Part shown: in pieces, positions 1-64,000 of the stretch
Numbering within the stretch: the stretch's first letter is position 1
Layout: each line of letters begins with the position of its first letter
Assembly: GCF_000147875.1 (NCBI RefSeq)
Contig: NC_014507.1
Span: 1,240,001 to 1,304,000, forward strand
Direction: 5' to 3'
Source of the DNA: Methanolacinia petrolearia DSM 11571
GTDB taxonomy: Archaea > Halobacteriota > Methanomicrobia > Methanomicrobiales > Methanomicrobiaceae
Length of the DNA: 64,000 bases
Translations under genes and position numbers: made by a program
The notes under the pieces: model-generated
What the model was told of the DNA's origin: nothing
Database searches by the model: none
Seen by the model: the letters and a program-made list of their open reading frames with translations, nothing else

Positions 1-2415
1 TCAACCGAACAGAATCCAGAGCATATCTATACCGAGCCGGGAGTATATACTGTGAACCTGACAGCCACAAATTATGTGGGAAGCAATACGACGAGCACGG
101 AGATCAAACAGATCTCAGGGAAGCTTCCCGAGCCATCGTTCACTGCTGATGTAAAATCCGGTGTATCCCCGTTCGAGGTAAACTTCACCGACACCTCGAC
201 GAACTCGCCGGTGTCCTGGGAGTGGGACTTCGGTGACGGCACGACCTCGACCGAGCAGAACCCGGCTCACTGGTATGCCCCGGGCCTCTACACTGTCAGT
301 CTCTCTGTTGGAAACAACGGCGGGAATTCAACCCATACAGAAGAGGAATATATCGTAGTCACAGGGAATTCTTCCGCTGACAGGATAGTCAACTCCGGCT
401 TTGAGACTGGAGATAATACCGGGTGGGAATTGGGTTCATCTGCAGCAATATCAACTGCCCAGGTACATAGCGGAAATTACAGTGGTTACATAAATTATCA
501 TGGGTATGTTGATTCCGACTGTTCAATAGCACAAAATTTTGACCTCACGGATGTTTCGTCAATATCCTTCTGGGGTTATGTGACTGGCGCTATGGACGGA
601 TATCCCCAGTATTACAAGATATATATAGATGACGAACTGGTACAAACCGATAAATGCAGTGGTCCATATACATGGACTGAATATAATGTCTCTATAGAGA
701 AATATGTCGGCGTCCATGAAGTAAAAATTGGGTATGATAATGGCGGGATTACTATTGATTCATACATCGATGATCTCTCAACAGTTACCGAAACATCTGA
801 ACCGGTCTCTCACTTCGTCGCCAAAAGCAATACTAAAGGAGAGTACCCGCTGAAAGTACAGTTCACGGATGCGTCCTCGAACTACCCGACCGAATGGGCG
901 TGGGACTTTGACGGCGACGGAAAGATAGACAGCAAAGAACAGAGCCCGGCATATACCTTCGAAAACGTGGGCAACTACTCTGTCACCCTTACTACCAAAA
1001 ACGAAAAGGGTGACTCCAGTTCCGCGAGGAAGAATTACATCACCGTCAAGGGTGTCCAGAAGCTTACAAAGGATGTGTCGATAAAGAACAACGGTACGCT
1101 CACCAACAGCAGCACTGGGAGCAAACAATATACTGTTAACCAGTCCGAAGTCCAGGTCAGCGGCAACAATATAATTGTAGATTCCGGCAGCTACACGATA
1201 ACGATTAAATCCGACAAGACTCCGACGACAAACGGCGACAGTCTCGTCTCCGATGTGACCGGAATCGAGCTTGAAACCGATCCCGTTGAGGCAGTTCTCG
1301 ATGAGCTCGGAAACGTCAGCGGTTCGGTCGATATCGAATTAAACGATCTACCGGAAGATTCGGGACTTGAAGTAACAATCGAGAAGGGCAACTCAGGAAG
1401 CGGAACCGCCTTCCAGATAGCCGCAAGTTCGAGCGGCCTGAACGTCGATAATGTTGCATACACGATGAATATCGTAAAGAGCAACCTGACGAACGGAAAG
1501 GAGATCAAAGAGGCAAGGATCACGATGTCAGTACCTGAGTCGTGGGTAGAGGCCAACGGCGGAATAGAATCGATAAAGATTATCCGTATAGCCGAGGACG
1601 GAAAGAAGGAGGTGCTCAATACGACCTACATCGGAACGAGTAACGGAATAATGACGTTCGAAGGATATTCGCCTAACGGTCTGTCGATGTTCGGGCTGGC
1701 TGCGACGACACAGCAACCGGAAGTAACTGCTTCTCTGGCCTCGATCCCGGCATCGGGCGGAGGCACATCTGCGATCGGAATTGACAGTGCAGAGAACCTT
1801 AAGGCCGGAGATTTGGCGACGCTTCACTTCGATGAAACGAGCATCTACGAGATGGATGTCTATGCAAAGACCGACATCCCGGTATTGTTTGTCACAGTTG
1901 AAGCCGGGATTATGCCCGAGGGAGCCGAAGCTCCGGAAGGCGACGTGTACGAGTACATTGCCTCGTTCTTATACGACACACCGGCCGAAAACGTGAGCAA
2001 ATCCACGATAAGGTTCAGTATCCTCTCGGACTGGGTGGACAGCAGGCTTTCATCGCCGGATCTCCTCTCGCTGTATTATTACAGCGAAGATGAAGACGAA
2101 TGGACGAAGCTCTCGACAGTCTTTGATTCCGAAGAGAACGGAGTCTGCTATTACTATGCCGATTCCGCATCACTTGGTCACCTTGCGATAGTCGCTGTGC
2201 CCGATCTCGATCAGGTGAAGTCTTTGTCTCTGCAGTCTGAAGTGACAGAACAGCCAACCCTCGCAGGGGTAGAAAAGAGTGCAGACTCTGCGACAACCGT
2301 GGCAACTCCAAAGGCGACGCCCCTTTTCGGCAGTATGATCGTCTTTGTCGTATTCGGACTTCTTTGCACAATCGCGGTTGTGAACCGCAGGTGCAGGAAG
2401 AACGACAAAAAATAA
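1..2415 (+). CDS. PKD-domain surface protein, C-terminal part (5' end outside window)
   Basis: The reading frame is open from base 1, so the start lies upstream. The visible 804 residues begin inside a PKD domain (STEQNPEHIYTEPG). A complete PKD domain follows at about residues 43-122 (WEWDFGDGTTSTEQNP), then a jelly-roll-like segment at about 128-262 starting NSGFETGDNTGW that resembles carbohydrate-binding modules, then a third PKD domain at about 268-350 (WAWDFDGDGKIDSKEQSP). The C-terminal third, including NLKAGDLATLHFDETSIYEM, resembles the domain that precedes cell-surface anchoring in methanogen S-layer-associated proteins. One membrane helix at about 780-797 and a basic tail (RRCRKNDKK) end the protein. 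Topology suggests an extracellular, membrane-anchored adhesin or cell-envelope protein. The ligand is unknown. Confidence 0.85.
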   Translation, partial: STEQNPEHIYTEPGVYTVNLTATNYVGSNTTSTEIKQISGKLPEPSFTADVKSGVSPFEVNFTDTSTNSPVSWEWDFGDGTTSTEQNPAHWYAPGLYTVSLSVGNNGGNSTHTEEEYIVVTGNSSADRIVNSGFETGDNTGWELGSSAAISTAQVHSGNYSGYINYHGYVDSDCSIAQNFDLTDVSSISFWGYVTGAMDGYPQYYKIYIDDELVQTDKCSGPYTWTEYNVSIEKYVGVHEVKIGYDNGGITIDSYIDDLSTVTETSEPVSHFVAKSNTKGEYPLKVQFTDASSNYPTEWAWDFDGDGKIDSKEQSPAYTFENVGNYSVTLTTKNEKGDSSSARKNYITVKGVQKLTKDVSIKNNGTLTNSSTGSKQYTVNQSEVQVSGNNIIVDSGSYTITIKSDKTPTTNGDSLVSDVTGIELETDPVEAVLDELGNVSGSVDIELNDLPEDSGLEVTIEKGNSGSGTAFQIAASSSGLNVDNVAYTMNIVKSNLTNGKEIKEARITMSVPESWVEANGGIESIKIIRIAEDGKKEVLNTTYIGTSNGIMTFEGYSPNGLSMFGLAATTQQPEVTASLASIPASGGGTSAIGIDSAENLKAGDLATLHFDETSIYEMDVYAKTDIPVLFVTVEAGIMPEGAEAPEGDVYEYIASFLYDTPAENVSKSTIRFSILSDWVDSRLSSPDLLSLYYYSEDEDEWTKLSTVFDSEENGVCYYYADSASLGHLAIVAVPDLDQVKSLSLQSEVTEQPTLAGVEKSADSATTVATPKATPLFGSMIVFVVFGLLCTIAVVNRRCRKNDKK

Positions 2416-2802
2416 TTTTCTTAACACTCTTTTAGTCTGTTTTTTGAAAAAGCCATAGATCTGATCTTAGGGTGACTTAGCCCATTTCCAAGGTATGTGT
2501 GATGCCTGAAAACCCTCGATTTGGGCTTTTTTCGGTCTTTTTTGCCGTGTTTTGGATTTGTCTCAAAAATAATCGTAATACGCCCGATTTAAAGCATTTA
2601 AACCCCTGATCGCATCGATATAACGGCACGAGAATGGCCTCTTTTTTCAGACGATGTATATATCGACTAAAGGAGAGATCGTGGATTCTGAGGCTTCTGT
2701 GTGGATGCTAAAATCGCCGGATTTTGCCGTTTTTGGGGATTATTTAAGTTTTACTGTATTATCTGACGGGATTTTAAAGTGAAATGGGACCCATAAATGG
2801 TT
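2416..2802. other. AT-rich intergenic region without a gene
   Basis: No convincing reading frame is present. T-rich runs directly after the stop codon (about 2430-2450) could terminate transcription of the surface protein gene. The sequence contains several short T tracts and one TATA-like string (tgtatatatcg near 2655), but nothing downstream for it to drive. It leads into the first copy of the modular repeat. Confidence 0.5.
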
Positions 2803-3046
2803 AGGGTGGGGGATGATTCCCCCTCCCTGTAACTCTCCCCTTCATGGCGATAGGTCGCACTCGGGACGGGCAAGCGTCCCTCCCGCTCCGGAATACTTCA
2901 TTTTTGTTTTTCTCCCGGCCGAGGCTATCCAGATGGGTAGTGTCCAGGCCGGGTTATCGCGTCAGCGTAAATTTCGTAGAAATTTGCGCTCGGGCTGCCC
3001 TGAAGGGGCTTATGCTCTTTCGAAACCTGGGGCGACCTTTGGTCAT
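2803..3046 (+). repeat. Modular palindromic intergenic repeat, copy A
   Basis: This is one of four related GC-rich elements in the window. It opens with a hairpin whose arms are of the AGGG(A/T)GGGGGA / TCCCCCTCCCT type. It then has the block gcgataggtcgc...gggacgggcaagcgtccctcc, the block cccggccgaggctatcc...gggtagtgtccaggccggg, a short inverted repeat (gcgtaaatttcgtagaaatttgcgc), the block gggctgccctgaaggggcttatgc, and finally tttcgaaacctggggcgacctttggtca. It lies between two convergent genes. No coding potential is shared between copies apart from what DNA conservation forces. The remaining bases to 3128 are unremarkable. Confidence 0.85.
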
Positions 3047-3128
3047 ATATTATACAATAGCAGAAAGAAATTGACCTCTTTGCAAGTTATTTCTTCAGAT
3101 TACAGAACTCCAGTCACGCCGCATGAAA

Positions 3129-3932
3129 TTATCCGATCAAGATACTGATCGCCAAAATGACGACTACAACAAACAATAAAATATAATCCTTCTTCTCCAT
3201 CACGGGGGGCATATACATAGTCTGTTTTTTATTCAGGCCGTAGCCCCTGCATTGCATTGCGTCGGATACCTGGTCTGCCCTATTCATCACGGTCACGACC
3301 ATCGGGACGAAGATCGAGAGAATCCTCACCGGCTCCCTGAACAAGAGCTCCCTGCTGAATACAAGCCCCCTCGATCTCTGTGCTGCGATGATCTCGGACG
3401 CATCGTGCGACAGGGAATTTATCGATTTCAATGCATACCCGAGGGAGAACGTGAACGATTTCGGTACTCCTGAGAGGCTGAGACTCTTGATGAACATGTT
3501 ATAAGGGGTGGTCATGATGAACAGGAATGAAAAACCGCCTATTGTTATAATCCGTAGAACCATTGAAATAGCGAATATCACCGACCCGTACGATAATTCG
3601 GCGTGCAGGATCCAGAAATCTCCCGAATAAAATATAGTCCCGTAGGAATACTTCGAACTTGAAAAGAACAGGTCGGCAAGAATTGTGATAACCAGTATCG
3701 GGACGAGAATTCTCATCGAATGCATCCATTCCCTGAAGATCCCCGACGCGGCGGCAAAACAGAGAACGGTTGCCAGGAAGATCCCGATAATAAGAGGATC
3801 TCCGGAGAGAAGAGAACCGATGCTGACTATGACCAGGGCGAGAAGTTTCGTCCTGGGATCTAGTGCATGGACGAAGGAATCTCCGGGGATATACGAGATC
3901 CCCCACCTGAATTTACTGCGACGCCCTGTCAT
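3129..3932 (-). CDS. ecfT: ECF transporter transmembrane component (EcfT/CbiQ family)
   Basis: The 267-residue polytopic membrane protein is the scaffold subunit of an energy-coupling-factor vitamin or metal importer. It shows about five hydrophobic segments and the two Ala-Arg-Gly-type coupling motifs that dock on the ATPases: AQRSRGL near residue 184 and MQCRGYG near residue 228. Length is usual for the family (250-270). Its ATG directly abuts the stop of the double-ATPase gene, so the two are almost certainly co-transcribed and translationally coupled. It is the last gene of the minus-strand ECF operon. The transported substrate cannot be read from this subunit. Confidence 0.92.
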   Translation of the reverse strand: MTGRRSKFRWGISYIPGDSFVHALDPRTKLLALVIVSIGSLLSGDPLIIGIFLATVLCFAAASGIFREWMHSMRILVPILVITILADLFFSSSKYSYGTIFYSGDFWILHAELSYGSVIFAISMVLRIITIGGFSFLFIMTTPYNMFIKSLSLSGVPKSFTFSLGYALKSINSLSHDASEIIAAQRSRGLVFSRELLFREPVRILSIFVPMVVTVMNRADQVSDAMQCRGYGLNKKQTMYMPPVMEKKDYILLFVVVVILAISILIG

Positions 3933-5414
3933 TCAGCCACCTGTTTTATCCGAATCACGGGATATTCGCCCGTTCTCCATCACCAGAACTCTCTCCGGGC
4001 GGAGAGTCGAGGCGAATTCGAGGTCGTGGGTCATTACTATAATGCAGCCGCCCTTCATCGCCCTTCTCCTGAGCTCGGCGGCCAGTGCATCTTTGAGCCT
4101 GTTGTCGAGACCAAGTGTAGGCTCGTCGAGGACGATCACCGGGGTCTCCATAACAAGGATGCTCCCTATCGCTATCCTCTGCTTCTCCCCGGCGGAGAGC
4201 CTGAGCGGGGGCGTGTTCAGGTCGATATGGCCAAGATCAAGAGCAGACAAAACCTTCGGAACACGCCTGTTGATCTCTTCTTCAGGGACCCCAATATTCG
4301 CCGGTCCGAAGGAAAACTCTCCCGAAATACTTTCTTCGAAAAGCTGGTGGTCCGCATGCTGGGATACAAGCCCCACTTTTTTTGTAACGCTCTCTTTTCC
4401 CTGTTCCGTGACCTCTTCCCCGAATAAGCAGACACGTCCGGAGTCCGGTCTCAGGATTCCGTTCAGGTGCTTTGAAAGAGTGCTCTTTCCCGAACCGTTC
4501 GAACCGAGCAGAACCGTGATGGCGGAGTCGTAAAATGCAATGGATATATTGTCGATTGCCGGGGAGGGCGATCCCGGATACGTATAACTGGCACCAGCAA
4601 GTTCGATCGCCGGAGTAAAACCCTCCTTCCTGCCTGAAGGAGCCGGTCGGACGAACGGATAGTCGGTCCCTTTTGAAATGGGAACACTCCCTGTACCCTC
4701 CGGCGGGCCGTCGTATGTTATCCTACCCTTCTCCAGTTTCACAACCCTGCCGACCAGCCCGGACACCTGTTCCGTCCTGTGCTCTGCGAGAACGATCGTG
4801 AGATTAAACCGTCTGTTCAGGGTGTTCAGCAGCTCTCCCAGGCTCGCTGCCGACCGCGGGTCGAGACCGGAAAAGGGTTCGTCCATAACCACAATTTTGG
4901 GCTCCATCACCAGCACGGAAGCAATTGCAACCTTCTGCTTCTCGCCCCATGAAAGATCAGAGGTCTCCCTGTCAAGCAGGTTTTCGATATGCATGAGCTC
5001 GGTGATATTTCCGATCCTATTGCCGATCTCCTCCGTGGGAGTACAGATATTCTCCAGCCCGAATGCGATCTCCGATTTGACGGAGTTTGTCACGATCTGC
5101 TGGTCCGGGTTCTGGAAGACCGTTCCTACCGTCCCTGAGATCTCCGCAATCGAATGCGACCGGGTATTCATACCCGCGACAAAGACCTCACCTGAAAATT
5201 CACTTCCTCTTCTGCCGGAATTAGGTATGATGCCATTGATACACCTCAGAAGACTGGATTTCCCCGAACCCGATGCGCCGGAGACAAGCACCTTCTCGCC
5301 GTAACGGATATCGAAATTTATACTGTCGAGTGCGACCGAAGGCGCCGTATTATACCCTGGATACCTGTAGGAAAGGTTCCTGATCCTGACTGCAGGCCCT
5401 GTATCAGTCGGCAT
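3933..5414 (-). CDS. Fused tandem ECF ATPase (EcfA1-EcfA2)
   Basis: The 493-residue protein contains two complete ABC ATPase domains. Domain 1 has Walker A GASGSGKSS at residues 46-54, signature LSWGEKQK and Walker B VVMDEP. Domain 2 has Walker A GSNGSGKST at about 303-311, signature LSAGEKQR and Walker B VIVLDEP. Most ECF systems use two separate ATPases, so here one polypeptide supplies both halves of the heterodimer. It powers import through EcfT and the S component encoded on either side. It overlaps the 3' end of the S-component gene by 11 bases and is contiguous with ecfT. Identification as an ECF rather than another ABC ATPase rests on sequence style and on the flanking T and S genes. 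Confidence 0.93.
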   Translation of the reverse strand: MPTDTGPAVRIRNLSYRYPGYNTAPSVALDSINFDIRYGEKVLVSGASGSGKSSLLRCINGIIPNSGRRGSEFSGEVFVAGMNTRSHSIAEISGTVGTVFQNPDQQIVTNSVKSEIAFGLENICTPTEEIGNRIGNITELMHIENLLDRETSDLSWGEKQKVAIASVLVMEPKIVVMDEPFSGLDPRSAASLGELLNTLNRRFNLTIVLAEHRTEQVSGLVGRVVKLEKGRITYDGPPEGTGSVPISKGTDYPFVRPAPSGRKEGFTPAIELAGASYTYPGSPSPAIDNISIAFYDSAITVLLGSNGSGKSTLSKHLNGILRPDSGRVCLFGEEVTEQGKESVTKKVGLVSQHADHQLFEESISGEFSFGPANIGVPEEEINRRVPKVLSALDLGHIDLNTPPLRLSAGEKQRIAIGSILVMETPVIVLDEPTLGLDNRLKDALAAELRRRAMKGGCIIVMTHDLEFASTLRPERVLVMENGRISRDSDKTGG

Positions 5415-5949
5415 TCCTCGTAATCACTCCTGTTCTGATCAGCCTAGCAATAAGATACGCGGAGATCAGCCCTCCCAGTGCACCGAAGATCGTATGGCTT
5501 ACCGATGAGATCCCCGCTTCTATTATAACCACGACAAGCGGAATCCCGATTGCAAGATTAACCGCGAAATTCACGAGCATCTTTGCAAGATTCCCTGCAA
5601 TCCCTGCAAGAACAGATACGGGGGTCAGGTCCATCCTGTAACGGAAGGAGTACCCGATAATATCGGTAACCATCCCCAGTGCCGTGTACTGGAAGACATC
5701 GAAGACATGCAGTGCGCTGACCCCGAAGAAAGAAAGCAGAACTCCGGCTACAAGCCCTATATACGTCCCGCTGCCCGGTTTCTGGATTATCGCGACCCCG
5801 ATAATCACAGGGATTACCATGAATATTCCGGTGTGTCCAGGGATGTGGAGAGGCATCCTGAGCGCCATAAGCATTACGAAGACCAGCCCCCCGAGAAGAG
5901 ACATCAGGGCGATCTCGTTCAGTGTAAAATAATCTCTCTTGAAAAGCAA
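5404..5949 (-). CDS. ECF transporter substrate-binding membrane protein (S component)
   Basis: The 181-residue, very hydrophobic protein has five to six predicted membrane helices and the small size typical of S components. Its N-terminal half (ALRMPLHIPGHTGIFMVIPV) has the look of a vitamin-type S component, but the family that would reveal the substrate is not recognised. The likely start is TTG at 5949, three bases after the stop of the preceding gene, with GAGG about 8 bases upstream. Its 3' end overlaps the ATPase gene by 11 bases. Cobalt/nickel types usually carry CbiM/CbiN, which are absent here, so a vitamin precursor is more likely. This substrate view is inference. Confidence 0.82.
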   Translation of the reverse strand: MLFKRDYFTLNEIALMSLLGGLVFVMLMALRMPLHIPGHTGIFMVIPVIIGVAIIQKPGSGTYIGLVAGVLLSFFGVSALHVFDVFQYTALGMVTDIIGYSFRYRMDLTPVSVLAGIAGNLAKMLVNFAVNLAIGIPLVVVIIEAGISSVSHTIFGALGGLISAYLIARLIRTGVITRNAD

Positions 5950-5952
5950 CGC

Positions 5953-6762
5953 TCAGTCCTCTGTTGGTATAAACTGCGCATCTATCGACAGCGAGAAATC
6001 GTCCTGCTGCATCTCATCGACTGCGACAAGGAGCAGAACCTCCTCAGCTGAGCTGCCTCCGTTATGAGTTACATCGAAAACTCCCGACTGCTCGCTGGTG
6101 TAATAGATATCCCCCTTTATCGATGACGGGTCCCGTGTGATATGCAGCGACCCGAGGCCGCCTCTTGTTGGATCAAAATATACATAATAGGAATACGCTG
6201 CCGAAATTTCAGAATCATCTGACGTCACACCCGCCGGAAGGAGATAAAAGTCATTGTACTCCTCCATATCGAGTGCGGCACTCATAGAGCTCCCCGGCGA
6301 AGAATTGCCAGTCACGTATAATGCCGACGATCCGTAGCCCTCCATCCTGTTGGTCCTCCATGAGCCGTCCGAATAAGGCCCGAGGACATGAAAAGCGGCA
6401 GTCCCTGCAAGATTCTCGAACTCGTATTCCACCTGTACATAACCGGTCCTTCCCAGCAGTGGATTCCCGTCGAACGGGGGGGTTACATTGAGATCTGCAA
6501 AGAGCATGTACCATGTCGAGTCCTTCAGATCGTCGCCGGTCGCAATTAGCAGCGGTTCCTTGTAGGGCCTGTACTTCTGCGAGATATAATTGAAATCGCT
6601 CTTTTCAAAAACCTGTGAGTGCTCCGTATCTATAGCAGGCGTCATATCCTCCGGCGGATTCAGCGTCAGCCACTCCTCGGCCGAAAACTGGATTGCAAAC
6701 AGTACTCCTATTACTACAATGACCAGTGCAAATCCTGCTGCGACACGTCCGGAGATTTCCAT
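5953..6762 (-). CDS. Membrane-anchored extracellular protein of the ECF operon, DUF3344-like
   Basis: The protein has 269 residues. One N-terminal membrane helix (about residues 6-27) anchors a mostly extracellular chain. Two sub-domains are visible. One at about 75-160 contains WYMLFADLN and EYEFENLAGTAAFHVLG. The other at about 180-262 contains YYVYFDPTRGGLGSLHIT and EEVLLLVAV. Both resemble, in reversed order, the two N-terminal sub-domains of the large PEGA protein at 14709-17303 and, from memory, the methanogen surface family DUF3344. The gene begins one base after the upstream stop and ends three bases before the S-component start, so it belongs to the transporter operon. It may be an outer capture or docking protein for the importer. 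That role is inferred from context only. Confidence 0.7.
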   Translation of the reverse strand: MEISGRVAAGFALVIVVIGVLFAIQFSAEEWLTLNPPEDMTPAIDTEHSQVFEKSDFNYISQKYRPYKEPLLIATGDDLKDSTWYMLFADLNVTPPFDGNPLLGRTGYVQVEYEFENLAGTAAFHVLGPYSDGSWRTNRMEGYGSSALYVTGNSSPGSSMSAALDMEEYNDFYLLPAGVTSDDSEISAAYSYYVYFDPTRGGLGSLHITRDPSSIKGDIYYTSEQSGVFDVTHNGGSSAEEVLLLVAVDEMQQDDFSLSIDAQFIPTED

Positions 6763-6763
6763 G

Positions 6764-7504
6764 TTATCTTCTCATATATGCCTGGTAGATCCCGTCTTCT
6801 CTCTCTTTTACAAACAGAACCGTCTTACCTGCAACAGCACTCGGTTTGGGATAGCGGTTGTCCTTCTTCTTTTTGTTCTCGCCTCCCCCCAGCCTGATGA
6901 TCCCGGATGTAACCTGTCTTCCGTCGGGAAGGTATACGGAATCGACGCCGTTTGAAAGAAGCGTCTCCACATCGGTCTCTTTCATTATTGTGCGGAGACT
7001 GCCTAAGAGCAGGAACCTGCCGTCATCCTTTGTCGCGGCAAGACCGAGTCCGGCCATTGCACCGATCACCCCGTCCTCGGTCCCCCCCAGTCCTTCAAGG
7101 CGGATCCCGAGGTTCTTTGCAAGTGCCCGGGGCAGTTCCTGGTCAAGGACGGTCGTCTTCGCATCCTGGGCCATAACGATCAGCGGAGGCAGGATCTGGT
7201 CTGCATCGCCGACTGCAAGTCCCGGGTCGCTTCCTTCCAGGAACTGGTCCAGCATCGCCTGTTTTGAGATATCAAAGATCTCCCTGCATACATCAGGACC
7301 CGATGCATCGACATGAACAACCGCATTGCTGTTGTGCGAGGTGTACGGGATTCTGTCGTCTACAAAGAGCTGGTGCCTTGTTATCGCGTATGCACGGTAT
7401 TTTTCCGAGACTGCAATTGCTACGTCGTGCGCAAGTCTCCCTGTTCCGCGGGAACCGGGGATGTCGGTATCGTCAAGTCCTATGTATATTGTAATTTCAG
7501 TCAC
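6764..7504 (-). CDS. DDTD-motif protein related to TiaS / methanogenesis marker 11
   Basis: The 246-residue soluble protein starts with a beta strand followed by IGLDDTDIPGSRGTG (DDTD at residues 11-14). The DDTD motif is the hallmark of the catalytic core of TiaS, the enzyme that attaches agmatine to the wobble cytidine of archaeal tRNA-Ile2, and of its uncharacterised relatives. A C-terminal GAMAGLGLAAT segment followed by a strand-helix unit also fits this superfamily. At 246 residues it is shorter than TiaS (about 420) and lacks the OB-fold and zinc-ribbon parts, so it is not TiaS itself. A nucleotide-dependent enzyme is likely; its substrate is unknown. It is the first gene of the minus-strand operon that continues into the ECF transporter. 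Confidence 0.65.
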   Translation of the reverse strand: MTEITIYIGLDDTDIPGSRGTGRLAHDVAIAVSEKYRAYAITRHQLFVDDRIPYTSHNSNAVVHVDASGPDVCREIFDISKQAMLDQFLEGSDPGLAVGDADQILPPLIVMAQDAKTTVLDQELPRALAKNLGIRLEGLGGTEDGVIGAMAGLGLAATKDDGRFLLLGSLRTIMKETDVETLLSNGVDSVYLPDGRQVTSGIIRLGGGENKKKKDNRYPKPSAVAGKTVLFVKEREDGIYQAYMRR

Positions 7505-7728
7505 CTCCGGTGTTCCCGGAATTTATTTGTTAATGATAAATGGTTGATTCGTCTGGAATCCGATAAGATACGATCTCTCATTTTTGGATAATAAACACTG
7601 TTATTATATCGCACCTTATCAAATAAATAAGTTTAATTTTGATATCTTCCTGTACTTATTATTGAAGAATGGCAGCCCATATGATCCAATTCAGAAATGG
7701 TTGACAATACAGGGGGGAGAGATGCTCA
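7505..7728. promoter_or_regulatory. Divergent promoter region
   Basis: The 224-base AT-rich spacer separates the minus-strand ECF operon from the plus-strand MoxR operon. TATA-like strings occur on both strands (for example aataaataagtttaatttt around 7622-7640). A purine-rich site GGGGGGAGA at 7712-7720 is the ribosome binding site that supports the unusual TTG start of the MoxR gene. Confidence 0.45.
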
Positions 7729-8706
7729 TTGACCGGAACTGATGCAGTAGATATTAAAAAATGTGCGCAGAGCGTATCGGAGATCAAAACAGAGATCGGG
7801 AAATGCATAGTCGGGCAGGAGGACGTAATAGACTCCATACTGGTAACTATGATCGCGGGAGGCCATGTCCTGCTCGAAGGCGTTCCCGGGATTGCAAAGA
7901 CACTCCTCGTAAATACCATCGCAAAGTGCATAGACTGTTCCTTTGCCAGGATACAGTTCACGCCCGACCTTCTCCCCGCCGATATCACGGGTACCAAGAT
8001 CTACAACCTCTACAAGAGTTCGTTCGAGACACTGAAAGGCCCGGTATTTCATAACATTATCCTCGCCGACGAGATCAACAGGGCTCCGCCGAGAGTACAG
8101 TCCGCACTCCTCGAAGCCATGCAGGAGCGGCAGGTGACGATACACGGCGAGACCTGGCCGATTGAGCAGCCGTTCTTTGTACTCGCGACGCAGAACCCGA
8201 TAGAGTCGGAGGGCACATATCCGCTCCCCAATGCCCAGACCGACAGGTTCATGCAGAAGATTGTAATGAATTATCCGTCTTTAAGCGACGAAAAGGAGAT
8301 AATGGCGAGATACACTGGTGGAAATACGCCTGAGGTCTCGAATGTGATTGCACGTGGGCGAATCGCGGAGATACAGGAATGCCTGAACGACATTTATGCG
8401 GACGAGACCGTGATGGACTACGTATCTAAGATCGTCGATTCGACGAGGAACCCGAAGGAGTATGCTCCGGATATTGCATCAGCCATAAAGGCCGGAGCCT
8501 CCCCCAGGGCGTCCATCGGACTGATCAAGTGTGCAAAGGCACGTGCCCTGACCCTTTCGAGGGAATATATCACGCCCGACGATATCAAATCCGTCGCCCT
8601 GCCCGTATTGAGGCACAGGATTGTGCTGTCGTTTCAGGCGGAGGCCGCAGGCACGATCCCCGACGAGATAATCTCAACTCTGTTGCAGTCTGTCGATGTC
8701 CCATGA
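7729..8706 (+). CDS. MoxR-family AAA+ ATPase
   Basis: The 325-residue AAA+ chaperone-like ATPase has Walker A EGVPGIAKT (about residues 46-54), Walker B NIILADEINRAPP and the sensor segment FVLATQNPIESEGTYPLPNAQ, all diagnostic of MoxR/RavA proteins. Such ATPases act with von Willebrand A proteins to mature or insert protein complexes. The start is TTG at 7729; a purine-rich GGGGGGAGA lies 8 bases before it, whereas the nearer ATG at 7722 runs into a stop after six codons. The stop overlaps the ATG of the DUF58 gene (ATGA), opening a four-gene operon of MoxR, DUF58, VWA protein and membrane protein. Confidence 0.95.
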   Translation: MTGTDAVDIKKCAQSVSEIKTEIGKCIVGQEDVIDSILVTMIAGGHVLLEGVPGIAKTLLVNTIAKCIDCSFARIQFTPDLLPADITGTKIYNLYKSSFETLKGPVFHNIILADEINRAPPRVQSALLEAMQERQVTIHGETWPIEQPFFVLATQNPIESEGTYPLPNAQTDRFMQKIVMNYPSLSDEKEIMARYTGGNTPEVSNVIARGRIAEIQECLNDIYADETVMDYVSKIVDSTRNPKEYAPDIASAIKAGASPRASIGLIKCAKARALTLSREYITPDDIKSVALPVLRHRIVLSFQAEAAGTIPDEIISTLLQSVDVP

Positions 8707-9626
8707 ACCCCGAGATCATCGATCCATCCGCCCCTTCTGCGATAACTCCTCTTACCGTAGGCGAGGCCCTGCAAAAGGTGTCGGAGATCGAGATCGTCGT
8801 TGCAAAATTGTCCGAGGAGATCGGAACCGGCTCTCACAGGTCTGCTTTCTCGGGAACAGGTTCGGAATTCCTGGAGCTGAAGGAGTATACGTTCGGGGAT
8901 GACATCCGGGCGATAGACTGGAACAGCACCGCAAGACTCTGCGAGACCTATCTCAGGGTGTTCACCGAAGATCACGACACCCCGGTCTATGTCTTAATCG
9001 ACAGGAGCGCCTCCGGGACATTCGGGCGGGAGATCTCGAAGGACGAAAAGATCTTCGGGATCGCGGTTTCACTGATCTTCTCGGCCTCGGTGCGTGGAGA
9101 TCCAGTGGGGATGTGCATCTTCACCGATAAGGTCGAGCTGTTCGTTCCACCCGGCAGGGGACGAAGGCATGTCTCGTACCTTGTCAGCCGGCTGATAAAT
9201 TTCAGGCCGGAGTCGCAGGGAACGGACCTGGGAAATGCACTCTCGTCTCTTCTTCCGGCGATAAAAAAGAGGTCTCTCGTGGTAATCTTGTCGGACTTCG
9301 ACTCCCCGTCATTCGAAAGGGAGATAGGCCTTTTATCGGCAAGGCACGAGATCAGGCCGGTATGGATCAGGGACAGATCAGAATACGAACTGGCGGACAT
9401 TGGCTATCTCGTCCTTCGTGACCCGGAGACGGGAGAGGAGATGATTGTAAATACTTCAGATAGAGATTTCCGGGAGAAATTCCGGGAGGCAAATGCAGTA
9501 CGGGACGGGGAGATTGGCAGGGCGCTTGGAAATTACGGGGTACGGCCCCTAGAGATCTATACGGATGACGATGATCTTTCTTCCCTCAGAATATATTTCA
9601 GGCTGTGCGGGATGGTGGCCGAATAG
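8703..9626 (+). CDS. DUF58 protein of the MoxR-VWA operon
   Basis: The 307-residue protein contains the DUF58 signature (EFLELKEYTFGDDIRAIDWNSTARL in part: GDDIRAIDW near residue 67) followed by a divergent von Willebrand A fold with the metal-site-like string VYVLIDRSASGTFG. The ATG at 8703 overlaps the MoxR stop (ATGA), which is preferred over upstream in-frame starts inside moxR. DUF58 proteins are constant partners of MoxR ATPases and probably act as adaptor or substrate receptor on the cytoplasmic face. No membrane helix is evident, unlike longer bacterial homologues. Confidence 0.9.
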   Translation: MNPEIIDPSAPSAITPLTVGEALQKVSEIEIVVAKLSEEIGTGSHRSAFSGTGSEFLELKEYTFGDDIRAIDWNSTARLCETYLRVFTEDHDTPVYVLIDRSASGTFGREISKDEKIFGIAVSLIFSASVRGDPVGMCIFTDKVELFVPPGRGRRHVSYLVSRLINFRPESQGTDLGNALSSLLPAIKKRSLVVILSDFDSPSFEREIGLLSARHEIRPVWIRDRSEYELADIGYLVLRDPETGEEMIVNTSDRDFREKFREANAVRDGEIGRALGNYGVRPLEIYTDDDDLSSLRIYFRLCGMVAE

Positions 9627-10579
9627 TGATCGTCGAATTCGAAGACCCTATCTGGCTTGCAGGACTCATCTTCATTCCACTGCTGATCCTGTACAGTCGG
9701 TACTTCTCAAAGAGAAAATTTCTCAGGGCACTTGAATTCTCGAAGCTCTCGGTGATCAAGGCCGCCCAACCCGGGAAAAAAACGGAAAGGCTCCTGAAGG
9801 TTACGTTTTCCCTCGGGCTTATGGCGATTGCATTTATCTTCATAGGTCTTGCAGGCCCCCAGTTTCCTCTCGAACAAACCAAAGAGGGTGTAAACATCGT
9901 ATTTGCGCTTGACACCTCGGGCAGTATGGAGGCGGCCGATTACCAGCCGGACAGGATCACCGCTGCAAAAGAGGCAATCGGTACACTCATAAACCAGCTC
10001 GACCTGAAGGACTACGCGGGAATAATAACGTTCGACTCCGGTGCCTCGACTGCCGCCTATCTCAGTCCCGATAAACAAAGAGTAATCGAAAAACTCGGGA
10101 TGATCGCCGCAAGCGACGATTCCACGGCGATAGGAGACGGCCTCGCACTTGCTGTCGATATGTCAAAGTCGATCCCGAACAGGAAAAGCGTTGTAATTCT
10201 TTTATCGGATGGTGAGTCCAACGCAGGCTATGTATCCCCGGAGACTGCTGCAGAATTTGCGAAGGAGAGCGGAGTCCAGGTGTTCACCGTTGCGATGGGC
10301 TCCTCGGAGAAGGTGCTTGTAGGATACGACTGGGCGAACAATCCCCAGTATGCAACCGTGGACGAGGAAACTCTCGAATATATTGCGGATTCTACCGGCG
10401 GGGGATTCTACAGTTCGGTGGATGAGAAAACTCTCGGTAATATATATTCGCAGCTTGACGATGCGATAGTCCATGAAAAAGAGAAGACGCCGGTGGGCTG
10501 GATTTTCTTTTTGCTCGCCGGGTTGCTGGTGATAGCAGAATACCTTATTCGCTACGGCAGGTGGCGGATTCTTCCATGA
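9626..10579 (+). CDS. VWA-domain membrane protein (BatA-like)
   Basis: The protein is about 317 residues from the GTG at 9626, which overlaps the preceding stop by one base; an in-frame GTG at 9605 is possible. Two N-terminal membrane helices (about 8-24 and 54-73) are followed by a von Willebrand A domain with an intact metal-ion-dependent adhesion site: DTSGSMEAAD, a threonine in STAIGDG, and VILLSDGESN. A C-terminal helix (about 287-303) returns to the membrane. The topology equals bacterial BatA/BatB, with the VWA domain between terminal helices. It probably binds the MoxR/DUF58 proteins encoded upstream. Its stop overlaps the next ATG (ATGA). Confidence 0.9.
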   Translation: MIVEFEDPIWLAGLIFIPLLILYSRYFSKRKFLRALEFSKLSVIKAAQPGKKTERLLKVTFSLGLMAIAFIFIGLAGPQFPLEQTKEGVNIVFALDTSGSMEAADYQPDRITAAKEAIGTLINQLDLKDYAGIITFDSGASTAAYLSPDKQRVIEKLGMIAASDDSTAIGDGLALAVDMSKSIPNRKSVVILLSDGESNAGYVSPETAAEFAKESGVQVFTVAMGSSEKVLVGYDWANNPQYATVDEETLEYIADSTGGGFYSSVDEKTLGNIYSQLDDAIVHEKEKTPVGWIFFLLAGLLVIAEYLIRYGRWRILP

Positions 10580-12102
10580 AGAAAATCCTGGGTTATGTAA
10601 TATTTCTTATTGCCGCCGTCCTTTTTTTACAGCCGGTCTTAGCAGGAGAGATCATCTTTACTGCCGAAAGTCCGGTGATCTATAACTCCACGGATGAAGA
10701 GATCTCGATCGGCCTCGGTGTTGAGAACACTATCGGTGAGGATGTCTACGGGTCGTTTACCTGGACCGTGCGGGACCGGAATGATGCGGACAACACCCGG
10801 AGTTCTACGGACGCACGAGTGATATTCGCAGATGCCGTAAGAACATCTTTCGCGATTCAGCCTGCTGACGGGCATGAATATCTTGTGGATGTTGCATTCG
10901 ATTACGCGGACAGCGTGAATGCAGATGATGCATATCATGTATCTCTTACCGGGATCAGAGTCATTCCCGGCACATCCGCCAACGTCCCTGACGCTTCCGT
11001 TCTCGAAAGCGTTCAGATCAGGATGGACAAAGGCTCATCGCAGCAGTCCGGTACTCAGGAGAGCGGGAGTGAGAGTGTGGGCAGTGAAGGTGTCCTGGTA
11101 AAAAAGACGGATGAGAACCTGGAATCGCTGTCAAAAATGCTTGAGGACGAGACCAATAACCTGATCGTTGAAAAGAGCCGCCTAAGGGGTGTTGTAAACG
11201 GTTCCGAAATATACCCGGTAATCGATCAGTTTCTCAACAAATCAGGTTACAATTCCGGTGTCCTTTCCATAAGCCCCGGTCTGGGGGCATATAACGACGA
11301 GTTCGAACAGGTCTATTCAGGCGAAAACGAATCCGAGATTAAAGTATCCGGGGAGATTTCGGGCGATGAAATACTCTTCACCGGTATAGAATCGGAGGGG
11401 AGAATGCCGCTTTTATACGGTGTCGAAGAGAATGCGACCTACATCTCCCTTGACAGTGAATTCTCGGGTGAGGGATATTCGGTAACTAAATCAGCGATGA
11501 ATATTACCGGCAATGCATCGCAGATCGGGATCACCTATACGAAAGGCATCTTTGAAAAAGACATTGCAGTTCTGGTTTCGGACGGAGCTATAATCTCCGT
11601 GGAAGTATCTGAACCGGATTACGGAATCCATTTCATCGTCCCAGTTATTGTTATCATCCTTACGGTTGTGTGTGCGTTCGTCTTTTACAGGGTATACCTA
11701 AGACACCTTCGCAGGACGAAGCCGGGGCCGGATGACGGCGATATTCCGGGCAGAGTAGAGGCAGGTATTTCTCCCTCCGATCTACTTGCCGAAGGTTATG
11801 ACAGGTACCTGTGTGGCGATCTGAAAGATGCCATAGGCATGGTGGGATGGGCTTTAAGACTGAACGTCTCTGTCACTTCGGGAGAAAATGCAAGTCTTAC
11901 CAATTCTGAGGCCCTCTCGCAGCTCGAGAAGGCCGGCGATCCCGACACCGGTACATATTCGGATATTTTTTCTGTCTGCGACTCTGTCGTATACGCGAAC
12001 AGGGAGCCTGAAAAAGGTGAATTCATAAGAATATACGAAACTGCGAAGCGTCTTGTCGATAAAACCGTCCGCTCCGGGAATGAAGAAATTCAGGAAGAAT
12101 AA
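10576..12102 (+). CDS. Membrane protein of the MoxR-VWA operon
   Basis: The 508-residue protein starts at the ATG that overlaps the VWA gene stop. A signal peptide (residues 1-24, ending QPVLAGE) leads to a large extracellular part of beta-rich character with N-glycosylation-type sequons. A single membrane helix at about 353-376 (IHFIVPVIVIILTVVCAFVFY) is followed by a cytoplasmic helical domain of about 125 residues beginning SPSDLLAEGYDRYLCGD, which resembles the C-terminal domain of other Bat/DUF4129-type proteins. The architecture suggests it transmits between extracellular ligand and cytoplasmic MoxR machinery. Function is inferred only from the operon. It overlaps the convergent gene downstream by 13 bases. 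Confidence 0.75.
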   Translation: MKKILGYVIFLIAAVLFLQPVLAGEIIFTAESPVIYNSTDEEISIGLGVENTIGEDVYGSFTWTVRDRNDADNTRSSTDARVIFADAVRTSFAIQPADGHEYLVDVAFDYADSVNADDAYHVSLTGIRVIPGTSANVPDASVLESVQIRMDKGSSQQSGTQESGSESVGSEGVLVKKTDENLESLSKMLEDETNNLIVEKSRLRGVVNGSEIYPVIDQFLNKSGYNSGVLSISPGLGAYNDEFEQVYSGENESEIKVSGEISGDEILFTGIESEGRMPLLYGVEENATYISLDSEFSGEGYSVTKSAMNITGNASQIGITYTKGIFEKDIAVLVSDGAIISVEVSEPDYGIHFIVPVIVIILTVVCAFVFYRVYLRHLRRTKPGPDDGDIPGRVEAGISPSDLLAEGYDRYLCGDLKDAIGMVGWALRLNVSVTSGENASLTNSEALSQLEKAGDPDTGTYSDIFSVCDSVVYANREPEKGEFIRIYETAKRLVDKTVRSGNEEIQEE

Positions 12103-13115
12103 ATATTGGCGTCCTGGTCCGTTTGTTCGGGTGACCGGAGAATCCCTGTAAGCTCTTCGATCTCGGACTCAGACGTTTTGTAATTCGTTACGAACCTCAC
12201 AGTCTGGTCAGGGCACCTGAACGATTTGAGACTGTAGTTATCCTTTAACTTCTGGAATATTTCAGGCGAGACCTCTGCCAGAACTTTATTTGTTTCGACC
12301 TTGCAGAAAAGTTTGATCCCGGGAATCCCCGAGATCTCTTCTGCGAGTTTTTTTGCCATTTCATTTGCGTGAATTGCATTGTATCTCCAGAGTCGCTCGG
12401 TCAGCAGGCGGTTGATCCCTGAAGAAAAAGCGGATGCACCGGATGTATCGGTATTGTTTTTTTTGCAGTTCTCCCTGAACTTCTCTGCGGCATCTTTTCT
12501 GAAGATCAATACGGCCTCTCCCTCCGGAGCTCCGTTCTTTTCTCCTCCGAATGTTGTCGCATCCACTCTTGCATCCATTGTCTGCTCGCGGAATGCCTTC
12601 AGGATCTTCGCCGCCGCAAAAAAAATCCTTGAGCCGTCCATTACGACCTGCATCTCGTTTTCATGCGCACACCTGCAGATATCCGAGATCTCTTTCGGGG
12701 AGTATATCATACCATACTCGGTCGGTTGTGAGATGGAGACTACCCTGCATCTCTCTCTGTCTTTGGCCCTGGCTGATTCAAGGGACCCGGAGATTGCAGC
12801 GGGAGTGATTTTTCCGAATTCGGACTGAATTCCAAGTGGCCTGATACCTGCGATATTTTTTATTGCTGCATATCCCCTGCCGGCGACATACGAAGTATGA
12901 GAGCATAGATACAGATCGCTAGGTCTCGTCATGGATGAAAGTGCAAGTGCAAGCGCAGTATTCCTGTCCGGGACATAAAACGGACAGACATTGTAATCAA
13001 AATGTTTTCTCAGCTTGAAAAAAAGTTCGTCTTCATTCTGTATCTTTCCGATGGCGCTGCCTGTTTCCTGCTGGACTCCTGCATATTCCTCCGAACGAAA
13101 TGAATGATGCCTCAT
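12090..13115 (-). CDS. Threonine-aldolase-like PLP enzyme
   Basis: The 341-residue fold-type I pyridoxal-phosphate enzyme of the beta-eliminating lyase group shows VVMDGSRIFFAA (cofactor-binding Asp) and TFGGEKNGAPEGEAVLIF, where the Lys in GGEKNG is the expected Schiff-base lysine. The same arrangement is seen in low-specificity L-threonine aldolases that convert threonine to glycine and acetaldehyde. The N-terminal 35 residues are longer than usual and polar. It is monocistronic and converges on the MoxR operon. Substrate specificity cannot be decided; related archaeal proteins are annotated only as aldolase-like. Confidence 0.75.
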   Translation of the reverse strand: MRHHSFRSEEYAGVQQETGSAIGKIQNEDELFFKLRKHFDYNVCPFYVPDRNTALALALSSMTRPSDLYLCSHTSYVAGRGYAAIKNIAGIRPLGIQSEFGKITPAAISGSLESARAKDRERCRVVSISQPTEYGMIYSPKEISDICRCAHENEMQVVMDGSRIFFAAAKILKAFREQTMDARVDATTFGGEKNGAPEGEAVLIFRKDAAEKFRENCKKNNTDTSGASAFSSGINRLLTERLWRYNAIHANEMAKKLAEEISGIPGIKLFCKVETNKVLAEVSPEIFQKLKDNYSLKSFRCPDQTVRFVTNYKTSESEIEELTGILRSPEQTDQDANIYSS

Positions 13116-13219
13116 GGTAACTCTTAATGCCGCCTTACTGGAGAATTATTAATACTTCACTGTGTATAATAATATTACTTCATTTTCAATAAAAGTAAAT
13201 TATTTTTAAAGGTGTACTT

Positions 13220-14524
13220 ATGAGAAAGGTAGCAGTTATCGGGGCCGGTATTACCGGGATACAGGCGGCTCTCGATCTGAGCAAACACGGTATTGAAGTG
13301 CACCTGATTGAAAAGGAGCCGTATATCGGCGGACATGTTGCGCAACTAGGGAGGATATTTCCCACCGGGGACTGGTCGGCATGCATACTCGCCTCAAAGA
13401 TAAACGAGGTCCTCCGGGCTCCCGGAATAACACTCCATACAATGACAGAAGTGACCGGGCTTGAAGGCGAACCCGGCAATTTTACACTTCATCTAAGGAA
13501 ACATCCGCGATTTGTCGATATAGATAAATGCACCGGTTGCTGTACCTGCTCCGATGTATGCCCTGTAGAACTGTATAACGAGTTCGATGCAGGCCTCGGG
13601 GTTCGCAAGGCAATATACAAACCTTATAACGAGGCCGCCCCGATCGCAGCGATCCGCGATTCGGATCATTGCATAAACTGCAACCTTTGCTTTGATGCCT
13701 GTCCCAACGACGCTGTTTTGAGGAACGATGAAGATGGTATAGCGGATCTCTCCATACAAGGGATCTGTTCCGTTGTTGTTTCGACAGGCTACAGGATGTA
13801 CGACCCGCGAAACGAACCCAGGTATCGCTATCTTACCATGCCAGACGTCATCACCAGCCTCGAATTTGAAAGAATGATCAGCCCCGGCGGCCCGACCGGT
13901 GGAGAGGTAAGGCGGCTGTCCAACGGAAAAATCCCTAAATCCATTGTATTCGTCCAGTGTGTCGGCTCGCGCAATATTGCAGTAGGGAGAAATTTCTGCT
14001 CGGCAGTCTGCTGCATGTATACTATAAAGAATGCCGGGCTCGTCAAGGAGAAGTACGGTGATTCGATCAATGTTACAATACTCAAAGCCGAGACGCGTGC
14101 CTACGGCAAAGATTACCAGGAGTACAATCACAGGATAAAAAAGACCTATGAGATCAAGGTCTTAAGGTGCACCCCCGGTTCGATAGAATACGGGGAGGGC
14201 AACCGCATGAGAATCGTTGCCGAGAAGGTGAAGAAGGGCTTCCCTGAAACTCCCATCGTTGTCCTTGAGCCTGAACTGGTAGTTCTCGCTGTAGGGATGG
14301 CCCCGTCAAAGGATGTCGAATCAATTTCCCGGATAATGGGGTTGGATAGATCTTCTGTCGACGGTTTCTTCTGCCCGAACGAACAGGTCCTTGACCCGAC
14401 CGGGACCCCAAGACCTGGCATATACATTGCTGGCACCGCCATAGCCCCGAAAGACATAAACGACTGCGTCAACCAGGCGGAGGCTGTATCTATGAAAGCG
14501 TTTGTAGATGCATATTCCGATTAG
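13220..14524 (+). CDS. Short HdrA-like FAD/iron-sulfur protein
   Basis: The 434-residue homologue of heterodisulfide reductase subunit A has an N-terminal dinucleotide fold (VAVIGAGITGIQAA), two four-iron-four-sulfur ferredoxin motifs (CTGCCTCSDVCPVE near 98 and CINCNLCFDACPN near 151), and the downstream CVGSR and FCSAVCCMY motifs of HdrA. Methanogen HdrA is about 650 residues, with an N-terminal extension and a C-terminal ferredoxin domain; both are missing. In the segment usually reading NDCS, a Trp replaces the first Cys (GDWSAC). No hdrB or hdrC is adjacent. AGGTG six bases before the ATG supports the start. It is probably an electron-transfer flavoprotein serving an unknown partner. Confidence 0.85.
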   Translation: MRKVAVIGAGITGIQAALDLSKHGIEVHLIEKEPYIGGHVAQLGRIFPTGDWSACILASKINEVLRAPGITLHTMTEVTGLEGEPGNFTLHLRKHPRFVDIDKCTGCCTCSDVCPVELYNEFDAGLGVRKAIYKPYNEAAPIAAIRDSDHCINCNLCFDACPNDAVLRNDEDGIADLSIQGICSVVVSTGYRMYDPRNEPRYRYLTMPDVITSLEFERMISPGGPTGGEVRRLSNGKIPKSIVFVQCVGSRNIAVGRNFCSAVCCMYTIKNAGLVKEKYGDSINVTILKAETRAYGKDYQEYNHRIKKTYEIKVLRCTPGSIEYGEGNRMRIVAEKVKKGFPETPIVVLEPELVVLAVGMAPSKDVESISRIMGLDRSSVDGFFCPNEQVLDPTGTPRPGIYIAGTAIAPKDINDCVNQAEAVSMKAFVDAYSD

Positions 14525-14708
14525 GCAGATAGATGAGAAGAAATAAGATTTCGAATTTTTCTGTCTAACTCCGGTTAACTAAATGTTTTGAACTTTTTTA
14601 AAGATAAAATCTTATCTGGTTGAGTAACATATTTTAATTAATTATGTTCTGGTGTTCAGTAAATCAGGTTGAATATTCAGATCAGTTTTATCTGGGGGAC
14701 AGGGGATT

Positions 14709-17303
14709 ATGATGAATTCTATGAATAATTACAGGTTTATTCCATATATCCTGCTTTTATTAGCGGCAGTTACTTTGACTGCGCCATCTGTATGTGCCTG
14801 GGACTTCAGCGACAGCACAATCAGCGACTATAACCACGTGAATATTGACACCGCAAACGGTGCCGGGTATTATGTCGGGTTCCGGGAAGCAGGTGGAGGA
14901 CTCAACGCGCTCCATATTACCTCAAGTACTTCATCTCCGTACGGGCAGGTGTCGACCGTATCCTCCGATTCCGGGACATTCTACCTTGCAGATACCGGGG
15001 GAAGGGGATATTTCGACAAGGTCATACTCATGGTGGCGATAAAAGCCCCGGATTCGGGAGAAGAACTCAGCGAGGACCTGAAGATCAATATCAAGGCGAG
15101 CGGTTATCGTTGGACATCAGGCGGAGTAGAAAATCAGCCCCCGCTCGCTTCGGAGATAACATATGCCAGGAATTCCATCGATCGCAGTTTCGGATTATAT
15201 TCTGTTACATACGGCCCCCAGAGCTGGAAACCAGCAGGTGAGGCCGACCATCCCATAATGTACGATCAGGGCAGATCCGATGAATTCTACATCTTCTTTG
15301 TTGATACCGGTGTAGGTGTACTGGGTAAGAACAGCGAAATCACCGGCCTAACAGATAACGGAATGGCAAAGATCGAATATTCTATTGAAAACTATAATGG
15401 GGAGACTATAGTGTTCAATGTCTACGGGTATGCCCTCAATGCCAACGCCGTCCAGAACGGGATAGCATGGACCAACAAGATCGAAGGGACGGCTACAGAT
15501 AAGAACTCCGACACCTCTTCAAGCGGGTACATCGTACTACTGGGTTCCTCAGCGTCCCAGGATGATGAATTTTCAAATTCGGAAGCAATAGATTATGGCA
15601 ATGACAACGGGGTTTCATATTCTAGTTCTGAAGTATGGTCCCCTTCAGTCGGAAACCTGAATATAACAAGCGAGCCTGTCGGAGCAAATATATATATCGA
15701 CGGTGTCGATTCAGGACAAGTGACCAATGCCTCGTTTACAGATCTTCCTGCAGGGGATTACACCGTTCGTGTGGATTTACAGGATTACGATCCTGCAGAA
15801 AACGAAGTCCACATAAAGGCGGGTTATATTACAACCCGGAATTTTAATCTGACACAGGCATCCGGGAGGTGTACAGTCCTCTCGGATGTACGGGGGGCCA
15901 GGGTCTATATAGACGATGAAGAAACCCTCTGTTATGCCAACTGGACGTTTTCCGACATTCTTACAGGCAATCATACTATAACCATAAAAACAGCGGACGG
16001 CAGAAACTTTTCTAAGGAAATATATGTCGGCCGGGATAATGAAACGACGGTCTTCTTTGAAACTTCTCCAAATGACCGGTCAACGGCTGAAAATATATCC
16101 GAAAGCATTAGTGATTATGAAACGGTTTCCTATAATCCTGCCGCGAACATAGAACCGGAGCCTGAAACAGACTCTCACCCTACGCCGGTGTCTTCAGGAG
16201 CAGACACGGGAATTCTTGAACCGTTTTTTTCGTTCATTACCGGTATAATAAGTCCCGAAGCCTCCGTGTCTCCGGCTGCTTCAGGATTCTCCGGCTCCGA
16301 AGAAAAAATTCCTGCAAATAACATTCCCGGTGCAGTGCCCGAAAGCGTAAACATTACGGACGATTCCGTTGAATTCGCGGAAGAAACAGCTGATAAAAAT
16401 GTCAGCATGCAGCAAACCCAGATAGGGAGCGTCTATGTTACTTCATATCCGGAGGGTATGTCAATATATATAGACGGGGTCGACACCGATTATACCACCC
16501 CTCATCTGATATACGGCCTTAAGAAAGGATATCACAGGATACAGGTAAAACCGCAGAATTCATTCTCTGATTTCAAAGAAGTATATGTGCCGGCAGGAGA
16601 ACCGACTTCGGTTCATTTCAATCTGGTTGATGTCGACAATCAAATAGTCAGTATATCCGTTTCATCTAAATATATAACGACCTTTGCCGTTAACGGAGAA
16701 CTGCCATACTCTGATGTCCCTTCAAATGTAAAGGCCGAATCGTTCGGCAGTTACCTGACCTTTAATGACGGTGAAAATTATTACTCGATGACGCTTCCTT
16801 TTCTTTCAGGCGGGGAATCGTTCGTGCTGAATAAGGGTAAAAATGTGGGTTCTCTCAGTGTTGGAAGCGATCCTGACGATGCTGATATTTACATTGACGG
16901 CATGAAAACAGGGTACAGAACGCCATGTATTCTGGACAATATCGGGGACGGCTATCACAGGCTCAAAGTGATAAAAGAAGGATATTTGCCGGTAGAAAAG
17001 GAAATATCGTTTATATGTGAAGGTAATGCCGTGGATGATTCTTATAGTTTTGTCCTGGAGGAGATCTCTACCGGTAATCTTATCGTTACAAGCGATCCCC
17101 AGGGGTGTATGATCTTCCTCAGAGGAGATTATACGGGCCAGGTAACCCCATACACGTTTGAGGATATTCCTATCGGAACCTACGATGTGGGAGTCATGTT
17201 CAACAGGACTATATTCAAGGACAAGGAGGTTACAGTCCAGTCCTCCAAAAAATACGGGGACACTATTCTCAATCTCAGTCTTGAGGTGCCTGGTTCGACT
17301 TGA
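14709..17303 (+). CDS. Secreted protein with DUF3344-like region and PEGA repeats
   Basis: The 864-residue protein has a signal peptide (1-30, ending SVCAWD). Sub-domain A (about 45-165, GGGLNALHIT and KVILMVAI) and sub-domain B (about 188-280, DEFYIFFVD and SIENYNGETIVFNVYGYA) follow. Two PEGA-type domains lie at about 315-385 (GNLNITSEPVGANIYIDG) and 388-455, then a Pro/Glu/Ser-rich linker to about 570, a third PEGA domain at 572-645, a degenerate one, and two more at 713-785 and 790-860. PEGA domains are beta-rich modules common on archaeal surfaces. No C-terminal membrane helix is seen, so the protein is released or held by partners. A purine-rich site (ACAGGGGA) precedes the start. Confidence 0.85.
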   Translation: MMNSMNNYRFIPYILLLLAAVTLTAPSVCAWDFSDSTISDYNHVNIDTANGAGYYVGFREAGGGLNALHITSSTSSPYGQVSTVSSDSGTFYLADTGGRGYFDKVILMVAIKAPDSGEELSEDLKINIKASGYRWTSGGVENQPPLASEITYARNSIDRSFGLYSVTYGPQSWKPAGEADHPIMYDQGRSDEFYIFFVDTGVGVLGKNSEITGLTDNGMAKIEYSIENYNGETIVFNVYGYALNANAVQNGIAWTNKIEGTATDKNSDTSSSGYIVLLGSSASQDDEFSNSEAIDYGNDNGVSYSSSEVWSPSVGNLNITSEPVGANIYIDGVDSGQVTNASFTDLPAGDYTVRVDLQDYDPAENEVHIKAGYITTRNFNLTQASGRCTVLSDVRGARVYIDDEETLCYANWTFSDILTGNHTITIKTADGRNFSKEIYVGRDNETTVFFETSPNDRSTAENISESISDYETVSYNPAANIEPEPETDSHPTPVSSGADTGILEPFFSFITGIISPEASVSPAASGFSGSEEKIPANNIPGAVPESVNITDDSVEFAEETADKNVSMQQTQIGSVYVTSYPEGMSIYIDGVDTDYTTPHLIYGLKKGYHRIQVKPQNSFSDFKEVYVPAGEPTSVHFNLVDVDNQIVSISVSSKYITTFAVNGELPYSDVPSNVKAESFGSYLTFNDGENYYSMTLPFLSGGESFVLNKGKNVGSLSVGSDPDDADIYIDGMKTGYRTPCILDNIGDGYHRLKVIKEGYLPVEKEISFICEGNAVDDSYSFVLEEISTGNLIVTSDPQGCMIFLRGDYTGQVTPYTFEDIPIGTYDVGVMFNRTIFKDKEVTVQSSKKYGDTILNLSLEVPGST

Positions 17304-17622
17304 CCGTTTTGTAGGAAATCCCTGAAATTTAATGATGGCGCCCGGACATATGACTGGGGGAATCAGGTTAAAATTTATGGCGGGATTGCCTGTAAGCCGG
17401 TTAAACTCTCTTTTATTCGTTTTGATTAAATGTTAACATATTTGGTTTGTAAAATAAAATTTATTTACTTGGGGGACAAAAATTATTATATGAATACCGG
17501 ATGAGGCCCGCTTTTTAAGGACCCTTTTTTCCGTGAATTTCAATCCGCTGAATTCCGTTAAATCCGAAATACCCCGGTCCTTTCCGGAAGAACTGTTTAA
17601 AAATCGTTTTGGGAGACCTCAT
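17304..17622. other. Intergenic region with promoter for the next secreted protein
   Basis: No gene is supported. The stretch ataaaatttatttacttgggggaca (17453-17477) combines a TATA-like run with a TGGGGGACA string. The same TGGGGGACA string occurs just before the preceding secreted-protein gene (14694-14702). An upstream in-frame GTG at 17533 would extend the next protein by 30 residues, but the extension precedes and would disrupt its signal peptide, so it was not used. Confidence 0.4.
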
Positions 17623-19404
17623 ATGAGTCGTATTATACCAGAAATAGTAAGAGCAACCATTTTCATTCTCCTGCTTTTTTCAATTGCTTATCCTGCAGGT
17701 GCCGATGTACCCGATGAAAATGTATCCGATGCTCCCCTGTTTCCGGAAATATCAGGTTTATTTTCCGCAATTTCAGATCTCATCTTTAATACGAGTTCGG
17801 ATGGCGAAACAGGAAACGGAGGATCGGGAGATAATGATATTCTTGAAACTATAGAGAGCATTAATCTGGTAAAATATGAAGACAGGGGGCTTGACGGTGA
17901 TATCGGCGAATATATTAAGGAAAACATAAACAGCTCGATATCCCAGGAGATTTTCGAGGGGAAAAGTGATCTCCAGAGAGATCTTTACATCCTTTTGTCC
18001 GAATCACGCTCATATCCGGATGGTTTCTCAACGGATGGTTTTGAAATTTTCATCTACCCGCTTGTAACAGATGACGACCTCTCTTCCCCTTCCTCCCTTT
18101 CAAGGCCTAACGGATTGAAAATTACCTTATATGTCTATAGTATCAGTGAACCCGACGGAAAGACAATCCAGGTCTATGAGAAATATTCGACAGATATAAT
18201 CCGTGAAATCTATGAGGCTGGTTACGGGGATGAATTCGGAACAATTTACCTCAAATTCATCGATATGGATTCCGGGGATGAGATCCTTCATCTGGCTCTT
18301 GATGCGTCCGACTCCGAAGAGAACAGGAAATATTGGACCAGTCCCAGCTCATATATTGGCGTTGACGGCTGGTCCAAAGTGAAATTGAATAATGAGTATG
18401 GTATCGCGTATTATGAAGATAATACGAACAGGATTTGGATGGACCCTGAAGATTACCTGATTCCGGACGATTACCAGGACGAAGATCCAGATTCATCCGG
18501 TGAAAATGTTATATCCTATGATCCGCTTCTGACGAACTCCATTTCCGCTTCTTATGACAAAATCGTATCCATGGTGGATGAAATCGGGGAGCATTGTAAT
18601 AATGGCGAAAGGGATCAGGTGATAAGCACTGCAAATGATCTCGGTGACTATCTTTACAAACTAAAGAAAAACATAAATGAAATCCCTGTATCCAGTAATT
18701 TCTACGGGATGAAGTCGCAATATCTTAACGCTCTTGAATTGATATCAGATGCCTCGTCCGAGTACTGGCACTTTTCAATTTATCATGATTCTGACTCCCT
18801 GTCAGGTGCTTCTGAAGATTCAGTTGCAGGGCTGTCGATTCTCAACAGTCTTCTAGATGAAACAGGTGGTGCTCCGGTCGATATAGACGCACTGGACAGA
18901 CCTTCGGAAAAAAATACCCTGATTAATACATATTCCATGTTTGACACATTCCATTACAGGGATTCATCCGGATCGAATGACATCTCTTTTCAGGTAGACA
19001 ACTGGAACCTGAGAAACAGTTTATTGACTAAAAATGTCCTCACAGGAGAGCAGGAAACCATCTCTTCGGAGTATAATACTATATTCCTGGTTGTCACTGT
19101 GGATTTCACCCATTTGGGTTATCGCGGGGGCGGACCTGAACAGATCGTCACGCCTCCGGGATCTTCGTTTAAGCTTCAGTACGGTGGAACGGATTATGCA
19201 CCGCTTGATATAAGCGATTATCTGGAGAACTCCGGAGAACCTTATCAGTCGAAGAAGGTTGAAAGAAGAGAGATCTACAAATCGGTTCTCGTCTTCGAAA
19301 TAGAAAACAATCCCGGTCAGACATTTGATGATGAAGATACGTACCTTTCGGTGGACCTTGGAGATTATGGCGTTCAGACGTGGAGCCTTGAAAAACCTGA
19401 GTAA
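17623..19404 (+). CDS. Large secreted protein of unknown function
   Basis: The protein has 593 residues from the ATG at 17623, chosen because GGGAG stands 7 bases upstream and the protein then begins with a good signal peptide (about 1-27, hydrophobic core ATIFILLLFSIAYPAGA). The mature chain is acidic, rich in Ser, Asp and Glu, with no recognised domain, no cysteine cluster and no C-terminal membrane helix. A region around residues 330-420 is predicted helical (DKIVSMVDEIGEHCNN), while the C-terminal 150 residues look beta-rich (FLVVTVDFTHLGYRGGG), reminiscent of DUF4352-type domains. It lies downstream of the PEGA protein and may be part of the same cell-surface set. Function unknown. Confidence 0.7.
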   Translation: MSRIIPEIVRATIFILLLFSIAYPAGADVPDENVSDAPLFPEISGLFSAISDLIFNTSSDGETGNGGSGDNDILETIESINLVKYEDRGLDGDIGEYIKENINSSISQEIFEGKSDLQRDLYILLSESRSYPDGFSTDGFEIFIYPLVTDDDLSSPSSLSRPNGLKITLYVYSISEPDGKTIQVYEKYSTDIIREIYEAGYGDEFGTIYLKFIDMDSGDEILHLALDASDSEENRKYWTSPSSYIGVDGWSKVKLNNEYGIAYYEDNTNRIWMDPEDYLIPDDYQDEDPDSSGENVISYDPLLTNSISASYDKIVSMVDEIGEHCNNGERDQVISTANDLGDYLYKLKKNINEIPVSSNFYGMKSQYLNALELISDASSEYWHFSIYHDSDSLSGASEDSVAGLSILNSLLDETGGAPVDIDALDRPSEKNTLINTYSMFDTFHYRDSSGSNDISFQVDNWNLRNSLLTKNVLTGEQETISSEYNTIFLVVTVDFTHLGYRGGGPEQIVTPPGSSFKLQYGGTDYAPLDISDYLENSGEPYQSKKVERREIYKSVLVFEIENNPGQTFDDEDTYLSVDLGDYGVQTWSLEKPE

Positions 19405-19568
19405 TGAGATAAAGGAATTATTTATCATATTTTAAGGGGTCAAAACGTTTTTTGTTACAAAATCTGCTGAGATTTCTGTTAAAAGGGCAAAACTTTAATA
19501 ACAATAAAGTCCTTTTTATATCTGAAGCGTTTTTAAAACCTTTTAATCTTAATTTTAGGAGTGTGTTT

Positions 19569-20198
19569 ATGATGCACATGCAGAGTACCTCTGAAAATAT
19601 ACTTAAAGGGACAACAACAGTCGGACTTGTTTTTGATGGCGGAGTTATTCTGGCAACAGAAAGAAGGGCGACTATGGGAAATATGATCGCCAGCAAGAAA
19701 GCCAAGAAGGTCTACCAGATTGCAGACCGGATCGGGATGACGACTGCAGGAGGTGTAGGAGACGCCCAGCAGCTGGCAAGATGGGTCCAGGTAGAATGCA
19801 GCCTCTACAATATACGAAGAGGAAGAGAGATGTCGGTCGGAGCGTCAGCATCATTGCTCAGCAATATTTTGAACAACAACAGGATGATGCCCTACTATGT
19901 ACAGCTCCTCGTCGGCGGAGTGGATTCCGGCGGACCTTCGATATATTCGGTTGATGCACTTGGCGGAGCATCCCCGGAGGATGATATCGTCGCGACAGGC
20001 TCCGGTTCTCCATTTGCGTATGGTGTTCTTGAGGACAGGTTCGAGAAAGGCATGCCCGAAAAGGACTGCGTCGATCTTGCAATACGCGCATTGAGATCCG
20101 CAATGAGACGGGACTCGGCATCCGGCGAGGACATTAGCGTTGTTGTTATAACGAAAGACAAATATGAAGAATTTATGGAAAAAGGAATACAAAAATAG
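19569..20198 (+). CDS. psmB: Proteasome beta subunit
   Basis: The 209-residue catalytic subunit of the 20S proteasome has a short propeptide ([14 protein letters not shown]) that is cleaved before Thr to expose the N-terminal nucleophile in [11 protein letters not shown]. The catalytic Asp/Lys context ([15 protein letters not shown]) and [12 protein letters not shown] are conserved. The start at 19569 is preferred over upstream in-frame codons because AGGAG lies 8 bases before it and the propeptide then has normal archaeal length. It is followed after 39 bases by the aCPSF1 gene. The alpha subunit and PAN ATPase are not in this window. Confidence 0.96.
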
Positions 20199-20237
20199 AA
20201 ATTATATATTTTTTTCTTTTTTAGGAACGATATTAAC

Positions 20238-22127
20238 ATGCTGATAGAAGAGAGGCTTAAAGAGCTTAAGGACAAGATCAACGACAAAGTCCCGGCAGGG
20301 ATCAATGTATCCAATGTTGAATTTGAAGGCCCGGAACTGGTAATTTATACTGACGATCCGAAGAAGTTCGCCGATGAGGCGGATCTGATCAAGGTCCTTG
20401 CACGGGATTTGAGGAAAAGAATAGTTGTAAGGCCAAATGTTCTCGAAGATCCCGAGCTCGCTGCAAAGGAAATAAAGTCAGTGGTTCCCGACGGTGCCGG
20501 GATCACCGATATGTTCTTCGATCCCGATACCGGAGAGGTTCTTATTGAGGCCGAAAAGCCAGGTGTCGTAATTGGAAAGAATGGAACGACTTTAAGGGAT
20601 ATTACAAAAGAGATCGGCTGGACACCCAAAGTTGTAAGAACACCTCCAATAGAGAGCACGACAGTCAAACAGATCCGCCAGTACCTGCGATCGGTAAAAG
20701 ACGAGAGGAAAGAATTTTTAAGAACGATCGGCCGGAGAATCCACAGGGACGTGACAAGCAAGGACAAATGGGTCCGTGTAACCACACTCGGGTGCTGCAG
20801 GGAAGTGGGTAGGGCCGCGTTCCTGTTGTCGACACCGGAGAGCAAGATCCTGATCGACTGCGGGGAGAAGCCGGGAAGCACCGAAGGTGTCCCTTACCTT
20901 TATGTTCCGGAGATCTATCCATTAAACACGCTTGACGCGGTGGTCCTGACCCATGCCCACCTCGATCACTGTGCGCTTGTCCCTCTTTTATACAGATACG
21001 GCTTTGAGGGACCTGTATACAGCACCCCGGCAACAAGGGATCTTGCGGTAATGCTACAGCTTGATTACCTCGAAGTGGTTTCGAACGAGGCGAACCAGGC
21101 ACCATACACTTCAAAAGAGGTCCAGGAGTACCTGAAGAAATCCATCGTTCTGAACTATGGGAGCGTAACGGATATCGCACCGGATATTAAGCTCACATAT
21201 CATAATGCCGGTCATATTCTCGGGTCGGCCATCGCTCATTTCCACGTCGGCGACGGTTTGTACAATATAGCATTCAGCGGAGACTTCAATTACGGAAAGA
21301 CGCGTCTGTTCGGCCCTGCGACATCCCAGTTCCCGAGGCTCGAGACGATCTTTGTGGAGAGTACCTACGGAGGTGCGAACGATATTCAGCCCTCCAAGAA
21401 AGATGCTGAGGAGAAACTCTACGAAGCCGTCAATACCACGATCAAACGCGGCGGAAAGGTAATCATCCCGGCTTTCGCCGTAGGCCGTTCGCAGGAGGTC
21501 ATGTTGACTCTCGAAGAGGGCATGAGGCTTGATAAGATTCCGAAGGTGAAAGTCTACCTGGACGGAATGATCAAGGAGGCAACGGCGATTCATACGACCT
21601 ACCCCGAATACCTCAACCCCGAGCTTCGGAAGCAGATCTTCCAGGACGGCATGAACCCCTTCCTCTCGGACTGCTTCGTGCAGGTCGACTCACCGGCGAT
21701 CAGGGAGAATGTCATTGGAGGTGAACCTTCGATTATCATAACGACGAGCGGTATGCTGAGCGGCGGGCCTGTGATGGAATACCTGAACGGTCTTGCAGCT
21801 GACGAGAAGAATATGCTGATATTCGTCGGTTACCAGGCTGACGGCACCATGGGAAGGAGGATCCAGAAAGGATGGAAGGAGATCCCAATGGGCAGGCGCG
21901 GCAGTATAGTAATAAATCTCGAAATCCAGACTATCGACGGTTTCTCGGGACACTCCGACAGGAACCAGCTGATGAGGTACATCAATCACCTGAACCCGAG
22001 ACCGGAGAAGGTCTTTACAATCCACGGGGACGAGAAGAGCGCGATAGATCTCGCATCTTCCATATACAAGCGTTTCAGGATAGAGACGCATGCCCCGAGG
22101 AATCTTGAAACGTACAGGATGATATAA
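20238..22127 (+). CDS. aCPSF1 transcription-termination ribonuclease (KH plus beta-CASP)
   Basis: The 629-residue metallo-beta-lactamase/beta-CASP nuclease is the archaeal relative of CPSF73. N-terminal KH-type RNA-binding domains (about 1-145; GVVIGKNGTTLRDI is a typical GXXG loop) precede the catalytic domain with the zinc motif HAHLDH near residue 240 and further motifs SGDFNYG and GFSGHSDR. The family cleaves U-rich 3' ends and terminates transcription genome-wide in methanogens. Length matches orthologues (630-640). It is probably co-transcribed with psmB upstream and with the MFS gene 16 bases downstream. Confidence 0.96.
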   Translation: MLIEERLKELKDKINDKVPAGINVSNVEFEGPELVIYTDDPKKFADEADLIKVLARDLRKRIVVRPNVLEDPELAAKEIKSVVPDGAGITDMFFDPDTGEVLIEAEKPGVVIGKNGTTLRDITKEIGWTPKVVRTPPIESTTVKQIRQYLRSVKDERKEFLRTIGRRIHRDVTSKDKWVRVTTLGCCREVGRAAFLLSTPESKILIDCGEKPGSTEGVPYLYVPEIYPLNTLDAVVLTHAHLDHCALVPLLYRYGFEGPVYSTPATRDLAVMLQLDYLEVVSNEANQAPYTSKEVQEYLKKSIVLNYGSVTDIAPDIKLTYHNAGHILGSAIAHFHVGDGLYNIAFSGDFNYGKTRLFGPATSQFPRLETIFVESTYGGANDIQPSKKDAEEKLYEAVNTTIKRGGKVIIPAFAVGRSQEVMLTLEEGMRLDKIPKVKVYLDGMIKEATAIHTTYPEYLNPELRKQIFQDGMNPFLSDCFVQVDSPAIRENVIGGEPSIIITTSGMLSGGPVMEYLNGLAADEKNMLIFVGYQADGTMGRRIQKGWKEIPMGRRGSIVINLEIQTIDGFSGHSDRNQLMRYINHLNPRPEKVFTIHGDEKSAIDLASSIYKRFRIETHAPRNLETYRMI

Positions 22128-22143
22128 GAAGGGTATACTGCAT

Positions 22144-23235
22144 ATGAAAGAACGCCTTTCGATAATTCTTGGCGTATTCGTCGTAATGGCACTTTCAAAT
22201 GCGGTTGTCCCGGTTCTTCCTTTTTTTGCGAAAGAGCTTCCTGCGGTGCAGGGTGCGATCTACTCCGCGTACTTCCTCGGTGCCTTTCTGACAGTCTACC
22301 CTGCCGGGTTATTGTCCGATAAGATCGGGAAGGTTCTTTTAATCAGGGCCGGTTTGATCCTGACCGTAATCTCGGGTGCAGCTATCGTCCTTTTCCACGG
22401 AGCTTATGAAGTGATCCTCTTCAGGGTCATTGAGGGAGTCGGCGCAGGGATGTTCATATCTGCCGCTCTCTCCTGGGTCAACGAGCAGGAGGATCACAAG
22501 CAGCTTAGCGGATATTTCTTCGGTTTCCTTAACCTGGGTCTTGTTCTCGGCCTCATTGTAACAGGACTTCTGGAGGAGCCATTCGGGGAGCGGAGCGGGA
22601 TGCTATTTTTCACTCTTGCATTGGTAATTCCCCTCTTGTTGAATATATCAGCCCGCGAGATTGTTCTGGTTGTGAAGGCCGAGGCGGAGACCCTGAGGAT
22701 TATATCGGATTACCGGTGGCTGTACCTCTCGACTGTGATCCTTGTAGGTTCGACCGGCGTTCTGACATCGCTTTATCCTGAATTTACAGATGAAAGTCCC
22801 GTGATGTTAAGCATTATAATCGGGATCATGAACGTTTCGACGATTATCTCCTCTTTTGCTGCGTCGAGAGCTACATTTAGGCCTGTTCCGGTTATCAGAA
22901 CCGGTGCGCTACTTATGGCGGTTTCCGTTGCGCTTGCATATTTTGCGCCTGAGGCTGGAATCCTGCCTGTAATAATCGTTTTTATACTCGTCGGTCTAAT
23001 TGCCGGATTTATACTGGTCGGGCAGACGGATTTCCTGGCCGGGACAGGATACAGGCAGGGAGTCGTGGTCGGCCTTTTCAACACTGCATCCTACGGCGGA
23101 ATGACGTTTCTTCCTTATGTGTCAGGGCTCCTGTCGCAGGATTTGAATTATTTCACGGGTTTCATTTTTACCGCCGTTCTTTCGCTGGTTGTTTTTTTTA
23201 CGATCGGAAGGTGCGAGTGCAGGAATCGTAGTTGA
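22144..23235 (+). CDS. MFS transporter
   Basis: The 363-residue major facilitator protein has about 11-12 membrane helices. The loop between helices 2 and 3, PAGLLSDKIGKVLLI, fits the G-(X)-L-(S/A)-D-(R/K)-X-G-(K/R) signature of the superfamily. It is shorter than the usual 390-420 residues. It sits 16 bases after aCPSF1 and is likely in the same transcript. The substrate is unknown; the closest style is the drug/sugar efflux group. Confidence 0.85.
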   Translation: MKERLSIILGVFVVMALSNAVVPVLPFFAKELPAVQGAIYSAYFLGAFLTVYPAGLLSDKIGKVLLIRAGLILTVISGAAIVLFHGAYEVILFRVIEGVGAGMFISAALSWVNEQEDHKQLSGYFFGFLNLGLVLGLIVTGLLEEPFGERSGMLFFTLALVIPLLLNISAREIVLVVKAEAETLRIISDYRWLYLSTVILVGSTGVLTSLYPEFTDESPVMLSIIIGIMNVSTIISSFAASRATFRPVPVIRTGALLMAVSVALAYFAPEAGILPVIIVFILVGLIAGFILVGQTDFLAGTGYRQGVVVGLFNTASYGGMTFLPYVSGLLSQDLNYFTGFIFTAVLSLVVFFTIGRCECRNRS

Positions 23236-23261
23236 AATCTCCTCTTTGTTTAATGATTTAT

Positions 23262-23592
23262 AGGGAGGGTGAAGTTCCCCCCTCCCTTGAACCCTCCCCC
23301 TCATGGCGATAGGTCGCAGTCGGGATGAGCAAGCATCCCTCCTGCTCCAAGTGAACTCCATTAAGTTGATCCACTAAAAACGGGTTTTGATTCCCTGAAA
23401 CTTTATTCTCTCCCGGCCGAGACAACCGAAGGGCTTCGCCCTTTCGAAACTTAAGGCGACCTTCGGTCACCAGTTCATTTCATGAAATGTTTTTTTCCCG
23501 GATGGGTAGCGTCCAAGCCGGGCTATCATCATTGCGCAAGTTTGCGCAGCAAACTTAGCGCCTGGGCTGCCCCGAAGGGGCTTATGCCCTGT
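23262..23592 (+). repeat. Modular palindromic intergenic repeat, copy B
   Basis: The copy begins with the GGGAGGGtgaagttCCCCCCTCCC hairpin and the gcgataggtcgc...gggatgagcaagcatccctcc block, as in the other copies. After an AT-rich spacer it contains ctctcccggccgag, then the block cgaagggcttcgccctttcgaaacttaaggcgaccttcggtcacc, then gatgggtagcgtccaagccgggctatc, the inverted repeat gcgcaagtttgcgcagcaaacttagcgc and gctgccccgaaggggcttatgcc. Block order differs from copy A, where the aacctggggcgacc block is last. It lies between convergent genes (MFS and the PKD protein). Confidence 0.85.
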
Positions 23593-23652
23593 AAGAAATC
23601 AGTTTGTTTGAAATTTGCTGTGAAAAAAGTTAATTTCCAAAAAAGAAAAAAA

Positions 23653-24306
23653 TTAATCCTTCAGTATCCCGATGTTCCTGAAGATCTGGAGAATTACTTC
23701 AAGATGATCCTCGTATGCCGCTTTGAGTTTGGAAAGTTCATTCGATATAACCGGAACCTTAAGCGAGAATGAAGGAACAGGGGTCGGTTCCGGTGTTGGT
23801 GTTGTCGGGATTGTCGTTGCAACAGTTGTCGGCGGGGCTGTTGTCGGAACTGGTGTAGGAGTTGCAGTCGGCTCGGGCGTCAGGTCGATAATGTCATTCA
23901 GGTTCCATGCATCTTCTACTACATATACGGTATTTTCTGTCTCTTCGTAATTTCCGCTGCTGTCCATAACCGACAATTTAACTTTGAACCTGTAGTCGGC
24001 ATCGTCCGCTTCATCTTCGGTATAGATATGGACAGGGTTTTGTTCGGAGGAACCCCACCAGTCGTCCTCGCTGAACTCCCAGTCCCATGATATGGGTGTG
24101 CCGTTAGTAGTCTTGTCGGTAAAATGTACTTCGTATATGGTTCCTGAGTAACTCAGGTAATCCGTGTATGATGTCCAGTCATCTGTATTTATCCTGTAGA
24201 CCTGCCAGTCGAAAGCAGGTTCTATGGCTGCTGCAGGTATCACAATTAGCAGGCATGTTAGTAACAGTGCAAAAAGAGCACTTATTATATTTCGTTTATA
24301 ATTCAT
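23653..24306 (-). CDS. Small secreted PKD-domain protein
   Basis: The 217-residue protein has a signal peptide (1-28, ending VIPAAAIE), one PKD-like domain at about 35-130 (ISWDWEFSEDDWWGSSEQNP is the typical WxWxF...NP core), a Thr/Pro-rich linker at about 145-177 (repeated PTPVPTTAP-like units, likely O-glycosylated and extended), and an amphipathic helix of about 35 residues at the C terminus instead of a membrane anchor. The ATG overlaps the stop of the Yip1-type gene by four bases, so both are translated from one message. A cell-surface function is likely; the ligand is unknown. Confidence 0.8.
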   Translation of the reverse strand: MNYKRNIISALFALLLTCLLIVIPAAAIEPAFDWQVYRINTDDWTSYTDYLSYSGTIYEVHFTDKTTNGTPISWDWEFSEDDWWGSSEQNPVHIYTEDEADDADYRFKVKLSVMDSSGNYEETENTVYVVEDAWNLNDIIDLTPEPTATPTPVPTTAPPTTVATTIPTTPTPEPTPVPSFSLKVPVISNELSKLKAAYEDHLEVILQIFRNIGILKD

Positions 24307-25367
24307 TTGAATCCCACCTTTCCGCTAATAATTACTAAATAGAACAAAGCTGCAAGGATCATTGCGGCAATTACCGATGATATGATCGCAGCACGCCCTT
24401 CTATCTCGTTGCATTCTTCAAGTCCTTTCGCCTGAAGGTATACGGTCCAGATTGGGGCAATATACAGCCCGAACAACGGGATCAATCCTATTGCTGCAAA
24501 AGGAGCAGATGCATACATGGTAACCTTCATCGACTCGTCAAGGAACATCTCCTCTCCGAAGATCCTGCTGATCGCGAACGTTAAAAGTCCGTATACGGCA
24601 AGTGTCAGGACAAGGAATATGAATACCTCAATTACTAGTGTTACAAGCGATGCGGGATTGCTCCCGAGACCGGAAAATGTGTCGAGACCGGGAAGAATTT
24701 TGCTTGCAAGAAAACCGGTGAGCATCGTATTGACGACTGCCGATATCGCCATAATGACAAGCATGAACTTCAGGCCGTCGCTGAGTTCATCCGAGTACAG
24801 TGAAGGAAATGTTCCTGAAGGATTTTTGAGAAGGCCTAAAAATTTATCCAGGAAGGAAAGGTACTGTCCGTTTCCATAATCCCTCTCTCCGTAGCCGTTT
24901 TCGAGTCCTGAATCATACTCGTCGTATTCGCTTCTACGGTAGTCGTCGGCCTGCCTGTATTCGTCGTGATAGTTTCCGTATTCATCCTGCATCGAGAGAT
25001 CCTGTCTTTTTTGCAGGAAAGGATCCCTCTCTGCTTCTTTTTCTGAATATCTTTTGGCCGATGCATCGGAAATAGCATATAAAACTCTGTCCCGATCACC
25101 TGCATCGGCAAATACTATCTGCATAGCATCCGTCATCCCGTTTGAATATCTTATTGAGAGTTCGATGCACGGTTCGTAGTACCCGCTCTGAACCGGCCTG
25201 AAACCTGTTATATATTCGTAATAATATGAAAACGGTGAAACCCCGGTCGATTCACGGGGCACGAATGCCAGACGATAATTAGTTACAGACAGCTGGTATG
25301 TATTCGCGCTCAGTTTAACTGTTGTCTGAACGATCGTCTGTTCCTTGGCATAGTCATATGTGTCCAA
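24303..25367 (-). CDS. Yip1-type membrane protein with N-terminal PH-like domain
   Basis: The protein has 354 residues. The N-terminal 115 residues form a beta-rich segment resembling PH-like/GRAM folds (QTTVKLSANTYQLSVTNYRLAFVP). A Tyr/Asp/Glu/Arg-rich low-complexity linker (about 115-170) follows, then a Yip1-like membrane domain with five helices (LKFMLVIMAISAVVNTML through the C terminus). Yip1-domain proteins in prokaryotes have no firmly known role. It is the first gene of a two-gene operon with the small PKD protein. Confidence 0.7.
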   Translation of the reverse strand: MDTYDYAKEQTIVQTTVKLSANTYQLSVTNYRLAFVPRESTGVSPFSYYYEYITGFRPVQSGYYEPCIELSIRYSNGMTDAMQIVFADAGDRDRVLYAISDASAKRYSEKEAERDPFLQKRQDLSMQDEYGNYHDEYRQADDYRRSEYDEYDSGLENGYGERDYGNGQYLSFLDKFLGLLKNPSGTFPSLYSDELSDGLKFMLVIMAISAVVNTMLTGFLASKILPGLDTFSGLGSNPASLVTLVIEVFIFLVLTLAVYGLLTFAISRIFGEEMFLDESMKVTMYASAPFAAIGLIPLFGLYIAPIWTVYLQAKGLEECNEIEGRAAIISSVIAAMILAALFYLVIISGKVGFK

Positions 25368-25530
25368 GAGATCACCTGCTTAAATATGCAACTTTAAATA
25401 AAATAGATTTATTGCAGAACCTGTGAGAGATGTGAACTGCTGTCAGCATGAACGCCTTTCGTAGATCTTCCCGGTATCATGGATTTGGTGGTCATGATTA
25501 CTATCGGACGGGTAAAGAAACAAAAACACT

Positions 25531-25715
25531 GTGGAGGCTCTCAACAGGAGCTACCCCGATTATCCCAAAGGAACGCCGGCACCCACCGTCGATCTGGTTG
25601 ATGCTCTGACAGGTGCCTGGGAAAAATTCGTCCGATATCCTGATCTTAATGGCCGGATGGCGATGAATTGAAAGAGATTATAAACGCACCTGAAGATGTA
25701 AAAAAATCAGGTTAA
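25531..25715 (+). pseudogene. Decayed gene fragment of unknown identity
   Basis: Inside a 424-base gap, translation from 25531 gives a well-behaved peptide, VEALNRSYPDYPKG followed by TPAPTVDLVDALTGAWEKF and VRYPDLNG. A one-step change of frame near 25651-25660 continues into DGDELKEIINAPEDVKKSG and a stop at 25713-25715. The joined peptide of about 60 residues is rich in Pro, Asp and Glu, like a real protein tail, whereas upstream frames are broken by stops. This suggests the 3' end of a former gene with a frameshift. The family was not recognised. The rest of the gap (25368-25530 and 25716-25791) holds only an AT-rich promoter region for uvrA. Confidence 0.35.
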
Positions 25716-25791
25716 AATCCGAACTTCACTTTCACACCGCCTGCCATTATGCTCATGTATATGAAACCAGATAACCTCTTTTATAAGAGAA

Positions 25792-28602
25792 ATGGATCGA
25801 ATCATTATTCGCGGGGCGAGGGAGCATAATCTCAAAAATATCACCGTTTCGCTCCCCCGTGATGAATTAATAGTAATTACAGGGGTTTCGGGCAGCGGGA
25901 AGTCTACACTTGCGTTCGACACGATATATGCCGAAGGGCAGAGAAGATATGTCGAATCGCTCTCCGCCTACGCCCGCCAGTTCCTCGGGCTGATGAACAA
26001 GCCGGACGTCGATTCCATCGACGGACTTTCCCCTGCGATATCAATAGAGCAGAAGACCACTTCAAAGAATCCGAGGAGTACTGTCGGAACGGTCACAGAA
26101 ATTTACGATTATCTCCGTCTTCTTTTTGCAAGGATCGGTGTGCCATACTGCCCGGAGCATAACATAAGGATCGAATCCCAGTCTGCGGACAGGATCGCCG
26201 GCGCGGTAAATGCCGAATTTTCAGGGATGGTGAACATACTCTCGCCGGTTATAAGGCAGAAAAAGGGAACATACCAACAGCTCCTAAAGGACCTGAATGC
26301 AGATGGATTTACCCGGGCGAGGGTAGACGACAATATCGTCCGGACCGATGATGAGGTATCTCTTGAACGATATGTCAAGCATGATATAGAGATAGTGGTC
26401 GATCGCCTCGATCCTGCTGAAGAGCGTAGCAGGCTTGTCGAAGCACTGGAGACTGCGATAGAGAGATCCGGCGGCCTCGTGATAATCCAGGGCGACGAAT
26501 CCGAGAAGATATTCTCATCAAAGATGGCCTGCCCCATATGCGGAATAGGGTTCGAGGAGCTCCAGCCGAGGATGTTCTCGTTCAACAGTCCGTTCGGTGC
26601 ATGCGAGGAGTGCAACGGCCTCGGAATAAAGATGGACTTCGATCCCGACCTGATAATTCCTGACAGGAGTAAATCGCTGTCTGATGGTGCTGTCGCAACG
26701 TACAGGAACTTCCTTGACGGGTACAGGGTCCAGTATCTTGCGGCGGTTGCGAAGCATTTCGGGTTCGATATCTTCACCCCGATCTCTGAGCTTTCCGACG
26801 AACAATATAATGCACTGATGTTCGGTTCGAACGATAAGATTAGGTTCGACATGAGAGCGAAGGGTGGAGATGCCTACTGGTCGCACAACGGTAGATGGGA
26901 GGGCCTTCTCCCGCAGGCCGAGCGGCTCTACGGTCAGACGAAATCCGAGTACAGGAAGAAAGAGCTCGAGAAGTTTATGCGGATATCCGAGTGCCCTTCA
27001 TGTAAGGGAAAAAGGCTCAAAGACAAGGTTCTTGCAGTACGCATCAATGAGAATTCAATCGTAGATGTTACCGATATGCCTGTAACCCGGTGTCTTGAAT
27101 TCTTCGAAAATCTTGAACTGACAGACAAGGAGAGGGAGATCGCAAAACAGATCCTAAAGGAGATCAGGTCGAGGCTTGTCTTCCTCGAACAGGTGGGCCT
27201 GGGATATCTTACACTGTCGAGAAATGCGGGTACTCTTTCTGGCGGCGAGGCGCAGAGGATCAGGCTTGCAACACAGATCGGGTCGAACCTGACCGGGATC
27301 CTGTACGTGCTCGATGAGCCATCGATCGGTCTTCACCAGAGGGACAACCACAAGCTGATCGAGACTTTACAGAAGCTCCGCGATCTCGGGAATACGCTTG
27401 TTGTGGTCGAGCATGACGAGGATACGATCCGACAGGCTGATTATGTCCTTGATATGGGTCCCGGCGCAGGAATTCACGGGGGATTCGTGGTCGCCGAAGG
27501 GACGCCGGGAGAGATATCGGATAACCCGAAGTCAATCACCGGGCAATATCTTTCAGGAGTAGAAGAGATCAAAGTCCCTTCGAAGAGGCGTGAATTCAAG
27601 AATTCCGTCAGGATCTATGGCTGTACGCAGAACAACCTGAAATCTGTCGATGCAAAGATACCTCTCGGGCTCTTTACCGTTGTGACAGGAGTCTCCGGCA
27701 GCGGGAAGTCCACATTGATCTACGACACCCTTTATCGTGCCCTGGTGAAGGAGCTGTACAAATCGAAGACTTCCCCGGGGTCTTACAGGGAGATGGTCTT
27801 CGATGAGAAGATAGACAAGGTGATCGTGATCGACCAGAGCCCGATAGGCAGAACGCCGCGTTCGAACCCGGCGACCTATACGAAGGTATTCGACGAGATA
27901 AGAAAGGTGTTCGCTGAGACGAAGGAGGCGAAGATCCGCGGGTACAAACCCGGACGGTTCTCGTTCAATGTCAAGGGCGGACGATGCGAGGCATGCGGCG
28001 GAGAGGGCCTGATTAAGATCGAGATGAACTTCCTGCCCGATGTTTATGTAGAATGCGAGGAGTGCAAGGGAACGAGGTTCAACTCAGAGACGCTTGAGGT
28101 GAAGTACAAGGGGAAGTCGATCGCCGAAGTTCTTGATATGACGGTCGAAGAGGCATACGAGCTGTTTGAAAACATTCCCTCCATCAGAAGCAGGCTCGGG
28201 ACACTGTGCCGTGTCGGTCTCGGGTACATAAAACTCGGGCAGAGCTCGACAACACTCTCGGGGGGAGAGGCACAGAGGATAAAGCTCACGAGAGAGCTTT
28301 CGAAGCGTGCCACCGGCAATACGATATACCTCCTCGACGAACCGACGACCGGCCTTCATTTCCATGATGTAAGGAAACTTATCGAGGTGCTTGACAGCCT
28401 TGTGGAGAAGGGGAATACTGTCGTTGTAATCGAGCATAACCTTGATGTGATAAAATCGGCAGATTATATTATCGACCTCGGCCCCGAAGGAGGTGACGGC
28501 GGCGGCGAGATCATTGCAGAAGGAACCCCGGAGGAGGTTGCTGAATCCGGGATTAGCTATACGGGAAAGTTCCTCATCCCGCTGCTGAAAAAAGGGAAAT
28601 GA
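25792..28602 (+). CDS. uvrA: Excinuclease ABC subunit A
   Basis: The 936-residue DNA damage sensor of nucleotide excision repair has two ABC-type ATP sites (GVSGSGKST near residues 31-39 and again near 637), two signature motifs (LSGGEAQRI twice) and two zinc modules (CPICG...CEECNG near 246-280 and CEACGGEG...CEECKG near 730-765). Full length matches bacterial UvrA (about 940). It heads the uvrA-uvrC-uvrB cluster, which methanogens acquired from bacteria. The start is ATG at 25792, just after ttttataagag, a TATA-like element placed too near for a long leader. Confidence 0.98.
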   Translation: MDRIIIRGAREHNLKNITVSLPRDELIVITGVSGSGKSTLAFDTIYAEGQRRYVESLSAYARQFLGLMNKPDVDSIDGLSPAISIEQKTTSKNPRSTVGTVTEIYDYLRLLFARIGVPYCPEHNIRIESQSADRIAGAVNAEFSGMVNILSPVIRQKKGTYQQLLKDLNADGFTRARVDDNIVRTDDEVSLERYVKHDIEIVVDRLDPAEERSRLVEALETAIERSGGLVIIQGDESEKIFSSKMACPICGIGFEELQPRMFSFNSPFGACEECNGLGIKMDFDPDLIIPDRSKSLSDGAVATYRNFLDGYRVQYLAAVAKHFGFDIFTPISELSDEQYNALMFGSNDKIRFDMRAKGGDAYWSHNGRWEGLLPQAERLYGQTKSEYRKKELEKFMRISECPSCKGKRLKDKVLAVRINENSIVDVTDMPVTRCLEFFENLELTDKEREIAKQILKEIRSRLVFLEQVGLGYLTLSRNAGTLSGGEAQRIRLATQIGSNLTGILYVLDEPSIGLHQRDNHKLIETLQKLRDLGNTLVVVEHDEDTIRQADYVLDMGPGAGIHGGFVVAEGTPGEISDNPKSITGQYLSGVEEIKVPSKRREFKNSVRIYGCTQNNLKSVDAKIPLGLFTVVTGVSGSGKSTLIYDTLYRALVKELYKSKTSPGSYREMVFDEKIDKVIVIDQSPIGRTPRSNPATYTKVFDEIRKVFAETKEAKIRGYKPGRFSFNVKGGRCEACGGEGLIKIEMNFLPDVYVECEECKGTRFNSETLEVKYKGKSIAEVLDMTVEEAYELFENIPSIRSRLGTLCRVGLGYIKLGQSSTTLSGGEAQRIKLTRELSKRATGNTIYLLDEPTTGLHFHDVRKLIEVLDSLVEKGNTVVVIEHNLDVIKSADYIIDLGPEGGDGGGEIIAEGTPEEVAESGISYTGKFLIPLLKKGK

Positions 28603-28609
28603 TACTGAT

Positions 28610-30160
28610 ATGAACACCGACTCTCTTCCCGATGAGCCCGGCTGCTATATATACAGGGATTCCGGGGGAACTCCCGTATATATCGGCAAGGCGAAGAATC
28701 TCAAGAAGAGAGTATCGAGCTATTTTACAGGCAGCCACGATCCTAAGACAAATGCAATGCTCGGCGTGGCCGAAGATTTCGACTACATCGTCACCAGAAG
28801 CGAGACGGAGGCGCTGATACTCGAGAACAACCTGATCAAGAGATACCAGCCGAAATACAATATCGATCTCAGGGACTCGAAGAATTATGCCTATATCCAC
28901 ATCACCGGCGGAAAGTTCCCGCGGATCGGAATCGCGAGGAGGAAAGGTGATTCCGGGGAATACTTCGGGCCGTTCGTATCCGCAAAGGAGAGGGATTATG
29001 TCCTTTCTGTCGTACGAAAGATATTCCGACTGAGATCGTGCAGGAAACTCAGGAAGCGGGCGTGCCTGAGATATCATATGGGAACATGCAGCGCCCCGTG
29101 TATCGGGCAGATCAGCGAAGAGGATTATTCGGATCTCGTTCGTAAGGCGGTCTCAGTACTGAAAGGAAATAATTCAGAGATAATCTCTTCTCTTAAGGAG
29201 GAGATGGCCGGACTCTCGGCCGCACGGGAATTCGAGAAAGCGATGGTTGTCCGGGACCAGATGACGGCGGTTCGTCACCTCTCTGAAAGACAACATATAG
29301 ACCAGAAAAAGGATACGGACGAGGATATTATTAATTACACCGCTAGGGAAGGGATCATGTATCTCATGCTCTTCTCCGTCTACAAGGGGACCCTGGGAGA
29401 GAAGAAGGAGTTCGTATTCGACTGCGACGAAGGCTCTTTCGGGGAGTTCATAATCCAGTATTATGCAGAGAATGAGCCTCCCCGTGAACTGATCCTTCCG
29501 GAGATCCCGGATGAGGCGCTTGAAGAATACCTGACCTCGGTAAAAGGAATGAAGGTCCGGGTAACTGTTCCGCAGAAGGGAGAGAAGAAAGCGCTCCTGG
29601 ATCTCGTAAAAAAGAATATCGAGTCGCTGTTCTTCGGCGGTGAGGCGAAGGTGGAGAGACTCAGGAAAGCATTGCACCTGACAGAGTCCCCCGATGTTAT
29701 CGAATGCTTCGATATCTCCCACCTGTCGGGTACAGCGATGGTAGGATCTATGGTGCAATTCCGCTACGGGAAACCGGATAAGCGAAATTACAGGCGGTTC
29801 AGGATCAAAGATGTCGAAGGGATCGATGATTTCGCCGCTATCGCCGAGGTAGTCGGGAGAAGGTATTCGCGCCTGGTCAAAGAGGAGGCAGAGCTTCCTG
29901 ATCTTATCGTAATCGACGGCGGAAAGGGTCAGCTTTCATCAGCTCTTGCAGAACTTGAGAAACTGGATGTGGATATTCCGGTCATCTCTCTTGCAAAGAG
30001 GGAGGAAGAGGTGTTTATTCCCGGGCTGTCTGCTCCCCTGCCGCTGAAGAAGAATGATAAGGCTTCGCTCTTCCTCCAGGAGATAAGGGACGAGGCGCAC
30101 AGGTTCGCAATTTCATATAACAGGCTGCTCAGGTCGAAGGAGGCGTTCGATGAAGACTGA
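28610..30160 (+). CDS. uvrC: Excinuclease ABC subunit C, without C-terminal HhH domain
   Basis: The 516-residue dual-incision nuclease of excision repair contains an N-terminal GIY-YIG domain (PGCYIYRD...PVYIGKAKNLKKRV, residues 8-32), four Cys typical of the iron-sulfur/zinc region (CRKLRKRACLRYHMGTCSAPC), a UVR helix pair near 195-230 that contacts UvrB, and the RNase H-like endonuclease (CFDISHLSG, VIDGGKGQLSSA, RDEAHRFA). Bacterial UvrC has about 600 residues and ends in two helix-hairpin-helix motifs; this protein stops directly after the nuclease domain. It lies 7 bases after uvrA and overlaps uvrB. Confidence 0.95.
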   Translation: MNTDSLPDEPGCYIYRDSGGTPVYIGKAKNLKKRVSSYFTGSHDPKTNAMLGVAEDFDYIVTRSETEALILENNLIKRYQPKYNIDLRDSKNYAYIHITGGKFPRIGIARRKGDSGEYFGPFVSAKERDYVLSVVRKIFRLRSCRKLRKRACLRYHMGTCSAPCIGQISEEDYSDLVRKAVSVLKGNNSEIISSLKEEMAGLSAAREFEKAMVVRDQMTAVRHLSERQHIDQKKDTDEDIINYTAREGIMYLMLFSVYKGTLGEKKEFVFDCDEGSFGEFIIQYYAENEPPRELILPEIPDEALEEYLTSVKGMKVRVTVPQKGEKKALLDLVKKNIESLFFGGEAKVERLRKALHLTESPDVIECFDISHLSGTAMVGSMVQFRYGKPDKRNYRRFRIKDVEGIDDFAAIAEVVGRRYSRLVKEEAELPDLIVIDGGKGQLSSALAELEKLDVDIPVISLAKREEEVFIPGLSAPLPLKKNDKASLFLQEIRDEAHRFAISYNRLLRSKEAFDED

Positions 30161-32120
30161 AAAGAAATTTAAGCTGGTATCTGATTTCGCTCCGGCCGGT
30201 TCGCAGCCGGAAGCGATCAAAGAACTCGATGAAGGGCTGAATAAAGGCGAGAGGTTCCAGACCCTTCTCGGGGTTACCGGTTCGGGAAAGACGTTTACCA
30301 TTGCCAACGTTATCGAGTATTACCAGAAGCCAGTTCTTGTTCTTGCGCACAACAAGACCCTTGCCGCACAGCTCTACAACGAGTTTAAGGAGTTCTTCCC
30401 AGGGAACAGGGTGGAATATTTCGTTTCATATTATGATTATTACCAGCCGGAATCGTATATCCCGCAGAAGGACCAGTATATTGAGAAGGATGCGCAGATC
30501 AACCCGAAGATCGAGCAGATGAGGCTTGCCGCGACTGCGTCCCTACTGTCGAGAACGGATGTTATCGTTGTCGCCTCCGTCTCGGCGATATACGGTCTCG
30601 GCAATCCGGAGAACTTCGAGAATCTCGGGTTCGAGCTTAAGGCCGGTGACCGGATAAAAAGGAACGATCTCCTGATGAAACTTGTCGATATCCTCTTCGA
30701 ACGAAACGATACCGAACTGATGCCGGGCCGGTTCAGGGTCCGAGGGGATACGATCGACCTGATACCCGGTTATTTCAACAACATCATCCGTATCGAGATG
30801 TTCGGCGACGAGATCGAGCGGATATCCGAGGTGGACAAGAATACCGGGGATATCCTTGAACCTATGAAGTATTTCTTCGTCTATCCGGCCCGCCATTATG
30901 TCATCCCCGAGGAGGAGAAGGCCGCGGCGATCGAGGCGATAAAAGCGGAGCTTGAGGAGAGACTTCCTTTGCTCGGACCGCTGGAGGCACATCGTCTTAA
31001 GCAGAGGACTCTTTACGACATGGAGATGATCGAGGAGACGGGATCGTGCAAGGGTATAGAGAACTATTCGCGGCATTTTGACAGGCGGGCCGAGGGCGAG
31101 AAACCGTTCTGCCTGCTCGACTACTTCCCTGATGATTTCCTACTCGTCGTAGACGAGAGCCACCAGACGCTCCCGCAGGTCAGGGGGATGTACAACGGTG
31201 ACCGGTCAAGAAAGATCCCGCTCGTCGATTACGGTTTCAGGCTTCCTTCGGCATTTGACAACCGCCCTCTCGTCTTTAATGAATTCGAGGAGTACATGAG
31301 GCACGTGATCTTCGTATCGGCGACGCCGGGTATATACGAGGAGGAACATTCGCTGAACGTCGTGGAGCAGATCATACGTCCTACAGGACTTGTGGACCCG
31401 CTTGTCGAGATCAGGCCGGTAAGAGGCCAGATGGCCGATGTGCTTGAAGAGATCCGGAAGACAACTGAGAAAGGCGACCGGGTGCTGATCACCACACTGA
31501 CAAAGAAGCTCGCCGAAGAACTGACCGAATTCCTTGCATCGAAGAAGATAAAGACACGGTATCTTCATTCGGATATCAAGACCATAGAGAGGACCGAGAT
31601 CATCAGGGAGCTCCGCCTGGGAAAGTTCGACGTGCTGGTCGGAATCAATCTGCTCAGGGAAGGTCTCGACATCCCGGAAGTAGGATTCATCGGAATACTC
31701 GATGCCGACAAGGAAGGCTTCCTTCGTGATTCGAGGAGCCTGATCCAGATCATCGGGCGTGCGGCAAGAAATGCCAACTCGTATGTCGTCCTGTATGCTG
31801 ACAATATGACCGATTCGATTAAGAAGGCGGTATCCGAGACCGAGCGCCGCAGGAATATGCAGCTCGAGTTCAACAAAGCTCACGGGATTGTGCCTGTTAC
31901 GATTAAGAAACCGGTGAGGGAGAAAGAGATTGACATAAAGGATATCAAACACATCCCGAAGGCCGAGATTCCGAACCTGATTATCGAGCTCGAGGCCGAT
32001 ATGGATGCGGCTGCCGAAGCGCTCGATTTCGAGAGAGCGATCGTGCTTAGGGACAGGATCAGGCAGCTAAGTGAAGAGGCGGAAGAAGGCGGCGGGAAGA
32101 AAAAAGGAAGGCGTTATTAA
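30150..32120 (+). CDS. uvrB: Excinuclease ABC subunit B
   Basis: The 656-residue helicase-like damage-verification subunit has Walker A GVTGSGKT near residues 38-45, the DESHQTLPQ helicase motif, the beta-hairpin tyrosine segment (YFVSYYDYYQPESYIP), motif VI QIIGRAARN and a C-terminal UVR motif (LDFERAIVLRDRIRQL) that pairs with UvrC. The ATG lies inside the end of uvrC with GGAGG upstream (30138-30142), so translation is coupled. Its stop overlaps the convergent DUF5591 gene by four bases. Confidence 0.98.
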   Translation: MKTEKKFKLVSDFAPAGSQPEAIKELDEGLNKGERFQTLLGVTGSGKTFTIANVIEYYQKPVLVLAHNKTLAAQLYNEFKEFFPGNRVEYFVSYYDYYQPESYIPQKDQYIEKDAQINPKIEQMRLAATASLLSRTDVIVVASVSAIYGLGNPENFENLGFELKAGDRIKRNDLLMKLVDILFERNDTELMPGRFRVRGDTIDLIPGYFNNIIRIEMFGDEIERISEVDKNTGDILEPMKYFFVYPARHYVIPEEEKAAAIEAIKAELEERLPLLGPLEAHRLKQRTLYDMEMIEETGSCKGIENYSRHFDRRAEGEKPFCLLDYFPDDFLLVVDESHQTLPQVRGMYNGDRSRKIPLVDYGFRLPSAFDNRPLVFNEFEEYMRHVIFVSATPGIYEEEHSLNVVEQIIRPTGLVDPLVEIRPVRGQMADVLEEIRKTTEKGDRVLITTLTKKLAEELTEFLASKKIKTRYLHSDIKTIERTEIIRELRLGKFDVLVGINLLREGLDIPEVGFIGILDADKEGFLRDSRSLIQIIGRAARNANSYVVLYADNMTDSIKKAVSETERRRNMQLEFNKAHGIVPVTIKKPVREKEIDIKDIKHIPKAEIPNLIIELEADMDAAAEALDFERAIVLRDRIRQLSEEAEEGGGKKKGRRY

Positions 32121-32743
32121 TCCCTGATTTCGACGAGCCCTCTCCTGAACTCGTCGACATATTCCTGCATCGAGAGGCTTCCTTCGGGGAATGGGCAGTC
32201 TATGTCGTACATTTTGTCGATCATCGGGTCCGACGGGAGGATCTTCATCTCAGTTCCTGTCTTTTCGCACGCCTCAACCATCGCCTTCCTGAACGGCCCG
32301 ATGCAATAGGCGATCCTTTTTTTGTAATTGTTTCTAGTCTTTTCGAGATAGCCTGTGAGCCTTCTGACTTCAATCCTGTGGAAGTCCGCCCGGATCTTTT
32401 CGTCTGTAGTCTTGCCCAGCATGTAATGATAGTGGGCGAACGGGTACATCAGTTCGAGTTCGGCTGGGACCGTCCCGCATGTTCCGAATATCGTGATATG
32501 GTAGCTGTCCTCCGGGAGAACGCCGTTTATTATGCTCCTGAAGAGTTTGTGCGAAGGGCTCTGGCTGTATGGTTTTCGTATTGCACAGGGAATGAATATC
32601 CCTATCTCCCTCTTCGGGATATCGTACTCGTTGATTATATAGCGGTAGGCATCCTCGAATTCCTGCCTGTAGAACGGGGGGTCGAAGATCTCGTACCTGT
32701 TACCCTCGCGATCGACAACAAATTCCGGTTCTTTTTCTGTCAA
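32117..32743 (-). CDS. Stand-alone DUF5591 protein, archaeosine-synthase related
   Basis: The 208-residue protein matches the DUF5591 domain found in the C-terminal half of archaeosine synthase ArcS/TgtA2 and related tRNA-guanine transglycosylase-like proteins, with the characteristic IFIPCAIRKPYSQSPSHK and GTCGTVPAELELMYPFAHYHYML segments. ArcS converts the tRNA precursor preQ0 at position 15 to archaeosine. Here the domain is alone, with no transglycosylase or PUA part. The start overlaps the stop of the FKBP gene by four bases. Role inferred: tRNA modification or a related amidotransfer step. The family call is made from memory of the motifs. Confidence 0.7.
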   Translation of the reverse strand: MTEKEPEFVVDREGNRYEIFDPPFYRQEFEDAYRYIINEYDIPKREIGIFIPCAIRKPYSQSPSHKLFRSIINGVLPEDSYHITIFGTCGTVPAELELMYPFAHYHYMLGKTTDEKIRADFHRIEVRRLTGYLEKTRNNYKKRIAYCIGPFRKAMVEACEKTGTEMKILPSDPMIDKMYDIDCPFPEGSLSMQEYVDEFRRGLVEIRD

Positions 32744-33186
32744 TCTGAATCTCCTTTGGAGATTATATCAACGATTTCCAGTTCGTAGACCATATCTTCA
32801 CCCGCCATGGGGTGATTCGCATCGACCACGATATATGAACCGGCCACCTTCAGGACTTTCACAAAACCTGCCTGTTTTCCGTCAAGAGAGATCTTCAGGT
32901 ATTTTCCCGGTTCCGGTTCTTCGGCAAGATCGAGTTTCTTTCTCTTCAATCGCAGGACAAGGGTTTTTCTGCATTTGCCGTAGGCTTTTTCGCAAGGGAG
33001 TTCTACGGTCTTTTTCTCACCCGGTGACATGCCGGTAAGTGCATCCTCAAATTCGGGATTGATCTTTCCTTCACCGATCGTAACAGTCTCCGTTTCTCCT
33101 TCTTCCGGGGATTCAAACGGAATGCCTTCCGAGGTTCTGCTTGAAAAACGGACTTTTACAGTATCTCCCTTTTCGACAATAGTCAT
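32740..33186 (-). CDS. Cytosolic FKBP-type prolyl isomerase
   Basis: The protein has 148 residues from the internal Met (MTIVEKGDTVKVRFSSRT). The longer open frame upstream to 33306 is AT-rich and has no FKBP similarity, so it was excluded. Short archaeal SlyD-like FKBPs have this layout: a split FKBP domain (GEGKINPEFEDALTGMSPGEKKTVELPCEKAYG) with an inserted flap and the closing strand VVDANHPMAGEDMVYELEIVDI. It acts as a peptidyl-prolyl isomerase and holding chaperone in the cytosol. It overlaps the DUF5591 gene by four bases. Confidence 0.88.
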   Translation of the reverse strand: MTIVEKGDTVKVRFSSRTSEGIPFESPEEGETETVTIGEGKINPEFEDALTGMSPGEKKTVELPCEKAYGKCRKTLVLRLKRKKLDLAEEPEPGKYLKISLDGKQAGFVKVLKVAGSYIVVDANHPMAGEDMVYELEIVDIISKGDSD

Positions 33187-33265
33187 TGCTTCCAGTATTG
33201 TTTGTCTCCTGCAATTATATATCCCAAGGGCAAAAAGGAAATAAAAATGAGTTGAATTCCGTATC

Positions 33266-33590
33266 ATGAATAATAATGATGCCGGTGTTTGTCTCGTATT
33301 ATGCACGGCAGCTCCTGAAGAATCCGGGGACCTGGTAAGTCACCTTATCTGGGAGGGACTTGCGGCCCAATGTATTCCCCGTAAAGTCGTCTTACATTTG
33401 GGAAGGAGAATGTTGCTGCGATAACGAGGATCTGCTGATAATCAAGACATCAACTGCTAAGGCCGAAATGCTGAAGAATGAGATATTGAAGATTCACTCC
33501 TACGATCTTCCTGAAATTATCATAATTCCGGTTACAGGAGGATCTGATGCCTACCTTGAATGGTTAAAAAGAAGAGTTGAAGGATGTTAG
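33266..33590 (+). pseudogene. cutA: Frameshifted cutA (divalent-cation tolerance protein)
   Basis: Frame 1 from ATG 33266 encodes VCLVLCTAAPEESGDLVSH followed by LIWEGLAAQ, the first half of a CutA1 protein, and ends at a stop near 33427. A second frame continues the same protein: NVFPVKSSYIWEGE, then NEDLLIIKTSTAK, LPEIIIIPVTGGSDAYLEWL and a stop at 33588-33590. The switch lies near 33366-33372. CutA proteins normally read LAACVN at this point; here Cys-Val are missing, consistent with a five-base deletion. The joined product would be about 107 residues, normal for CutA. It sits between two FKBP genes and overlaps the 3' end of the lipoprotein gene. A sequencing error is the alternative. Confidence 0.8.
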
Positions 33591-34195
33591 GCCTTGTCGA
33601 TATCTTCGAGAGTGATCTCGAAGTTCAGCTCTTTTCCGGCCATCATAGAATTAGCATCGACAACGACTGTATCGTTTGTGATCTCTACAACGGTCACCTG
33701 GAACAATGAACCGTCAGCACTCTTCAATATGATCTGATCGCCTTCGTAGATCTCCGTATCGTTTGAGATCATATCCCTGCTGATATTGATTAAATAGTCC
33801 GGGTTATATTCCCCGTATGCCTGATCGGGAGTCAGGTGGATGCTTTTTGTCTCTCCGATCTCCATCCCGTAAACCGCATCCTCGAATCCGGTAATCATGG
33901 ATTTATTGCCGAGCGTGAAGACGAGCGGATCACCGGGTTGGGATTCGTCGAAGACAGTACCGTTGTTGTATGTTCCGATATACTGCACAGATACGGTGTC
34001 GCCCTCTTCTGCGACAATGCCTGTGCTCGTTGTATTAATCTCCTTTGTGGCTTCCGGTGTAACAGTGAAAGTAAATTCCTCTGTTACGTTATTGTTATTT
34101 GTGTTTGTATTCCCTGTACTGTCCGTGCATCCGCTGAATAAGACCAGAAGCAGTGCTGCAGAAAGGACCAGCAGGAATGTTATTTTTTTTGCCAT
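33587..34195 (-). CDS. FKBP-type prolyl isomerase lipoprotein
   Basis: The protein has 202 residues. A signal peptide ends in a lipobox (LVLFSGC, Cys at about 22), followed by an Asn/Thr-rich linker and an FKBP domain with SlyD-like insertion (GDTVSVQYIGTYNNGTVFDES, GFEDAVYGMEIGETKSIHLTPDQAYGEYNPD, VVVDANSMMAGKELNFEI). It would be tethered outside the cell membrane and assist folding of exported proteins. It is paralogous to the cytosolic FKBP at 32740-33186, which shares the same closing strand. It is monocistronic with a 166-base upstream gap. Confidence 0.9.
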   Translation of the reverse strand: MAKKITFLLVLSAALLLVLFSGCTDSTGNTNTNNNNVTEEFTFTVTPEATKEINTTSTGIVAEEGDTVSVQYIGTYNNGTVFDESQPGDPLVFTLGNKSMITGFEDAVYGMEIGETKSIHLTPDQAYGEYNPDYLINISRDMISNDTEIYEGDQIILKSADGSLFQVTVVEITNDTVVVDANSMMAGKELNFEITLEDIDKA

Positions 34196-34361
34196 CTTAT
34201 TTCCTCAGCCTTAAAATTCGAATTTGATTTGACATATAATCTTTGGTACGGAACTCCGGTAATCAAGCAAAACCATGATGCTCATACGGGTATCTAAATC
34301 GAATTGTGGACTTGCGAAATGGAGTCTTTGTTCGTGTTGAAGAGAAAACAGGCAGAATTGA

Positions 34362-35480
34362 TCAGATTATTTCGGCTGACGGGTTGATGAGGATATCATT
34401 ATCGAGGTCCCTGAATGCGATTGCGGCAAGCGCTCCGATCTTTCCTCTTCTTCCTGTCATGAATATCCCGTTTTCTTTTGCGGTTCTTTCGGCAAGTTCC
34501 ATATCGATCTCTTTGAATCTGACCGTATTCCCGTATCTCCTGAGAGAATCGGGGATCATGAAGCCTGTCTTGAGCGCAAAGCCGTATTCTGCAGAATTGC
34601 TTTCATCTTCAACAAAACGGGAGGCAATCTCTTTAATATGTTCAAGCTCTTCAGGCTCGACTGCAATCTCAATGTAGCTTGCAGAATTTCCTGCAGTGCA
34701 GTATTTTATCTTTGGGTTGAGCATCACGACCCTGTGGCTTACCGGAATGACACCCCTGAACTTTGAGAGATATTGTAGGAGCCCGAGTGTGAATGCAAAG
34801 GTTGCGCCGCCGTCCTTCGAATCCGTATCGTCTATGCCGATGATCACGTGTGTCATCGCCTTTGTATAGACTTCTCCTGCGACGATGTTTCCGACGAATT
34901 TTATATCGATCTTTTCAACGCCTCTTGCCATACCCATCATGTCCGTAAGGGAGTATGCAGGTCCGCCTGTGCTTTTGATGGTCTGAACGATATATCCGTC
35001 TTCTTTTCTTATCCCTATGATGCCTACCGCCGGGTTGGGATAAAGGCCGATCTCGATATCTTTTTTCAGTTCGTTATTTCCCAGGTCCGCGTATTCGATC
35101 AGGATTGTTCCGTCCCTCCGGACCGAATCGATGACTCCGCCTGCAAGGCTATGGTGAAAACGGCAGAATCCTGCACATCCGCTGCTCATACAGTGATGAA
35201 AGATTGCAACCCTGCTTCCGTCCACGGTCGTAAAGATCCTTTTGCATGCCGCCTGGAGAAGTGCAGTCGAAGTTATGTACCTTGCCGGAGTTCGTCCTCT
35301 CTGTTCCTCCTTTAATACTACGCATTTCTCCTCGATCAGGCGGTTGATCCAGTCCTGCATGGTACTTCTTGGAATAGAAGTGATCTCGGCGATTTCGCCT
35401 GCGGTAAAAAATCCTTTTTCGAGGGTGTATTCCCTCATCAGCCTGAGCAGTTCTCTTCTCTTTTCAAGGACTCCCGTCAT
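34362..35480 (-). CDS. Winged-helix protein fused to a TiaS/MMP11-like DDTD domain
   Basis: The protein has 372 residues. The N-terminal 75 residues are a winged helix (TAGEIAEITSIPRSTMQDWINRLIEEKCV). A short cluster HHCMSSGCAGFC (95-106) could bind metal. The C-terminal part contains IGIDDTDSKDGGAT (214-227), and later GRRGKIGALAAIAF, both seen in TiaS and, as recalled, in methanogenesis marker protein 11. Neighbour homoserine dehydrogenase overlaps its start by 17 bases, and an ACT protein lies further upstream, so it is third in an amino-acid operon. It may be a DNA-binding regulator with a nucleotide-dependent sensing domain. This is inference. Confidence 0.65.
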   Translation of the reverse strand: MTGVLEKRRELLRLMREYTLEKGFFTAGEIAEITSIPRSTMQDWINRLIEEKCVVLKEEQRGRTPARYITSTALLQAACKRIFTTVDGSRVAIFHHCMSSGCAGFCRFHHSLAGGVIDSVRRDGTILIEYADLGNNELKKDIEIGLYPNPAVGIIGIRKEDGYIVQTIKSTGGPAYSLTDMMGMARGVEKIDIKFVGNIVAGEVYTKAMTHVIIGIDDTDSKDGGATFAFTLGLLQYLSKFRGVIPVSHRVVMLNPKIKYCTAGNSASYIEIAVEPEELEHIKEIASRFVEDESNSAEYGFALKTGFMIPDSLRRYGNTVRFKEIDMELAERTAKENGIFMTGRRGKIGALAAIAFRDLDNDILINPSAEII

Positions 35481-36450
35481 GGCAGTTCGATATGAATAAA
35501 AGGTCGGATATTATCGCGCTTGCGGTTTCGATCGAGCCAGCGCCTTTCCCTATAAGAGTGATCTCGCCAGCAAGATCGGTATCGATGGTTACCGCATTCA
35601 GGGTGTCCCGGACGACAAGCGTGTGATTCTTGGGAATGACACGGGGCGAGACTTTCAGAATGCCTTTTTCATTGTTTATCTCGCCTATGAGCCTTATGGT
35701 AAGTTCGTCTTCCTCTGCAAGTTCGAGCGCCTGCGATGTCAGGGAGTTGATTCCCGTTATCTCTACATCTTCAATTTTTTTGTTCATCCCGAAAATCGCA
35801 TTTGCGAGGATGACGAGTTTTATTGCGGCGTCGATTCCTTCCACGTCGTATGTCGGATCCGCCTCGGCGTACCCAAGTTCGCGGGCTTCAAGAAGGGCTT
35901 CTTTGTAGGTTAGTTTTTCGTCCGCCATTCGCGTAAGGATGTAGTTGCATGTCCCGTTGAATATCCCGTAAAGTCGTTTTACCTTATTTCCTGCAAGGCT
36001 GTACTGGAGCGTATGAATGATCGGGATGGCGCCGCAGACTGTCGCCTCGTACTTGAGCCTGACTCCGTTCTTATCGGCAAGATCTTTTAGTTCGGCGTAA
36101 TTTTTGGCGATTGGACCTTTGTTTGATGTCACTACGTTCCTGCCCCGTGAGAGAGCGAGCCTGATATACCCAAGCGAAGGTTCGGCGGTTTCCGCATTTG
36201 TGGGTGTGACCTCGACGAGAGCATCGTATTCGGCATTTTCAATAATATATTCAGCAGTTATCCCTTTTTCCCCGCAGAGTCCTGTCTCTTCTTTCCTGTT
36301 TATCAGTTCGAGCGGATCGATTCCGTTATTGTCGATGCAGCCGCTTTTGGAGTCTGCAACTGCCGTGATAACAAGGCCGGTATCCCTCTCTGCAACGATC
36401 TGTGCGATGCCTCTTCCTACGGATCCGAACCCGAGTATCGCTATCTTCAT
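35464..36450 (-). CDS. hom: Homoserine dehydrogenase
   Basis: The 328-residue enzyme reduces aspartate semialdehyde to homoserine for threonine and methionine. It shows the dinucleotide fold (ILGFGSVGRGIAQIV), the catalytic Lys region (GRNVVTSNKGPIAKNY) and the family signature LGYAEADPTYDVEGIDAAIKLVILAN. It lacks the C-terminal ACT domain of longer bacterial forms; instead a separate ACT-type gene overlaps its start by one base. The length is typical for the short archaeal class. Confidence 0.96.
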   Translation of the reverse strand: MKIAILGFGSVGRGIAQIVAERDTGLVITAVADSKSGCIDNNGIDPLELINRKEETGLCGEKGITAEYIIENAEYDALVEVTPTNAETAEPSLGYIRLALSRGRNVVTSNKGPIAKNYAELKDLADKNGVRLKYEATVCGAIPIIHTLQYSLAGNKVKRLYGIFNGTCNYILTRMADEKLTYKEALLEARELGYAEADPTYDVEGIDAAIKLVILANAIFGMNKKIEDVEITGINSLTSQALELAEEDELTIRLIGEINNEKGILKVSPRVIPKNHTLVVRDTLNAVTIDTDLAGEITLIGKGAGSIETASAIISDLLFISNCHDGSP

Positions 36451-36950
36451 TAAAACTCCTCCAGCGGTTCTATGACCAGGATCTTCTTATCTTCTGCGAT
36501 ATCTTTCAGTATATTCATCGCCTCTTCAAGGTTCCCCAGATTTTCGGATATTATCGTCATCTTGGCGGAGGTAGGTTCGTTTATCGAGGGCATAATCATG
36601 GCGAGTTCTCCCACTTCGGCAAATCCCGTGCTGTCGATCTTATCGACGGTGTCGCTAAGGTCTGTATGCAGGAGATGGCCTATGAGGATGACCGATTTTC
36701 TAATCAGGAACCTTTCCTCGTTTATCCTGAGAATATTGACGCCCTGGCTTTTCAGGGAATCGGTCAGCGTCCTGATCTTTCCTTCCGGCATCTCAAGAAG
36801 GATTCTTACATCGAGAAAGCCCGTGTCGTTGAAGGGGTCCCTTTCGTGAATTACGGATTTTATATTGCCGCCGAGGTCGGATATCGGTTTTAATGCGGCG
36901 ACGAGCTGGCCCGGCGTATCCCGTATTTCAAGTTTCATTGAAACCTGCAT
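36450..36950 (-). CDS. ACT-domain regulatory protein
   Basis: The 166-residue protein is composed of tandem ACT-like domains (MKLEIRDTPGQLVAALKPISDLGGNI for the first, in parts; then a second beginning near residue 85). ACT domains bind amino acids. The gene overlaps the start of the homoserine dehydrogenase gene by one base, so it probably provides feedback sensing, for example of threonine, that the short dehydrogenase lacks. This pairing is common in methanogens. Confidence 0.88.
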   Translation of the reverse strand: MQVSMKLEIRDTPGQLVAALKPISDLGGNIKSVIHERDPFNDTGFLDVRILLEMPEGKIRTLTDSLKSQGVNILRINEERFLIRKSVILIGHLLHTDLSDTVDKIDSTGFAEVGELAMIMPSINEPTSAKMTIISENLGNLEEAMNILKDIAEDKKILVIEPLEEF

Positions 36951-37151
36951 TCTTTTTATTCACCCTTTCTTTTGAATTGGACTCGATTGCTCATAAGTGT
37001 TTTACATTCGTGGTTCGGGATTTTTTTTGTGATAAACAATGTGGAACTATGTATTACTGGGGAGGAGATTAAAGGATGTCTTTATCCTTTACAAGCATCC
37101 TTACGGCTTCTTTTTTCCCCGGATTATTCTCAGAAGATAGAACATTCATTT
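36951..37151. other. Intergenic region upstream of the ACT-hom operon
   Basis: The stretch is AT-rich with no supported gene. It contains the promoter region for the minus-strand ACT-hom operon. A 98-codon open frame on the plus strand (36972-37268) runs into the repeat element and is considered accidental. Confidence 0.45.
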
Positions 37152-37240
37152 GAAGGCTACCCGAAAGGGCAGCATTATCGCTGGCGCAAAGCCCTGAGGT
37201 CAGGGCGTGTTCGCGAAGCGAACTTGCGCAAGGGTTGCCT
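37152..37240 (+). repeat. Partial modular repeat upstream of copy C
   Basis: The 89-base block gaaggctacccgaaagggc...gcgcaaagccctgaggtcagggcgtgttcgcgaagcgaacttgcgcaagggttgcct is nearly identical to the 3' third of copy D at 52775-52874. It lies just 26 bases before copy C, which instead ends in the other variant (gcgcaagtttgcgcagcaaacttggcgc). The two end variants therefore occur side by side here. Confidence 0.85.
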
Positions 37241-37266
37241 GTTGAAAAGAGTTATGTTAAATCTTT

Positions 37267-37583
37267 AGGGAGGGGGATGTTTCCCCCTCCCTTAAACCCT
37301 CCCCTCCTATGGCGAGAGGTCGCCTTCGGGATGGGCGAGCATCCCTCCGGCTCCAGTTAAATAGTATTTGAGTTTGAATTTGATTATCCTCCGACTGAGG
37401 TAATCGAAGGGCTGTCGCCTTTTCGATACCCAGGGCAACCTTCGGTCACCGGTTCAATTTATCAATATTGTTCCTTTCCGGCCGAGGCTACCCGAATGGG
37501 TAGCGTCCAGGCCGGACTATCTTCATTGCGCAAGTTTGCGCAGCAAACTTGGCGCCAGGGCTGCCCCGAAGGGGCTTATGCCC
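37267..37583 (+). repeat. Modular palindromic intergenic repeat, copy C
   Basis: The copy opens with the best hairpin of the family, AGGGAGGGGGAtgtTTCCCCCTCCCT, then the ggcgagaggtcgcc...gggatgggcgagcatccctccggctcc block. After a 40-base AT-rich spacer follow tcgaagggctgtcgccttttcgatacccagggcaaccttcggtcacc, a second spacer, ccggccgaggctacccgaatgggtagcgtccaggccggactatc, gcgcaagtttgcgcagcaaacttggcgcc and agggctgccccgaaggggcttatgcc. It lies between two minus-strand genes (hom/ACT operon and NAD kinase), and so is the only copy not between convergent genes. Confidence 0.85.
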
Positions 37584-37638
37584 AAAAAAATTCCTAAATT
37601 GATTAATAGCAAAAAAAAGAATATGAAAAGAAAAAAAC

Positions 37639-38457
37639 TCAAAGCCTCTTGAGTTTCTTGTCAACCTTCGCGAAGAAGTTTCTCCCTGCATTGACGAAAA
37701 GGGCGGGCTCCTTCGACATCTCTACCGAAAGAACATTCCCGTTGTAGAGTTCGGTAACGTATATTCCGTCTATAACGAGGTCCGCCGGTTTGCTGCTGTC
37801 GAGTTCGACACTGATACGTCTTCTGCTCGATACGACATGGGGCCGGGATGAAAGGTAATACGCTGCTATAGGGACGATAAGGAAACTTTCGATCCATGGA
37901 TCTACAATCGGGCCGCCCGCACTCATTGCATATCCTGTCGATCCTGTGGGGGTGCTTATGAGGACTCCGTCTGCCCTGAATCTCTCGGCAGGGATATAAT
38001 CGATATTAATCGTAAGTTCGATAATTTTCGCCGGCCGGGATGTAACGATTACCGCCTCGTTCAGGGCCTCTCCTATATATTCTCCGTCAACCTTCAGGGC
38101 GAGGCGCATTCTTTTCTCTATCGTATATTTGCCTTTCTCGATCTTTTCAAAGACTTCTTTTGCTTCCTCCGGTTCGATCTCAGATAAAAATCCGACATGG
38201 CCCATATTTATCCCCAGTATGGGGATCTGCGTCTTCATCTGCCTGACAGTCCTGAGTACGGTCCCGTCCCCGCCGATAACGATTATCATATCGGCATGGA
38301 TATCCTCGACAGGTTTTCCTTCACCCAGTCCGGTTTTCTCGGCCGTGCTTTCTTCAAGGATAATCTCATGTCCCCTGCCTTCTATGAATACGGCAAGGTC
38401 TTTTGCATATTCCAGTGTTCTCTTATCGTCCGGCCTGGAAGCAATACCTATTATCAT
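37639..38457 (-). CDS. nadK: NAD kinase
   Basis: The 272-residue enzyme phosphorylates NAD to NADP. It shows the GGDGT motif (VIGGDGTVLRTV near 58-69), the second motif (STPTGSTGYAMSAGGPIVDP) and NMGHVGFLSEI. The length is normal. It is preceded 16 bases upstream by an inositol-monophosphatase-type gene. In Methanocaldococcus the two activities are fused into one NAD kinase/NADP phosphatase protein, so the pair probably balances NAD and NADP. Confidence 0.96.
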   Translation of the reverse strand: MIIGIASRPDDKRTLEYAKDLAVFIEGRGHEIILEESTAEKTGLGEGKPVEDIHADMIIVIGGDGTVLRTVRQMKTQIPILGINMGHVGFLSEIEPEEAKEVFEKIEKGKYTIEKRMRLALKVDGEYIGEALNEAVIVTSRPAKIIELTINIDYIPAERFRADGVLISTPTGSTGYAMSAGGPIVDPWIESFLIVPIAAYYLSSRPHVVSSRRRISVELDSSKPADLVIDGIYVTELYNGNVLSVEMSKEPALFVNAGRNFFAKVDKKLKRL

Positions 38458-38473
38458 TCAGATCATCCCTTCG

Positions 38474-39247
38474 TCAAAGATATTCGAGTACCTTGTCATG
38501 AATATAACCGTTGGTCGCAACAAGAGTCCGTCCCTCCGTTACATTTTCGGGGAATTCAACAGTTCTTCCTGATATGTCCGTTACCTTCCCTCCTCCTTCG
38601 GTACAGAAAAGGACTCCGGCAGCGGCATCCGTTGTTCTTAATGTCTGCCTTATGTCTATAAATCCGTCGAGACGGCCACATCCGACATAGCAGATCTCAA
38701 GAGAAGATGCGCCGAAAAGCCTCATCCTCCGTATCTTCTGTCCGATTGAAACAATGGTTTCAGGATGGAATTTTTTCCCGTAGATGCTTAGAGTACTCTT
38801 TTCAAGAGATTCGGTCTTTGAAACGGATACTTTTTTCCCGTTGATATATGCTCCTTTGCCATATGACGAATAAAATGTTTCCCTGCTCACCAGATCCTGG
38901 ACATAACCTTCGGTAACTCTCCTGCCGTCCGAATAAGCTATGGATATCGAAAAAAACGGATTGCCTGTAATTGCATTATGAGTTCCGTCGACGGGGTCGA
39001 GATATATCGTTCCGGGTTTTCCGTCAAATTCTATAATGCCCGCCTCTTCGCTGATTATCTTGCTGCAGAGCCCGTTCTCTCTGATATATTCTATTGCGAT
39101 ATCTTCCGCTGCTTCGTCGATCAGTTTTGTGGGGGTTCCGTCGGCACCTTGTTTCACTATCTCTGCACCTTTTCCCGAATCCCTGAGTGGTCTGATTGCC
39201 TCAAATACATCGTCGGCAATCCGGTTGCAATGATCCTGAAAATTCAT
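38474..39247 (-). CDS. Inositol monophosphatase-family phosphatase
   Basis: The 257-residue Mg-dependent phosphatase has metal-ligand motifs EEAGI (near 66), DPVDGTHNA (near 82-90) and TTDAAAGVLFCTEGGG (near 205). Archaeal members act on inositol phosphate, fructose-1,6-bisphosphate or NADP. Location immediately upstream of NAD kinase in the same operon favours a NADP/NAD or FBPase role. Substrate preference is not visible in the sequence. Confidence 0.9.
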   Translation of the reverse strand: MNFQDHCNRIADDVFEAIRPLRDSGKGAEIVKQGADGTPTKLIDEAAEDIAIEYIRENGLCSKIISEEAGIIEFDGKPGTIYLDPVDGTHNAITGNPFFSISIAYSDGRRVTEGYVQDLVSRETFYSSYGKGAYINGKKVSVSKTESLEKSTLSIYGKKFHPETIVSIGQKIRRMRLFGASSLEICYVGCGRLDGFIDIRQTLRTTDAAAGVLFCTEGGGKVTDISGRTVEFPENVTEGRTLVATNGYIHDKVLEYL

Positions 39248-39300
39248 ATTTTCATCCTGTTTTCCGGTGAATTAGTCGTTGAATTTATTTAAGTTGATTG

Positions 39301-39326
39301 AGATATAATAATAGAGTTTGGTTATT
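39301..39326 (+). promoter_or_regulatory. Promoter of the aIF5A-agmatinase operon
   Basis: The string gagatataataatagag (39300-39316) contains a good archaeal TATA box whose centre is about 23-27 bases before the ATG at 39327. No Shine-Dalgarno sequence is present. This spacing suggests a leaderless transcript beginning at or near the start codon. Confidence 0.5.
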
Positions 39327-39707
39327 ATGAAAGAACAGACTGAAATTGGAAAATTAAAAGAAGGCAGGTATGTCGTTGTAGAGGATGAGCCCTGCAAGAT
39401 TCTGGGAATTGCAATCTCCAAACCGGGAAAGCATGGTGCGGCAAAGGCGAGGATCGATGTAGCGGGAATTTTTGACGGCGTAAAGCGCTCGATTGTCCAG
39501 CCCGTAACCGCAAAGACATACGTCCCTGTCGTGGAAAGGAGAACCGCACAGGTTATTTCCATTGCAGGGGATACCGTTCAGCTGATGGACGTGAAGGATT
39601 TTGAGATGTTCGAGCTCAATATCGGGGCAGATAAGGCATCCGCTCTGGAGGCAGGATCCGAGGTCCCGTATATCTCATCAATGGGGAAGCGCAAGCTCGA
39701 CAATTAA
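39327..39707 (+). CDS. Translation factor aIF5A
   Basis: The 126-residue factor relieves ribosome stalling. It has the hypusination loop SKPGKHGAAKARID, where the Lys in GKHG is the modified residue, and an SH3-like plus OB-fold layout. An upstream in-frame TTG (39318) would add three residues, but ATG 39327 fits a leaderless promoter. The next gene, 11 bases downstream, is an agmatinase. Polyamine from agmatine feeds the modification of this factor, which makes the pairing meaningful. Confidence 0.95.
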   Translation: MKEQTEIGKLKEGRYVVVEDEPCKILGIAISKPGKHGAAKARIDVAGIFDGVKRSIVQPVTAKTYVPVVERRTAQVISIAGDTVQLMDVKDFEMFELNIGADKASALEAGSEVPYISSMGKRKLDN

Positions 39708-39718
39708 TTGAAATATTT

Positions 39719-40573
39719 ATGGAAAATTTTTTTCATACGATTTTTGCCGATGCTTCATATCCCTATGAGGATTCGGATATAATTATTTTCGGAGTTCCGT
39801 ATGACGGAACCACTTCGTATAAGGCCGGGACGCGTGATTCTCCCGATGCAATAAGAAGCGTATCATATAATTTTGAAACATATCTCCCGCGGATTGATCT
39901 GGATCTGTCAGGTCTTCCTGTATGTGATCTCGGCAATCTTGAGATTGATTGTCTTCCCGACCTTGTCATAGATCAGGTCGAAAGAACAGTGCGCGAGATT
40001 GCCGGAGACGGTAAATTTCCGCTGATGATCGGCGGAGAACATTCAGTTACTGTAGGGGCAGTGCGTGCATTGTCTCCTGAATGCTACATTGTCTGCGATG
40101 CCCACTTGGATTTGAGGGAGGAGTTCGGGGGCAGCATATACAACCATGCATGTGTTGCAAAGCGCGTACTTGATCTCGGCGTAGGAGAGGTATTCATCAT
40201 AGGTACGAGAAGCGGGACCTTTGAAGAATACGGCCTTGTGAGAAGCGATTCGCGAATCAGTACCTATTCTCCTGAGGATATTGCTGCCAGAGGCCTTGAT
40301 GCTGTTCTGGATGAGATACAGGAGAAAACTTCAGGAAAGAGAACATATCTCTCGATAGATGCAGATGCGATCGACTGCTGTCTCACCCCCGGCCTGGGAA
40401 CCCCCGAGCCGTTCGGGCTTCGGCCTGAGGATATCAGGGCTGTTGTAGATCGTTTCGGAACCGTATGCTGCGGATTTGATTATGTGGAAGTCTGCCCGAT
40501 CGACAACGGCCAGACTGCAGCAGTTGCAGCCAAGATTATCCGCGAGCTTATTGGACTTAAAAATAAAAAATAA
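39719..40573 (+). CDS. speB: Agmatinase-family ureohydrolase
   Basis: The 284-residue manganese enzyme of the arginase/agmatinase family converts agmatine to putrescine and urea. Metal ligands are visible in GGEHSVT (His near 106), CDAHLDLREE (Asp, His, Asp) and SIDADAIDCCLTPG (two Asp). The usual Asp-Pro after the second motif is replaced by Asp-Cys-Cys. It is co-transcribed with aIF5A; in other archaea agmatinase is required for the IF5A modification pathway. Confidence 0.93.
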   Translation: MENFFHTIFADASYPYEDSDIIIFGVPYDGTTSYKAGTRDSPDAIRSVSYNFETYLPRIDLDLSGLPVCDLGNLEIDCLPDLVIDQVERTVREIAGDGKFPLMIGGEHSVTVGAVRALSPECYIVCDAHLDLREEFGGSIYNHACVAKRVLDLGVGEVFIIGTRSGTFEEYGLVRSDSRISTYSPEDIAARGLDAVLDEIQEKTSGKRTYLSIDADAIDCCLTPGLGTPEPFGLRPEDIRAVVDRFGTVCCGFDYVEVCPIDNGQTAAVAAKIIRELIGLKNKK

Positions 40574-40631
40574 TTTTATATTTCCAATTTTGAAATATCT
40601 TCCGTAAGAAAAATATTAGACAGTTATCTTT

Positions 40632-41528
40632 TCAGGATTCCAGGAATTTCTTCGGAACGTAGATATCTATTGTATAGGATTTGAGCATATTCGGGTTGAT
40701 TATGAAGTAGTAATTACCCGAACCTTCATAGAATTTATGAACCCATTTATATTCATTTACATTCTCACGTGTGAGTGTGTCGATCTCGTCATCGTCTTCA
40801 TCTGTATTATCTTCGTCGTCCTGTCCCGGGAAATAATCCTTGGTTGCAGATCCCTCGGCTTTGTCAATCTCAATCGGAACCGGACCTTCAGTGAGAGTAT
40901 TAAGGATATATATCGGCCCTTCGGGATTATCGGCATTCATTACCTGAATGTTTACCCATGGCATTATAAAGTGCATCTGGGATACTTCTGCACCAAGGCT
41001 TTCACCTTCGCTGGCTACAAGCCCTTCCACTCCGTCACCGTCATCATCTGAATCTTCATCTTCGTTGCTAAATCCGACATCTCCTATTCCCTCTATCCTT
41101 GCATCGATCTCCCAGAGGGGGAAAGGTATACTGATAATCTGTGTGGTGGCGTCCCATTGTCCGTTTATTGTCGCGTAGAGAACCATCTCATTCGATTCAG
41201 GTTCCGTATATGCCGGGATTGCGTAGCCAAAATCTTTTAATGAACCCTCCCATTCGATATTATATGTGGACGGATCTACAAACTGAACATTATAAGCCGT
41301 ACCGTCCCATGATGGTGTAGGAGTTGCGGTTGTCTCCATTATTACAGAAGGAGTGTACGGATTATCTGATGATCCTTCGGGAACGGGGATCTTTGAAGGA
41401 AGCGATATTGTGCCTGATCCCTGCTCGGGAAGTACAGGCTCCCCGTTCATTATAGGTTTGATGACAAAAGCCAGAATTAATACTATCAGAATGGCTGCGA
41501 TAAATACTACCAGATCCTGCTTTTGCAT
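40632..41528 (-). CDS. Membrane-anchored acidic extracellular protein, unknown
   Basis: The protein has 298 residues. One N-terminal membrane helix (about 6-26, VFIAAILIVLILAFVI) anchors an extracellular chain. There is a Pro-rich stretch around 40-70 (including TTATPTPSW), a beta-rich middle and two Asp/Glu-rich runs (near 160 EDEDSDDDGD and near 240 DEDDDEID) that could bind calcium. The final segment FYEGSGNYYFIINPNMLKSY looks like a beta sandwich edge. No family was recognised. It is monocistronic and faces the nrdD gene in the same direction. Confidence 0.7.
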   Translation of the reverse strand: MQKQDLVVFIAAILIVLILAFVIKPIMNGEPVLPEQGSGTISLPSKIPVPEGSSDNPYTPSVIMETTATPTPSWDGTAYNVQFVDPSTYNIEWEGSLKDFGYAIPAYTEPESNEMVLYATINGQWDATTQIISIPFPLWEIDARIEGIGDVGFSNEDEDSDDDGDGVEGLVASEGESLGAEVSQMHFIMPWVNIQVMNADNPEGPIYILNTLTEGPVPIEIDKAEGSATKDYFPGQDDEDNTDEDDDEIDTLTRENVNEYKWVHKFYEGSGNYYFIINPNMLKSYTIDIYVPKKFLES

Positions 41529-41666
41529 GCTTATATAATTTTGAAAGATGATGCTATTTATATGTAAGTTTTTAATAGAATCATCTCAAAGGGAAAAAGT
41601 GTTCTCACTTCAATATTTTTTCAAAAAAAAGGAGTATTATGAAATATTTGTGAAAAAGAGTATTGA

Positions 41667-43868
41667 TCAGACTCTTGCTCCGGTATCGTAGGGAGAAAGA
41701 GCCGATTCTGGTGTTTTTTCGGCTTTATATTCTTTGAACTGTTTGAGAGCGACCGTAAGATCCCTTGTAAATGCAAAATATCCGATCTGGGTGTTTCTGC
41801 ACAGGTTCATCGCCATATCCATGAGCCCACGCGGGTCCGGCCTCGCTTCCCCGAGCCAGATGTGGAAAATGTTTCCCCCGTCTACGATCGGGAAGAACAC
41901 ATGCTCGATCTCTATCCTTTTTGTAAGAGGAACGTCTGCTCCGGGAGTTACATGCGTTCCGTTCGTATAGTATATGGGCAGGTCGAATGTGGTTCCCAGT
42001 TGTTCGAGGGCTGTATCGAGATCTCCTTTCGTGACCTTCTCCGCGTATTCACGAAAACGGCTGTCGAGAAGATCGGCGACGCTGAATCTCTGTCCTGTCG
42101 TTTCCGCAGGGGTCCTTGCAAGGGCGATCGTCATATTATGCTTTCCCGAGAGCTCCTTTGCATACATCTCAAGCTCCGTCATCGTTCTGACTGCAAGCCT
42201 GAACGCTTCCTTGCTCTCGTGAAGCTGTGATCCTATGTGATGCTGGATCATCTCGTTTACGCCTACGACACCGATGGTATTGACCAGTCCGTCGAGATCT
42301 ACTGCAACCGGGCCTCTCTCTTCTCCTTCCGGATCATTCGGATCTTTCGGGCGCTGCATTGCAAACGGCATTCTGCCTTTCGACCTGATACTGTTGATCC
42401 ATCTCCTTTTTATCTTGAAGACCTCGGTCGCTATATCCATCAGCTTTTTAAGTTCGGCAAAGAGTCTCTGGTCATCTCCTTCCGCCTTGTAAGCCGCCCT
42501 GGGACAGTTTATGGATACTACCTGAAGGGAGCCCATTGAAAAATGGAGTCCGTCTTTGAAATACATCTTGTCCTCAAAAAGATCGTCCTGATCGGCGATC
42601 GACGAGAACTGATATGCACAGCACTGGTAACATGAGATTCCTTCCCCGGCTCCCCTGTAAGCCGGGATCTGGTTGTCGTAATATGGTGTTCCGTATTTTG
42701 AGGCGAGTTCGAATGTCATGAGATACAGGTCGTGGTAGGTCGGGAGATCGGGATTTTGTGAGTTGAACTCCTCGTCTTCTTCCATGAAATCCGGTTCTAT
42801 GCTGATCTCGGGTTTCGGGAAGTTGAACGGTTTCCCCCAGAAGTCTCCTTCGTACATGACGTCCATAAGGGCCTTGAAAAGGAGCCTGACTTCTCTTTCG
42901 AACTCGGAATATGTCCTGTGGGGCGCCTGAACACCGTCCCATACCTTGCCCTTGTAGACGCACGGTTTGTCTTTCCAGAGAGTAGGGACCCCGGGACTGA
43001 GCTGAACGGACGAGAAGACCACCTGTCCTCCTCTTGCAACCATCATCTGCGTCATCTCGTAGACGAACATCTGCATGTGCTGTTTTATGCCTTCATAGTC
43101 CATTCCCTCGAAGTACGGCGCGATGAAAGTCAGGAAATTATAGTACCCCTGCCCGCCTGCGAAGTTTGTCTGTGCGCTTCCAAGAGCTTTTACCGCATGT
43201 AGAATCGCAACTTCCGGGCGCTTTGCCGGGCCGGCTACCGAGGCTTTAGTCCCGTTTCCGTCAGGCATCAGGCCGTAATAGAAGAAGTATCTAAGGTCCC
43301 AGTCCTGGCAGAATGGCCTTGTCCCGAAATATTCAAGGTCGTGGATATGAAGGTCGCCTGAAAGATGGAAATCCGCGAGATCCGGGGGGAGCTGGAGCAG
43401 GTACTGCTCCTTGCTGATCTTATCGGCCTTCTTTTTATGGGAGGTTTCGGCGTTTTCCTGGAGATTCGCGTTGTCATGTGATTCGAATCCGCTGCCCACG
43501 TCAATAAGATGTGCATCGAAGACCGGAGTTCCTACCCTTGTACAGACGTTCCTGTACTGGTACAGCTCCCTTTCCAGGAGGGTGGTGTTCATGATCTCCC
43601 TGATCAGCGGTCCGCTTAAAAATTTCAGTCCGAGCTTCTGTATTTTTATCTCCACACTCTGTGCAATCTCACGTGCGAGATCTTCTGTTGCAGCACTTCC
43701 GCCGTAGAACTCCTCGACAAGTTTGGATTCTTTGATAAGCTGCTGGACGATCCTTTCCCGGTCCCAGTCAAGAATCAGCCCGCGTGAAGTTCTTACTTTT
43801 GGAAGCGACGGTACTGTAAATCCGTCAAGTGTGCGCTGAAGGGATTTTTTCTGCTGGTCCCCGCTCAT
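41667..43868 (-). CDS. nrdD: Class III ribonucleotide reductase homologue lacking the glycyl-radical segment
   Basis: The 733-residue protein aligns by eye with anaerobic NrdD: an N-terminal ATP-cone-like region (about 10-100), DLHIHDLEYFGTRPFCQDW, PAYRGAGEGISCYQCCAYQF with candidate active-site cysteines, VSINCPRAAYK and VNTIGVVGVNEM. Canonical NrdD ends with a four-cysteine zinc site and an RVCGY-type glycyl-radical loop after YFAFT. Here YFAFTRDLTVALKQF runs straight to a stop after DTGARV, and neither feature is present. No activase gene (nrdG) is nearby. A glutaredoxin gene lies three bases upstream. It may be a non-canonical reductase or have lost activity. Confidence 0.85.
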   Translation of the reverse strand: MSGDQQKKSLQRTLDGFTVPSLPKVRTSRGLILDWDRERIVQQLIKESKLVEEFYGGSAATEDLAREIAQSVEIKIQKLGLKFLSGPLIREIMNTTLLERELYQYRNVCTRVGTPVFDAHLIDVGSGFESHDNANLQENAETSHKKKADKISKEQYLLQLPPDLADFHLSGDLHIHDLEYFGTRPFCQDWDLRYFFYYGLMPDGNGTKASVAGPAKRPEVAILHAVKALGSAQTNFAGGQGYYNFLTFIAPYFEGMDYEGIKQHMQMFVYEMTQMMVARGGQVVFSSVQLSPGVPTLWKDKPCVYKGKVWDGVQAPHRTYSEFEREVRLLFKALMDVMYEGDFWGKPFNFPKPEISIEPDFMEEDEEFNSQNPDLPTYHDLYLMTFELASKYGTPYYDNQIPAYRGAGEGISCYQCCAYQFSSIADQDDLFEDKMYFKDGLHFSMGSLQVVSINCPRAAYKAEGDDQRLFAELKKLMDIATEVFKIKRRWINSIRSKGRMPFAMQRPKDPNDPEGEERGPVAVDLDGLVNTIGVVGVNEMIQHHIGSQLHESKEAFRLAVRTMTELEMYAKELSGKHNMTIALARTPAETTGQRFSVADLLDSRFREYAEKVTKGDLDTALEQLGTTFDLPIYYTNGTHVTPGADVPLTKRIEIEHVFFPIVDGGNIFHIWLGEARPDPRGLMDMAMNLCRNTQIGYFAFTRDLTVALKQFKEYKAEKTPESALSPYDTGARV

Positions 43869-43871
43869 CCT

Positions 43872-44141
43872 TTACTCTCCCTTGCACAGAGGAAGTATTT
43901 TCTCTTCGTCGACTGCTCCGCTTTTAAATAGATCCCCGGAAGTCATAAACGTCTCATCAACCTGAAGTACGGGAGCCTCCCTTACAAAGACGTTATTCAG
44001 CCGGAGTTCAGTCATATTTTCCGGAAGCGACAGGTCGAGCTCTGTGTATTCAAAACCGTTTGATTTCAGAAATCTCTTTAAAAGTTCACAGTTTGGACAT
44101 ACTTCAAGTGAATATACGTTTATTTTCGGATTGTCAGACAC
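43872..44141 (-). CDS. Glutaredoxin-like protein (NrdH type)
   Basis: The 89-residue thioredoxin-fold protein has an N-terminal redox pair CPNC (about 14-17) and the cis-Pro segment EAPVLQVDE. Size and sequence fit glutaredoxin/NrdH redoxins that reduce ribonucleotide reductases. Its stop lies three bases before the start of nrdD, so it is the likely electron donor of that enzyme. Class III reductases of the NrdD2 type use such redoxins instead of formate. Confidence 0.88.
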   Translation of the reverse strand: MSDNPKINVYSLEVCPNCELLKRFLKSNGFEYTELDLSLPENMTELRLNNVFVREAPVLQVDETFMTSGDLFKSGAVDEEKILPLCKGE

Positions 44142-44310
44142 TAAAAAATTCCCCCTTCAGGTGGTTAGATCTACGTTGTCTAAAATGAGTAAAAACCCTA
44201 TCGTTATTTGTCTTGGTCATAGGATGATCTCTCTTTATGAATCATTTATCTTAATTTTTACTTCATGATTTTGGGATGATTTGATTAAGTTCAGGATTAG
44301 ATTATAGTCA

Positions 44311-44850
44311 ATGGTAAGGGTCTTTATTGCGGTCGAAATTCCTGAAGAATTCAGGCTGTGCCTCGGAGAGGTGCAAAACGAGCTGAAATTCTCAAAGGCG
44401 CATCTGAATTTTGTAGATCCGGCGATCGCTCATATCACGATCAAGTTCATCGGCGAGGTCGCGCCTGATAAAGTAACTTCGATAAAAAGAGCCCTTGAAG
44501 CTATGAAATTCAGCCCGTATGAGGTCGCATTCCGCGGGGTTTTCTTCAATAACTCTTCGAGACCGCGTGTTATATGGACGCCGGGATACGACGGGAGCAG
44601 GTCTTCGGATCTCAAAGTACATATCGAGGATCTTCTTGAACCGGAAGGAATCATGAGAGAGAAGAGGAAGTTTCAGCCGCATGTCACCCTTGCAAGGATC
44701 AAAAGATTCCACCCGTCCCTTGCTGAGTCCGTTGTATCTTTCGGCGACTTTGATTTCGGATCGTTCAAAGTCGGATCGATCGTCTTTAAAAGCAGTATTT
44801 TAAAGCCCGAAGGACCTGTATATGATGATTTGATGGAGGTTGAATTTTGA
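44311..44850 (+). CDS. thpR: RNA 2',3'-cyclic phosphodiesterase
   Basis: The 179-residue 2H phosphoesterase has the two catalytic motifs HITIKFIG (near 44) and HVTLARIK (near 126) at normal spacing. It opens 2',3'-cyclic phosphates on RNA ends and was originally described as a tRNA ligase. Its stop overlaps the TTG start of the CCA enzyme (TTGA), forming a two-gene RNA-processing operon. Confidence 0.95.
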   Translation: MVRVFIAVEIPEEFRLCLGEVQNELKFSKAHLNFVDPAIAHITIKFIGEVAPDKVTSIKRALEAMKFSPYEVAFRGVFFNNSSRPRVIWTPGYDGSRSSDLKVHIEDLLEPEGIMREKRKFQPHVTLARIKRFHPSLAESVVSFGDFDFGSFKVGSIVFKSSILKPEGPVYDDLMEVEF

Positions 44851-46214
44851 ACAGGTCTCCTGTGGAGGAGGGATGCCTGGAACGCATCAGGCCCGGCGAG
44901 GAGGAGAGAGGTCTTATCTGCGATATGGCATCGGCACTTGTGCGCGAAGTGGATGACAGCGGTTTTGCAAAGGGGATGATCGTAGGATCGGTTGCGCGGA
45001 ATACATGGATCTCAGGCGACCGCGATCTGGATGTATTCATGCTCTTCGATCCTTCGGTCGCACGGGGGGAGCTCGAGAAAAAAGGTCTTGCACTCGGTAG
45101 GGATATTGCAACGCGCTTCGGCGGAGAGGTCGTGGAAAAATATGCCGAGCACCCGTATGTGAATACACAGATCAACGGATTCGATGTTGATCTCGTCCCC
45201 TGCTATAATGTGGATAGCGCTTCACATATCCAGAGTGCCGTGGACAGGACTCCTTTTCATACCCGGTATATCCGCGACCGTGTCAGGGATCTTACGGATG
45301 ATATCCTTCTGTTGAAACAGTTCGCCAAATCATGTGGTGTATATGGGTCGGATCATATGACCGAAGGATTTGCAGGCTACCTGTGCGAACTGCTTGTCCT
45401 TCATTACGGGAGTTTTGATGACGTTATCCGGAATGCAGCGCTTTGGACTCCGGGGACGATTATCGATATAGAGAATCATCGCGCAAAGGATTTCGACGAA
45501 CCGCTTGTAGTCATCGATCCCGTTGATCCCGAACGAAACGTGGCTTCTTCGCTGTCATTGAGAAAGATGTCCGAATTCTCGGTATTTTGCAGGGATTACA
45601 TCTCAAATCCGGCAAAAGAATTTTTCATCATCCCGGAACAGAAGAAAATCTCCAGGCAGGAGTTCAATGATGAAATCCGCAGGCGCGGGACATATTTTTT
45701 CGCTATTGTCTTTGAAAATCCCGATTCGATCCCGGATATCCTTGTTCCCCAGCTGAGGAAGAGCCTGAGAAGTCTTGAAAGTCTTTTTGGAAGAAACGAT
45801 TTTCGCGTGCTGAGAAGCGACTGTCATATGGGTGATGAAAGATCCGTTCTCCTTTTCGAACTCATTGACGAAGAACTCCCTCCTGTTATGAAAAGGGCCG
45901 GGCCGCCTGTGTGGAACAGAATTAATGCGGAGAAGTTCCTGAGAAAACACCTGGGTCATACGTTCTCCGGGCCATATATTGAAGGTGGGAAATATATAGT
46001 CGAGGTGGAACGGAGGCACCTGAATGTACTCTCTCTCCTTAAATCTCCTGAATTTATCGAATCAGGTTTCGGAAAGAATGTTAAGGAGTCAATAGAGAGT
46101 GAATATTCTGTTTTAAGGAACGAAGAGGTCTGGAATGGAGATATTTCCGGATTTCTATATGATTATATCCACAAAGAGCCTGCCAATGTCAGAATCCTCC
46201 AGAATAGAATTTGA
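44847..46214 (+). CDS. cca: Archaeal CCA-adding tRNA nucleotidyltransferase
   Basis: The 455-residue class I CCA enzyme adds and repairs the CCA end of tRNA. The nucleotidyltransferase motif GSVARNTWISGDRDLDVFMLF (near 48-68) has the catalytic Asp pair DLDVF, and a third acidic residue lies in FDVDLVPCY. The length is usual. The TTG start is supported by GGAGGT at 44835-44840, six bases upstream, and by overlap with the thpR stop. Confidence 0.96.
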   Translation: MNRSPVEEGCLERIRPGEEERGLICDMASALVREVDDSGFAKGMIVGSVARNTWISGDRDLDVFMLFDPSVARGELEKKGLALGRDIATRFGGEVVEKYAEHPYVNTQINGFDVDLVPCYNVDSASHIQSAVDRTPFHTRYIRDRVRDLTDDILLLKQFAKSCGVYGSDHMTEGFAGYLCELLVLHYGSFDDVIRNAALWTPGTIIDIENHRAKDFDEPLVVIDPVDPERNVASSLSLRKMSEFSVFCRDYISNPAKEFFIIPEQKKISRQEFNDEIRRRGTYFFAIVFENPDSIPDILVPQLRKSLRSLESLFGRNDFRVLRSDCHMGDERSVLLFELIDEELPPVMKRAGPPVWNRINAEKFLRKHLGHTFSGPYIEGGKYIVEVERRHLNVLSLLKSPEFIESGFGKNVKESIESEYSVLRNEEVWNGDISGFLYDYIHKEPANVRILQNRI

Positions 46215-46389
46215 TTTTGAAGATCTCTAAATAAATGTCCTGATTAATTTTATATTTCTTTTGAAAAACTGCTGGAACACTCCTATATTCGTATCGGCCA
46301 GTGTTCAGAGAAACTATATACTTTTGGAGATTCTATATATTCTCATAATGAGCCGGACCCGGCGGGTCTTAGGCCCTGGTGATGATGAT

Positions 46390-47397
46390 ATGGAAATCAG
46401 AAAGGTGCAGATTACCGGCGGGTCATCGTTTATTGTCTCTTTGCCGAAGGATTGGGTGAGAGATTCACATATAAAAAAGAACGATGCTGTTGGGCTTATC
46501 GTCCAGCCTGACGGCTCCCTGACCATAACTCCCCGTATAACCGGCCAGGCTGCTGAAAGAGTGAAAAATATCGACCTGAAGAATATAGAAGATCCCGAAC
46601 ACCTGTACCGCCTGCTTATCGGTGCTTATGTCACAGGGTTCAATACCATCAGGATGACTTCTCCGACAAGGATCCCTGCATTTGCCCATAAGGCTGTAAG
46701 GATGTTTATCCAGGCTTCTATAGGGCAGGAAGTCTCCGAACAAACTGATCGGCTGATAGTAATTAAGGACCTTCTAAACCCGGGAGAGATGCCGTTTGAC
46801 AATGTAATCTCAAGGATGCAGGTTATAATCCAGGAGATGCTCAGGGATTCGGTCTTTGCCCTCAGGTCCCGTGACAGGGAGCTTGCAGAAGACGTGATCT
46901 CAAGGGACCGCGACGTCAACAGGCTGTACTGGCTGATATCCCGCCAGTATAATCTGCTTTTACGAAATGTTTCACTTTCCCGCGAAATGGGAACGAATGT
47001 AGAGATGGCGCTTCATTACCTGCAGATCGCGAGAGTAATGGAAAGAGCCGGAGATCAGGTGGTAAAGATCGCAGAAAATGTCCTTACCCTGATGTTCATC
47101 TCGATGGAGAGAAAGATGCTCGACATTATCCAGTCTCTTTCTGTTGAAGCTATGGATATATTCGAGACATCGGTTCGCTCGTTCTTCAACAAGGATCCGA
47201 AGATGACGAACGATACTCTTGAGAGGGTGAAGAAGTTCAGCGAAAGATGCAATCAGGCCAGCCACGAGCTGTTTGATGTGGAGAGGCCCGGTATTGTTCA
47301 CGTGGGTTATATTGTAGAGAACCTTAAACGTGTTGGAGAATATTCGGGAGTAATATGCGAAACTTCGATCAATTATTACGTGATGATGAGAGAATAA
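46390..47397 (+). CDS. PhoU-domain regulator with AbrB-type N-terminus
   Basis: The protein has 335 residues from the ATG at 46390, chosen because GGTGAT lies six bases upstream and the protein then begins MEIRKVQITGGSSFIVSLPKDWV, the normal start of the SpoVT/AbrB-PhoU family; upstream in-frame starts (46261, 46348) add unconserved residues. A swapped-hairpin DNA-binding fold (1-50) is followed by two PhoU three-helix bundles (about 110-330) with acidic metal-binding segments (ERAGDQVVKIAEN). Family members regulate phosphate transport. No pst genes are adjacent; the next gene is glnA. Confidence 0.85.
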   Translation: MEIRKVQITGGSSFIVSLPKDWVRDSHIKKNDAVGLIVQPDGSLTITPRITGQAAERVKNIDLKNIEDPEHLYRLLIGAYVTGFNTIRMTSPTRIPAFAHKAVRMFIQASIGQEVSEQTDRLIVIKDLLNPGEMPFDNVISRMQVIIQEMLRDSVFALRSRDRELAEDVISRDRDVNRLYWLISRQYNLLLRNVSLSREMGTNVEMALHYLQIARVMERAGDQVVKIAENVLTLMFISMERKMLDIIQSLSVEAMDIFETSVRSFFNKDPKMTNDTLERVKKFSERCNQASHELFDVERPGIVHVGYIVENLKRVGEYSGVICETSINYYVMMRE

Positions 47398-47437
47398 CCG
47401 GAAATTTTCATTTAAAATTCTTTTTTGCTATAGGGCG

Positions 47438-47468
47438 CTATATAGTTTATAGGTGGTCTAAATTGACC
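47438..47468 (+). promoter_or_regulatory. glnA promoter with NrpR-type operator
   Basis: A TATA box (ctatatagtttata, 47438-47451) is followed three bases later by the palindrome GGTC-taaatt-GACC (47455-47468). It has the 4-N6-4 form of NrpR operators, for which GGAA-N6-TTCC and GGTA-N6-TACC are the known versions. A second inverted pair, TATAGTTT (47441-47448) and AAACTATA (47476-47483), encloses it. Position between TATA and start would block transcription initiation when bound. Confidence 0.65.
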
Positions 47469-47488
47469 TTTGAGTAAACTATAAATCT

Positions 47489-48832
47489 ATGTCAATGAGA
47501 TTTATGACTATGACAGATGTTGCGAAGATGCTTGAAAGAATTGAGGCAGATAATGTCAAATTTATCCGTCTTCAGTTTTCAGACATTGAAGGGCAGATCA
47601 AAAATGTGGCAATTCCCGTAAGTCAGGCTGAAAAAGCACTGACAGCAGGTATTGGATTTGACGGGTCTTCGATCGAAGGTTTTGCCCGTATCGAAGAGTC
47701 GGACATGGTTTTAAAGCCGGATATGGATACATATTCTCTTCTTCCATGGAGACCGGAGAATGCAAAAGTCGCGAGATTCATCTGCGATGTATACAAACCT
47801 GACGACACTCCCTTCGAAGGAGATCCCAGGTATATTCTCAAGAAGACTCTTGCCCGTGCGGCCGAGATGGGATACACATTCAATATCGGTCCTGAAATGG
47901 AATTTTTCCTTTTCAAGATGGTTGACGGGGAGCCTTCTGTTAAATTCCAGGATTTCGGAGGATACTTTGACTTGGCACCTATCGATCTTGCGGAGGATGT
48001 TCGCCGCGATATCATTTTCAACCTTATGGAGATGGGATTCGATATAGAGGCATCCCATCATGAAGTGGCAGAGAGCCAGCACGAGATTGACTTTAAGTAC
48101 GCAGACGCACTGAAAACGGCAGATAATGTAGTTACATTCAGGTTTGTTACAAAAACAATTGCACTCCAGAATGGTCTTCATGCTACCTTCATGGCAAAAC
48201 CTGTCTTTGGAATAAATGGAAGCGGTATGCACTGTAACTGTTCGCTCGCAAAGGATGGCAAGAATGCATTCTATGATCCTAAGGCTCCTCTTGAACTTTC
48301 GAAAACCTGTATGCAGTTCATCGCTGGTGTCCTCAGCCACGCAAAAAGCATTACACGCGTTGCAAACCCGACGATCAACTCTTACAAGAGACTTGTACCC
48401 GGTTATGAAGCTCCGGTTTACATAGCATGGAGTGCCTCTAACAGAACAGCCCTTGTCAGGGTTCCCGCACCCCGCGGAAATTCCACACGTATCGAACTTC
48501 GCAGCCCTGATCCCTCATGCAACCCTTACCTGACATTTGCAGCAATTCTTGCAGCCGGACTGGAGGGTGTAGAGAAGGATATGGAGCCCCCGGCAAATGC
48601 AACCCGGAACATCTTTGATATGTCCGAAGAACAGCGTGTAAAGGAGCACATCGATACGCTTCCCGGGGATTTATACACTGCAAATAAATACATGACAGAA
48701 GATGATGTCATATGCAAGGCACTTGGCAGCCATGTGGTTGATGGTCTTAACGTCATAACAAAGATGGAATGGGACTCCTTCCGGACGGCAGTTCATCCCT
48801 GGGAAACAGAGAGATACCTTTCAAAATACTAA
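47489..48832 (+). CDS. glnA: Glutamine synthetase type I-alpha
   Basis: The 447-residue enzyme condenses ammonium and glutamate to glutamine. It has FDGSSIEGFARIEESDM, the metal/substrate motifs EMEFFLF, HHEVAESQHEIDF and NGSGMHCNCSLAKDGKN, and the ATP site KRLVPGYEAPVYIAWSASNRT. The adenylylation-site sequence of beta-type enzymes is absent and the length matches the alpha type. In methanogens it is controlled by NrpR and by GlnK/small proteins. It is followed by nrpR1, 146 bases downstream. Confidence 0.97.
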   Translation: MSMRFMTMTDVAKMLERIEADNVKFIRLQFSDIEGQIKNVAIPVSQAEKALTAGIGFDGSSIEGFARIEESDMVLKPDMDTYSLLPWRPENAKVARFICDVYKPDDTPFEGDPRYILKKTLARAAEMGYTFNIGPEMEFFLFKMVDGEPSVKFQDFGGYFDLAPIDLAEDVRRDIIFNLMEMGFDIEASHHEVAESQHEIDFKYADALKTADNVVTFRFVTKTIALQNGLHATFMAKPVFGINGSGMHCNCSLAKDGKNAFYDPKAPLELSKTCMQFIAGVLSHAKSITRVANPTINSYKRLVPGYEAPVYIAWSASNRTALVRVPAPRGNSTRIELRSPDPSCNPYLTFAAILAAGLEGVEKDMEPPANATRNIFDMSEEQRVKEHIDTLPGDLYTANKYMTEDDVICKALGSHVVDGLNVITKMEWDSFRTAVHPWETERYLSKY

Positions 48833-48978
48833 AACTATTTTCTTTGTGAATACTTCCGCCAATCAAAGCGGTTAAGTGCAATAATATTCTATAATTCCTG
48901 TACCGGTTCATGCGTGCGGTTCTAAAAAGAACCCGGCACCGCGATGGGGCAAAAAAATACAGGAGTTCGTCTGTTTCA

Positions 48979-49926
48979 ATGAGTTTTATAAGATCGGAAC
49001 GGAAATGTATTGAAATTTTAAGAATTTTGAAGGATCACCCGGAGCCAGTAGGAGCAAAAAGGCTCTCCGAGCTCATGAGCGAGAGGGGTTTTGTCCTTAC
49101 TGACAGGGCGGTTCAGTATTACCTGAGCTATCTTGATGATATGGGCTTTACAAAAAAAGTGGGAAATCGTGGTCGTCTTCTTACTGCTAAAGGTATCTCT
49201 GAAACGGAGAGGGCCCTTGTAGATGAACGAATCGGGTTTATCATCTCCCGCCTTGAAAAACTTGCATTTAAAAGTGATTTCAATCCGGAGACTGGCAGGG
49301 GAAATGTGGGGTATAACCTGTCAGTAGTTCCAGAGGATCAGGTGAATGGTGTTTCAGGTGCATTTGACGAGGTAATAGAATCAGGATACAGCTTTTTTTC
49401 GAGATATAAGATAATCGATACCGACCCGCGAATTCCTTCCGGTTATGCAGGATTTCTGACTGTCTGCAGTATTACTATGGATGGCGTTCTTCAAAAGATG
49501 GGAGTTCCGGTAAGAATGGCTTACGGTGGAGTAATAGATATAAAAAACGGGAAGCCTCTCGGTTTTTCAAACCTTATCGGCTACAGGGGAACGACCATAG
49601 ATCCGCTTTCACTTTTTATAACCTCGGGAAATACATCGATTGGACAGACATGTGCGGAGAAAGCGGGATCGGTTCTTGCGAACGTCCGCCAGGTGCCGCA
49701 GGATGCCGCAGATCTTGTGTCTGAAGGCTCCAGGCTGATGCGTGAATGCGGTTTTCTGTTTCCTGTAGATATGGGGAGCGGGGTGCTGAATACTCCTGTC
49801 GACCCATGCAGGATATCGCTGATTGCATACAGTGGCATGAATCTCATCGGGAACGCGGTTGAGAAAGGTTTTGAGTTGAGAAACGAGATCGGGGCCGGCA
49901 ATATGCCATTCAGTTTTTTTGAATAA
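48979..49926 (+). CDS. nrpR: NrpR1, nitrogen repressor (HTH plus effector domain)
   Basis: The protein has 315 residues from MSFIRSERK; a start at 48910 is possible (338 residues). The N-terminal winged helix (residues 5-70; ERKCIEILRILKDHPEPVGAKRLSELM) is followed by one NrpR regulatory domain (DUF128), including GYAGFLTVCSITMDGVLQKMGVPV, YRGTTIDPLSLFITSGNTSI and NTPVDPCRISLIAYSG. NrpR represses nitrogen genes; 2-oxoglutarate releases it. Here only one effector domain is attached, and the second is encoded by the opposing gene at 50609. This is the two-protein NrpRI/NrpRII arrangement. It sits next to glnA, a probable target. Confidence 0.92.
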   Translation: MSFIRSERKCIEILRILKDHPEPVGAKRLSELMSERGFVLTDRAVQYYLSYLDDMGFTKKVGNRGRLLTAKGISETERALVDERIGFIISRLEKLAFKSDFNPETGRGNVGYNLSVVPEDQVNGVSGAFDEVIESGYSFFSRYKIIDTDPRIPSGYAGFLTVCSITMDGVLQKMGVPVRMAYGGVIDIKNGKPLGFSNLIGYRGTTIDPLSLFITSGNTSIGQTCAEKAGSVLANVRQVPQDAADLVSEGSRLMRECGFLFPVDMGSGVLNTPVDPCRISLIAYSGMNLIGNAVEKGFELRNEIGAGNMPFSFFE

Positions 49927-49931
49927 AACGC

Positions 49932-50065
49932 GTGAAACGCAGTTTCAGGTGTTTTTCGAGAAAACGACTTGTTCGTTTTCGAGCTAAAGGCGGCTTGTGT
50001 GAAACGCAGTTTCAGGTGTTTTTCGAGAAAACGACTTGTTCGTTTTCGAGCTAAAGGCGGCTTGT
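49932..50065 (+). repeat. Two perfect 67-bp tandem repeats with hairpins
   Basis: The unit runs 49932-49998 and is repeated without change at 49999-50065; the first five bases of a third unit follow. Each unit holds GAAACgcaGTTTC and the hairpin GAAAACGActtgtTCGTTTTC. It starts six bases after the stop of nrpR1, so it lies in that mRNA's 3' region and may be a double terminator or RNA-stability element. No reading frame explains the identity. Confidence 0.9.
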
Positions 50066-50183
50066 GTGAAGCGGAACTACATAAGTGTCTGAGATATTAA
50101 AATGTAGTTTAAGAAGTCATAACTCAGATAATTATTTTGAAGAAGAAAATCTCTAATAAAAACCGTATCAAATGTATTTTATA

Positions 50184-50477
50184 ATGATTGTATCTGCTAA
50201 AACTAAATATTATATGTTAAGAGTATGGTTATGTGGTAATTTTTCATTTAATTTATTGAATGAAGAACCATTAACATTTGTTTTCTCAAAAAATGATGAG
50301 AATGGTTTACGTTTTTCAGGTTATGAATATAATCATTATCAGTCATTAAGGGCTAAATTAAGGAAGATGGGTATTGAATCAAATATTGTTGAGTTCTACG
50401 AGATTTATGATGATGAAAAAATAAAGCAATTACCAAAAGAAGAAAGAAGAAAACTCAAGAAAATTAATTTGGTTTAG
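50184..50477 (+). CDS. AT-rich orphan small protein
   Basis: The reading frame is about 97 residues from ATG 50184 (other starts at 50172 and 50214). The encoded protein is basic at the end (LPKEERRKLKKINLV) and has a central stretch FSGYEYNHYQSLRAKLRKMGIE. No family was recognised. Base composition is far more AT-rich than the flanking genes and AT-ending codons dominate, suggesting acquisition from elsewhere. A TATA-like string (gtattttataatg, 50173-50185) overlaps the first possible starts, which would favour the start at 50214. No clear ribosome binding site is present. Confidence 0.4.
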   Translation: MIVSAKTKYYMLRVWLCGNFSFNLLNEEPLTFVFSKNDENGLRFSGYEYNHYQSLRAKLRKMGIESNIVEFYEIYDDEKIKQLPKEERRKLKKINLV

Positions 50478-50608
50478 GCTTGAGGAAATTTTCTTATAAA
50501 ATTGTTAATAATTTTTGTCTTACCGGTGAAGTGCCCACAAAAAGAGTAAAAATAGACTAATCTGCAAGATTATCTTCTTGTATTTTTATTAAAATAGTGA
50601 ATAAATAA

Positions 50609-51355
50609 TCAATAATCCCTTAAATAACCAATTTCTGATATAGCGATCAGGCCTTTCATCGAATTAATCTCGACCCCTCTTCCTGATTCCATGATCGCAG
50701 CAGCCGGGTTGGTTCCTCCCACCATTGCAATACCCATGTAATTAGGCGTTACAGGCACTCCAAGAAGAGAGGTGTTGGGGACTCCTACATCAAGGATCCC
50801 CGAAAAACCGGCCTCATTAAGATCGTCCAGAACTTCAAAGACACTTGGTTCGGCTTCCATATGGCATTCCCTGATATTTGCGGTGATTGTGCCGTTGCCG
50901 TTATGGATAACTTCCTGAACCGAGGTATTGCCATGCGAGATCATGACTGTTATCGGATCGATGGTAGTGTATTCATATCTTACCATTGCAGTAAATCTCC
51001 TTGGAGTCATCTTTCTCACTTCGACCAGACCTCCTCCGATGGGGTTGAGCGGAACGCCTTTTTTATAGAGAAGTGCATCAAGCGTAAGGCTGCAGATTGT
51101 TATTATGCCTGTATGACCTGCAGGGATTTTATAGTCCCCGAATTTGCATCCTTGTTCTGCAAACCTGACCCTGTCACTCAGGCATAGTCCGGCATGGAAC
51201 GCTTCGTTGTATATATCGATAGAATAATCAAGGTCTTCTGATTTAATAAGGGAAATATTGTAAATAACCTTCCCTGTATTCTCTGTGGGATTATATGTTA
51301 CCTTGATTGCATTTTCTTCGATCTGGTGATTTATAAATTTGAGTGGTCTGATCAT
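50609..51355 (-). CDS. NrpR2-type effector-domain protein without DNA-binding domain
   Basis: The 248-residue protein consists of a single NrpR regulatory (DUF128) domain: GHTGIITICSLTLDALLYKKGVPL, YEYTTIDPITVMISHGNTSV and NTSLLGVPVTPNYMGIAMVGG align with the second half of NrpR1. It has no helix-turn-helix, so it must act through NrpR1, as described for NrpRII of Methanosarcina, which senses 2-oxoglutarate and contacts the transcription machinery. It is convergent with the AT-rich orphan gene; the two nrpR genes lie within 2.4 kb of each other. Confidence 0.88.
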   Translation of the reverse strand: MIRPLKFINHQIEENAIKVTYNPTENTGKVIYNISLIKSEDLDYSIDIYNEAFHAGLCLSDRVRFAEQGCKFGDYKIPAGHTGIITICSLTLDALLYKKGVPLNPIGGGLVEVRKMTPRRFTAMVRYEYTTIDPITVMISHGNTSVQEVIHNGNGTITANIRECHMEAEPSVFEVLDDLNEAGFSGILDVGVPNTSLLGVPVTPNYMGIAMVGGTNPAAAIMESGRGVEINSMKGLIAISEIGYLRDY

Positions 51356-51573
51356 TGGTTGCCCTGCATTTCTATCTAAATATTAAAATTAAAGAAAAAA
51401 AACTTATGTATTTCAGCCGTGTTTTTTCCAGGTTTCAATTTAAATAAACGGGGGCATCTAAGTAAATTGCATACTTTTAACAATCATAATGTCAAAGACT
51501 GGTTTATAGCATCTTTTATATGGATAGATGCTGTATTGTGTTCTGTTGGCTGAGTTAAACAGAATGATGGATT

Positions 51574-52314
51574 GTGATTGATATGCTCAAAGAGATACGA
51601 AATGAAATGGATTATGCCGAAATATCAAAGAGACTGATTGATACCTTGGGTCTTCCCCAGTCTCCCGTGGCAGTTAAATTTGCAAAATCTCCTGAAGGAA
51701 TTCCCGAGGGAATACCTGAGATCGGTGAGTCGACAAGGCATTGTGGAATGGTCTCCATTGCAGCGAAAGAAGGAAAGATCTTCTATGCCACTGCTGAAAA
51801 GCACCAGTGCATGGGGGGTGCATGGGCGCTTGGTCTTAAGCCGCTCTCCCCATCTCTCCAGTCCGGAGAATTCTATTATAAACTTGGAAAATTCAATTCA
51901 TGGGCTGCATGCATGAGGACTATAAGCCAGATCCCACATATCGAGGCCCCAGGCGGAAGCGACAAGCCTGTGACCTATGCAACCGTATATGCGCCTCTCG
52001 AGAAAACCCCGTTCGATCCGAATGTCGTCTTAATTATCGCAAAACCGATCTCGATGCTGAAACTTGCCCAGGCATGTCTTTACAAAGGGGGCGGAAGATT
52101 GTTCTCCGAATTTGCGGGGATACAGTCCGTATGTGCCGATACTGGTGCCTACCCGTATATGACCGGCAAGGTGAATTTCTCGCTTGGATGTGATGGTTCC
52201 AGAAAATTCTCCGGGATCGATGACGAATACATGGTAATGGGTATTCCCGCGGAGATTCTCAAAGAAGTCGCTGATGCACTTCCTGTAGTTGTGGGAGCCC
52301 CCGGGTCCAAATAA
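51574..52314 (+). CDS. DUF169 family protein
   Basis: The 246-residue protein of the COG2043/DUF169 family contains PQSPVAVKFAKSPEGIP, KHQCMGGAWALGL and SVCADTGAYPYMTGKVNFSLGCDGSRKF. Conserved cysteines (HCGM, HQCMGG, ACMR, QACLY, SVCAD, LGCDGS) suggest a bound cofactor or metal. The family is common in anaerobes and has no proven function. The GTG at 51574 or the ATG at 51583 may be the start; the TATA-like cttttatatggatag lies near 51509. The stop is six bases before a small membrane protein gene, so the two form an operon. Confidence 0.8.
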   Translation: MIDMLKEIRNEMDYAEISKRLIDTLGLPQSPVAVKFAKSPEGIPEGIPEIGESTRHCGMVSIAAKEGKIFYATAEKHQCMGGAWALGLKPLSPSLQSGEFYYKLGKFNSWAACMRTISQIPHIEAPGGSDKPVTYATVYAPLEKTPFDPNVVLIIAKPISMLKLAQACLYKGGGRLFSEFAGIQSVCADTGAYPYMTGKVNFSLGCDGSRKFSGIDDEYMVMGIPAEILKEVADALPVVVGAPGSK

Positions 52315-52320
52315 TCAGGT

Positions 52321-52599
52321 ATGAAAAGGATTAAAGCATTTGCACTGACTGATCTGCTTGCCTTGATCTCTCTTGTAGTCATGGCGGGGACAGGCCTTGT
52401 CCTGTTTCGTTTCTGGCCTACAGGCAGCGGAGGTGCAGGGAAAAATCCTGATTATATTAATAGTTTTATAGGGCTGAATCACCAGCAGTGGGTTTTATTC
52501 CATGACTGGTCTGCCCTTGTTTTTATCATCCTTATGGTAATTCATCTGGCGATGCATTGCGGCTTTATGAAAGAGATGATTGGCAATTTAAGGAAGTAG
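52321..52599 (+). CDS. DUF4405-type small membrane protein
   Basis: The 92-residue protein has two membrane helices (about 8-30 and 64-82) and conserved His residues (NHQQWVLFHDWS and VIHLAMHCG). DUF4405 proteins resemble half of a di-haem cytochrome b; paired His on two helices could bind haem or take part in electron transfer. It follows the DUF169 gene by six bases, suggesting a shared function. Confidence 0.8.
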   Translation: MKRIKAFALTDLLALISLVVMAGTGLVLFRFWPTGSGGAGKNPDYINSFIGLNHQQWVLFHDWSALVFIILMVIHLAMHCGFMKEMIGNLRK

Positions 52600-52647
52600 T
52601 TTTTTTTTAATTTTTTTAACCGAAGTTTTGACATTTTGATTTTATTC

Positions 52648-52874
52648 AGGGAGGGGGATGATTCTCCCTCCCTATGACCCTCCCCCTCGTGGCGATAGGT
52701 CGCCGTCGGGATGGGCGAGCATCCCTCCGGCTCCTGTTTTTTGCAATTGGATTTAATTTTTATATTCCCGGCCGAGGCTACCCTGATGGGTAGCGTCCAG
52801 GCGGGGCTATCGTGATAGCGCAAAGCCCTGAGGTCAGGGCGTGTTCGCGAAGCGAACTTGTGCAAGGGTTGCCT
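52648..52874 (+). repeat. Modular palindromic intergenic repeat, copy D
   Basis: The shortest of the four copies. It has the AGGGAGGGGGAtgattCTCCCTCCCT hairpin, ggcgataggtcgccgtcgggatgggcgagcatccctccggctcc, a 28-base AT-rich spacer, cccggccgaggctaccctgatgggtagcgtccaggcggggctatc and the end variant gcgcaaagccctgaggtcagggcgtgttcgcgaagcgaacttgtgcaagggttgcct. It lies between the convergent DUF4405 and FrhB-like genes. The cgaagggcttcgcc...ggtcacc block of copies B and C is missing. The remaining 139 bases before the FrhB-like stop contain nothing recognisable. Confidence 0.85.
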
Positions 52875-53013
52875 CAAAAATAAAATAAATATTATTGTGA
52901 ATGGGATGACTTCCTCCTTCTCAATCGTACTAAGTCACAATCGGAATTGATGAGCATATCTCTGGTTTTTATTTAGTATTGTATTAAAAAAGATCAAAAA
53001 AGTCCAAAAAAAA

Positions 53014-54030
53014 TTATTTTCTCTTCGACTTCTTCTCTGCAAGTTTTTCAATCGGGGTAGATTCATATTCGTCGCTGAAGATCAGTTTTTCATTTCTTAC
53101 GGCTGAATCGACAAAACCCATGCCCTCTTTGTTTCTGATGATTAATGTCGTGAGTCCTTCTTCGCTGCCGACAGAGCCTGCCGAGATATCGGAATCGACG
53201 GCTGTGAAGTCTGTACAGTGGAAGCATCCCGGCCTTATGCATTCTTCAAGTTCTTTTAATGAAATTACCTGGACGGAACCATCGTTCATCTTGATCTCAA
53301 GTCTTCCTTTTACATCGAAGCTTTTGATATTCCACGGTTCGATATCGAGTTCCGATTTCAGTTTCCCTTCGATCAGTTTTCCGTAATCAAAGGTCTCGGT
53401 GCAGAAGAGTCCTATTATCAGCCTGATTGAACTGCCGAAGGGTTTTACGAGATCGTTGTCGCTCTCCTTCATCTTTCTGAGCGCCTGTACTGCACATGGA
53501 GTGCCGACTACAGCGATCCTGCTTAGTTTTTTCTTTATAACCGCTTCTTTGAGAGATGCAAGCGTTGGAACCCACCAGTTGTAACGGCTTCCGGCAGATG
53601 CGGTTATGGCCTCGTCCGACGTGATCAAAACCGAGAATGGTTCGTGTGTCCACCGGTCTTCAGAGACTGTTATCACTCCGTCGATAAGTCCGCTTTCAAA
53701 GGCGTTTGAGAGCAATGCAGTTACTGCACCTCCGCTCTGTCTTCCCGGGACTTCAAATGCAGATTTTGCAGAACCGATGCTGATGTATTCACCGAGCATC
53801 TTTTTGTCCGATGCAGCATCTCCTGTATGGGGGCAGACCGCATAGCAAGCGCCGCATTTTACGTGGTCTGTCAGGTCCTTGCAGTAGCCGGTGTTCACAG
53901 GTGCTTCGGAGTTGTCTCCTTTTTTAAATATGATTGCGTTTGCAGGACAGACGGCTACGCATGCGCCGCAGCCAGAGCAGATCCCCTTGTCCCAGACCTC
54001 TCTCTTCAAATCTTCGTAATTTATTCCCAT
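53014..54030 (-). CDS. F420 dehydrogenase beta-type subunit of glutamate synthase operon
   Basis: The 338-residue member of the FrhB/FpoF family has two four-iron-four-sulfur motifs (CSGCGACVAVCPAN and CGACYAVCPHTG), the FrhB N-terminal domain (GRQSGGAVTALLSNAFE) and VGTPCAVQALRKM of the FAD/F420 domain. It is the last gene of the operon encoding the three glutamate synthase modules, six bases after the GXGXG subunit. Family members oxidise reduced coenzyme F420. The context implies that this glutamate synthase takes electrons from F420H2 rather than from NADPH or ferredoxin. Confidence 0.9.
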   Translation of the reverse strand: MGINYEDLKREVWDKGICSGCGACVAVCPANAIIFKKGDNSEAPVNTGYCKDLTDHVKCGACYAVCPHTGDAASDKKMLGEYISIGSAKSAFEVPGRQSGGAVTALLSNAFESGLIDGVITVSEDRWTHEPFSVLITSDEAITASAGSRYNWWVPTLASLKEAVIKKKLSRIAVVGTPCAVQALRKMKESDNDLVKPFGSSIRLIIGLFCTETFDYGKLIEGKLKSELDIEPWNIKSFDVKGRLEIKMNDGSVQVISLKELEECIRPGCFHCTDFTAVDSDISAGSVGSEEGLTTLIIRNKEGMGFVDSAVRNEKLIFSDEYESTPIEKLAEKKSKRK

Positions 54031-54036
54031 AATGAA

Positions 54037-54786
54037 TCACTCCCAGCAGTATTTTCCTGCAAACGGTCTTGCGCTTGCCGGCACAATCTTTGTGTAAACG
54101 GATTCGGAAAGCTCTATGTAATCGTAATCGAACAGCCTGCAGTATTCTTTAAGATACTTTTCAAGATCCTTGCGGTCGTCTTCGGTAAGCTGCTCCTTCT
54201 TTGCACCGATTCCGAGGAGTTTTTCATCGATGTCTCCGCGGATGATTATCTTTCCGCCGTGTATGCCGCTTCCGATCCCTTTTCCTTTCACGGGTGCCTC
54301 TCTGTTGATGCCGAGGATTATCAGGAGCCCTCCGGCCATGTATTCACCAGAAAAAGATCCTGCTTTTCCTCCTACAACAAGGACTGGGCGCTTCTCGCTG
54401 TACTCCTTCATGTGGATTCCGCCCCTGTACCCGATATCGCATTTTACGAATACCTCTCCTCCACGCATACTGTGTGCAGTGGCATCTCCCGCACTTCCGT
54501 GAATGACGATTTTGCCTGAGTCCATGGTGTTTCCGGGGGCATGGTCGCAGTTTCCGTGAACTATAATAGTCGGGCCGCACATGAACATGCCGAGATCTCC
54601 CCCGGGAACGCCGTTGACCGTAATCTCGACGTCACCACCCCTGATTCCGTTTCCGATAAATCTCTGGCCGCAGATATTGTTCAGGATGATCTTCTTTTTT
54701 CCTTCTGCGATGAGTTCCCTGATCCTGATATTCAGCGGAGTATAATGTAGATTCTTTGCATCGATAGTTACTGGTTCCATGTTCAT
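54037..54786 (-). CDS. Glutamate synthase GXGXG-domain subunit
   Basis: The 249-residue protein corresponds to the C-terminal beta-helix domain of GltB. The repeated motif G-X-X-G-X-X-X-G appears as GNGIRGGDVEITVNG, MRGGEVFVKCDIGYRGG and GIGSGIHGGKIIIRGD. In bacterial glutamate synthase this domain is structural and shapes the ammonia tunnel; in archaea it is a separate subunit. Its start overlaps the FMN subunit stop by four bases. Confidence 0.93.
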   Translation of the reverse strand: MNMEPVTIDAKNLHYTPLNIRIRELIAEGKKKIILNNICGQRFIGNGIRGGDVEITVNGVPGGDLGMFMCGPTIIVHGNCDHAPGNTMDSGKIVIHGSAGDATAHSMRGGEVFVKCDIGYRGGIHMKEYSEKRPVLVVGGKAGSFSGEYMAGGLLIILGINREAPVKGKGIGSGIHGGKIIIRGDIDEKLLGIGAKKEQLTEDDRKDLEKYLKEYCRLFDYDYIELSESVYTKIVPASARPFAGKYCWE

Positions 54787-56294
54787 GCTCCTATTGGCTT
54801 AATATCAAGGACATTCAGCATCTCTTCGTCGAGCATGTAGCCCCGGAGCCTGTCGCGGTTTCCTCTCAGGCTTTCAAGCGAGTTGATTCCTGCGGCACCC
54901 ATAAGTTCCGCGAGTTCGAGAGTCCATCCTTTGATGAGGTTTGCGACATTCTTTGATGCTTCGTCCGGATTTATCCGGCTGACGAGTTCGGGTTTCTGCG
55001 TGGCGATACCCCACGGACAGAGTCCCCTGTAGCATGATCCGCAGACCCTGCAGCCCATTGCGATAAGTGCCGCCGTTCCTATGTAAACCGCATCGGCACC
55101 AAGTGCGATGGCTTTCGTGAGATCGGCACTGTCCCTGATCCCTCCGCTTGCTACCAGCGAGACTTCGTTTCGTATGCCCTGCTGCCTTAGTTTGTCATCT
55201 ACCGCGGCTATGGCGGCCTCAATCGGTATTCCCACATGGTCGCGGAATACTCTCGGTGCAGCGCCCGTTCCTCCCCTGAATCCGTCGACTACTACTACAT
55301 CTGCAGAAGACCGTGCGATTCCTGCAGCGATCGCGGCAACATTATGGACCGCGGCAATCTTAACGAAGACTGGTTTCTTCCACTCTGTTGCCTCTTTCAG
55401 GCTCCTTACGAGTTGTGCGAGGTCTTCGATACTGTAGATGTCATGGTGAGGTGCGGGACTTATGGCATCACTGTGGAGCGGAACCATTCTGGTTTTCGAG
55501 ACTTCCTCTTCGACTTTCTCACCCGGCAGGTGTCCGCCGATACCTGGTTTTGCTCCTTGGCCGATTTTAATTTCTATTGCCGCTCCTCTTTCGAGATAAT
55601 TGATATCGACACCGAACCTTCCCGATGCAACCTGGACGATCATGTGATCCTGGTAAGGGTAGAGTTTCTTGTGAAGTCCTCCTTCTCCTGTTCCCATGAA
55701 TGTGCCCATTTCCGATACGGCCTTTGCCATTGAAAGCTGTGCATTAAGTGATATTGCGCCGTAGCTCATGTGACCTATCATGATGGGAGTCTCAAGTTTA
55801 AGATTGGGGGAAAGTTTTGTTTTTAGATCACATTCTCCCGACTTTGTTTTTTCCAGGGCGATCTGCCGTGGTTTCTTTCCGATGTACGTCCTGAGTTCCA
55901 TCGGCTCTCTTAGCGGGTCTATGCTGGGGTTTGTAACCTGGCAGGCATCAAGGACTATCCGGTTGAAGATGATGGGATAATCCTGTGCATTACCCATTCC
56001 CGAGAGTATAATCTGGCCGGAGTTCGCCTGTTTGTATATAGCCTCCCTGGCATCCCTTGTCCACAGGGGGTGGCTCCTGTAATCATTCGGTTTTTCGATA
56101 AGCGTTATTGCATCCCTCGGGCACATGGCGATGCACCTGTGGCAGGCTGTGCATTTGCGGGAATCGGCGACGATCTTCTGTCCTTCGCGCCTGAAAACCC
56201 CGTATGAACAGTTGTCTATGCATCGTTCGCATAGCATGCACTCGTCTTGATCTATTTTGATCTTGTATTTTGGCGGTGTGGCTCCTGTGGTCAT
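54783..56294 (-). CDS. Glutamate synthase FMN-domain subunit with N-terminal ferredoxin
   Basis: The 503-residue protein has two N-terminal ferredoxin motifs ([14 protein letters not shown] and [14 protein letters not shown], residues 18-60), then the FMN-binding synthase domain: [64 protein letters not shown] and [12 protein letters not shown]. The cysteine cluster [16 protein letters not shown] supplies the 3Fe-4S centre. It makes glutamate from 2-oxoglutarate and ammonia delivered by the amidotransferase subunit. The start overlaps the preceding gene by four bases. Confidence 0.96.
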
Positions 56295-57343
56295 CTGCGA
56301 AGCCTCCCTATAACTGGTTCTCCTGCGTCCGGCATCCAGATATTTTCAAGATTTGGCTCCATAACCCTGATAGCAGCTTCTTCGCTTGAGATATAGAGGC
56401 GATCTTCTGCTTCTGCGGCCACCATGGGCCTGAGTTTAATCCGGTCTGTGAATCCCGCGATGTAATCAGGCCTGGCGACGACAATTGCAAACGGACCGTT
56501 CATCATCGCAGGACCGTATGCCATTCTCATTGCGGTATAGAGGTTCCTGTCTTTCTCGGGCATTTCGTCGATTTCGTCCCAGAAAGGGGGTGCGAGAGCT
56601 TTAACCATCATCTCCGGTGGGAGTTCATGTCTTCGTCCCAGAAGATCTGCAAGATATGCGACTACTTCGGTATCGGTAAGCATCGTGCATTTGTAGCCGA
56701 AGCTCTCCAGGTATCTCTTGTTTGTTCCGTAAGATGTGATCTCTCCGTTGTGTATAACGCTCCAGTCCAGTAGGTTGAACGGATGCGCACCACCCCACCA
56801 TCCGGATGTGTTGGTCGGGTAGCGGTTGTGTGCAAGCCAGAGATATCCCTCATAATCCTGGATCCTGTAGAAGTCAGCGACCTCTTCCGGCCATCCTGAG
56901 GCTTTGAACACACCTATGTTTTTACCGGAAGAGTAGACAAGAGCCCCGTTTATCATGGTATTTATCTTTATTATGAGGCTGATGATAATGTCTTCTTCCT
57001 GTGATTCACTGTTGGCAAAGAGTGAAGTGTCTGGTTTGAAAAAGTATCTCCAGGGAATATGTTTTTTCAGCATCCTGCCACTGCTGTATGTCGGAATTTC
57101 TTCTGAGTGTTCTATTTTTCCCCATTTTTCCAGGAGTTCCTCTACCGCAACTTTGGGTTCGACAAGGTTGTCATAGAATACGTGAAGTGCATAGTAGTCT
57201 GCAAAATCGGGATATGCTCCGTAGACAGCATAGCCTGCTCCTTCTCCGCTCCCCCTTTCATCCATTAATGATAATGCCTTTTTTATCGCCTCTCCGTCCA
57301 TGCTGTTTCCGAGACGATCGATGACACTGATTATTCCACACAT
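56291..57343 (-). CDS. Glutamate synthase class II amidotransferase subunit
   Basis: The protein has 350 residues from the Met at 57343, so that cleavage of Met exposes the catalytic Cys ([12 protein letters not shown]); an in-frame extension to 57361 would bury it. The domain has the Ntn-hydrolase fold with [35 protein letters not shown] and TDTEVVAYL. It releases ammonia from glutamine for the FMN subunit. It is the first gene of the four-gene minus-strand operon, each joined by 4-base overlaps or a 6-base gap. Confidence 0.94.
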
Positions 57344-57410
57344 GATGACCACTAAAACCAAATCGGATTATATGGGTAATATCCAATATCCCGTATTAAC
57401 TAAGATTGAC

Positions 57411-57449
57411 TAAATATATATAGTAATATGTAGAAGGAAAATTCCATCC
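57411..57449 (-). promoter_or_regulatory. Probable promoter of the glutamate synthase operon
   Basis: On the minus strand a TATA box (ctatatatattta, 57411-57423) lies about 70 bases before the start codon. Twelve bases further upstream is GGAT-ggaatt-TTCC (57436-57449), one mismatch from the NrpR consensus GGAA-N6-TTCC. Unlike the glnA and amt operators it lies upstream of the TATA box. It is weaker evidence than the others. Confidence 0.35.
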
Positions 57450-57705
57450 TACATGTTCTCACTACTAAGAGTATGAATTGCAAAAACTTTATTGTATCTA
57501 TATGTGATCATGCTCGGTCTGTATGAAAATCTATAGTTTTTCTTTAAGAAGGGAATTATCAAACGATAAACACGATGCTTGATCATTTCCTTCGGGTCCC
57601 ATAAATCACAAAAACTAATTCGATAATTCTTACATCACTTATCCAAAAAACAAGGGAATGAATGGGGGAGGTCCAAATGAAAAATTTGTATAGGTAATAA
57701 TTTTC
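57450..57705. other. AT-rich spacer left of the IS element
   Basis: No gene is supported. A very short frame with a strong GGGGGAGGT ribosome binding site (57664-57672) and ATG at 57677 encodes only six residues. On the minus strand, the sequence next to the IS is open for 42 codons and is in frame with sequence on the other side of the element. Confidence 0.35.
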
Positions 57706-57711
57706 AAATTC
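57706..57711. repeat. Target-site duplication, left copy
   Basis: AAATTC at 57706-57711 is repeated as AAATTC at 58693-58698, directly outside both terminal inverted repeats of the IS element. A preserved duplication indicates a fairly recent insertion. Confidence 0.75.
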
Positions 57712-58692
57712 GGGCTCTGTAGAAAACCTCTCTCTTTTTTTAGAGAGTCATATTGTGGATTAGCATTCTGATTTTGATCTCTTTTATCTGGTTGAAATAT
57801 TTCCTCGATCTGACATTCTCTTTGTATTTCCTTTTAATTACTGAAAATACAGTCTCCACCATATTTCTCTGCCCGTATTTTTCCTGATTGAAATTCTCAA
57901 TCATTTCCTTCCTGTACTTTCCAGAGTAGATATTTCCATTCCATTTCCTAACAGGAATTATTGATTCAGCTCCAATAACATCTCTGATATATTGATGAAT
58001 CTTTTCAGAATCATATCCTTTATCCATCGTGAAGCAATCAGTTTTTGTTATTCTGCTGACTTGGTTAATGAGAGATTTTGCATGTTGAGAGTCATGTACC
58101 GGTACCTTCGAAAATTTCCATCCCATAATAATTAATTTATCAGAATCAACAGCAATTGAAGCCTTAATAAAACTTTTACGAGTTTTATTGATTCTTTTTG
58201 AATAGTAATAACTTGCATATGAACTGGTAAATCCAGTAGAATCTATCGATGTAATCCTGATTTGATTACCCTTCTGGTGTAATCTTCTAATCACATTTTT
58301 TAGGATTATACGAAATGTGAGTGAAGGAATTCTTGAAAGAAATTTTTGAAGAGTTGTATAATGAGGTATTTGTTCTAATTGAAGAATATCGGTAATCGTT
58401 GTTAAATTAGGGAGTAATTCTATAAAATCTCGATAATCTTTACCTATCTTTTCTTTTAATATGATTAATGTTAGAAGTTGGTGCTGAGTATATTTCTTTT
58501 TTGAAAACTTAGAGGATCGAAGGGGTACATGTGAATTATCTATTACTTCAAGGGATGTTTTCACAAAGTTGATGTACCAGTTTTCAGACATTATTTAAGG
58601 AACTCCTTTTCTATTTGTGGTTAAATAAAATTGGAGTTCCTGTACGATCGATCTTTCGGTCGCTATTTTCTTAGAGGATTTCTACAAGGCCC
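57712..58692 (-). mobile_element. IS5-like insertion sequence, 981 bp
   Basis: The ends form inverted repeats: left GGGCTCTGTAGAAAACCTCT (57712-57731) and right, read inward, GGGCCTTGTAGAAATCCTCT, with 17 of 20 matches. A 6-base direct repeat AAATTC flanks the element. One transposase gene fills the interior on the minus strand, and a hairpin (CTCTCTC/ AGAGAG with T run, 57728-57747) lies over its stop codon. The element has lower GC than the neighbouring genes. It separates the glutamate synthase operon from amt1. Confidence 0.88.
57740..58591 (-). CDS. DDE transposase of the IS element
   Basis: The 283-residue transposase has a DDE triad visible as SIDSTGF (Asp near 117), MDKGYDS (Asp near 195) and NMVETVFSVIKRKYK (Glu near 250). 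This spacing and the Y-(2)-R-(3)-E-like ending fit the IS5/IS4 superfamily. The N-terminal 90 residues are helical and probably bind the ends. The gene appears intact, so the element may be mobile. Codon use is AT-biased relative to the host genes. Confidence 0.92.
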   Translation of the reverse strand: MSENWYINFVKTSLEVIDNSHVPLRSSKFSKKKYTQHQLLTLIILKEKIGKDYRDFIELLPNLTTITDILQLEQIPHYTTLQKFLSRIPSLTFRIILKNVIRRLHQKGNQIRITSIDSTGFTSSYASYYYSKRINKTRKSFIKASIAVDSDKLIIMGWKFSKVPVHDSQHAKSLINQVSRITKTDCFTMDKGYDSEKIHQYIRDVIGAESIIPVRKWNGNIYSGKYRKEMIENFNQEKYGQRNMVETVFSVIKRKYKENVRSRKYFNQIKEIKIRMLIHNMTL

Positions 58693-58698
58693 AAATTC
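58693..58698. repeat. Target-site duplication, right copy
   Basis: AAATTC matches the left copy at 57706-57711, directly outside the right inverted repeat of the IS element. Confidence 0.75.
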
Positions 58699-58895
58699 GA
58701 TATCTTCTAAATTCATTATTTCTGTAATCATGCCACTGCCAGACAATTCAGGATGGTTTGTGTCGGGATTTCCAAAATTTACTAGAAATACAAATCGTAA
58801 TTTAAATAGAATGTTTAGGATCTGTAGGCTGTTGTAGGATTTTTATCAACTTGCTGTATATAGATTATATAATCTATTTTTCTCCAATAAGAAAT
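58699..58895. other. AT-rich spacer right of the IS element
   Basis: No plus-strand gene is supported. On the minus strand the peptide string VNFGNPDTNHPELSGSGMI is open from about 58848 into the IS element and may be the remnant of an interrupted small gene. The string tatatagattatataatcta (58858-58877) is an AT palindrome just upstream of the amt1 promoter. Confidence 0.35.
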
Positions 58896-58922
58896 ATTTA
58901 TATATGGTGGAAGGCCACTTCC
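58896..58922 (+). promoter_or_regulatory. amt1 promoter with NrpR operator
   Basis: The TATA box atttatatat (58896-58905) is followed three bases later by a perfect GGAA-ggccac-TTCC palindrome (58909-58922), the published NrpR operator form. Expected transcription start is around 58925, leaving a leader of nearly 100 bases before the ATG at 59022. Confidence 0.8.
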
Positions 58923-58945
58923 TTCTGTCAAATCATGATAAAAGC

Positions 58946-59001
58946 TACCCAATAGTTTTTTTGGGTAAGCGCCGGTAGTGGGGATAACCATCTATTGCCG
59001 G
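58946..59001 (+). other. Structured 5' leader of amt1
   Basis: Two hairpins are visible: TACCCA...TGGGTA (58946-58951 and 58962-58967, loop rich in T) and a longer bulged one from CCGGTAGTGG (58972) to CCATCTATTGCCGG (ending 59001). They lie between the expected transcription start and the ribosome binding site (ggag near 59010). No such leader is present at amt2. Confidence 0.4.
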
Positions 59002-59021
59002 AAAATGATGGAGTAGTTAAA

Positions 59022-60212
59022 ATGATTGACAGTGGAGATACGGCGTTTATAATTATCTGTACGGCAATGGTCATGTTGATGACTCCTGGTGTCGGGCTGT
59101 TCTATGGAGGAATGGTTCGCAACAAGAGTGTTATATCAATGATCGCACTGGCATTTGTTGCCTTTGCCGTTGTTAGTATTCAGTGGGTGCTCTTCGGGTA
59201 CTCTCTTGCATTCGGACCTGATATCGGTGGATTCATCGGTGGTCTTGATCACTTTGCACTTAATGGTGTAGGTCTTGATGGTGATGGAATACCTGACATC
59301 CTATTCATGGTCTTCCAGTTGGTGTTTGCAGGCCTGACACTTGCAATCCTTACATCCGGAATGGCTGAAAGGGTGAAACTCGGTGCATTTATTGTCTTTG
59401 GACTCCTATGGACTACGCTGGTGTACGATCCCCTTGCACACTGGGCCTGGGGTGGAGGCTGGGCTTCACAGCTTGGTGCACTCGATTTCGCAGGCGGAAC
59501 CGTAGTTCACATCAGTTCAGGTTTCGGTGCCCTTGCTGCAGCACTTATAATCGGTAAGCGTCTTGGATTCGGCCAGGAAACTATGAAGCCGGCAAACATT
59601 CCGCTGACGCTTCTGGGCGGTGCTCTGCTATGGTTCGGCTGGTTCGGATTCAACGCAGGCAGTGAACTTGCAGCTGACGGGATTGCAGCAAATGCGTTTG
59701 TTGTAACAAACATTGCAGCGGCGACCGGTGCATTGACGTGGATGTTTGCATCCTGGTATCATGGAAAACCCAGCTCACTGGGAATGATCTCGGGAGCAAT
59801 CGCAGGCCTTGTAGCAATAACACCTGCCGCAGGATTCGTTAATGTGATGGGAGCGATCGCAATAGGTCTTGTTGCCGGATTGCTTTGTTACGGTGCACTT
59901 CTGTTCCGTGTCAAGAAGGGACTCGATGAATCGCTTGATGCATGGGCAATCCATGGTGTAGGCGGTTTCTGGGGTGCACTTGCAACAGGTATCTTCTGTG
60001 TTGCAACAATAGGAGGGGTGGACGGACTGATCTACGGAAATCCGGAACAGTTTGGAATACAGCTGCTTGACGCAGTGGTTGCAATGGTCTACGCGTTTGT
60101 AGTAACATATGTAATTGCCCTGGTTGTCGAGAAGACAATTGGTCTTCGCGTACCTGAAGATGAAGAATATGTGGGCACTGACATTGCCCAGTTTGGAGAA
60201 TCACTACTGTAA
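59022..60212 (+). CDS. amt: Ammonium transporter 1
   Basis: The 396-residue Amt protein starts at ATG 59022 (ggag upstream; a TTG at 58995 would add nine residues inside the leader hairpin). There are eleven membrane helices. Conserved Amt elements include [14 protein letters not shown], the pore region [12 protein letters not shown] with its Asp, [20 protein letters not shown] with the first pore His, [12 protein letters not shown] and [20 protein letters not shown] with the second. It conducts ammonium into the cell and is gated by GlnK, encoded 14 bases downstream. NrpR operator upstream. Confidence 0.96.
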
Positions 60213-60226
60213 GGGAGTGTGTTAAA

Positions 60227-60544
60227 ATGAAGAAGGTTGAAGCAATAATTCGTCCGGAAAGACTTGACAAGGTATCAGAAGCACTTCTTGAGAGTGGATT
60301 TCATGCAATGACTGTGACTGAAGTGAGAGGGCGTGGCAAGCAGAAGGGAATTGCTCTCCAGTTCAGGGGAAAGGAGATCATGGTCGACATGATCCCCAAG
60401 GTCAAGATAGAAATCGTTCTTGAGGATGAATTGGTTGACAAGGTTATAGATATAATTCGTACAAATGCCCAGACGGGAAAGAACGGGGACGGCAAGGTCT
60501 TCGTTTATGATATCGAGAAGTCTATCGGTGTAAGGGCCGAATAA
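60227..60544 (+). CDS. glnK: PII signal protein GlnK
   Basis: The 105-residue trimeric PII protein binds ATP/ADP and 2-oxoglutarate and plugs Amt. The signature segments VRGRGKQKGIALQFRG (start of the T-loop), DMIPKVKIEIVL and TGKNGDGKVFVYD are present. At the position of the usual T-loop Tyr51 (RGxEY) this protein has Ile (RGKEIMVDM). It ends several residues early compared with the usual 112. It is co-transcribed with amt1. Confidence 0.96.
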   Translation: MKKVEAIIRPERLDKVSEALLESGFHAMTVTEVRGRGKQKGIALQFRGKEIMVDMIPKVKIEIVLEDELVDKVIDIIRTNAQTGKNGDGKVFVYDIEKSIGVRAE

Positions 60545-60630
60545 AGTCCTTCTCTTTTAGAAAGCCAAATTTACATCCTCTTTTTCAACTTTTCCATTTT
60601 AAACCGATTCCCCGGATATTTTAGATAATT

Positions 60631-60656
60631 TTATAATTTATCGGAAGCGTACTTCC
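60631..60656 (+). promoter_or_regulatory. amt2 promoter with NrpR operator
   Basis: TATA-like ttataattta (60631-60640) is followed two bases later by GGAA-gcgtac-TTCC (60643-60656), a perfect NrpR palindrome. The arrangement matches that of amt1. The ribosome binding site GGAGATGA (60676-60683) and ATG 60686 follow, so the leader is short (about 25 bases). Confidence 0.8.
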
Positions 60657-60685
60657 TTCTTACATTTATTTGTATGGAGATGAGT

Positions 60686-61888
60686 ATGGAAATTAATGAA
60701 ATAATGATAAATTCTTCTTTTATTCTCATATGCACTGCAATGGTCATGCTGATGACGCCCGCTGTGGGAATTTTTTACGGTGGTTTGGTCAGGAAAAAAA
60801 ACCTGATCTCTATGTTGATGCTTTCTTTCATATCCTTTGCACTTGTTACGGTGCAATGGATATTTTTCGGTTATTCCCTGGCATTTGGTCCGGATATCGC
60901 CGGTTTTATAGGCGGACTGGATTATGTATTCCTCAACGGTGTTGGTATGGACGGAGAACCTATTCCCGATCTGTTGTTTATGGTATTTCAGCTGGTCTTT
61001 GCTGCCATAACACTTGCAATTATTACTTCTGCTGTAGCTGAAAGGGTAAAACTGAGTGCCTTTATTATATTCGGATTGTTGTGGACTACCCTGATATATG
61101 ATCCGCTTGCACACTGGATGTGGGGCGGGGGCTGGGCGTCACAGATTGGAGCCCTTGATTTCGCCGGAGGAATTGTTGTTCATATCGGTGCAGGCTTCGG
61201 GGCACTGGCTCTTGCACTTGCAGTCGGATCAAGGTTCGGATACGGCGATCACAACATGGAGCCCCACAATATTCCTTTGACACTTCTCGGCGGTGCACTT
61301 CTCTGGTTCGGCTGGTTCGGGTTCAACGCCGGAAGCGCTCTCGGAGTGAATGAAGTCGCTATAAATGCATTCATCGTAACCAATATCTCTGCATCATGCG
61401 GAGCTTTGTCATGGCTTGCAGCTGCCTGGATAAAGGGCAAACCAAGTTCTATGGGTATGATCTCCGGGGCAATTGCAGGTCTCGGGGCAATCACGCCTGC
61501 GGCAGGTTTTGTAGGACCGATGGCTGCGGTATGCATAGGAATCGTAGCAGGTCTTGTGTGTTACGGTGCGATGCTGTTAAGGCTTAAGAAAAACTGGGAT
61601 GAGTCACTTGATGCCTGGGCTATACACGGAGTTGGTGGTCTCTGGGGTACAATTGCGCTGGGTATATTTGCAATTCCTGCAATTGGCGGTGTGGCAGGAA
61701 TATTTTCAGGAAATTTCGGTCTAATTCAGGTACAGATCATTGCTGCAGTTGCTGCAGTCGTATATGCATTTGCCGGTACGTTCGCCCTTGCAAAAATTGT
61801 GGATTCTTTTATCGGTCTCAGGGTATCTGAAGATGAAGAATACGTGGGCCTTGATATAGCCCAGCACGGTGAGACTATATATCCATAA
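60686..61888 (+). CDS. amt: Ammonium transporter 2
   Basis: The 400-residue Amt paralogue of the 59022-60212 protein starts at ATG 60686 because GGAGATGA lies two bases upstream; ATG 60674 would put this site inside the coding sequence. Conserved pore elements are [45 protein letters not shown] and [16 protein letters not shown]. Identity to Amt1 is high, as expected from a tandem duplication. It has its own NrpR operator but no glnK of its own, so it must share GlnK with Amt1 or use one encoded elsewhere. Confidence 0.95.
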
Positions 61889-61937
61889 AATCCACTTTTA
61901 TCTTAATCCTAATTAATTCTGAATTGACTGATGCCTT

Positions 61938-62720
61938 ATGGGTGAGATAAAGGGAGTTCTCCTTGACATAGACGGGGTCCTTTATACCGGGGACGAACCG
62001 ATCCCCGGAGCTTCTGATGCAATCGGGTTTTTGAAAGATAGCAAAATCCCTTTCAGGTGCATCTCGAACACCACGAGAAAATCAAAGAAATCTATCTCTG
62101 AAAAACTGGGAAGTTATGGCTTTGATATTCCGGTGGAGCATATATTTACTCCGGCCTCTGTCGTTGTTTCGATATTGAAGGAAAACAATGTGAAGAATTG
62201 TTTTTTGCTTACATGGGGTGATGTACGGCAGGATATCCTGAAAGAAGGTATAACAGAGAGTATACCTGATGCCGGTGCGGTTATTGTTGGAGACGCGGGT
62301 GATAATTTTGATTACTCCTCCATGAATCAGGCATTCAGGCTGATTAATGAAGGTGCTGAATTTTATGCCCTTGAAAAAGACAGGTACTGGATGGACAGTG
62401 ACGGTCTGTCATTATCCGCAGGTCCGTTTGTCCTCGGGCTTGAATACGCCACAGGCAGATCTGCCATTCTTGTAGGGAAACCCTCCCCCTCGTTCTTCAC
62501 AAAGGCTCTTGAGTCCATGAACGTCACGGCCTCTGGGGCGATCATGGTTGGTGACGATATCAACAGCGATGTGGGCGGGGCTCAGAATATCGGTGTCAGG
62601 GGTATGCTTGTCAGAACCGGGAAGTTCAGCGAGGAAAGGCTGAAAAAATCAGAAATTATCCCTTACAGGATTATCGATTCAATTGGTGTTCTCCCGGAGA
62701 TTATCGGGAACAGTAATTAA
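61938..62720 (+). CDS. HAD-IIA family phosphatase
   Basis: The 260-residue haloacid-dehalogenase-type phosphatase has motif I DIDGVLYTG (catalytic Asp pair near 10-12), motif II SNTTRKS, motif III with the Lys of ILVGKPSP, and motif IV MVGDDINSDVGGAQNIG. The C2-type cap between motifs II and III places it with NagD/phosphoglycolate phosphatase/LHPP. The substrate is unknown. It is convergent with and overlaps the amidotransferase gene by 20 bases. Confidence 0.9.
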   Translation: MGEIKGVLLDIDGVLYTGDEPIPGASDAIGFLKDSKIPFRCISNTTRKSKKSISEKLGSYGFDIPVEHIFTPASVVVSILKENNVKNCFLLTWGDVRQDILKEGITESIPDAGAVIVGDAGDNFDYSSMNQAFRLINEGAEFYALEKDRYWMDSDGLSLSAGPFVLGLEYATGRSAILVGKPSPSFFTKALESMNVTASGAIMVGDDINSDVGGAQNIGVRGMLVRTGKFSEERLKKSEIIPYRIIDSIGVLPEIIGNSN

Positions 62721-63261
62721 TGAAATTCCTGACGACCCATTCATTTCTTACCTCTGGATGAAAGAGAACTCCCCACACCGGCATGACAGAATGACGCACG
62801 GCCTCCTGGCCTTTGTCCGATTCTGCAAGCACTATGAAATTTTCACCGGGAACCATTCTCATCCCGTGAAGTTTATAGGCCTGAATCGTTCTTTGCTCTC
62901 CCAGAACTTCATCTTCTTTAATTATTCTTATCCCGTTCATGCCGGTTTCATATGACTCCGCAAGTTTTGCTCCGTATGCAAGTGCAACGGCCTGCATTCC
63001 CGCACAAATTCCCAGGACCGGCAGTTTGGTCTCCTTAATAATACTAAAAAGATGTTCATTTTTCCTGAATTCATTATCATTTAAAGCTGTCCCGCAAAGT
63101 ATTATCCCGTTGAATTTTTCCTGAAATTTAAGATCTTTTGAGAGATGGTGGACGATCCTGAACTGCTCTCCCGATGACTTTACAATATCTACAATAGGAT
63201 CGACGAATTCAGGTTTCGATAATGAATCCTCCTTCCAGCAGAGATCGATTATCAGTATCAT
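62701..63261 (-). CDS. Class I glutamine amidotransferase
   Basis: The protein has 186 residues. The catalytic triad is visible as Cys in LGICAGMQAVALAYG (near 96-98) and His-Glu in LFHPEV (near 166-169), with the oxyanion segment GIILCGTALND. It resembles the free-standing GATase subunit of archaeal GMP synthetase. It overlaps by four bases the preceding Dph6-like ATP pyrophosphatase, so the two products may form a glutamine-dependent amide-forming enzyme. The true partner is not established. Confidence 0.85.
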   Translation of the reverse strand: MILIIDLCWKEDSLSKPEFVDPIVDIVKSSGEQFRIVHHLSKDLKFQEKFNGIILCGTALNDNEFRKNEHLFSIIKETKLPVLGICAGMQAVALAYGAKLAESYETGMNGIRIIKEDEVLGEQRTIQAYKLHGMRMVPGENFIVLAESDKGQEAVRHSVMPVWGVLFHPEVRNEWVVRNFINYCSR

Positions 63262-63938
63262 TTATCCTCCAGGTGAGCTTTCTTTATGATAAAGCGCCCG
63301 TTGTAATTTCTGCAGAATGATTCTGATTCGTCAATAACTATTCGCTTGGAAAAGAACGGGGCATCAAGGACAAACGATTCATATTCTCCGCCTTCGCCCG
63401 AGAGAGTAATCGCATATTTTTCAGAGAGGATCTTTAATTCGTCTATCATTTCCCTGTCGATCTCTCTTCCCAGCCATCTTTCATCGAACGGATACGAAAA
63501 AACCCCTGCGATGATGACATTAAACCCGGAAGATGTGATCTTCTGCATGTACTCTTCCTGGTTTGTATACCAGAGGGGTGAGAAGCAGCAGATATCGAGA
63601 TCGTGGCAGATCCGCTGTATCCTTGCAGCCTGGTATACGGACATGACCGCCCCGGTGACAATTCCTCCGATGCCGAATCTGTCAACAGCTTCTTCGATCC
63701 CTCTCTTCAGGTCCTCCAGTTCGACCTCTTCTTCTCCCGGGGTATCGATCAGTATCTGCGGGATGCCTGCGGCCTCTGCCTGAAGGGTTGAAAGATTCAC
63801 ATTCGGCGTATGAAACATGTAGCTGTGATCGTTTTCCGAGATAATCGAGATCAGGCATGCGACCTCCTCGTGCTGCATCGCCATATAACAGGCAAACGCC
63901 GAATCCTTCCCTCCGGAGAACAGAACGCCGAGTTTCAT
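63258..63938 (-). CDS. Dph6-like ATP pyrophosphatase (diphthine-ammonia ligase family)
   Basis: The 226-residue N-type ATP pyrophosphatase has the PP-loop SGGKDSAFA (9-17) and the family motifs GAVMSVYQAARIQRIC, FSPLWYTNQEEYM and SGEGGEYESFVLDAPFF. Such proteins perform the last step of diphthamide synthesis on elongation factor 2, amidating diphthine with ammonium. Length matches archaeal members (about 225). The amidotransferase encoded next to it could supply the ammonia. The start lies just after a gene whose last codons are at the window edge. Confidence 0.9.
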   Translation of the reverse strand: MKLGVLFSGGKDSAFACYMAMQHEEVACLISIISENDHSYMFHTPNVNLSTLQAEAAGIPQILIDTPGEEEVELEDLKRGIEEAVDRFGIGGIVTGAVMSVYQAARIQRICHDLDICCFSPLWYTNQEEYMQKITSSGFNVIIAGVFSYPFDERWLGREIDREMIDELKILSEKYAITLSGEGGEYESFVLDAPFFSKRIVIDESESFCRNYNGRFIIKKAHLEDK

Positions 63939-63941
63939 GGT

Positions 63942-64000
63942 TTATTCATCTTTTGCCCACGGGTTCATCATTGTGTATGAGTCTTCCGAATCAATTGCTA
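63942..64000 (-). CDS. C-terminal end of a further gene (truncated by window edge)
   Basis: The minus strand from the window edge reads AIDSEDSYTMMNPWAKDE and then a TAA at 63942-63944, three bases before the ATG of the Dph6-like gene. The close spacing suggests an operon with the downstream gene. The part visible is too short to name. Confidence 0.5.
   Translation of the reverse strand, partial: AIDSEDSYTMMNPWAKDE

What the first reader, a model, noticed from the sequence alone, without database searches (positions are those of the whole stretch)
41667..44141. NrdD homologue without glycyl-radical motif and without activase, paired with a glutaredoxin
Seen: the protein keeps class III reductase landmarks (DLHIHDLEYF, GISCYQCC, VNTIGVVGVNEM, YFAFT) but terminates after DTGARV, without the CxxC...CxxC zinc site or the RVCGY-like loop. 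The DNA beyond the stop is AT-rich and non-coding in all frames, so a simple frameshift does not hide the lost domain. Known: class III enzymes need a glycyl radical made by NrdG. Inference: either another protein supplies the radical, or the family uses different chemistry. A conserved operon with a redoxin argues against a dead gene.
Basis: partly seen in the sequence, partly recalled or inferred. Interest (0 to 1): 0.78.

Follow-up and report, generated by a model that had tools for sequence, protein, structure and literature searches.

The report
Ribonucleotide reductase with separately encoded radical domain
This methanogen makes its oxygen-sensitive DNA-building-block enzyme in two pieces from genes over a million bases apart (a catalytic barrel, and a small zinc protein that carries the radical glycine), an arrangement found across nearly a whole order of archaea and copied, small piece only, by some viruses; the joint working of the pieces is inferred, not shown.

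Summary
In detail: window 41667-43868(-) encodes a class III ribonucleotide reductase barrel (NrdD3 type) that stops before the zinc site and glycyl-radical loop, next to a glutaredoxin-like gene. The missing domain is not lost. A separate 120-aa gene 1.1 Mb away in the same chromosome (Methanolacinia petrolearia) carries it: PF13597 positions 506-562, with CPLCG...CPECG...RVTGY. A NrdG2-type activase lies at a third locus. The split form occurs throughout the order Methanomicrobiales: none of 232 genomes shows a fused NrdD3, and about 190 have the stand-alone domain. Genus g17 (25 genomes) lacks all three genes; nine of nine tested there keep class II NrdJ. Catalytic cysteines are intact and dN/dS is about 0.02-0.1 for both pieces. 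Related lineages keep the fused enzyme, several with nrdG2 just downstream. Seven viral contigs encode the radical domain alone, without a detected barrel. Best reading: a two-polypeptide class III RNR whose glycyl radical sits in trans, reduced by an NrdH-like redoxin. This is a new variant of a known enzyme; joint activity is inferred. I found no report of it in the papers held, but most subscription papers were not readable.

The parts
41667..43868 (-). nrdD barrel gene (733 aa): class III RNR catalytic subunit of NrdD3 type, lacking the C-terminal zinc site and glycyl-radical loop
   Evidence: PF13597 1-511/562, 447 bits; TIGR02487 2-530/581; predicted model matches class III RNR structures, best E 2.3e-15
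43872..44141 (-). glutaredoxin-like gene (89 aa, CPNC), probable NrdH-type reductant, 3 bp upstream of nrdD
   Evidence: PF00462 over cut-off; TIGR02194 NrdH below cut-off; a redoxin of this kind upstream of 47 of 50 barrels
43557..43868 (-). N-terminal region (residues 1-104), resembles an ATP-cone in sequence; assignment by eye, no Pfam hit
   Evidence: one search shows no ATP-cone hit; mostly helical in the model from residue 37; inference
43464..43472 (-). NxN motif, residues N133-A134-N135 (flap over the active site described for P. copri NrdD); correspondence inferred
   Evidence: N133 and N135 invariant in 44 split barrels; flap described in PMC11226230
43308..43310 (-). Cys187 (RPFCQDWD), conserved cysteine, presumed active site
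   Evidence: invariant and shared with fused NrdD
42618..42635 (-). finger loop SCYQCC (residues 412-417), QCCA motif typical of NrdD3
   Evidence: invariant; QCCR/A marks NrdD3 in PMC9669993
41670..41750 (-). short variable tail (residues 707-733) where fused enzymes have the zinc site and GRD; first zinc Cys replaced by Ala/Ser in most split barrels

Best explanation
The gene is the catalytic half of a class III ribonucleotide reductase (NrdD3 type) split into two polypeptides. The other half is a 120-aa protein (genome C1:165172-165534, minus strand; call it NrdD-GRD) with an N-terminal zinc ribbon, the Zn-binding CPxC...CPxC site and the RVTGY radical loop. NrdG2 (C1:1705283-1706071) uses SAM to put a radical on Gly95 of NrdD-GRD; the GRD docks on the barrel where the cis domain sits in other NrdDs, and the glycyl radical abstracts H from the finger-loop cysteine; NTP is reduced and the resulting disulfide is re-reduced by the neighbouring NrdH-like redoxin. 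Shown by sequence: presence, architecture, conservation and joint distribution of the pieces. Inferred: physical docking, radical transfer in trans, order of events, and the redoxin's role.
For: Own-genome search with PF13597 finds exactly two pieces that together cover 1-512 and 506-562. Truncation is order-wide: the best NrdD score in 232 genomes is 455 bits, ending at 510-516, whereas fused outgroup NrdD3 scores about 530 bits over 1-562. The GRD is found, nearly always as a short stand-alone ORF, in about 190 of these genomes, 66-93% identical to this one over its length in 59 aligned. Genus g17 (25 genomes) lacks barrel, GRD and NrdG2; 25 of 26 other members tested have NrdG2, the exception being a fragmented MAG. 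In fused relatives (f8) nrdG2 lies directly downstream of nrdD. The genome has no PFL-type glycyl-radical enzyme as another partner. GRD core identity is 64% to fused NrdD3 and 48% to the other NrdD type. Catalytic Cys are invariant and 287 of 326 barrel positions invariant in fused NrdD3 are kept. dN/dS is about 0.02-0.1 for both pieces. Family f2 barrels still carry the first zinc Cys (TVCLKQF), a trace of a fused ancestor.
Against: No biochemical evidence. The three genes are unlinked. The joint absence in g17 may be one event in one genus. The barrel/GRD distance correlation (Mantel r = 0.82, 0 of 2000 permutations) mostly reflects species phylogeny and does not prove contact. The GRD model is of moderate confidence (pLDDT 72) and has no significant PDB match. 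No complex could be modelled here. Class II NrdJ in the same cells could carry dNTP supply.
Confidence: 0.88

Rival explanations
1. The GRD protein is a spare part (like YfiD/GrcA for PFL) or a regulatory radical store, and the truncated barrel is an inactive or moonlighting remnant; class II NrdJ makes all dNTPs.
For: Two PF02867 class II genes in this genome; g17 genomes live with NrdJ alone; stand-alone GRDs coexist with fused NrdD in some f8 genomes.
Against: In Methanomicrobiales there is no intact NrdD3 to repair. Barrel catalytic residues and strong purifying selection persist across the families sampled. Genome G014 (99% complete) has barrel, GRD and NrdG2 but no NrdJ at E<=1e-20.
Confidence: 0.06
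2. The barrel uses a different radical source (e.g. AdoCbl or direct SAM chemistry).
For: The GRD gene often neighbours cbiZ, a corrinoid salvage gene (51 of 63 by motif).
Against: A NrdD-type GRD and a NrdG2 exist in the genome and follow the barrel's distribution; the barrel keeps class III residues.
Confidence: 0.02
3. The truncation is a frameshift, assembly error or recent pseudogene.
For: The sequence just downstream is AT-rich and non-coding.
Against: Same truncation point throughout the order in many independently sequenced genomes; no remnant downstream; low dN/dS.
Confidence: 0.005
4. The two pieces are joined after translation, e.g. by split-intein trans-splicing.
For: Intein-like insertions do occur in this gene in relatives.
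Against: Neither piece has intein-like flanks: the barrel tail is about 27 variable residues, the GRD begins with its own helix and zinc ribbon. Judged by inspection, not by an intein profile.
Confidence: 0.02

Closest known systems
NrdD3 class III RNR (Methanosarcina barkeri type) with NrdH and NrdG
   Same: Barrel 64-69% identical to fused NrdD of related archaea, QCCA finger loop, NrdH-like redoxin neighbour, NrdG2 activase, same GRD motif
   Different: GRD and zinc site are on a separate protein from a distant locus with an extra N-terminal zinc ribbon; nrdG2 is not in the operon
YfiD/GrcA and T4 Y06I spare-part glycyl-radical proteins of pyruvate formate-lyase
   Same: A stand-alone glycyl-radical domain presumed to complete a barrel in trans
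   Different: Those repair an enzyme after O2 damage and belong to the PFL side; here the barrel has no domain of its own, so the separate domain would be an obligate subunit, of the NrdD family, with a zinc site. Only PFL spare parts were validated as of PMC8683613
NrdJa/NrdJb split class II RNR of Pseudomonas
   Same: An RNR catalytic chain split into two polypeptides, C-terminal piece with a zinc finger (PMC9669993)
   Different: Class II, AdoCbl radical; no glycyl radical on the separated piece
Eukaryotic NrdDG fusions
   Same: Rearranged architecture of class III RNR (PMC3019208)
   Different: The opposite direction: activase fused to NrdD rather than the GRD split off

Membership tests
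Class III RNR catalytic subunit (NrdD, PF13597/TIGR02487) | Ten-stranded NrdD barrel | tested here: met
   447 bits to PF13597; Foldseek to class III RNR E 2.3e-15, on a low-confidence model
Class III RNR catalytic subunit (NrdD, PF13597/TIGR02487) | C-terminal zinc site and glycyl-radical loop in the same polypeptide | tested here: not met
   Absent in cis here; no fused NrdD3 among the matches in 232 genomes of the class
Class III RNR catalytic subunit (NrdD, PF13597/TIGR02487) | Glycyl-radical domain of NrdD type encoded in the genome | tested here: met
   120-aa ORF, PF13597 506-562, 52.7 bits
NrdD3 subtype | QCCR/A finger loop without the Met/Glu of NrdD1/NrdD2 | tested here: met
   SCYQCCAYQ invariant; motif given in PMC9669993
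NrdD3 subtype | Glutaredoxin-like NrdH as reductant | tested here: inconclusive
   A Grx-like gene is adjacent in 47 of 50 but scores below the NrdH cut-off; function not testable here
NrdD3 subtype | NrdG activase present | tested here: met
   TIGR02495 160.8 bits, over cut-off; radical SAM domain
NrdD3 subtype | Ribonucleotide reduction activity | not testable with these tools
   Needs purified proteins
YfiD/GrcA spare-part proteins | PFL-type Gly_radical domain (PF01228) | tested here: not met
   No PF01228 match in the genome; this GRD matches PF13597
YfiD/GrcA spare-part proteins | Full-length partner enzyme with its own radical domain in the same cell | tested here: not met
   No fused NrdD in this genome and no fused NrdD3 in the order

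The most novel reading that the evidence does not exclude
The glycyl-radical domain is an exchangeable subunit. Methanomicrobiales use it obligately in trans, and their viruses carry GRD-only genes (seven IMG/VR contigs, up to 50 kb, no barrel detected) that load their own radical subunit onto the host's barrel to boost or redirect dNTP supply. The stand-alone GRDs that accompany fused NrdD in some other archaea would be spare parts for class III RNR and the possible precursors of the split.
Probability: 0.45. Interest if true: 0.85.

Novelty: new variant of a known kind. Interest (0 to 1): 0.72.

Why it matters
Class III RNR is described as a single chain carrying its own radical glycine. An order-wide two-protein form would be a natural experiment: radical installation, docking and catalysis can be separated and mixed in the tube, which makes two open questions testable (how the GRD moves between activase and barrel, and whether spare-part glycyl-radical proteins exist beyond pyruvate formate-lyase). 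It also bears on annotation: these genes can look like a truncated NrdD plus a small zinc-ribbon protein. GRD-only viral genes would show viruses supplying one subunit of a host enzyme.

Tried and rejected
Frameshift or pseudogene: rejected. New radical chemistry: not needed once GRD and NrdG2 were found. Another GRE partner for the GRD: no PF01228 gene in the genome. Structure of the GRD: AlphaFold pLDDT 72 and no PDB match below E 0.001, uninformative; the barrel model is poor (pLDDT 61) though it finds class III RNRs. GRD tree including viral, solo and fused forms: deep forks unresolved, few columns, so whether the split GRD came from the cis domain or from an older stand-alone GRD is undecided. 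Mantel test: positive but confounded by shared descent. Literature: the paper searches and the RNR papers that could be read show no split NrdD; the key M. barkeri NrdD3 paper (10.1021/acs.biochem.5b01092) is not held, so an earlier mention cannot be excluded. Not tested for lack of searches: whether a ferredoxin-disulfide reductase is encoded, and whether the redoxin is also lost in g17. Failed calls (argument or access errors): 4, 5, 7, 35, 44, 60, 72, 98.

Full report
What is there. The window is G000:C1:1240001-1304000 of a closed 2,843,290-bp chromosome; the length is exactly that of Methanoplanus (now Methanolacinia) petrolearius SEBR 4847T (PMC3035365). ORF 41667-43868(-), 733 aa, matches NrdD models up to position 511 of 562 (PF13597) and 530 of 581 (TIGR02487), then ends after a short tail. 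A glutaredoxin-like gene, 43872-44141(-), sits 3 bp upstream. No remnant of the lost domain follows the stop.

The missing half is elsewhere in the genome. A PF13597 search of the whole genome finds two places only: the barrel (1-512) and a 120-aa ORF at C1:165172-165534(-) (506-562). That protein has CHTC...CPNC, CPLDHCGC, CPLCG...CPECG and SRVTGYLADVAGWNQGKQQELKDRSRY, i.e. the NrdD zinc site and radical loop behind an extra N-terminal zinc ribbon (weak resemblance to Spt4, E = 0.1). The genes are 1.1 Mb apart. An NrdG2-type radical SAM activase lies at a third locus (C1:1705283-1706071). There is no PFL-type glycyl-radical enzyme. Two class II NrdJ-type genes are present.

It is an order-wide state. 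Among 232 genomes of the class, all of them reported as the same order, the best NrdD match is 455 bits and ends at 510-516; fused NrdD3 from related lineages scores about 530 bits over 1-562 and would have ranked first. The GRD is found in about 190 genomes (203 listed, less 12 with E above 1e-5, nearly all g17), in genera such as Methanomicrobium, Methanogenium, Methanoculleus, Methanoregula, Methanolinea and Methanospirillum. Genus g17 (family f3, probably Methanocorpusculum; inferred, not shown) has no barrel, no real GRD and no NrdG2 in 25 of 25 genomes, whereas 25 of 26 other members tested have NrdG2. Nine of nine g17 genomes tested keep NrdJ. Conversely G014, 99% complete, has barrel, GRD and NrdG2 but no NrdJ at E<=1e-20, so the split enzyme may be its only RNR; this is one draft genome and needs checking.

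The parts look functional. In 42 genomes with both pieces the barrel averages 80% identity and the GRD 76%. Invariant barrel cysteines are C187, C413, C416, C417, C455 and C690; the finger loop is SCYQCC with the QCCA motif of NrdD3 (PMC9669993). Of 350 positions invariant in 11 fused NrdD3, 24 lie in the GRD region and are absent from the barrel; 287 of the remaining 326 are kept. dN/dS is about 0.02-0.1 for both genes. A redoxin lies upstream of 47 of 50 barrels; glutaredoxin-like NrdH is the reductant listed for NrdD3 (PMC9176816).

Where the split came from. Fused NrdD3 of related archaea reads FTRDMTVC...C..C...SRITGY; split barrels read FTRDLTV[A/S]LKQF plus a variable tail. In family f2 the first zinc cysteine is still there (TVCLKQF), a trace of a fused ancestor. 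In f8 relatives nrdG2 follows nrdD directly. Some f8 genomes and G331 carry a stand-alone NrdD3-type GRD besides fused NrdD. Whether these are spare parts, and the source of the split, is open; the tree does not resolve it.

Viruses. A scan of IMG/VR found ten contigs with GRDs. Seven (L262-L268) encode the stand-alone form, with zinc ribbon, at 41-69% identity; no NrdD barrel was found anywhere on those records (four of them 31-50 kb, none rated complete), and terminase or other phage proteins lie next to several. L267 and L268 look like the same virus. L262 groups with the GRDs of G119/G120. Three others carry fused NrdD. Proviral- or plasmid-like copies occur in G218. A virus that brings only the GRD makes sense if the GRD works in trans on a host barrel; this is inference, and the records may be fragments.

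Mechanism, with status. Shown: two separately encoded pieces, their conservation and joint distribution. Inferred: NrdG2 puts the radical on Gly95 of the GRD; the GRD docks on the barrel; the radical passes to the finger-loop cysteine; NrdH re-reduces the enzyme. It fits that in P. copri NrdD the cis GRD is expected to move largely as a rigid body (PMC11226230).

Known or new. According to PMC8683613 validated spare-part glycyl-radical proteins exist only for PFL, and others were only speculated on. Split RNR chains are known for class II (PMC9669993). Nothing I found in the papers held describes a split class III RNR; most subscription papers could not be read, including the M. barkeri NrdD3 paper. 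I therefore file it as a new variant of class III RNR, not as a canonical NrdD (single-chain GRD tested and not met).

Noticed in passing
L262-L268 (IMG/VR contigs): Viral contigs encode a stand-alone NrdD-type glycyl-radical domain without a detected barrel; L269-L271 carry fused NrdD.
   Followed up: partly
L091-L095, L256, L257, L258 (G280, G268, G260, G317, G331): Stand-alone NrdD3-type GRDs coexist with complete fused NrdD genes; possible spare-part proteins for class III RNR.
   Followed up: partly
L097/L171 (G285): A GRD gene with a divergent C-terminus sits directly upstream of a class II NrdJ-like gene.
   Followed up: no
L117, L118, L119: Large intein-like insertions (ending ...HNC) interrupt the nrdD barrel exactly at the conserved cysteine equivalent to C187; many barrels in the class have ORFs of 1200-1300 aa.
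   Followed up: partly
window 41667-43868, residue C690: Ala in all 11 fused NrdD3 but Cys in all 50 split barrels, shortly before the junction; role unknown.
   Followed up: no
L003:6271-8725 and homologous loci: The GRD gene lies between pyrF (58 of 63) and cbiZ, a corrinoid salvage gene (51 of 63), by motif search.
   Followed up: partly
L169:3827-5536 and L170:3269-5542 (own genome): Two class II NrdJ-type genes, one of 758 aa with TSCPD domain, one of 570 aa without it.
   Followed up: no
L252-L254 (G218): Three extra GRD copies next to a repeated primase-like ORF, probably proviral or plasmid copies.
   Followed up: no
L259 (G119:C1:590703-592373): A second, divergent fused NrdD-like ORF of 569 aa in a Methanomicrobiales genome that also has the split form.
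   Followed up: no
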